Source: a virus
Length of the DNA: 24,425 nt
Virus record (IMG/VR): IMGVR_UViG_3300043434_000308
Span: 1 to 24,425 of that record
Strand: one strand, 5' to 3'
Translations under genes and position numbers: made by a program
Notes under the pieces: generated by a model
What the model was told of the DNA's origin: nothing
What the model saw: only the letters and a program-made list of their open reading frames with translations
The model's database searches: none
Shown: positions 1-24,425 of the stretch, piece by piece
How positions within the stretch are numbered: the first letter of the stretch is position 1
Layout: each line of letters opens with the position of its first letter

Positions 1-2
1 AA

Positions 3-518
3 CCCACGCGCCGCGTCGCATATTTGACACGCGAACAGGCCGAGGCCGTGATCGCAAACCTCCCGGTAAAGTACCGGTGCCCAGTCCGTTTCGCTTTGCT
101 CACCGGGTTGAGAAAAGCCAATGTCTTCGGCCTGCGCTGGGAGAACGTGAACCTGGAGACGGGCATGGTGATCGTGCACGCCGACGAAGCGAAGGCCGGC
201 GAGCGCATCCTGGTCCCGCTGAACAAGCAGGCGCGGGATCTTTTGGCGAGCTATCCAGAGCCGCGAGAAGGGCTTGTATTTCAATGCCCTGTGCGGATCT
301 CCCCCACCACCTGGGCGAACGCCACCAAACGCGCTGGCGTGCCATGGTGCCGCTTCCATGACCTGCGCCACACCTGGGCCAGCTGGCATGCCATGGCCGG
401 CACTCCGATGTCGGTGCTGCAAGAGCTGGGGGGCTGGCACTCAGCCGAGATGGTTAGGAAGTACGCCCACCTGTCGCCCGAGCACCTAGCCGCGGCTGCC
501 GAGAAAGTGACGTTCTAA
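3..518 (+). CDS. int: Tyrosine integrase, C-terminal catalytic domain (5' end outside window)
   Basis: Site-specific recombinase that would join phage and host DNA at the tRNA-Cys site just downstream. The reading frame is open from base 3 and runs out of the left edge, so the N-terminal arm- and core-binding domains are not visible; the TTG at 24 is internal. The visible 171 residues carry the full catalytic set of the family: Arg37 in TGLRKANV, Lys64 in the beta-hairpin (DEAKAGER), His119 and Arg122 in HDLRHTW, Trp145/His146 in LGGWHS, and the nucleophile Tyr154 in RKYAHL. The gene ends one base before a direct-repeat array and about 70 bp from the attachment core, the usual place for a phage integrase. 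It is transcribed opposite to nearly all other genes in the window. Family call is secure; exact subfamily is not. Confidence 0.95.
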   Translation, partial: PTRRVAYLTREQAEAVIANLPVKYRCPVRFALLTGLRKANVFGLRWENVNLETGMVIVHADEAKAGERILVPLNKQARDLLASYPEPREGLVFQCPVRISPTTWANATKRAGVPWCRFHDLRHTWASWHAMAGTPMSVLQELGGWHSAEMVRKYAHLSPEHLAAAAEKVTF

Positions 519-538
519 TTTGTCACGTTTTTGGCACA
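519..538 (+). repeat. Left arm-type integrase-site repeats (putative)
   Basis: Two adjacent ten-base units, TTTGTCACGT (519-528) and TTTTGGCACA (529-538). The second is repeated exactly at 712-721 on the other side of the tRNA core. Direct repeats flanking the core are the known layout of arm-type sites bound by the N-terminal domain of tyrosine integrases. The role is inferred from position and repetition. Confidence 0.55.
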
Positions 539-569
539 AAACAGATCTGGGGGAGGAGGCAGACTTGCG

Positions 570-582
570 TAACTCTTTGATT
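570..582 (-). promoter_or_regulatory. IHF binding site beside the attachment core
   Basis: The minus strand reads AATCAAAGAGTTA, which fits the IHF consensus WATCAANNNNTTR at every fixed position, and it lies next to a T-rich run (581-587). It sits four bases from the tRNA core and between the core and the left arm repeats, where a bend would bring integrase arm and core sites together. No other match was found between 500 and 760. Confidence 0.6.
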
Positions 583-586
583 TTTT

Positions 587-630
587 TGGAGGCGGGGGTC
601 GGAATCGAACCGGCGTTCACGGATTTGCAG
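587..630 (-). other. attP: Attachment core: 3' half of tRNA-Cys(GCA)
   Basis: Read on the minus strand this is a tRNA from the anticodon loop to the CCA end: loop CTGCAAA with anticodon GCA, anticodon stem 3' strand TCCGT, variable bases GAAC, T-arm GCCGG-TTCGATT-CCGAC, acceptor strand CCCCGCC, discriminator T and CCA (589-587). GCA with U73 is the signature of tRNA-Cys. There is no 5' half: similarity stops at the anticodon loop, so this is not a working tRNA gene but a copy that would rebuild the host tRNA after integration. One T-stem pair is a C-A mismatch, which may mark where phage and host sequence differ. Integrase and lysis genes lie on either side, so attP fits better than attL or attR. 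Confidence 0.8.
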
Positions 631-640
631 GCTGATCAGA

Positions 641-668
641 CAAAAAAGAGCCCTGAAAATCAGGGCTC
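641..668 (-). terminator. Rho-independent terminator of the late operon
   Basis: A perfect 9-bp stem, GAGCCCTGA (648-656) with TCAGGGCTC (660-668) and a three-base loop, is followed on the minus strand by six T (647-642). It lies downstream of the holin gene, the last minus-strand gene, and stops late transcription before the attachment core. On the plus strand no T-run follows, so it would not end integrase transcripts efficiently. Confidence 0.9.
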
Positions 669-690
669 AAGGACTAACCAATGGCAACTG

Positions 691-721
691 TGGCACAAGT
701 CCACGGCACAATTTTGGCACA
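691..721 (+). repeat. Right arm-type integrase-site repeats (putative)
   Basis: Three direct copies of a (T/C)GGCACA element at 691-697, 704-710 (CGGCACA) and 715-721; the last lies inside TTTTGGCACA (712-721), an exact copy of the left-arm unit at 529-538. The array ends one base before the holin stop codon. The units are spaced 13 and 11 bp apart, about one helical turn, which suits binding on one DNA face. Confidence 0.5.
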
Positions 722-722
722 G

Positions 723-1121
723 TCACTTAGTGGCCACGCCCTTCGATTTCTCGTAGGAACGCATTCCGGCCAGGCCAAGCATTCCAAGCAGCACCTGCAT
801 GGTCAAATTGGTGTCCAGCTGTGGGAATGGCCCCTTGTAGTCAAAGACCACCTGGGCCACAAACCGCATGATCGGCTCAAACATGGCCGAGTAGAGGAAC
901 GCAGTACCGCAGCCCCAGCCAATGTAGGGGCGCCATCCTGACGTAAACAGGCTCGAGCTGGCAGCCTCGATCTTATTGACCTCGATCTGGGCCAGGTCGA
1001 TCGCCTGGTCAAGTTTGCGATTCTCAAGCTCCAGCTGCATCTTCTCCTTGTCAGTGGTGATCAGGTCGCCTGCGACCTTGCCCACCGACTCGATGATGCT
1101 TCCAATACCTAACAGGCTCAT
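723..1121 (-). CDS. Holin of the 3TM phage holin family
   Basis: Small inner-membrane protein expected to time lysis by opening the membrane for the endolysin encoded just upstream. It has 132 residues. Residues 1-20 form a weakly hydrophobic segment, 22-55 a charged helix rich in Glu, Lys and Gln, then comes the family mark SGWRPYIGW (61-69). This leads into hydrophobic stretches at about 64-92 and 107-121, with a short basic tail ending KSKGVATK. The SGWRP motif followed by two membrane segments is typical of the 3TM holins. Its ATG overlaps the endolysin stop as ATGA, so the two are translationally coupled. It is the last gene before the operon terminator. Confidence 0.85.
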   Translation of the reverse strand: MSLLGIGSIIESVGKVAGDLITTDKEKMQLELENRKLDQAIDLAQIEVNKIEAASSSLFTSGWRPYIGWGCGTAFLYSAMFEPIMRFVAQVVFDYKGPFPQLDTNLTMQVLLGMLGLAGMRSYEKSKGVATK

Positions 1122-1621
1122 ATAACGCCCTCCAACGTCCTGTTGATCCAGCCAAGCAGGAACTTGATCTGGGTCTTGTCTTTCCTCACGATGTCCCGAT
1201 ACCTGGCGATCTTTGCCAGCGCGTAGGCCATCACGAACTTGCCTGGATCGGTCGCGTTCAATGACGCCACCGTTTTGTTGCCCATCGCCCCGTCAGGGGT
1301 CGAGCCAACCACCAGCTGGGCCAGCTTGATGGCCACCGCGCCCGCGTTGACGTGGAAGTCGAAGATGGTCTGGGCGATCACCTGGCTGCTGATTTCGTCG
1401 CCCTTGATAGGCGCCCAGAACTGCTGCCGGTAGAAGTCGCGCACCAGCTGGGCCGGCACAGGCTCCTGGCGATCGATGTGGCCCCATCCTGGCCAGCCTG
1501 GGTGCATGTTGCGGGCGACGCCTGCGTAGGTCATGCCCCCGCGGTCGCCCTCGACGTTATGGAGGACGTAGCCGCCCTCGTTCTTGATCATGGCCTCAAA
1601 GGCCGGTACGAAGTCAGCCAT
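1118..1621 (-). CDS. Endolysin: N-acetylmuramidase (GH108 with C-terminal peptidoglycan-binding domain)
   Basis: Lytic enzyme cutting the MurNAc-GlcNAc bond of peptidoglycan. Its 167 residues are the usual length for this two-part family. Near the N-terminus is the catalytic region KNEGGYV with the acid Glu15, followed by GDRGGMTYAGV (25-35), the conserved Gly-Gly-x-Thr block. The C-terminal half from about residue 80 (IFDFHVNAG, then GSTPDGAMGNKT) matches the peptidoglycan-binding type 3 domain that follows GH108. No signal peptide or anchor is seen at the N-terminus, so export would depend on the holin. Its ATG follows the previous stop directly (TAGATG), and its stop overlaps the holin start. 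Confidence 0.92.
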   Translation of the reverse strand: MADFVPAFEAMIKNEGGYVLHNVEGDRGGMTYAGVARNMHPGWPGWGHIDRQEPVPAQLVRDFYRQQFWAPIKGDEISSQVIAQTIFDFHVNAGAVAIKLAQLVVGSTPDGAMGNKTVASLNATDPGKFVMAYALAKIARYRDIVRKDKTQIKFLLGWINRTLEGVI

Positions 1622-2350
1622 CTATTCGTCCCCCATGTCGTTGGCAGCCAAGTTGATGCGTGTCTTCAAGGCGCTGATGTCTTCCGGCTTGTTGGCGAAT
1701 CCGATGCTGACGTAGCCGGCGAACTTGCCTGGATCTGGTGGGATCGAGCCGCGGCACATGAACTTCACGCCCTGCTTCGCGCCCCACTCGCCCACCTTTG
1801 AGGACGGGTTGAAGTCCTCGCAGAGCACCTCGTTGTTGAGCATGGCCACCATCGCGGCGTTGCGATCTGGGCTGGCGTTGAACAGGCTGGTGACAGTGCC
1901 CTCGATCTTTTTCTCGCGGCTGCCGTCAGCGTTGAGCGCCAAGACAGTCGTGCGAGAGTTGGTCGAGAGGTTGGCTTTGTGCACCAGGATGACCAGGCCA
2001 TCGACGTCCTTCATCAGGCTGCTGGCCGGCTCGATGAGCTCGTCCTGCTTGACCAGCTGCGGCATGTGATCCTGGTTCTGGATCGCGTGCAGGATGACCT
2101 GGCGCGAGTCCCATGCGAAGTAGCCGGCGAATGCCAGGAACGACAGCAGGATCACCGTGAGCAGCTTGAAGGGGCTGTCCACCCACTTGATCAGGTCAGT
2201 GATGCGCCCGATCGCGTCAGTCGGTGGCTTGGCAGCCTCCGCTGGTTTGGGAGCCACTGGCGCCGGTTCTTGCACGACTTCAACCTTGGGTTTTGACGTG
2301 CGACGTTTGACTGGGGCCACCTTTGCGGGTGGTTTCTTTGTTGTTGCCAT
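1622..2350 (-). CDS. Single-pass membrane protein in the lysis region, unknown function
   Basis: Not recognised by name. The frame is open further upstream, but the ATG at 2350 is chosen: AGGA lies 9 bases before it and the upstream translation is a shadow of the 80-aa gene. The 242 residues start with a Lys/Pro/Ala-rich cytoplasmic tail (1-45), then one clear membrane segment (61-80, LLTVILLSFLAFAGYFAW). About 160 residues, probably periplasmic, follow. The outer part has the alternating pattern of a small sensor-like fold (GLVILVHKANL, then NSRTTVLALNADG) and two cysteines, Cys177 and Cys199, which could form a disulfide. It precedes the endolysin with no gap. It could regulate lysis or alter the envelope; the sensor-fold resemblance is weak. 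Confidence 0.7.
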   Translation of the reverse strand: MATTKKPPAKVAPVKRRTSKPKVEVVQEPAPVAPKPAEAAKPPTDAIGRITDLIKWVDSPFKLLTVILLSFLAFAGYFAWDSRQVILHAIQNQDHMPQLVKQDELIEPASSLMKDVDGLVILVHKANLSTNSRTTVLALNADGSREKKIEGTVTSLFNASPDRNAAMVAMLNNEVLCEDFNPSSKVGEWGAKQGVKFMCRGSIPPDPGKFAGYVSIGFANKPEDISALKTRINLAANDMGDE

Positions 2351-2361
2351 GCTGGTGCTTC

Positions 2362-2604
2362 CTATGCTTCGATGTCGATCCTCTTGCGGCTGTTGTTGGC
2401 GATCTCGATGTTCAGCGTGATCTGCCGCATCCGCATTTCGTAAATCTCCCACTCGTATTGGTGGAACTTCTTTACCTGGTTCTCGAGCTGCACATTTAGC
2501 GCTCGCTCTGCGTTTAATCTTTCGACGCGTGCGTTGAACGCGTCTTGTTGGGTCGAAGACATTGGCTGCACGATCGGATACCACTTGTCAAAGCTGACTC
2601 TCAT
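2362..2604 (-). CDS. 80-aa coiled-coil protein, lysis region
   Basis: Hypothetical protein. The start at 2604 is chosen because its ATG overlaps the stop of the preceding gene as ATGA; the longer frame upstream is a shadow. The product begins MRVSFDKWYPIVQPMSSTQQ and is then almost wholly helical and charged (NARVERLNAERALNVQLENQVKKF and on to the end), with a heptad-like spacing of hydrophobic residues that suggests a coiled coil. No signal peptide, lipobox or membrane segment is present, so it is not an Rz or Rz1 spanin by itself. A role in virion or lysis control cannot be told from the sequence. Confidence 0.7.
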   Translation of the reverse strand: MRVSFDKWYPIVQPMSSTQQDAFNARVERLNAERALNVQLENQVKKFHQYEWEIYEMRMRQITLNIEIANNSRKRIDIEA

Positions 2605-2924
2605 TTCTTTGGCAGCCTCTCGTACAGCTCGATCACCTTTGCTCGCAGCGGTGCGCTGTCGGCTGCACCGGCCCATTCGCCAAGGTTGTTCCAGATGTTG
2701 AGCAGCTCCTCAAACCTGCAGCTAGTGCCTCTGCTGCCGAGCCAATCCATCATTTGCTGGTGGCGCTCAGTGGGGTTGTGAGACGTGTACGCGATCGCAT
2801 GGAACTCGCTGATCTCGCACTTGCGCTGCTGGCCGTGCGCCAGGTGCACCATCGCGGCCACAATGACGAGCACCAGTGCAAAGAGGCCGGCTGCTTGCGC
2901 AAAAGCGATCAGCCAGTCTTTCAT
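2601..2924 (-). CDS. Small membrane-anchored protein, lysis region
   Basis: 107 residues from the ATG at 2924; a GTG at 2933 overlapping the previous stop is an alternative start adding three residues. The N-terminus is one strong hydrophobic helix (about residues 4-29, LIAFAQAAGLFALVLVIVAAM). After it come two cysteines (Cys36 and one in SRGTSCRFEE) and a helical soluble part ending KVIELYERLPKK. The hydrophobic helix is a signal-anchor, so the rest is probably periplasmic. It lies in a string of overlapping small genes upstream of the endolysin. An inner-membrane spanin part is possible, but the coiled coil usual in Rz is not obvious. Function unknown. Confidence 0.65.
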   Translation of the reverse strand: MKDWLIAFAQAAGLFALVLVIVAAMVHLAHGQQRKCEISEFHAIAYTSHNPTERHQQMMDWLGSRGTSCRFEELLNIWNNLGEWAGAADSAPLRAKVIELYERLPKK

Positions 2925-2929
2925 GGCGA

Positions 2930-3115
2930 TCACTTAGGGAGTGAGTTATGCCCAGCGAGCCACATGGCCAGGCCGATCACTGCTGCGCCTGTGAGCCAGG
3001 CGAGCTTCTTTAAAACAGACTTTCCGACCTCTGTGTAGACCTTGTTTAAGGCGACCTCGGCTGCGCGTTCCGCGATCGCCTCGATCTGATCGTCAGTCAG
3101 TGGTACTTCCTTCAT
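2930..3115 (-). CDS. Small tail-anchored membrane protein (possible holin or antiholin)
   Basis: 61 residues from the ATG at 3115, preferred over the ATG at 3130 because AAGGGG lies six bases before it. The N-terminal half is an acidic helix (LTDDQIEAIAERAAEVAL) and the C-terminal half one membrane segment (about 37-54, LAWLTGAAVIGLAMWLAG) with a short tail. A helix followed by a single C-terminal membrane segment is common among small phage proteins near lysis genes, some of which act as holins or antiholins; here this is only inferred from size and place. It overlaps the end of the upstream 58-aa gene by 23 bases. Confidence 0.65.
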   Translation of the reverse strand: MKEVPLTDDQIEAIAERAAEVALNKVYTEVGKSVLKKLAWLTGAAVIGLAMWLAGHNSLPK

Positions 3116-3269
3116 CGCCAGCCCCTTCATCGTGCTTCGGGAGCTGCACTTCTGCCTGTGCGCGGATCTTGGCCGCGATGGGCCATGAGTTGGTGCTTGT
3201 CGGCAATTGACCGATCGCGTCCAGTACCGCGTTGACTTCGTTCAGCTCAAGTTTGAGAGTGATTTCCAT
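3093..3269 (-). CDS. 58-aa hypothetical phage protein
   Basis: Short gene. It begins MEITLKLELNEVNAVLDAIG and continues QLPTSTNSWPIAAKIRAQAE, ending with an acidic tail (DEGAGDEGSTTD). A strand-like start MEITLKLELNE followed by two short helices, xVLxAIGxLP and IxxKIRxQAE, resembles a family of tiny proteins seen beside lysis or tail genes of many tailed phages; this resemblance is from memory and the function is unknown. The start is preceded only by a weak GAAAGAA. It is the first gene after the one notable gap in the left half (3270-3328) and overlaps the next gene, so it probably opens the lysis transcript unit. Confidence 0.7.
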   Translation of the reverse strand: MEITLKLELNEVNAVLDAIGQLPTSTNSWPIAAKIRAQAEVQLPKHDEGAGDEGSTTD

Positions 3270-3319
3270 TTGATTCTTTCGGAGGTTGTCGTGGGTTGTT
3301 TCTTTTTTATCGCGGAGTG

Positions 3320-3348
3320 ATTATCTCATCAGGTGGCTGCAAATTCGA
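3320..3348 (-). promoter_or_regulatory. Possible sigma-70 promoter for the lysis genes
   Basis: At the end of the 137-aa gene the minus strand reads TGAGATAAT: an extended -10 (TGn) with GATAAT, five of six matches, at 3325-3320. The -35 at 17-bp spacing (TCGAAT, 3348-3343) is poor. A gap of 59 bases follows before the first lysis gene. With an extended -10 a weak -35 is tolerable, but this could be chance. Confidence 0.3.
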
Positions 3349-3742
3349 TCCATGAGGTTGTTGTCTCATCCCAGCGATAGGGTTTCCCGTCTGCTGGTAG
3401 AGAGACTGGCGGTATGAATGAACAAGTGGCCTCATCGAAGATCCAGGACGAATAACCTTGTTCGGACCACATTGCTTTAACCGCGTCTTGCTTTTCCAGT
3501 TTTTCAACGTCTGTCATGGCACGGACGTGATGCACATCTTTGAAGATTTCGCCGTCGCGTTCGTAGGTTGCGCCCTCGTAAATCTCATACACACCAACAA
3601 CAGGCGCCTCAAGCCGTTCAAAATGAGCAAACTCGGGCGGCAGGTTGTTTGTATCGACATCAGGAAATGCCTGACGAAAGTTGTCGCCAAAGATTGGGTG
3701 TTCAAACGGCTGACCGTCAACAATACGAATAAATAGTTCCAT
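3329..3742 (-). CDS. 137-aa tail-fibre-associated protein (likely partner or chaperone of the adhesin)
   Basis: Begins MELFIRIVDGQPFEHPI and includes NFRQAFPDVDTNNLPPEFAHF, with a C-terminal RWDETTTSWIE element that is common in small proteins encoded after tail fibre genes in phages of aquatic bacteria. These are thought to be fibre assembly factors or short receptor-tip subunits; which one applies here is not decided. It has no membrane segment. Its ATG overlaps the stop of the Gly-rich gene (TAATG) and AGGTGA precedes it, so the two are coupled. The gene is visibly richer in A and T than the capsid and tail genes to its right, suggesting separate acquisition. Confidence 0.75.
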   Translation of the reverse strand: MELFIRIVDGQPFEHPIFGDNFRQAFPDVDTNNLPPEFAHFERLEAPVVGVYEIYEGATYERDGEIFKDVHHVRAMTDVEKLEKQDAVKAMWSEQGYSSWIFDEATCSFIPPVSLPADGKPYRWDETTTSWIEFAAT

Positions 3743-4533
3743 TACAAGTCACCTGTGTTTGTTGACGGGAATGAACGCGTTGTGCCTGGCCAAATTATGC
3801 GTACAGCGCCATTTGAGACCCTTCCGGTTCCGTCACGGCCTTGCCCAGAAGCGCCACCATAATCGCCACCACGTCGGCCAAAAATATATGTTCCGTCTCC
3901 ATACCCGTCGCCGCCGTTTGTGCCGGAAGACCCGCCTCCGCCCCCAAGCGCAACGCCACCACCTGCGCCGTTAGAGCCTGTGCCAAAAAGGCCGACCCCG
4001 CCGCCACCAGCGCCGCCTTTGGTAACACCACCGATAGCTCCTTGACCGCCGCCGCCGCCACCGCCGCCGCCGGCCCCACTAGCGCCCGCACTACCTTGCG
4101 CACCGCCTTGGCCCCCGTTACCCGTATACCCACCAGCGCCACCGCCGCCCGGGTATCCAGTAGAACGACCAGCGCCCCCATTACCGCCTCCATCCCCGGT
4201 GTAAGTTCCACCCGCGCCACCACTTGCTTGCGAACCACCAACACCACCTTTAACAGTGGACGTATTAATAAAAAAACTGTCTGTAGTATCGCCAACCGTA
4301 ACGGTATAGCTGTTACCGGGGGTAACCGAAATGTTATTTCTCCAACCCAAACCTCCGCCACCGGCTGATCCTGAGGACCCCCCCATAGCGCCACCGGAAC
4401 CCACCGCAACAACAGAAACTGAAGTTACTCCAGCAGGCGCAACCCATGAATAAGTGCCCGGCGTTGTATAGGCTTGTTGACCAGTTGGAGGCCCACCACC
4501 AGCCGCCAGCAGCATCATCATGATCCCGCTCAT
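3742..4533 (-). CDS. Glycine-rich tail-tip adhesin
   Basis: 263-residue protein, probably the distal receptor-binding tip of the tail fibre encoded just upstream. The N-terminal 60 residues have the recurrent YTTPGTYSWVAPAGVTSVSV strand pattern. From about residue 47 to 240 the chain is dominated by Gly with Ser, Ala, Asn and Thr, including an unbroken nine-glycine run and many GGxGG blocks, and ends with AVRIIWPG. Such Gly-rich arrays pack as polyglycine-II helices in the T-even adhesin gp38, with receptor specificity in the loops. That comparison is by composition, not by alignment. Its start overlaps the fibre stop by four bases, and the small protein after it overlaps its own stop. It could also be a structural sheath element. 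Confidence 0.8.
   Translation of the reverse strand: MSGIMMMLLAAGGGPPTGQQAYTTPGTYSWVAPAGVTSVSVVAVGSGGAMGGSSGSAGGGGLGWRNNISVTPGNSYTVTVGDTTDSFFINTSTVKGGVGGSQASGGAGGTYTGDGGGNGGAGRSTGYPGGGGAGGYTGNGGQGGAQGSAGASGAGGGGGGGGGQGAIGGVTKGGAGGGGVGLFGTGSNGAGGGVALGGGGGSSGTNGGDGYGDGTYIFGRRGGDYGGASGQGRDGTGRVSNGAVRIIWPGTTRSFPSTNTGDL
3905..4180. repeat. Imperfect GCC/ACC triplet array coding for polyglycine
   Basis: Runs of GCC, ACC and GCT-like triplets, densest at 4047-4075, encode the glycine runs of the adhesin on the minus strand. The unit is three bases, so slippage would lengthen or shorten glycine blocks without breaking the frame. Confidence 0.7.
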
Positions 4534-7121
4534 GCTAAGTTCCCCGAGATAACGCAGACAGTGCCGCTGATAAACAAGACCGTGGCCACGCCTCGCGTTT
4601 GTAGAGTCACAGTCGCCTGATCAGCATCGGTGCCAGCCTTGTAGGCGGTGGCGATCGTGCAAGTGATCGTGACGCTGCCGGTGGTGTTGTTAAAGATCGA
4701 AACAACATCACCCTCAGCAAACACCGAGTTGGGAATCGTGATCGAGCCACCTGAACCGACCTGCACATAGCGACCAACGTCAGCGGTCGTCAGCGTGTAA
4801 GAGCTCGTCTTTGTGCCTACTGGCGGGATCGCACGGATGTTGCCGTACTGATCTGTAATCTTGCCCGTCGAGCTGATACGCATGCGCTCAGTCGGTGCAG
4901 ACGCGCCATCAGCTGTGGTCAAGAACGACAGAGCGCCAGGCATGTCATTCGTGCCAGGCGTGCCGTCTGAGTAGCCGATGATCGCCGCAGCTTGGAGGTA
5001 GCTCGTACCGTCAAAGCCGCGCCAGATGATGTTGCCTAAGTCGTCACCGCTTTGGACAACCGCACCAGCGCGATCCTTGTCGAACACCTGGTAAGAGGCA
5101 TTTGGGTCGTTCGTCTTGTTGCGGTTGACGACCTGTGGGTAGTAACCGTCGTTGGAGACCAGGGCGATACCGGCAGACGTCACGTTGTCAGGCGTAGTCG
5201 TTCCGATACCCACCGCACCAGTAGACGACACAACAAACGGCGTTGCATCAGCAGCCACGTCCTCGATGTACAAAGCGTTGCCGCTGCCGGCCTGAGTGAT
5301 GCTCAGAGCTGCGCTCGAGGTGTTGGCGCTGATGATCTGGTTGGCTGTGAATGTGTTAGTTGCAGCCAGCTGTGCGTAGCCTGACGCTGGCAAGTAAGCC
5401 GTGATCCAGGCTGCACCGTCGTAGACCTTCATCACGTTGCTGGTGGTGTTCCAGTACAGGGCGCCAGTCAGCAGAGGGCCGCCGTCGTTGTCCAACGTTG
5501 GGTCTGAGGCTTTCGCGCCCAGGTAGCGGTCATCGAACGAGTCATAAGACGCGGCAGCTGCTGACGCGGAGGCCGATGCAGATGAAGCGCTGCTAGACGC
5601 ATTGGATGCAGACGTCGAGGCTGCAGACGCAGAAGCCGCAGCTGCTGCAGCAGACGTGGCTGCGGAAGTGGTCGATCCGAAAATCGTGTCGATGTAGTTC
5701 TTGGTCGCAGCGTCTTGAGCAAGCGTTGGATCACCGAGGCCGGTGATCTTGTTCGTGCCCATCGCGATCGCGCCGGACATCGTGCCGCCAGTCGTTGAGA
5801 GCTTGGCCGTGAGCAGTGTGTTGGTTTGCGTCTGTGTGTACGCGTCGCCAATGCCAAAGCCAGCCAGGGTGGTTGGGTTTGTGCCACCAGTCACGCGGCC
5901 CCACTGGTCAACCGTCACCGACTTGTAGGTGTCAGCGATCACGCCAGTCGTGGCCAGGTCGATCTCGTCAGCACCGACAACGATGCGGGCGCTCGAGGCG
6001 GTGTTCACGTTCAGCGTGTTGCCGGTCTTGCTCATGCCGGTGCCGGCATTGATCTGGCCAGCACCAGAGAACTGCGCCCAGGTCACTGGAGTCGTGCCAA
6101 GCGTGCCGCCTGGAGCGATCGTGCAGATGTAGCCGTTGCTGCCGTTGTCTGTGCCGTTCTCAATGAACGTATAAGCCGCGACCAGCTCGTCCCACGTGTT
6201 GGCGTCAGCTGCACGCGACCAGGTGCTTACAGCTGCGACATAGATGCCGTTCTCGGCTGCGCTTGACTGGTTCTTCACCAGCACGCGATCGCCTGCGATC
6301 ACGGCCACGCCGTCGATCGTCTGGTTGCCGCTGAGGGTGATGCTTGCAGTCGTCGCTGCGCGGCAGGATGCCTTTGCATCGATGCCCTGCGCGATGCTGT
6401 CAACGTAGGCCTTCGTGGCCGCGTCTGCGTCTGCGCTTGGCGTGCCAAGTCCAGTGATCTTGTTGGTTGCCATGGCGATGGCGCCAGTCATCGTGCCGCC
6501 TGTCAACGCCAGGTGAAGCGCGTCCTGGGCGTCAACGTAGGCCTTGTTGGCCGCGTCGCCAGGGTTTGTGGGGTTGGGCAGGTTGGTGATCGTGCCGGAG
6601 CTGCCGGCGTCCATATCCAGGTTGCCGTTGATGGTGACGTTGTTGAACGTCGATGTGCCACTGCCTGCTGTGACGTTGCCAAGAACGCCACCCGTTGCTG
6701 TGATCGCACCAGTCACGGCCAAAGTAGAGGTCAAGGTGGTTGCACCGACGACGCTCAACGTGCCGCCGACAGATGCGTTGCCCACCGCCGTCAGCGCCTT
6801 GCCTGCGGGAATGGTCAGGCCGACAGTCGAGAACTGAGCGGTGTTCACGCCCAGGATCGACATCCAGACAGAGCCAGATCCAGATCGATAGAGGCCGGTG
6901 TTGGTCTCGTTCAGGTAGGACAGGCCAGGGCCGCTGACGTTACCGTCAGCGATGCGGAAAGGCGCCAGCATGCCGCCAGCGCCTGTGCGAGAGAGGGAGT
7001 TCGTCAGCGCGTCGGCAACGTCCTCGAGTGTCGTATTGGCCCAATCGGCCTCGATCACGTCACCAGGCGTGACGGGGTTGCCGCCTGGTAGCGTGTAAAT
7101 ACCGGATGCGTTGCGTGGCAT
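4530..7121 (-). CDS. Tail fibre protein
   Basis: 863 residues, preceded by AAGGAG. The N-terminus (PGGNPVTPGDVIEADWANTT) is the kind of attachment module found on fibres of short-tailed phages. Repeated shaft units follow: LTGGTMTGAIAMATNKITGLG at about 207 recurs as STTGGTMSGAIAMGTNKITGL at about 443, each leading to a DAATKxYxD helix. Residues about 484-527 are an Ala/Ser heptad-like tract, probably a trimeric coiled coil, followed by the recurrent YDSFDDRYLGAK and GALYWNTTSNVMKVYDG blocks. The C-terminal part has GIGTTTP (about 636), then a strand-rich end domain (SSYTLTTADVGRYVQVG). There is no S74 self-cleaving chaperone at its end, although GIGTTTP often precedes one. It overlaps the adhesin gene by four bases. 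It should form homotrimers contacting the cell surface. Confidence 0.9.
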   Translation of the reverse strand: MPRNASGIYTLPGGNPVTPGDVIEADWANTTLEDVADALTNSLSRTGAGGMLAPFRIADGNVSGPGLSYLNETNTGLYRSGSGSVWMSILGVNTAQFSTVGLTIPAGKALTAVGNASVGGTLSVVGATTLTSTLAVTGAITATGGVLGNVTAGSGTSTFNNVTINGNLDMDAGSSGTITNLPNPTNPGDAANKAYVDAQDALHLALTGGTMTGAIAMATNKITGLGTPSADADAATKAYVDSIAQGIDAKASCRAATTASITLSGNQTIDGVAVIAGDRVLVKNQSSAAENGIYVAAVSTWSRAADANTWDELVAAYTFIENGTDNGSNGYICTIAPGGTLGTTPVTWAQFSGAGQINAGTGMSKTGNTLNVNTASSARIVVGADEIDLATTGVIADTYKSVTVDQWGRVTGGTNPTTLAGFGIGDAYTQTQTNTLLTAKLSTTGGTMSGAIAMGTNKITGLGDPTLAQDAATKNYIDTIFGSTTSAATSAAAAAASASAASTSASNASSSASSASASASAAAASYDSFDDRYLGAKASDPTLDNDGGPLLTGALYWNTTSNVMKVYDGAAWITAYLPASGYAQLAATNTFTANQIISANTSSAALSITQAGSGNALYIEDVAADATPFVVSSTGAVGIGTTTPDNVTSAGIALVSNDGYYPQVVNRNKTNDPNASYQVFDKDRAGAVVQSGDDLGNIIWRGFDGTSYLQAAAIIGYSDGTPGTNDMPGALSFLTTADGASAPTERMRISSTGKITDQYGNIRAIPPVGTKTSSYTLTTADVGRYVQVGSGGSITIPNSVFAEGDVVSIFNNTTGSVTITCTIATAYKAGTDADQATVTLQTRGVATVLFISGTVCVISGNLA

Positions 7122-7131
7122 GTCTTACTCC

Positions 7132-9024
7132 TTAATTTGACGTTGCTGCAGCGGGGACACCGCGCAGCATGGAAAGCAGGTATTGCTCTTGTGCACTCAA
7201 TGGAGCGCCTGCCCTCAATTTTCGCTCAAGCACCTGCACCATTTGTTGCGGATTTTGAAGCGCCTCGGCAAGTGCTTTGTCTTTGTTGGTGTTGGCGTAG
7301 TCGCGCAGGCCTTGCAAGATGCCTTTGCCGACAGTCGCTGCTGGGCCGCCTGCCATGTTTGTGACTGCGTCAGCAGCTGCGCCAGCAGACCTGGCCGCAA
7401 AGATGTCGCTGGCCGTGTTGCTGCCACCGCCTGCGGTTGCAGAGCGCTTGACGCCCTGGACGATGTTCTGGGCACGCAGAGCCTCCAGGATCGCCTCCAG
7501 GCGCGTATTGGCCTCGTTGGACAGCAGCAGGCTCTTATCAGGCCCGCGAGCTGCGTTCATGGCGCGGCCAAGGCCTGCCTCGGTGATCTTTGGAACATCG
7601 CCGGCTGCATCAGCAGAGACGCCCAGCACGCGGCCAGTGTTCTGGTCATAAAAGCTCTGGCGAACGCGGCCAGCGGCCTTGGCTGCGTCCACTGGGGCGC
7701 TGTCCCTGGCGTAACCAGTCACCACGTCCTGCCAGCGGTTGTTTGTGACGTTGTTGAGGATATTGTCGATGTCCCGCATCAAACCCAAACGCGCAGCGGA
7801 ATCACGCGGAGCTGCTGCGTAGACGTTGGGGTTGGTGGGGTTGAACTTGGCGCTTAAGTTTTGGCGAATCGTTGCCAGGTTCTGAGGCGCGAACTGATCT
7901 CCCAGGCGATCCATTTCGCCCTGGACTGCTTTAAGCATGTTCAGCACAGCTGGATTTGACGCCTCGGGTGACCGCATGGCCGACTCAAGGGTGTTGGCCA
8001 GGTTGCCAACATCATTACCCCAGGCAGCGTCGTTGACGCCTGAGAACGCCTGACCTTTGCGCAGATCAATGTTTCTCTGACGCAGAGCGCGGCGGGCCGC
8101 CAATTCATCAGCCGATGAAGTAGCGCTGCGCATAGCGTCAGCGACAGCGCGGGCCTGGTTCTGGTCAAAGTCGTACCAGTTGGCGCCGTTGCGGGCGCGG
8201 CTGCCGGCCTCCAGGCGTGCAATTTCAGCGTCGCGAATCTGCGCAGCTGTAGACAGAGGGATGTTGCCCTGCTGGGCTTGCTTCAGGCGATCGATCGTCT
8301 GACGCAACACGGCAGCCTCATCGGCGCCGCCCGGTGTAATGGCCTTGGCGATTTCATTGCTTGCACGGTTCTGGCCACCGCCTCGGGTGACCATGTTGTA
8401 GCCGCCTTTGACAGCTGAGGTGGCAATTGGCAACACACCGCTGGCTGCACCACCTGTCACCATGTTCATGGCGCGGCTCTCGCCCTCCACTGTCGGATCA
8501 AGAGCGCTCAGGCCGGCGCCCACAGCGACGTTTGAGCCAAAACCACGCAGGCCCGCCAGGCGAGCCGCAGGCAGCAGCATCGTCGGAGCTGTCTTGCCGT
8601 AGAACTGAGCTGTTGAGCCGATGGTGGGCGTGTCCATGCCAAGCACCTGATCGGGCATGATGCCCAGGTCAGTCTTCTTGGACAGGTACTTGTCCACCTC
8701 GCGCTTGTCCGCGGCCTCAAGATTGAGCTGCTTTGCTCTGTCTGAGTCGCGGTTGAAGATTTGCTTTACCGCCAGAGGGATGTCGGCAAAGCCGGCGCCC
8801 AAGCTGCGGAATACGCGCTCTGGGCCGCTCATCTCGTTGATGGCTTGCTTCTCAAGCTCGACGCCGTAGTTAACCTGGCCGTTGCGCATAGACGCGCCAG
8901 AGGCCGCAGCTTGTGCGGCCATGTCTGTGCCTTGCTTCTTGCCCAGCCGGCGCATCAGCTCCGATTGAGTGATGCCATCGGGGACGCCTGTGATGATCGT
9001 GCCGTCAGGGAGTTGTACATCCAT
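7132..9024 (-). CDS. Large internal virion (ejection) protein
   Basis: 630 residues, preceded by GAGGTG. The first 30 residues, VQLPDGTIITGVPDGITQSE, are a small beta motif that recurs at the start of many phage internal proteins. The rest is predicted mostly helical, rich in Ala, Asn, Gln and Arg, with a weakly hydrophobic Gly/Ala stretch at about 140-215 (LLPAARLAGLRGFGSN, GGAASGVLPIATSAV) that could enter a membrane. It follows two other Ala/Gln-rich genes and precedes the fibre. In podoviruses this block encodes proteins packed in the head and ejected ahead of the DNA to form a channel. That role is inferred from order, size and composition; no enzyme motif was found. Confidence 0.7.
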   Translation of the reverse strand: MDVQLPDGTIITGVPDGITQSELMRRLGKKQGTDMAAQAAASGASMRNGQVNYGVELEKQAINEMSGPERVFRSLGAGFADIPLAVKQIFNRDSDRAKQLNLEAADKREVDKYLSKKTDLGIMPDQVLGMDTPTIGSTAQFYGKTAPTMLLPAARLAGLRGFGSNVAVGAGLSALDPTVEGESRAMNMVTGGAASGVLPIATSAVKGGYNMVTRGGGQNRASNEIAKAITPGGADEAAVLRQTIDRLKQAQQGNIPLSTAAQIRDAEIARLEAGSRARNGANWYDFDQNQARAVADAMRSATSSADELAARRALRQRNIDLRKGQAFSGVNDAAWGNDVGNLANTLESAMRSPEASNPAVLNMLKAVQGEMDRLGDQFAPQNLATIRQNLSAKFNPTNPNVYAAAPRDSAARLGLMRDIDNILNNVTNNRWQDVVTGYARDSAPVDAAKAAGRVRQSFYDQNTGRVLGVSADAAGDVPKITEAGLGRAMNAARGPDKSLLLSNEANTRLEAILEALRAQNIVQGVKRSATAGGGSNTASDIFAARSAGAAADAVTNMAGGPAATVGKGILQGLRDYANTNKDKALAEALQNPQQMVQVLERKLRAGAPLSAQEQYLLSMLRGVPAAATSN

Positions 9025-9032
9025 AATTCACC

Positions 9033-10115
9033 TCACTTCGGCAGACTGTCAAAAGACACGACGTTGCCGCCGGCAGATCCAGCACCGCGGAATCGTGGAT
9101 CGCTGATCACGTTCTCAGGGTTGAGCCTGCGTCGCTGGGCGATCGCTGTGTAATCGTTGGCGTACTTTTGCACTTTGGCAGCCGCCGCGTCGCTGTAGAG
9201 TTTGGCCAGGCCATTGATCTGGTTGATCGTGTTCAAGTCCAAAGGTTGACCCTTGAGAATGCGATCTGAGAGGTTTCGCGCTTGGCCTTCAAGGCCTTGC
9301 GCTTTCACCACGCGATCAAATTCGCCCTCACGCACCACAGAGCCGGGGTCAAGGAACTTGTTCAGCAAGATCACCAGCGACTGCTGTGTGATTGCGTCGG
9401 GCTTTTGACCTGGTGGCGTTGCGTTGACGATCTGAGTGATCTTGCTTGTCGCGTTCATCTCCTCGCGCAAGTCCTTCGTCATCTTGTCGAAGTCACCGCG
9501 CAGGGTGTCTTCAGCTCGCCACATGCGACTGTCCTGGGCGCCGCTGTTATCGCGGGCGGCCAAACTGTCTCGGCGGTACGCTTCAAGCGATGCCTGAGTT
9601 GCCTGACGGTCTTCGCGGCGCGCGCTTTCGATCTTTTCATCACTGAGCATCTTCTCGATGCCGCCGGCCTGGCGCTCAAGCGCCGTGCGACGCGAATCGC
9701 GGGCAGCAAACGGGTCTTTGATGAACTGGCCATCGGGCGTCAAGATGCCGCCGCCGACCTTCATCGGGTCAGACGCGGAGGCTGCACGCTTGAGGTATTG
9801 CGACTGCACAGGGTCAAACGACTCGCCGGCATACTGAGCAGCCAACGCGTTCAGCATGGCGCCCTGGCCAGCGTCGCTTTGCTGCTTGGCAAATGCCTGC
9901 AACCCAGACGTGTCCACGTCTTGCGTGTCCAGTCTGTCAATCTCGCCGTAGAGCTTTGCCAAGCGATCGCGTGTGTTGGGCAGCATCGTGCCCTGACCTG
10001 GCTGCACGCCAGTGGACAAGACGCCGCCGGGCGACTGAATCTTCGCCCGCGCTTTTTTTAGGAGGCCGTAGCTCGGTTGCTCCTCCTCGTTGTTGAACAG
10101 GGTGTAATCAGACAT
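9033..10115 (-). CDS. Internal virion protein with DPGSVVREGEF motif
   Basis: 360 residues. The body is charged and helical (RREDRQATQASLEAYRRDS, then DFDKMTKDLREEMN), suggesting a coiled-coil rod. Near residue 255 it carries KFLDPGSVVREGEFDRV, a motif I recall in internal or injection proteins of many short-tailed phages. The end is Gly/Ser-rich. No transmembrane segment or enzymatic motif is visible. The gene lies between a 119-aa gene and the 630-aa internal protein, with gaps of 2 and 8 bases, so the three are co-translated. A role in head-internal structure or DNA ejection is the best guess. Confidence 0.65.
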   Translation of the reverse strand: MSDYTLFNNEEEQPSYGLLKKARAKIQSPGGVLSTGVQPGQGTMLPNTRDRLAKLYGEIDRLDTQDVDTSGLQAFAKQQSDAGQGAMLNALAAQYAGESFDPVQSQYLKRAASASDPMKVGGGILTPDGQFIKDPFAARDSRRTALERQAGGIEKMLSDEKIESARREDRQATQASLEAYRRDSLAARDNSGAQDSRMWRAEDTLRGDFDKMTKDLREEMNATSKITQIVNATPPGQKPDAITQQSLVILLNKFLDPGSVVREGEFDRVVKAQGLEGQARNLSDRILKGQPLDLNTINQINGLAKLYSDAAAAKVQKYANDYTAIAQRRRLNPENVISDPRFRGAGSAGGNVVSFDSLPK

Positions 10116-10117
10116 GA

Positions 10118-10477
10118 TTAGTACCCAGCGCCGTAGTCGGCTGTGTCCATAGTGCCGTCACCAGTCAAGCCCAAACGCTTGCGGCGCAGGCTTTCCTTCA
10201 TGGCGTTTAAATGGCCGCCTTGGGTGGCGTTGAACATCTTCATGCGTTGATCAACATCGCCCTGGGCCTTGCTGGCCATGTAGCCTTGACCAAGCTGTGC
10301 AAGGGCCTGCCCGATGCCTGGCGCAACGTAGTGCTTGCCGACCATTTGGCCTTCCATTGGACTCAGTGAGTTCTTGCGGAGGGCGTCAACCATCGCTTGC
10401 TTTTTCTTCAGCTCGGCTTCTTCTGGGCGCATTTGGCCCATCTGAACCAGGTACTCAAACATCAAATCGTCATTCAT
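10118..10477 (-). CDS. Small internal virion-type protein, 119 aa
   Basis: Begins MNDDLMFEYLVQMGQMRPEE. The ATG at 10477 is chosen over the GTG at 10480, since GGAGG lies six bases before it and the ATG shares a base with the stop of the upstream gene (TGATG). The sequence is helical, with a Gly/Ala segment at about 54-68 (PGIGQALAQLGQGYMASKA) and a basic stretch ESLRRKRLGL. Proteins of this type are found before the large internal proteins in related phages. It may be a small ejected protein or an assembly factor. Function is unproven. Confidence 0.65.
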   Translation of the reverse strand: MNDDLMFEYLVQMGQMRPEEAELKKKQAMVDALRKNSLSPMEGQMVGKHYVAPGIGQALAQLGQGYMASKAQGDVDQRMKMFNATQGGHLNAMKESLRRKRLGLTGDGTMDTADYGAGY

Positions 10478-11856
10478 CACAAACCTCCGTAATTCACCAT
10501 CAGGTAGCCACTGGCGTGACGCTTGACGAGGTCAGGTCGCACCGCTTCAACTTCTTGGGCAATCACACCGCGTTGCGGCATTCCCATCATTGTGTAGTCA
10601 TAAATTCCCACGCCAATTGCGTGAGTGCCGACGCGCTTGATGTTTGACTTCAAGCGGCGATCGGAGAACATGAACGCGGCAGATCCCAGCTGTGCGCCGG
10701 CGCCAAGCAAGTTGCCGAGGCCAGCCTGCTGTGCGTTGTATGCGCCCAGCTGTGCGTCGTAGCCCATCTGAGTCGCGCCCAAGATGTTGGGCGTCTCTGA
10801 CTTGCTGGCGGGCACGAACGATGGCATCTGAGGCATGCTCACCTGCTGGCCAGACAGCAACGCGTTCATCTCGTTCAGAGACATGCCGCGGCGCTGTGCT
10901 TGCTCGGCAATCGCCTGCTGGCGCAGTTGGTTCTGCGCGTTGGCGTACTGCTGGTTGAGGCCGTACTGCTGAGAGATCGCGCTGTTCTGCGCATTCATGT
11001 TTGCCAGATCCAACGCGGAGCCTTGGCCCAGCGCCTGGTTCTGGAACTGAGCCGCGCCCAGGTTCTGGTTGAAGTTCTGCTGCTGCGCTGCGTTGCCAAA
11101 CTGGCCGCCTTGCAGGTCTTGATTGAAGGCCTGCTGCGCTGTGCCCATCTGCATGTTGTACAGGCGCTGGGCTTCGCTGCCAGCTGTGTCCAAGGCGTTG
11201 TAACGCTCGGCAGCCTGACGCTGGGCCATGTTGTTCAGCTCGCGGTCATAGCCTTCAGTGCCTGGGCGGAAGCCCATGTTGGAGAGCTTGGTCTCGAGCT
11301 GGCGCTGTTGGTAGTCATGCACCGGCTGCATCTTCTGCATGAGCTGGTTGGCCACCGTGTCGCGGTAGCTCGAGTCGAACTGAGGCAACGCAGGGTTGTC
11401 TGCTGTGTTCAAAGATGTCTGAGGAGCGCCAAAGTTGAAGCCAGTGGACAAGCCTGCTGAGTAGTCCTTCACGCCGGTGTACAAATTGCCAGGCGCGTTT
11501 GCGGACGTCAGCTGTGGCAGGTTCTGGTAATCAAATGGCTGCGAATACTCGTTTGCCACGCGACCCATGAAGCTGTTCGCAAGATCACTGCGACCACCCT
11601 GGATCGCGATCTGATCATTCAGCGCGTCCTGCAAGCCAGGTGCAAGCGTGTTGTTCTGCGTCCATTGCGTGACCGCCTGGCCAGTGGCTGGATCAGTGAC
11701 CGCCTGCGTGCCCCAGGACTGCGAACCAAACGGCGTGTTGATGACAGGCCGGTTGGCGTAGTTCTGAATGTTGGTCAGCTCTTTTGAAGCTGCCGCCTGA
11801 GTATTGGCCGCACCGAGATAATCAGGTGCTGCTGGTGCTGACGATTTCCCGCCCAT
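10477..11856 (-). CDS. Gln/Asn-rich virion protein with short C-terminal S74 (self-cleaving chaperone) domain
   Basis: 459 residues, preceded by GGAGAAGGAA. The first 390 are rich in Gln, Asn, Ala and Tyr (for example ANMNAQNSAISQQYGLNQQY) and look helical and low in complexity. The last 62 residues, from Ser398, start SDRRLKSNIKRVGTHAIGVG, include MPQRGVIAQEVEAVRPDLV and end SGYLMVNYGGL. This is the peptidase S74 intramolecular chaperone pattern: Ser398 with Lys403 has the same Ser-x4-Lys spacing as the catalytic pair of phage endosialidases, where cleavage occurs before the Ser. The domain is much shorter than the roughly 120 or more residues usual in fibres. The body does not look like a fibre and the neighbours are internal proteins, so it may be an internal or tail-plug protein. 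Confidence 0.75.
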   Translation of the reverse strand: MGGKSSAPAAPDYLGAANTQAAASKELTNIQNYANRPVINTPFGSQSWGTQAVTDPATGQAVTQWTQNNTLAPGLQDALNDQIAIQGGRSDLANSFMGRVANEYSQPFDYQNLPQLTSANAPGNLYTGVKDYSAGLSTGFNFGAPQTSLNTADNPALPQFDSSYRDTVANQLMQKMQPVHDYQQRQLETKLSNMGFRPGTEGYDRELNNMAQRQAAERYNALDTAGSEAQRLYNMQMGTAQQAFNQDLQGGQFGNAAQQQNFNQNLGAAQFQNQALGQGSALDLANMNAQNSAISQQYGLNQQYANAQNQLRQQAIAEQAQRRGMSLNEMNALLSGQQVSMPQMPSFVPASKSETPNILGATQMGYDAQLGAYNAQQAGLGNLLGAGAQLGSAAFMFSDRRLKSNIKRVGTHAIGVGIYDYTMMGMPQRGVIAQEVEAVRPDLVKRHASGYLMVNYGGL

Positions 11857-12262
11857 GTTCCTTCTCCTTGATCCAGCGGCAGTCTTCTGCCTTCATTTCA
11901 AACATCACACAATCCACGGTCTCAGCGATCTGCTTAAACCCTAGTTTGCGATTCATCCTTACAGCATCTTCCAAGTGCTTTGGTGTGAGGCCGTAGACCG
12001 CTTCCTTGCCGCATGTAATCAGCGGATATTCGAAAGCCGCACGCCAAAGCTCACGGGTCAAACTGTGCGGGGTGTCGAACGCGACGTGCATCCAGCACCC
12101 CTTTTCTGTCCACGCGTTGTATGCGACAGCAGCCCCAATTGTGCCGTCATCGCGCATCGCCGCTATCGCACGCAGGTCACTACTCCAAGGCAGGTTTGTC
12201 TTCCTGTGCATCCATTCCCAGATGACAGGACGCTCGCCTGGTTTGTCAGTAGTGAGCCGCAT
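11822..12262 (-). CDS. GNAT-type N-acetyltransferase
   Basis: 146 residues. The pattern fits a small acetyl-CoA-dependent transferase: a strand pair AIAAMRDDGTIGAAVAYNAW (about 32-51), the strand GCWMHVAFDTP, a helix LTRELWRAAFEYPL in the acetyl-CoA region, then a strand AVYGLTP and helix EDAVRMNRKLGFKQIAETVD, where NRKLGF is the usual end motif of the fold. The classic Q/RxxGxG/A loop is not obvious, so activity is uncertain. Similar genes lie among virion genes of many phages and their substrate is unknown. It starts three bases after the upstream stop (TAAAGGATG), and its 3' end overlaps the S74 gene by 35 bases. Base composition is slightly more A/T-rich than its neighbours. Confidence 0.75.
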   Translation of the reverse strand: MRLTTDKPGERPVIWEWMHRKTNLPWSSDLRAIAAMRDDGTIGAAVAYNAWTEKGCWMHVAFDTPHSLTRELWRAAFEYPLITCGKEAVYGLTPKHLEDAVRMNRKLGFKQIAETVDCVMFEMKAEDCRWIKEKEHGREIVSTSST

Positions 12263-12265
12263 CCT

Positions 12266-13798
12266 TTAAAACTCCAGACTTCCCCAGGTTTCATCAAAGA
12301 TGGCTTTGCCACCACCCGTTGTTCCGCTAGGGTTTTGAGTAGCCAGCCAGGCGTCATACGCTTGAAGCTCGTCAGGAGACAGCAGCTCTGGATAGTCGAA
12401 AGTCATTGAAGTGCTGCCGGTGTCATCTAGCGTCAGACCATTACCTACCTCAAGCGTGACGTTTGGAACCTTCGGCTTGGTCAGATCAATTTGATCTGTC
12501 GGCAATCCGGCGCCAGGCGTGCTTGTGGACGCAGTGGTGTCTAGTCCTGCAACAGAGTTGTCGATTGACGCGCCCCCACCATCCACAGCAGAGGTGATCG
12601 CGTCGCGCAACGTGTCGCCACCGCCAGTCTGGGCAGAGGTAGTAGAAGTCGTTGTGCTTGCGGCTGGAGTAGTGGCCGCCGTTGTCTGGTTCTGCGCTGC
12701 CGCATTCAAAGCAGCTGCCGCTGCGGCTTGCTTGGCCGCTGCCTCGGCATCTGCCAGAGCTTGGGCATCAGCCAATGCCTTGGCGTCAGCTGCGGCTTTG
12801 GTAGCTGCGGCATCAGCAGCAGCCTTTGCCTCTGCGTCAGCGGCTGCCTTTACAGCTGCCGCATCGACCGCAGCTGTGACGTCATCGCGAAGCGTTGTGC
12901 TGTCAGACGCTTTGGTCGCGTCAGAAGTGCCGTTCACGGTTCCTGTCGAAACCGTGCTCGTTGTGTTTGTCGCGTTGGCGTCTGTCGCGCCGGTTGTTGT
13001 GCTGCCGGCTGTGGTCGAGTCGATCACGCTTTCAATGACGTCTCGCAAAGTCGAGTCGCCATCTGTGACTGTGTCGGTGACAGTGGTGTCGTCGCTTGTG
13101 CCGCCGTCAGTGATAACGGTTCCACCACCGTCAGTGACAGCCGTGCCATCACCGTCAGTGACCACAGTACCACCGCCGTCAGTGATTAAAGTTCCGTCAC
13201 CGCCGCCCTTGTCGCCGTCGCCGCCGTCATCGTCACCGACCGTGTCACCGATCACTTTGTCTTTAATGATGTCGTCAATGACAACGTCATCCACTACGTC
13301 TTCGTCATCGACAACTTCATCGTCGATCACTTCATCGTCAATGACTTCATCGTCAATGACTTCGTCATCAACGACCTCGTCGTCAACAACTTCATCATCG
13401 ACCACCTCGTCATCGACTACTTCCTCGTCAATGATGTCGGGATAGATTAAGTCGGGGATGATGCTTGGCTCAACGTAAGGCAGCTCTGTCTCGCCACCTG
13501 GTAAAACAACGTCAGGCGCAACGTATTTACCCATGGCCAACTTGGCAGGGCTGAATGCGCCACGCGTGTTGCCCAGCTTCACATTGAGCGCTGGGCCGTT
13601 GGCCTTGTTTGCAAAGCGCGTGACTCCAGGATTTGCAGGGCCAGAGATGCGACGCAAGGCCGAGATCAAGTCAGAACGGCGCACGTCAGGCGTCGCAAAC
13701 TGAGCCTCACCGCCTTGCATCATCATTGGGACAGCAAGCTCAGGAGACGCAGCAATAAGCTGCAAAGTCTCGTCAGGTAGTTCGTATCTTGTAACCAT
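12266..13798 (-). CDS. Repeat-rich acidic virion protein (VVDDE, Gly/Asp and Ala arrays)
   Basis: 510 residues from the ATG at 13798 (GGAG seven bases before; the GTG at 13801 is less likely). No family is recognised. Order: a conserved-looking head (1-115); eight tandem E-V-(V/I)-D-D pentapeptides (about 127-167); an Asp/Gly stretch and four TDGxGT-like units (about 202-237); three copies of a TLRDxxxxxxD module (TLRDVIESVID at 250, TLRDDVTAAVD at 302, TLRDAITSAVD at 396); Thr/Ser-rich linkers; an Ala-rich helix (about 313-369); and an ordered C-terminus with PELLSPDELQAYDAWL and KAIFDETWGSLEF. It lies directly after the nozzle gene (TGATG overlap), so it is probably on or in the tail. The acidic and Asp/Gly parts could bind calcium or act as an extended spacer. 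No signal peptide. Confidence 0.8.
   Translation of the reverse strand: MVTRYELPDETLQLIAASPELAVPMMMQGGEAQFATPDVRRSDLISALRRISGPANPGVTRFANKANGPALNVKLGNTRGAFSPAKLAMGKYVAPDVVLPGGETELPYVEPSIIPDLIYPDIIDEEVVDDEVVDDEVVDDEVVDDEVIDDEVIDDEVIDDEVVDDEDVVDDVVIDDIIKDKVIGDTVGDDDGGDGDKGGGDGTLITDGGGTVVTDGDGTAVTDGGGTVITDGGTSDDTTVTDTVTDGDSTLRDVIESVIDSTTAGSTTTGATDANATNTTSTVSTGTVNGTSDATKASDSTTLRDDVTAAVDAAAVKAAADAEAKAAADAAATKAAADAKALADAQALADAEAAAKQAAAAAALNAAAQNQTTAATTPAASTTTSTTSAQTGGGDTLRDAITSAVDGGGASIDNSVAGLDTTASTSTPGAGLPTDQIDLTKPKVPNVTLEVGNGLTLDDTGSTSMTFDYPELLSPDELQAYDAWLATQNPSGTTGGGKAIFDETWGSLEF
13298..13425. repeat. 15-bp tandem repeat array coding for V(V/I)DDE pentapeptides
   Basis: Eight in-frame units of 15 bp on the minus strand, with silent differences (GTC/GTT, GAT/GAC, GAA/GAG), so it is an aged but still regular array. 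Period 15 keeps the frame when units are gained or lost. Confidence 0.85.
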
Positions 13799-15393
13799 CA
13801 CATCACTCCACCTAATTCAGTCATCACGTTGCAGGACGTGAAAACTGTTTGTGGCAGGCCGCGCACCTTCATGCGCAGCGAGCCGTAATACCCAAGGCCC
13901 GCAGTGCCTGCCCACGCCTGGTAGGTGTTCGTTCCCACCCAGGTCGATGTGTTCCAGATACCTTCATCCCACGCGGCGCCATCGCCCTTCGTGAAATATG
14001 GAGAGCCGCCAACGGCACTGAGCTGGAACTGCGTGTTCATCTGCAGCTTGATCGCAGGGGCAGCTGTCGCGATAAATGTCGGGCGCACCATGCCGAACTT
14101 CTTAAGCTGCGCGGGCGTGTTGAACGCCTGGAACGACGTTTGCACGTCTCCCTCGACGTAGTTGCCGCCGTCGTTGTTGGCGTCCGCGCCATCCTTGTCG
14201 CCCGTCAGGCCTTCGCAGACGTAGCCGTCAATCGTGCCGAACAAGAGGCGGCCACCGATGATTCCTGCGCAGCGCATCGGAATGCCCACGAACTGGCACC
14301 AGGCGCCTGTGATCACGTTCATCGCGAACTGGCGATATGTGCCGCCGTCAGCCGGCAGCTTGATCACCATGACGTCAGAAGACGGCACGACGAAGACGTC
14401 GAAATACTTTTCGTTGATTAGCTTGCGCACCAGGGGCGCAAACACCGACTGAATCTTTGACGCGGGGCCGATCTGCTGGTCTTCGCTGTACTGGCCATTG
14501 ACCAGCTTGGACATGGGCACCAGGCCCAGTTCGGAGACGATCATCACGTCACCACCAAAGGGCGTGAAGAACGTGCCGTGCTTTGGCACAGGGCCGACGT
14601 ACCAGACGCCCTTCAGGCTGAATGTGTCTGCGCTAGTGGGGTCTGTGCCCTGCCACACGCCGATGTCGCCTTCAGTGCCGACGACGATCAAGAAGTCATC
14701 GATCGAGAAGCCGGCGTCCATCGTCCAGTTGATCAGCGCGGAGACATAGCCGCCGTTGCGCAGGGATGAACCCATCGCAAACGACGTGCAGGCGCCTGTG
14801 ACGACGTCCACAGCGTCTAGGTAGTAGACGTTGGAGTCACCCTCTGCGGTGAACCACACGCGCTGCTTCCACACGGCCACGGTGCGCACGTTGGTGGGCA
14901 GGCCAGTAGTTGTCGCTGTGCGATCAACCCAGCCAGTGCCGGTGCTGTAAGTCCAGTAGCCAGCGCCTGGCGATACGGCCAGCAGGAACGTGTCACCGGG
15001 CGTGGAGAACTGAGTAGTCCACCACTCGTCTGCATCGCTGCCAGTGCCCGTCACGACCTCCACAGGAGCGCCAGGATCGGTCACGTCATAGATGTTGCCG
15101 TTGGCTGCAATGAAGCGCTTGTCGTCAGCATTGACGGGCGCCTTGTAGCCAAAGACAGATTCGATTGGCGCTTCAAGGGCTGTGGTGTATGAGAACCAGC
15201 CTTTGCGCAGCTCCACGCCTTGCTGGCGCGGGATGAAGTTGGTCAGCGTTAGCGCGTCCAGAGGGGACATGGCCGCGATCGGGTCGCGGAAGTTCAGGCC
15301 ACCGGTGGGTGCAGGGATAACCTGCATCTGCGCTGTTTGTGCGGCGGCAGCCCTTCTAGGCGCCTTGAAGGGGGCAAGAGGGATCAAGGGCAT
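13798..15393 (-). CDS. Tail nozzle / DNA-stabilisation beta-propeller protein (P22 gp10 or T7 gp12-like)
   Basis: 531 residues, preceded by GGAG and starting just after the adaptor stop. The early segment TGGLNFRDPIAAMSPLDALTLTNFIP is a well-known start for tail nozzle proteins of short-tailed phages. Next come repeated strand-rich blades with aromatic ends (GNIYDVTDPGAPVEV, YWTYSTGTGWVDRT, RVWFTAEGDSNVYYLD, VGTEGDIGVWQG, GGRLLFGTIDGYVCEG), as in the beta-propeller of T7 gp12 and P22 gp10. The C-terminal part has a cluster of AP and WG segments and ends FTSCNVMTELGGVM. It should form a hexameric tube below the adaptor that closes the head exit and leads DNA into the cell. The family assignment is strong; the exact P22 or T7 type is open. 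Confidence 0.88.
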   Translation of the reverse strand: MPLIPLAPFKAPRRAAAAQTAQMQVIPAPTGGLNFRDPIAAMSPLDALTLTNFIPRQQGVELRKGWFSYTTALEAPIESVFGYKAPVNADDKRFIAANGNIYDVTDPGAPVEVVTGTGSDADEWWTTQFSTPGDTFLLAVSPGAGYWTYSTGTGWVDRTATTTGLPTNVRTVAVWKQRVWFTAEGDSNVYYLDAVDVVTGACTSFAMGSSLRNGGYVSALINWTMDAGFSIDDFLIVVGTEGDIGVWQGTDPTSADTFSLKGVWYVGPVPKHGTFFTPFGGDVMIVSELGLVPMSKLVNGQYSEDQQIGPASKIQSVFAPLVRKLINEKYFDVFVVPSSDVMVIKLPADGGTYRQFAMNVITGAWCQFVGIPMRCAGIIGGRLLFGTIDGYVCEGLTGDKDGADANNDGGNYVEGDVQTSFQAFNTPAQLKKFGMVRPTFIATAAPAIKLQMNTQFQLSAVGGSPYFTKGDGAAWDEGIWNTSTWVGTNTYQAWAGTAGLGYYGSLRMKVRGLPQTVFTSCNVMTELGGVM

Positions 15394-15395
15394 GA

Positions 15396-16145
15396 TCAGA
15401 CTCCATATCCAGTGTCTGGAGTGTTGGTCAGCGGCTGGATGTAAGGGAAGCGGAAGTCACGCGCCATCGACAAGACCGGCGCACCCTTTGCAGCACCCTT
15501 GCGGTTCTCATACGCGATCTGGAAGTCGCGCATTGCTGCGGCACTGTCCAGACCCTTCATCTCGAGCCACTTCACGCGTGTGTACAGCGTGATCAGCGTC
15601 GCATCGAGCAGAGCCTTGTCACCGTTCTTGGTGATGCGGTTCTTGTACAGAGTTGGATCGTCTTGATCCTGCACCCATGCCTGGGACATGTAAAACACGT
15701 TCATGATCTGAGGCGAATTGGGGGGAGCCAAGACGTAGATCATGTTGTCGCGCACCTGCCAATAGAACGACAGCGTCGGCAGCGTCGTGCGGATCAGCAG
15801 CTGCTGCCACATCTGTGGCGATACAGGGCCAAGGGATGGGAACTGCGTCGTCGCGTTCCAATTGGTTTGGTCGATCCAATCAAAGAAGTCCTCGGGCAGA
15901 GGGAATGCTTTTTCCTTCTGGTTGTTGGTGTCTGCAGTGATTGGGATCTGGTAGTTCTTGATGAGTTCTTGCCAGTCGTACATCGTCAGCAGCTCGATGC
16001 CGGCCATGTTGGCCGCCTGGATGAACTGCTGCACCGTAGGATCTGGGTCACCCGCAGGATCTTGGGGGACGGGGAAGGCCACCATCGAGGCCACGTTTTG
16101 CACGATGGCCGAGAGGGTCGATTCATTGACAATTTGATAGGCCAT
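15396..16145 (-). CDS. Head-tail adaptor (tail tubular protein A / gp4-like)
   Basis: 249 residues, preceded by AGAGGAG. It starts MAYQIVNESTLSAIVQNVAS, then has a helix with MAGIELLTMYDWQELIKNY, an inserted strand block (FPLPEDFFDWIDQTNW), and helices KALLDATLITLYTRVKWLEM and SAAAMRDFQIAYENRKG. Helix pairs around an IELL-x-x-YDWQ region and a terminal helical bundle are typical of the dodecameric ring placed under the portal in T7 (gp11) and P22 (gp4). Its place directly before the nozzle gene supports this. It is slightly longer than T7 gp11 (about 196 aa). Confidence in the role is good but rests on order and pattern, not on alignment. Confidence 0.8.
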   Translation of the reverse strand: MAYQIVNESTLSAIVQNVASMVAFPVPQDPAGDPDPTVQQFIQAANMAGIELLTMYDWQELIKNYQIPITADTNNQKEKAFPLPEDFFDWIDQTNWNATTQFPSLGPVSPQMWQQLLIRTTLPTLSFYWQVRDNMIYVLAPPNSPQIMNVFYMSQAWVQDQDDPTLYKNRITKNGDKALLDATLITLYTRVKWLEMKGLDSAAAMRDFQIAYENRKGAAKGAPVLSMARDFRFPYIQPLTNTPDTGYGV

Positions 16146-16157
16146 CCCCTACTCCTC

Positions 16158-16775
16158 TTACTCAGCGTCGGCTGTTGCTGGCGCTGCTACGTTGCGCTTG
16201 TTGGCCTTGGAGCTGGCCTGCAAGGCCTCCACCATGGTCTTCAAGTTTTCAATCTGCTCATCGCGCTTTTGCAGCTCTGCGTTCATCTTCTCGATCGGGG
16301 CGTTGTTGGCCGCGACCTCCATGAATGCCTTGGCGCGTTGCTTGTCTTGCTGGAATGACATGAACTTGCCGCCCAGGTTGTCGTTCGCTTCCGCAAGCTG
16401 CTCAACCGTGATGATCTTGAAGAACTTGTATTCCTCGACCTTTGACGCGTTCATGCCAGGCAAGGCGCTCAATGGAGTGCCGGTCACAGCTTCTTCCTGG
16501 CCAGCCTTCCATTTGTTGTATCGATCCTGGAAGCGGAAAACGTCCTGCTGACTCAGAGGACGTTCAATCACTGAGGACTTGTCGCCCGGCACATGAATGC
16601 GGACGTAGTCGATTTCTTCGTACACAGCGCGGCCAGCTTCACGGCTCTTGCCGGGTTGCAGGACGGGCTTTCGGAAAAACTCGACGTAGAGCTTGTTATC
16701 GGCGGCAAAACGAGTTTCATCCGGTTTGGAGAATTCGTTTGGCTCGTCGAAGATGGTTGGTGTCGTGGGTTGCAT
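16158..16775 (-). CDS. 205-aa virion protein with C-terminal coiled coil
   Basis: Not recognised as a named family, but it is typical of the genes between capsid and adaptor in related phages. The N-terminal half has PTIFDEPNEF and strand-like stretches LYVEFFRKPV and EEIDYVRIHVPGDKS, followed by VIERPLSQQDVFRFQDRYNKW. The C-terminal half is a long charged helix (FMEVAANNAPIEKMNAELQK, then RDEQIENLKTMVEALQASSK) that should coil. It starts after a GGTCAGAG-type site. It may be a head completion or tail-tube accessory protein. Only its conservation type and place argue for a virion role. Confidence 0.65.
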   Translation of the reverse strand: MQPTTPTIFDEPNEFSKPDETRFAADNKLYVEFFRKPVLQPGKSREAGRAVYEEIDYVRIHVPGDKSSVIERPLSQQDVFRFQDRYNKWKAGQEEAVTGTPLSALPGMNASKVEEYKFFKIITVEQLAEANDNLGGKFMSFQQDKQRAKAFMEVAANNAPIEKMNAELQKRDEQIENLKTMVEALQASSKANKRNVAAPATADAE

Positions 16776-16795
16776 CTCTGACCTTTTTTTATTGA

Positions 16796-16981
16796 TTAAG
16801 CGTTGGTATCGATCACCAGATCAGTACCAGGGGAGCCACCGATGCGCGAACCACCGATGGATGCACCGTCAACGCCTGTCAGGCCAATGCCTTCACAGAC
16901 GGCGCCAGTGGATTGGGATGCAGCCGTGTCTACGACTGCGGGAGCGTTTGCGGAAACTGCGCCGCTAAATGTTGCTGCCAT
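16796..16981 (-). CDS. Small capsid-decoration-type protein, 61 aa
   Basis: Begins MAATFSGAVSANAPAVVDTA and has TGAVCEGIGLTG and GASIGGSRIGGSPGTDLVID. It is rich in Gly, Ala, Ser and Thr, with no charged helix and almost no lysine, and one cysteine. A strong GGAAGGA lies seven bases before the ATG. It follows the major capsid gene, after the terminator region, where podoviruses often place a small head protein or decoration factor. The short product and lack of a known motif leave function open. Its start lies only about 20 bases downstream of the terminator T-run, so its level depends on read-through. Confidence 0.6.
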   Translation of the reverse strand: MAATFSGAVSANAPAVVDTAASQSTGAVCEGIGLTGVDGASIGGSRIGGSPGTDLVIDTNA

Positions 16982-16998
16982 GATTTATTCCTTCCGTT

Positions 16999-17052
16999 AA
17001 AAAACCCGAGGGGTTGTGGGTCTCCCCAGTCCCTCGGGAAAGGGAGACCCAC
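16999..17052 (-). terminator. Terminator after the capsid gene with an alternative fold
   Basis: Minus strand. Fold B: CCCGAGGG (17038-17031) pairs with CCCTCGGG (17012-17005) over a TGGG-GAGA-CCCA inner hairpin, followed by six T (17004-16999): an intrinsic terminator. Fold A: GTGGGTCTCCC (17052-17042) pairs perfectly over 11 bp with GGGAGACCCAC (17026-17016) and holds the first arm of fold B in its loop. The two folds cannot coexist as plain hairpins, so this resembles an attenuator; a pseudoknot is the other possibility. It lies 16 bases past the capsid stop. Confidence 0.8.
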
Positions 17053-17067
17053 GACGGCCCACCAAAA

Positions 17068-18039
17068 TTAGTTTTGGATACGACCCTGGAACTGAGCACC
17101 AGAGGTGGTCAGGTTGCCGGCCCAAGCCAAGATCTGAACTTCAGCGTCCTGGTTGATGGCGTAGCGACGGTTAGGTGACAAAGGCACCATGTTGCGATCC
17201 TTGTGAGGGCGCCACTTGATGTATTTGCTGTTGAGCATGAAGCCGGTGTTGGCAGGGCAATAGCCGCCGATACCGCCGTCGAGAACAACGTCAGCATCCA
17301 TGAACTTCAATGTGGGGAAGCCCAAATTGCCAGTCTCAGGAGATGTGAAACGCTGCTGGGCCTGCAAGCTGCCCATGTAGTAAGTCCAGTAGTTGTTGTC
17401 CAAGACGATCAAGTCAGGACGATCAGTACCGCGAACCAGCGAAGACCACAAAGCGTTCAAACCGGCTTGGATGGTGTCCTTGCCTGGTGTGACTGTTTGA
17501 GCGCTGAAGTCATACAACTTGGAACGCCAGAAAGTCCATGTGGCGCGGTTGATGCCGCCGTAGGTGCCGGTTGTGGGGTCAGAAGGCACAGCAGCGTTCA
17601 AGCCAGTGACTTCTTTACCGCCAGAGCCAGTGCCGTCAGAGTAGATGGACTGGGCCAACTGGTTGACCATGGTGGACTCGGCCACGTTCAAGCGAGCCTC
17701 GAGCAAGTCGATGAACTGCTCTTTGCCGCTGTTTTGCAACATTTCCAAGCCGCTCATAACGACTGGAACTGCGTACTGCTTGATCTGGAATTCAGCAGCG
17801 CTGATGACGTCTTGAGCAGCCACAGGCAGCAAGTCATAACCAGAGTAGAAACCGCCGTTCGCGTTTTCAGCGAATGAGAGTTCTTCAAAGATTGTGTTAC
17901 CGCCAGAGATGGTCTTGACGTTGCCGCGTGTGTTCAAGCGAGACAACAGGGCGTTGTTTTTGGTTACGTTGTCGGCAATCTGACGAGTGCGCGACTGAAT
18001 CGTCGTTGCGACGATGTCACTTACATTTGGAAAAGACAT
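17068..18039 (-). CDS. Major capsid protein
   Basis: 323 residues, preceded by a good AAGGAG. The sequence begins MSFPNVSDIVATTIQSRTRQ, has IADNVTKNNALLSRLNTRGN and TISGGNTIFEELSF, then a glycine/aromatic stretch NGGFYSGYDLLPVAAQDVI, and SAAEFQIKQYAVPVVMSGLE with strand-rich mid parts and a C-terminal GRIQN. The SGGNTIFEE segment, long alpha helix with LLEARLNVAESTMVNQLAQS and the P-domain-like segments fit HK97-fold phage capsids of about 300-340 residues. Scaffold upstream and a small head protein downstream support it. It has its own probable promoter, an unusual structured leader and a terminator, all consistent with very high expression. No separate protease gene is seen nearby. Confidence 0.9.
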   Translation of the reverse strand: MSFPNVSDIVATTIQSRTRQIADNVTKNNALLSRLNTRGNVKTISGGNTIFEELSFAENANGGFYSGYDLLPVAAQDVISAAEFQIKQYAVPVVMSGLEMLQNSGKEQFIDLLEARLNVAESTMVNQLAQSIYSDGTGSGGKEVTGLNAAVPSDPTTGTYGGINRATWTFWRSKLYDFSAQTVTPGKDTIQAGLNALWSSLVRGTDRPDLIVLDNNYWTYYMGSLQAQQRFTSPETGNLGFPTLKFMDADVVLDGGIGGYCPANTGFMLNSKYIKWRPHKDRNMVPLSPNRRYAINQDAEVQILAWAGNLTTSGAQFQGRIQN

Positions 18040-18044
18040 GATGA

Positions 18045-18211
18045 CTCCTTCATCTGAGTTAAAACGAGCTTGCGCTCACCTTTTTCAGATGCGCCTACGC
18101 GAACCTTTCACAGTCCGACTTCGTCGTAGGTGGGACGCGAGGCGTCTCCTAGGAGCATGCGGTGGCTGGGGTGCTTGGGCACACCAGTCGAGATTGCTCT
18201 CGACATGGTGT
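18045..18211 (-). ncRNA. Structured leader of the capsid mRNA: four consecutive stem-loops
   Basis: The whole 182-base gap between scaffold and capsid folds into hairpins. In transcript order: SL1 GTCGAGA-GCAA-TCTCGAC (18204-18187), which can extend by ACACCA/TGGTGT over one bulged T to 18211-18181. SL2 is GGaGACGC-CTC-GCGTCC (18149-18132). SL3 is CCTACG(a)CGAA with TTCGCGTAGG around a 16-base loop (18130-18094). SL4 is CATCTGA with TCAGATG (18091-18051) enclosing AAAA/TTTT and GAGC-GCAA-GCTC. The ribosome site AAGGAG (18050-18045) begins immediately after SL4. Two loops are GCAA, a GNRA tetraloop. No known RNA family is recognised. Roles could be mRNA stability, RNase III processing or translational control; these are inference. 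Confidence 0.6.
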
Positions 18212-18212
18212 G

Positions 18213-18241
18213 ATTATGGCATCAGCGTGAGGACATCTGAA
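18213..18241 (-). promoter_or_regulatory. Probable sigma-70 promoter for the capsid gene
   Basis: Minus strand: -35 TTCAGA (18241-18236, four of six), 17-bp spacer, -10 CATAAT (18218-18213, five of six) with TG one base upstream (TGcCATAAT, extended -10). Start of transcription would fall near 18206, so the first leader stem-loop (SL1) would lie at or next to the 5' end. The -35 lies inside the last codons of the scaffold gene. Confidence 0.5.
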
Positions 18242-19361
18242 TGGCCGCCTCGATCGCAGTGCGCACATCTGTGGCCTCCTGCTTCAAGGCGCCCATCGGC
18301 GCGGAGCCTGAAACCTGCACGGCAGCTGAACGCGCCTTCTGCGCAGCCTGGGTGGTCTGCTGTGCACCGCGAGCCTTGGCGCGTTGGGAGATCACAGCTC
18401 GCACGCTGTCGTTCATCAGGCAGGCCTTTTTGTAAGCGTCCTGCAAGGTGATGGATTGGCCGCGGCGGCTGTATGACTCAATGATGTCGGCCATGTCCTC
18501 GCGCACGTCCTCGCCAAACTCTGCGCGTTGCAGGAACGTGGAGACCTCTGATTGCGCGGCCTGGGTGGCCTGCTGCTGCTGTTGGAGCTGGGCCTGCTGG
18601 AACTGCGTCAGCATGTTTTGCATGGGCGCCAGGCGCTGATTGAGCACCTGCTCGATGGCCAGCTGCTGAGGGTCTTGCTTGGGCGTCTGGCCAGCCAGGG
18701 CGCTGTCCAGCATCTCGATGAAGCCATTGCCAAAGCGGCCAGTGCCGAACTGGTTGACGATGCCGGCCACCAGCTGCGCAAGCTCGGGCGCCGTGCCAGT
18801 GCGCAGACGCGCCGCCGTGCCCATCAGGTTGTCGATCGCCTGCAAGGGGTTGCTGTTCTCGGCCTTGATGAACGCCTGGTAAGGCTCGATCGTCTTCATC
18901 ACTGCCTCGGCTGTCTTGCGTGCCTCGGCGGTTTCCTGGAGGGTGCGGGCCACTTCGGTCTCGCGACGCTGAATCTCGGCGCGGACGGGATCGGGCAGCG
19001 TGCCCCAGTGCTCGCGAATCTCAGGACGCCAGGACGCTGGCGCCTTTTCACCCTGCTGACGCGGGGCTGACTTGGGGCCAGCTTGCACGCCTTCAGGCTT
19101 CTTGAATTTTCCTTGCTCGTCACGCTCGAGTTGGTGAACATCCTTGTTATCAGCTGGCTTGTCCTCTGCCAAAGCATTCAAATCCTGCGTTGCGGCAGGA
19201 TCGGCAGCGGGGTCAGAGGATGGCTCTGCGGATGGTTCAAACGAGGCGTCTGGCTCCGATGCCGAAACCGGCTCGGGTGCCGGTGCTGTCGCCAGCGGCT
19301 CGTCTGCTTTTTCAAATGCCGCCTCGAGGGCGTCGCGCATGGTTGTCGTGGGTTCTGTCAT
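18222..19361 (-). CDS. Capsid scaffolding protein
   Basis: 379 residues; begins MTEPTTTMRDALEAAFEKAD. The first 75 residues are acidic and rich in Pro, Ala, Glu and Ser (disordered). QGEKAPASWRPEIREHWGTL follows, then a long charged helix from about 125 to 165 (RREtEVARTLQETAEARKTA-type), a middle helical region (AELAQLVAGIVNQFG-like), a Gln-rich tract (FQQAQLQQQQQATQAAQSE) and a basic C-terminus with RAKARGAQQ and AIEAAIQMSS. An acidic disordered N-terminus, coiled coils and a basic C-terminus that could bind capsid are typical scaffold traits, and the gene directly precedes the capsid. The stop lies next to the capsid promoter. No protease motif is seen, so it may leave the head intact as in T7 or P22. 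Confidence good from context, weaker from sequence. Confidence 0.8.
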   Translation of the reverse strand: MTEPTTTMRDALEAAFEKADEPLATAPAPEPVSASEPDASFEPSAEPSSDPAADPAATQDLNALAEDKPADNKDVHQLERDEQGKFKKPEGVQAGPKSAPRQQGEKAPASWRPEIREHWGTLPDPVRAEIQRRETEVARTLQETAEARKTAEAVMKTIEPYQAFIKAENSNPLQAIDNLMGTAARLRTGTAPELAQLVAGIVNQFGTGRFGNGFIEMLDSALAGQTPKQDPQQLAIEQVLNQRLAPMQNMLTQFQQAQLQQQQQATQAAQSEVSTFLQRAEFGEDVREDMADIIESYSRRGQSITLQDAYKKACLMNDSVRAVISQRAKARGAQQTTQAAQKARSAAVQVSGSAPMGALKQEATDVRTAIEAAIQMSSR

Positions 19362-19367
19362 AGGGTG

Positions 19368-19691
19368 TTACCTGTTTTGAAGTTTGTGAATTGCGCGCTC
19401 TATGTCGGCACGCTTAAAAGAACCGCCCTCGGTCATGTACCGCTCGCGGCTCACCTTGGCTTGCGCCCAGGTGTCTTTGAAATCGTCCATCGTGGTCACA
19501 CCGTTCGCTTTCATGTATTCGCGATGCTTGGTGCGCGTGGAGATGTCAGTGCCGTCTGGCGCCTTCATCCCCTCGTAGGAACGATCTCCCCAGAGCGCAC
19601 CAGAATCGGTACGCATCTCGGGTTGATAGTCGGCGGTGACCTCGATCAGCTCGCCTGTTTTTCGATCTTGAATCCAGCGTCTTCTAGTCAT
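19368..19691 (-). CDS. 107-aa phage protein, hypothetical
   Basis: Product begins MTRRRWIQDRKTGELIEVTA, then DYQPEMRTDSGALWGDRSYE and DGTDISTRTKHREYMKANGV, ending RADIERAIHKLQNR. A basic start with RWxxDxxTGELIEV, a central YxxMxxPDGTxIxxRxxHREYxKxxG pattern and a charged C-terminal helix recur in a family of small proteins encoded between portal and scaffold in podoviruses; function unknown. It could bind nucleic acid or be a small head assembly factor. It ends six bases before the scaffold start, and 190 bases separate it from the upstream minus-strand gene; that gap holds a plus-strand gene. Confidence 0.75.
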   Translation of the reverse strand: MTRRRWIQDRKTGELIEVTADYQPEMRTDSGALWGDRSYEGMKAPDGTDISTRTKHREYMKANGVTTMDDFKDTWAQAKVSRERYMTEGGSFKRADIERAIHKLQNR

Positions 19692-19715
19692 GTTGTGATA
19701 AACTCATCAGTGATT

Positions 19716-19728
19716 AAAGGAGGTGATT
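19716..19728 (+). promoter_or_regulatory. Perfect Shine-Dalgarno sequence for the antisense small gene
   Basis: AAAGGAGGTGATT, full complement of the 3' end of 16S rRNA, two bases before the ATG at 19731. The extent of the match is greater than for any other gene in the window, and it decides the start. The spacing from the GGAGG core to the ATG is seven bases, which is optimal. Confidence 0.75.
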
Positions 19729-19730
19729 CT

Positions 19731-19907
19731 ATGGACAAGCAACAAGCCTACGAGTCGATCGTTGAGGCGATCCACCTGGCCGTAGACGCGGAGCAGCCCG
19801 AGGGCGGCCCCCATCCGTACAAGCCAGAGACAGAGCAATGCCTTCATGTCGTGTACACCTTGCTGCAAGAGGCGCTGGGCATCAGCGACCCTCACGCAGC
19901 TTCTTGA
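19731..19907 (+). CDS. 58-aa antisense gene inside the virion operon
   Basis: Hypothetical. The product begins MDKQQAYESIVEAIHLAVDA, continues with EQPEGGPHPYKPETEQCLHV and ends LLQEALGISDPHAAS: two amphipathic acidic helices joined by a Gly/Pro loop, one cysteine, no membrane segment. It is on the opposite strand to all genes around it, fills the gap between 19691 and 19882, and overlaps the end of the 425-aa gene by 26 bases. The strong ribosome site argues that it is translated. A clear promoter is not seen; TTGAAT lies upstream at 19670-19675 with no good -10 at the right distance, and GATAAA occurs near 19697. Its setting is that of a moron (independently expressed extra gene). Function unknown. 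Confidence 0.6.
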   Translation: MDKQQAYESIVEAIHLAVDAEQPEGGPHPYKPETEQCLHVVYTLLQEALGISDPHAAS

Positions 19908-21159
19908 TGATCGGCTGCAGCTCATCGATCAGCTGAGGCGTGACCAGCTGCGCTGGTGCTGAACGCTCAAACGCCATCCTGTCGCCGCTCACCGGCATAC
20001 CTCGAGCGCGGCGTTCTGCAAAGAAGTCTTTCCACAGCTCGGTGTGCGGGATGTTCACATCCAGGCCACCGACCACCTGGCCAGCCAGCTGCGTGTCGTA
20101 AGTGCTGTGCGGATCTCTCGCGTTCTTGATGATCGGCTGCGATGTGTCGATGCGGCCCACTGAGTAGCCGCCGTGATAGTTGGGCACAGTGCCCAGTGAC
20201 GGCTCCATGATCGCCTTGCGAATGGACGCCAGCTCAGGGAAGCCAGCCTTCTGAAAATCATCGAGCTGCATGCGGTTTAAGAACGCATGACGCAGGGCGC
20301 CGTTGTTGCGCAGCTGCGCGACCACCTCGGGTGACTGCAAGCCTGCAAACTCAGGGCGCAAAGTGCGCACAGCGTCGTCAAACTCGCGCTGTGACTTCTT
20401 GGTGATCTTGCCGCTGCGGATCATCTCAAGCGCGGCATCAGTGGGCATTGTGCTGAAGTTCAGCGAGTCGTGGCCCATTGGCACATACATGAGGTTCACG
20501 TTGGCGCCAGGCGTCGCCTGCTGGGCGCCCACTGCGCGGTTGCGCAGCTTGCTCACAATGCTCTGGCCACTGGCCCACACAGAGCCGCCAGGCTGGTTGC
20601 CGTGCGTGAGCATGAAGTCAGGCCCGCCCTCGAGCTTCACTGGGTTCTGGAACTTGACGCCATCCACCTCAGTGAGCAGCTTGCCGGCAGCCGTGCGATC
20701 GCCAATGGCCGGGATGATGTACTGGCCTTCCAAGTCCTCGAGGCCGATCGACTTTCGAGTCGGCAAGTCCTTCAAAGGCGTGGCCGAGTAGGTCATCTCG
20801 TCGTAGGGCTTGCTCAACTTCTTGCCCAGGCCGATCGGGTGCCAGTAGCCTGCTGCTTTGGCCTCGGCTGCGCTCATGCGCGGAGCTTTTTCCGCACCGC
20901 GGAGCGCTTTGCTCACCGCCCTGGTCGCGCCGCCAACGACGGGCACCATGCCGATGCTCGAGAGGGCCATGCCCAGCTTGTCGCCCTCGCGCCTGGAGCG
21001 TTCGAAGTCACGCGCACTGAGGGCCGTGCCAACACCAGGCACAAAACCCGCGCCGATGTCGGTCGCGACATCAGCCAGGTCTTGATCTTCGGGCGTATCA
21101 AACGAAACGAACTTCTGCGCCCTGCTGCGCAGCGCGTCAATGAGTGCTGATGCGTCCAT
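19882..21159 (-). CDS. 425-aa protein with toxin-like N-terminal Gly/Ala hairpin
   Basis: Not recognised as a named family. Residues about 28-88 read DVATDIGAGFVPGVGTALSA, DFERSRREGDKLGMALSSIG and MVPVVGGATRAVSKALRGAE. This pair of Gly/Ala/Val helices around a charged turn is the PGVGTALS...VPVVGG pattern seen in the pre-toxin part of polymorphic toxins and in some phage virion proteins. The rest has GGPDFMLTHGNQPGGSVWAS, MGHDSLNFSTMPTDAALEMI and NGALRHAFLNRMQLDDFQKA, conserved-looking blocks with His, Asp and Asn but no known catalytic set. It lies between the DUF5856-type gene and a 107-aa gene, inside the packaging-capsid block, so it may be packed in the virion. Start preceded by AGGTGAG. 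Confidence 0.7.
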   Translation of the reverse strand: MDASALIDALRSRAQKFVSFDTPEDQDLADVATDIGAGFVPGVGTALSARDFERSRREGDKLGMALSSIGMVPVVGGATRAVSKALRGAEKAPRMSAAEAKAAGYWHPIGLGKKLSKPYDEMTYSATPLKDLPTRKSIGLEDLEGQYIIPAIGDRTAAGKLLTEVDGVKFQNPVKLEGGPDFMLTHGNQPGGSVWASGQSIVSKLRNRAVGAQQATPGANVNLMYVPMGHDSLNFSTMPTDAALEMIRSGKITKKSQREFDDAVRTLRPEFAGLQSPEVVAQLRNNGALRHAFLNRMQLDDFQKAGFPELASIRKAIMEPSLGTVPNYHGGYSVGRIDTSQPIIKNARDPHSTYDTQLAGQVVGGLDVNIPHTELWKDFFAERRARGMPVSGDRMAFERSAPAQLVTPQLIDELQPIIKKLREGR

Positions 21160-21167
21160 CTCTCACC

Positions 21168-21527
21168 TCACTGCAAAGTCAGCGTGTATTGAGTGGTCTC
21201 GTACAGGCGCAAGATCTCATCGATCGTGTTCTGCAGCGATGTCTCGTCCTTTTCGCAGATCTGATAGCGGTACATCTCGATCCACTCAGCGCGAAACGCG
21301 ATTAGGTCGCGAATATCGTCGTCGTTGCCGTCCTCGCGCTTGATGGCCATGCGCCCGCCGTAGTAGCCCTGGTACTGCTCGACAAAACCGTCGATTAGCT
21401 CGAGCAGAGAGTCGTAAAACTCGTTCAGCGCCTTGTGCTCGGCGTAGCTCTTGGTCTTCCAGTGCGCGATGTGCGCAGCGTCACGGTCAAATAACGCCTT
21501 GCTGACAAATTCTTCTGCTTTGTTCAT
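21168..21527 (-). CDS. DUF5856-type protein (ferritin/Dps-like helical bundle)
   Basis: 119 residues. It begins MNKAEEFVSKALFDRDAAHI and has HWKTKSYAEHKALNEFYDSL, then LELIDGFVEQYQGYYGGRMA, ending with a long helix DEILRLYETTQYTLTLQ. The SYAEHKALNEFYDxxxxxxDxFVExYQG pattern is the hallmark of a small phage family that I know as DUF5856, with helices resembling the Dps/ferritin bundle; the His/Glu/Asp residues could bind metal, but activity is not established. Preceded by GAGGTAA; gaps of eight bases on both sides show co-transcription with the portal. The family is common beside packaging genes. Confidence 0.75.
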   Translation of the reverse strand: MNKAEEFVSKALFDRDAAHIAHWKTKSYAEHKALNEFYDSLLELIDGFVEQYQGYYGGRMAIKREDGNDDDIRDLIAFRAEWIEMYRYQICEKDETSLQNTIDEILRLYETTQYTLTLQ

Positions 21528-21535
21528 GTGTTACC

Positions 21536-23485
21536 TCACTGCATTGGGGGCAGGCCGTTGGTGGCCGGCGGCATTTGGGGCGCTGCGGGTGGCAGCTGTG
21601 GCTGAGGCTGCAAAACGCCCATCGCACGCAGCTGGGCCTCTTTGCCAAGCGCGTCCATTTGCGTGTCTTTGGCCTTGGCCATGCGCTGTGCGGCGCCGGC
21701 CTGCTTTTCGGCCACCTCGGCCTCTTGCAAGGGGTTGGGCTGGGGCTGGGGAGCGCCCTGCTGCTTGAGTGCACCGATCGCCTGGTCGAGAACGCTCTCG
21801 ATCTGGGTCGAGACGCGGAACTTGGAGACGCTCCACTGAAGCAGAGACATCAAAACGGGAGCCGCGGCAGGGACAGACTGGGCCATCGGCGCCACCTGGG
21901 AGATGAACGCGCCCAGGCCCTGCATGAACTGCACAGCTGCGTCACGTTCTGCGGCCCAGTCGAGGGCGGCCATCGAGTCGGCCTCGATGTTGATGCGGTA
22001 CTCGTTCATTTCCTCGTCTTTGAGGAGCTGAACGGCCTGCATGGCCAGCGGTGCATCGGGCGTGCGCTCGATGTTGCTGCGCTTGATGATCGTCTCGGGC
22101 TGGAAGTGCTTGCAGATGATCTCGGCCTTGATGCGCAAGGCCTGCGTGATCCAGTCAGCGATGTAGAACTGCTTGAGCTGCACGCGTGTCGAGCCAAACT
22201 GAGCTTTGATCTGCTGGGCAGCCGCGGTCTCAGAGGCCTTTGAGCTGCCGCGCATGATGTCGGAGACGCCCAGCACCTCGTATATCTGCACGACCTTGTC
22301 CTGGCGGTACTGGCGCAGGTGGTCGATGGCGTTGACGACCTCAGCGATCGGAATCCAGTCCACTTGGCCCTTGATGCCGCCCTTCTCAGCGAACATCGCC
22401 CAGTTATCGACTGGGATCATCTGGTTCTCAGCGCCCTGGTTGAACACGCGCTGGATGCCCTCGGCGCTTTTGTCGTACACACCGACGACCTTGGCCGCAC
22501 GTGTGAGCCAGGTGATGCGGGTGTTGATCTCGTCCAGCTCCTCGAACTGGTCCTGGGCAAAGATGTAGTCGGCCCGAGGCATGAAGTTGCTCGAGGTGAC
22601 GTTCGCGGCCAGGGGCTTGGGGCAGGGGAAGAAACCGTCCAGGCCCAGTGGGTCGTCTTTGACGTCCAAAATGACGTCGCAGCTCTTGGCGTACCAGTAG
22701 ACCTTGCGGTTTTCCTTGCACCAGATCTCGAAGACCTCGGCCTTGTTCCAGGGATCGTGCTTCGGTGACTGGTCGTTGACCTGGTCCTTCTTGCTGTAGT
22801 TGCCAAGGGGCACCTGCGCAGCGATCGCCTCGCCAAAGCGGGCCACCAGCTGGTCTTTCGTCATGAAAACGCGACGCGCAACCCAGCGGATCTCATGCCA
22901 AGTGCGAGCTGGGCTGTAAAAAAAGTCTTCCCAATAGATGTAGTCGCAGGGCGCGTCTTCGTTGACGATGCGCTCTGCCTCTTGGGCGGGGCTCAACTCT
23001 TGGCCAAACTCGTCAAAGACAGCGGGGATCTCGTAGGGCTCAGTCGTCACCTCGTATCTGAGCCAGATCTGACCCTCGCCGACGACAAGCCAGTCCTCGA
23101 TGCCCTGACGCACAGCCGAGTCCCAGGCAGAGACGTTGTCGTCGAAGGCGCGATTGAGCAGGCGCTGCAGGATCGTGCCCGACACACGGGCGACGTCGTC
23201 GTCGTAGTCCTGGAACGAACGCGCCACGTCGGCTTTCGGTGGCCGGGCGTAGAGCATGGACAGCAGAACCTGCATCGTTGACCAGAACAGGTTGACCTTG
23301 CTCTCGTCTTTGGCATACGCGTCGCGCTTGTCCAGGTAGCGCTGCGTGATGCGGTTCGCGTCCTGGTGAAACTTCAGCAGCTCCTGCTGCGAAGCCTGAA
23401 TCTCGGTCTGCCACTTCTGGGCCAGACCGTTTGGCGTATTAGCGAAGTCGCTTTCGCTCGTAATTGATGCGCTTGTACTCATCAT
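21536..23485 (-). CDS. Portal (head-tail connector) protein
   Basis: 649 residues. The start at 23485 overlaps the terminase stop as ATGA, with GGAAGG six bases before; 23482 is an in-frame alternative (the next Met), and the longer upstream frame is an overlap shadow. After a short N-terminus comes NGLAQKWQTEIQASQQELLK and QRYLDKRDAYAKDESKVNLF, then VLLSMLYARPPKADVARSFQ, the recurrent start of podovirus portals. The middle has WEDFFYSPARTWHEIRWVAR and VNAIDHLRQYRQDKVVQIYE, followed by GVSDIMRGSSKASETAAAQQ, typical of the crown and stem region. The last 70 residues are Gln/Pro/Ala-rich and probably disordered. Twelve copies form the ring through which DNA is packed and to which the adaptor binds. 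Confidence 0.9.
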   Translation of the reverse strand: MMSTSASITSESDFANTPNGLAQKWQTEIQASQQELLKFHQDANRITQRYLDKRDAYAKDESKVNLFWSTMQVLLSMLYARPPKADVARSFQDYDDDVARVSGTILQRLLNRAFDDNVSAWDSAVRQGIEDWLVVGEGQIWLRYEVTTEPYEIPAVFDEFGQELSPAQEAERIVNEDAPCDYIYWEDFFYSPARTWHEIRWVARRVFMTKDQLVARFGEAIAAQVPLGNYSKKDQVNDQSPKHDPWNKAEVFEIWCKENRKVYWYAKSCDVILDVKDDPLGLDGFFPCPKPLAANVTSSNFMPRADYIFAQDQFEELDEINTRITWLTRAAKVVGVYDKSAEGIQRVFNQGAENQMIPVDNWAMFAEKGGIKGQVDWIPIAEVVNAIDHLRQYRQDKVVQIYEVLGVSDIMRGSSKASETAAAQQIKAQFGSTRVQLKQFYIADWITQALRIKAEIICKHFQPETIIKRSNIERTPDAPLAMQAVQLLKDEEMNEYRINIEADSMAALDWAAERDAAVQFMQGLGAFISQVAPMAQSVPAAAPVLMSLLQWSVSKFRVSTQIESVLDQAIGALKQQGAPQPQPNPLQEAEVAEKQAGAAQRMAKAKDTQMDALGKEAQLRAMGVLQPQPQLPPAAPQMPPATNGLPPMQ

Positions 23486-24425
23486 CCAACCCTTCCAGAC
23501 TGCACCGGCTGGCAGTCCCAAATGTCATTAAGTGCAAAGGCGTAGCTCGCGCCACCTTTGGGCAGTGATGAGATTGTAGTAACACGGCTAGATTTCCTCG
23601 ACGTCGGACGCGAAGCAAGGGCCAGGTATCTGAACGAGTCCGACGCGTGCGAGTGCTGGTCGTGCTTGGGCCGGTTGCGGTAGGTCTGCGTCTTCTCGTC
23701 CCACTCGCGCATGTAGGCACGCAGGTGCTCGACGCCCTCGTAGGTCGCCTGCTCGTCAAAGTAGCAGTGCGGGATGATCATCCGCGCGGCCTCGATGCCG
23801 TCTTGCAAGCTCATCTCAGGCACAAGGTTGGGCCGGATGCCGTTGGCCAGGAACTGCTCGATGATCGACTTGCCGGTCTGCAGCGACTTTGCGCGGGCGT
23901 CGTGTGGCAGGAAGATGCCCCGCGGGTTGACCAGGTACGGGCGGGACTTGACCCAGTCGATGTAGTGCTGGATCGGCTGGTTGTCGTCCTCCATGAACTC
24001 GACAATGCGCAGCCCGTCCATGGTCTCCTGCCAGCCCCACCAGGAGCAGCTGTCGGTGTAGCCCAAGTCAGCGACCAGGTTCACAGGGAACGCCTTGTCC
24101 ACTGGGTACAGGCCGATGCGGCCATCGTTGTAGGCCTCACCGATCTGCTTGGCGAAGTAGGCGCCAGGCACGGCAGCGTCGAACGAGCACTCGTACTCAA
24201 CGAGGAAGGAGTCCTCGGTCATCTGGGCCTTGGCGTCGCGCAATTCATCGGGGTGGATGATTCCGGTCTTGGACGCGGGCAGCTCGAGCAGGAGGTGGGT
24301 CTCTGGGTTCATCCGCGCTTCTTCGCGCAGGTTCCAGAACATGTTCTTGCCCGCGGGCGTGCCGGCGAAGATGGCCCAGCCGCGGCGGTCTGACAGGGCT
24401 GGACGCAAAACCTTGTACCAGGCGC
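23482..24425 (-). CDS. Terminase large subunit, C-terminal part (5' end outside window)
   Basis: Motor and nuclease that pumps and cuts phage DNA. The frame is open past the right edge, so the ATPase Walker motifs are not visible; the TTG at 24408 is internal. The visible 314 residues start AWYKVLRPALSDRRGWAIFA with GTPAGKN, the coupling motif after the ATPase core. Then come a linker with EDSFLVEYECSFDAAVPG and the RNase H-like nuclease: first Asp in VADLGYTDS (about 119), second in PHDARAKS (about 175), third in HSHASDSFRYLAL (about 262). These three acidic residues are the expected metal ligands. It is coupled to the portal gene by ATGA. The small subunit would be further to the right. Confidence 0.93.
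   Translation of the reverse strand, partial: AWYKVLRPALSDRRGWAIFAGTPAGKNMFWNLREEARMNPETHLLLELPASKTGIIHPDELRDAKAQMTEDSFLVEYECSFDAAVPGAYFAKQIGEAYNDGRIGLYPVDKAFPVNLVADLGYTDSCSWWGWQETMDGLRIVEFMEDDNQPIQHYIDWVKSRPYLVNPRGIFLPHDARAKSLQTGKSIIEQFLANGIRPNLVPEMSLQDGIEAARMIIPHCYFDEQATYEGVEHLRAYMREWDEKTQTYRNRPKHDQHSHASDSFRYLALASRPTSRKSSRVTTISSLPKGGASYAFALNDIWDCQPVQSGRVG

Follow-up and report, generated by a model that had tools for sequence, protein, structure and literature searches.

A short conserved motif unites acidic, variable proteins encoded directly behind the tail nozzle gene of Mx8-like podoviruses

What might a short-tailed phage encode directly behind its tail nozzle gene when the product is a strongly acidic chain built largely from repeats? 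The question is raised by a reading frame of 510 residues (12266..13798, minus strand; ATG at 13798, stop at 12266) in a stretch of 24,425 nucleotides, referred to hereafter as the window, which is the entire 24.4-kb virus contig (IMG/VR record IMGVR_UViG_3300043434_000308). The window holds the structural operon of a podovirus on its minus strand, in the order terminase, portal, scaffold-like protein, capsid, adaptor, nozzle, the gene in question, a GNAT-type acyltransferase, an S74 virion protein, internal proteins and tail fibre (gene roles assigned in part from the gene order of Mx8 and phiGT1). The S74 protein (10477-11856, phrog_6121) ends in a Peptidase_S74 intramolecular chaperone domain and is placed in the ejection block, not among the fibres. 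At the left end, 24-518 of the plus strand encodes an apparent tyrosine integrase C-terminus, suggesting a temperate phage. The window DNA has no near relative among cultured phages. In the search for hosts, nozzle alignments were scanned twice against about 85,000 genomes, by short patterns that can miss, and gave no relative.

The position of interest, which we term the slot, is bordered upstream by the gene at 13798..15393 (minus strand), whose product is related to Mx8 p52, is a member of phrog_5107, and is predicted to be a beta-propeller by its fold and a tail nozzle (tubular tail B) by its phage context. The nozzle model matched the folds of the VP1 tail (Z 22.6), Pan3 (20.4), P22 gp10 (19.6), a gp10-gp26 entry (8eap, 19.4) and Pam1 (19.1), scores that propellers from unrelated proteins almost equal; HHalign of the window nozzle against the single P22 gp10 sequence detected no similarity. 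Relatives of this nozzle in cultured phages are found in Mx8, Mx9, phiGT1, pCB2047-A/C, EBPR podovirus 2, the RHph phages and BUCT555. The label "amidase" that PHROGs and RefSeq attach to phrog_5107 (here 13798-15393; Mx8 p52, L002:8944-10554) looks wrong, the predicted fold being a tail-nozzle-like beta-propeller. Downstream, the slot is closed by the GNAT-type gene (11822..12262, minus strand), which occupies the same place as the phiGT1 gene equated by its annotators with P22 gp14 and T7 IVPA; the correspondence with gp14 rests on that annotation, and HHalign of the window GNAT against a single P22 gp14 sequence gave no match.

To ask how general this arrangement is, we drew on 80 IMG/VR loci gathered with the nozzle protein as query, which yielded a sample of 65 distinct slot proteins from Mx8-like podoviruses, the window's own included; the 58 complete ones span 235-672 residues, with a median of 367. 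Occupancy of the slot is optional: the GNAT gene follows the nozzle directly in nine references (Mx8, ctMlz233, BUCT555, EBPR podovirus 2, pCB2047-A, RHph_Y25, phiGT1, ppBjS10J-1 and a gut phage contig) and in three of the 80 loci (L051, L058, L069), the other readable loci having a gene in between. Where present, the slot gene begins at the same spot in 61 of 64 loci, its start codon overlapping the nozzle stop by one base (TGATG in the window), which argues that the two genes are probably translationally coupled. The initial annotation had called the protein tail-linked and placed it right after the nozzle; as a statement about the genome this holds, for the neighbor is a propeller nozzle by fold and the start is coupled at those 61 loci, while adjacency to the nozzle gene falls short of proving association. 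One locus (L040:2167-3755) has a single nozzle followed by two tandem slot-type genes, each with its own core motif. Two further contigs, 3300043444_000155 (42.8 kb; L008/L035) and 3300047554_000338 (71 kb; L097/L036), each bear two related structural blocks roughly 30 kb apart, with different slot proteins and with nozzles 93% and 76% identical to that of the window; these are either tandem prophages or joined assemblies.

All 65 slot proteins have one element in common, a motif of ~40 residues with the consensus YxSxLIxALRxxxxxxxxNPGVxxxxNxxN (residues 39-79 of the window protein, 13562..13684, minus strand; a candidate anchor), which the initial annotation had overlooked. A profile built from the 56 sequences found by pattern detected the remaining nine, out of sample, at E-values of 1e-6 to 2.5e-22, and when run against the 8,317 reading frames of all loci it matched slot genes only, including the second gene of the tandem pair. 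A search that started from the motif region of one member, rather than from the nozzle, led in 15 of 15 loci to a gene directly behind the nozzle gene. The motif begins anywhere from residue 5 to residue 438, so that variable material can evidently be added on either side of it. Acidity is the other shared property: every slot protein is net negative, at −11.7 per 100 residues on average and between −20 and −2.1 individually, compared with means of −2.7 to +1.3 per 100 residues for the neighboring structural gene families, and the core motif itself is slightly positive, averaging +2. The window protein has the core motif, lies between nozzle and GNAT and possesses an acidic body, as the family does, and the family is, from these sequence comparisons, well supported as a unit.

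The family appears undescribed in Pfam, NCBIfam, PHROGs, the PDB and 50,697 phage records; as only the short motif is constant, similarity searches with whole proteins overlook it. The complete window protein had no match in Pfam at E-values up to 1, and hence none to the RTX, DUF4214 or pentapeptide-repeat models; its PHROGs matches were of low complexity only, with no tape-measure profile among them, and it matched no protein of cultured phages. The motif consensus reached chance level against cultured phages (E 3 or worse, no cultured carrier found), and the motif profile gave a best E of 0.1, over 11 residues, against the PDB. Searching with the two ends of the protein, as had been proposed at the outset, likewise recovered no known family, the matches being confined to the corresponding slot gene of uncultured relatives.

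The window protein is an elaborate individual case. From its N-terminus (all features on the minus strand), it comprises an element YELPDETLQLIAASPEL (residues 5-21, 13736..13786) that is conserved only in window-type relatives, the core motif, a second conserved stretch AFSPAKLAMGKYVAPDVVLPGGETELP (residues 81-107, 13478..13558), an acidic region (residues 111-190, 13229..13468) and four TDG octad units (residues 206-237, 13088..13183). An insertion of about 150 residues follows (about 245-398, 12605..13066), then a unit that we denote LRD, DTLRDAITSAVDG (12578..12616), and a C-terminal module KPKVPNVTLEV...FDYPELL...GGGKAIFDETWGSLEF (residues 441-510, 12269..12478). The insertion, which carries the Ala-rich helix and two extra LRD units (13016-13054 and 12860-12898), is missing in 16 of 16 close relatives aligned; LRD elements stand at residues 249, 301 and 395 of the window protein versus once in those relatives, the unit at 12578..12616 being the copy held in common. 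The three kinds of repeat originally described (eight pentads, four TDG octads, the Ala helix) are indeed present in the reading frame, to which the threefold LRD element, previously unremarked, adds a fourth.

The acidic region supplies −36 of a net charge of about −71 for the whole protein within 80 residues, and contains eight tandem E[VI][VI]DD pentads (residues 126-165, 13304-13423). In 20,000 shuffles of the region's own composition no more than two pentads arose in a row. Codon differences among the eight copies, counted over pairs of copies that are not independent of one another, comprise 75 synonymous and 15 nonsynonymous changes (the latter Val/Ile only); all five third codon positions vary and second positions never do. 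With the differences lying almost entirely at synonymous sites, this pattern indicates that the pentads are kept by selection on the protein; recent DNA slippage was rejected as their source on the same grounds. A reading frame on the opposite strand (12519-13445, plus) was rejected as a true gene, since the variability falls at third positions of the minus-strand frame. The Gly/Asp repeat of the octads has a period of 8, not the 9 of RTX, and does not match the RTX model.

An AlphaFold model of the window protein, computed as a monomer on a shallow alignment of 17 relatives, predicts that the chain is mostly disordered, with pLDDT below 50 for 296 of 510 residues. Its sole confident part is a continuous Ala-rich helix (residues 298-376, 12671..12907, pLDDT mostly 96-98), within which residues 309-371 are 60% Ala; the helix that had been read from the sequence is thus predicted as well, at a length of 79 rather than 57 residues. 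The "ordered ends" fared less well: both ends are conserved among relatives, yet their pLDDT is about 40-66 apart from short helices; with an alignment this shallow, they may still be weakly ordered. Nor does the model favor the regular acidic rod or calcium-filled spiral once envisaged for the pentads, which are predicted as coil (pLDDT about 46-49) and have no RTX match.

Beyond the motif, the slot proteins diverge sharply. Compared over their full length, they share as little as about 20% identity with the window protein; nozzles of the same loci retain 64-95% and adaptors 73-97%. Their bodies are made up of acidic pentads, PED, PVVDP, DTTDD, DVG or PPDL repeats, poly-Pro/Gly stretches and several C-terminal tails; three relatives (L006, L027, L029) contain genuine RTX nonapeptides (PF00353, E 2e-15 to 8e-10), five carry DUF4214 repeats (PF13946, best E 1e-55), and the modules further include one collagen-like match and poly-Gly. 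In four relatives (L007, L014, L019, L063) the C-terminus consists of a module GEFVLNKEAAKAIGYELLNRLN (GEFVLN), weakly similar to tape-measure C-termini (E about 1e-4), that has been swapped onto slot proteins. Comparison across relatives, which the initial annotation had suggested for the repeat numbers, shows that the repeats are not the stable part, most relatives having quite different bodies. Its remark that no described family has this order of repeats stands as far as Pfam, NCBIfam, PHROGs, the PDB and cultured phages are concerned; the order itself is unique to the window protein and is not shared by the family. What deserves attention is the slot and its motif, the architecture seen in the window being one instance.

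Body type and nozzle similarity are, as judged from these sequences, partly uncoupled. One locus (L020) has a nozzle 92% identical to that of the window and a different body, closest to that of L031; another (L035) has a nozzle only 76% identical and a slot protein of the window's type; in a third (L008) the nozzle is 93% identical and the downstream GNAT only 60%. The slot has the look of a site prone to recombination.

Several features together point to a tail-tip appendage: where the gene lies, its overlap with the nozzle gene, its absence from some phages, and a constant part joined to swappable bodies with modules of exported proteins. Our preferred reading, tentative and at somewhat less than an even chance, is by analogy that the slot protein is an accessory virion protein of the tail tip, at the position of the P22 and SU10 needles, with a conserved anchor and an interchangeable extended body. 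Mx8-like podoviruses would then carry the slot gene as an optional virion gene whose translation is coupled to that of the tail nozzle. The motif (residues 39-79) would probably anchor the protein to the tail, with the nozzle as the likeliest point of attachment, and the extended acidic body (pentads, octads and the Ala-helix rod here; RTX, DUF4214 or Pro/Gly elsewhere) would stick out from the tail, evolving through the exchange of modules in the manner of needles and fibres. We infer that the protein is in the virion, attached to the nozzle and exposed; any part that it plays in adsorption or in plugging the channel is likewise inferred. We count against the tail-tip reading that the motif profile shows no similarity to P22 gp26 (i-E 0.82, score −2.9), that the monomer model predicts no coiled-coil shaft outside the Ala helix unique to the window protein, that the motif can lie as deep as residue 438, unlike an N-terminal needle anchor, and that a single slot type can accompany widely differing nozzles, with no sign of tight nozzle specificity. 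A more specific version, decidedly unlikely as it stands, is that of a polyelectrolyte needle in place of a coiled-coil one: the motif would cap or plug the nozzle, and a polyanionic chain drawn from an exchangeable pool of modules would project from it, calcium-responsive in some relatives, unfolded while in the cytoplasm, where calcium is low, and stiff once outside.

The genes that follow the slot (GNAT, S74 protein, large internal proteins) belong to an ejection block, which would suit an internal virion protein carried inside the head or the tail lumen and expelled before the DNA, its flexible acidic body threading the channel to act in the periplasm. Disordered chains should thread easily, and the weakly tape-measure-like GEFVLN module of four relatives (E about 1e-4) fits as well; however, RTX and DUF4214 bodies and hypervariability better suit an exposed protein, and a polyanion would be improbable beside packed DNA unless neutralised, and we regard this placement as unlikely. 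Exposure could instead be on the head or fibres, the protein serving there as an adhesin for environment or host; the accessory nature of the gene and the RTX, DUF4214, poly-Gly and single collagen-like modules agree with this, but the fixed place and the overlap are with the nozzle gene, not with capsid or fibre genes, leaving it quite unlikely.

Conservation of acidity despite sequence turnover, together with the overlap with the nozzle gene, might also be expected of a tail-assembly chaperone or temporary channel plug, acidic, disordered, and lost from or minor in mature virions. Such a protein should have no need of RTX or DUF4214 repeats or of a helical rod, and related phages manage without the slot gene; we consider this role very unlikely. 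The same low probability attaches to a non-structural accessory protein that lies in the late operon by chance, for instance an acidic decoy or DNA mimic directed against host defences. For the mimic, which had been raised from the start, the net charge (about −71 overall, half of it in the acidic region) is the sole argument; the late-operon position and nozzle overlap speak against a non-structural protein of this kind, as do the absence of a pentapeptide-repeat match, the prediction of coil rather than a DNA-like surface, and an acidic pattern that itself differs among relatives. MfpA/Qnr-type mimics, moreover, are built from A(D/N)LXX pentads, whereas the hydrophobic residues of E[VI][VI]DD are adjacent rather than two apart.

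Several other known systems resemble parts of the slot proteins. RTX (PF00353) calcium-binding repeat proteins, which are exported (PMC3034196), have counterparts in three slot relatives and not in the window protein; likewise, DUF4214 (PF13946) repeats occur in five relatives and are absent from it. The literature yielded nothing relevant on DUF4214 or RTX in phage virions, or on disordered acidic tail proteins. TolA-like rods resemble the Ala-rich stretch in composition and in the long predicted helix (TIGR02794, E 7e-7, below its cut-off), a likeness limited to that compositional stretch and found in none of the close relatives. The tape-measure C-termini to which the GEFVLN module is weakly similar (phrog_37649, phrog_24) have no equivalent in the window protein, which lacks the module, and slot proteins are short.

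The tail-tip reading we favor draws its closest parallel from the needles. The needles and fibres described for short-tailed phages are rigid and folded. Needles of the P22 type (gp26; Sf6 and HS1 types) and SU10 gp18 are likewise encoded directly behind the nozzle, and the position is empty in some podoviruses: P22 (NC_002371) reads gp10-gp26(needle)-gp14, the window gene similarly lying between the nozzle and the gene at the gp14 position; SU10 has nozzle gp17 and then needle gp18; and T7, without such a needle gene, passes straight from gp12 to gp13, like the empty slot of Mx8. In P22-like needles the conserved N-terminal part is the plug and binds the virion; the tips of the different types are unrelated to one another and influence the kinetics of ejection (PMC3741392). 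A conserved virion-binding part with exchangeable bodies or tips is the same layout as that of the slot proteins, and a constant anchor with a variable body is in this sense a variant of known phage tail parts. The differences lie in the material: needles are trimeric coiled coils anchored at the N-terminus, whereas the window protein is, by monomer prediction, mostly disordered apart from one 79-residue helix and is strongly acidic, and the motif of slot proteins is not always N-terminal. Within this clade, the gene position of the needle seems to be used for a mostly disordered, acidic, hypervariable protein held together by one short motif, which offers a handle for finding and testing the family; if present in the virion, it would be an exchangeable tail part of an unfamiliar sort that probably bears on adsorption or genome ejection, set where P22 and SU10 place a folded needle.
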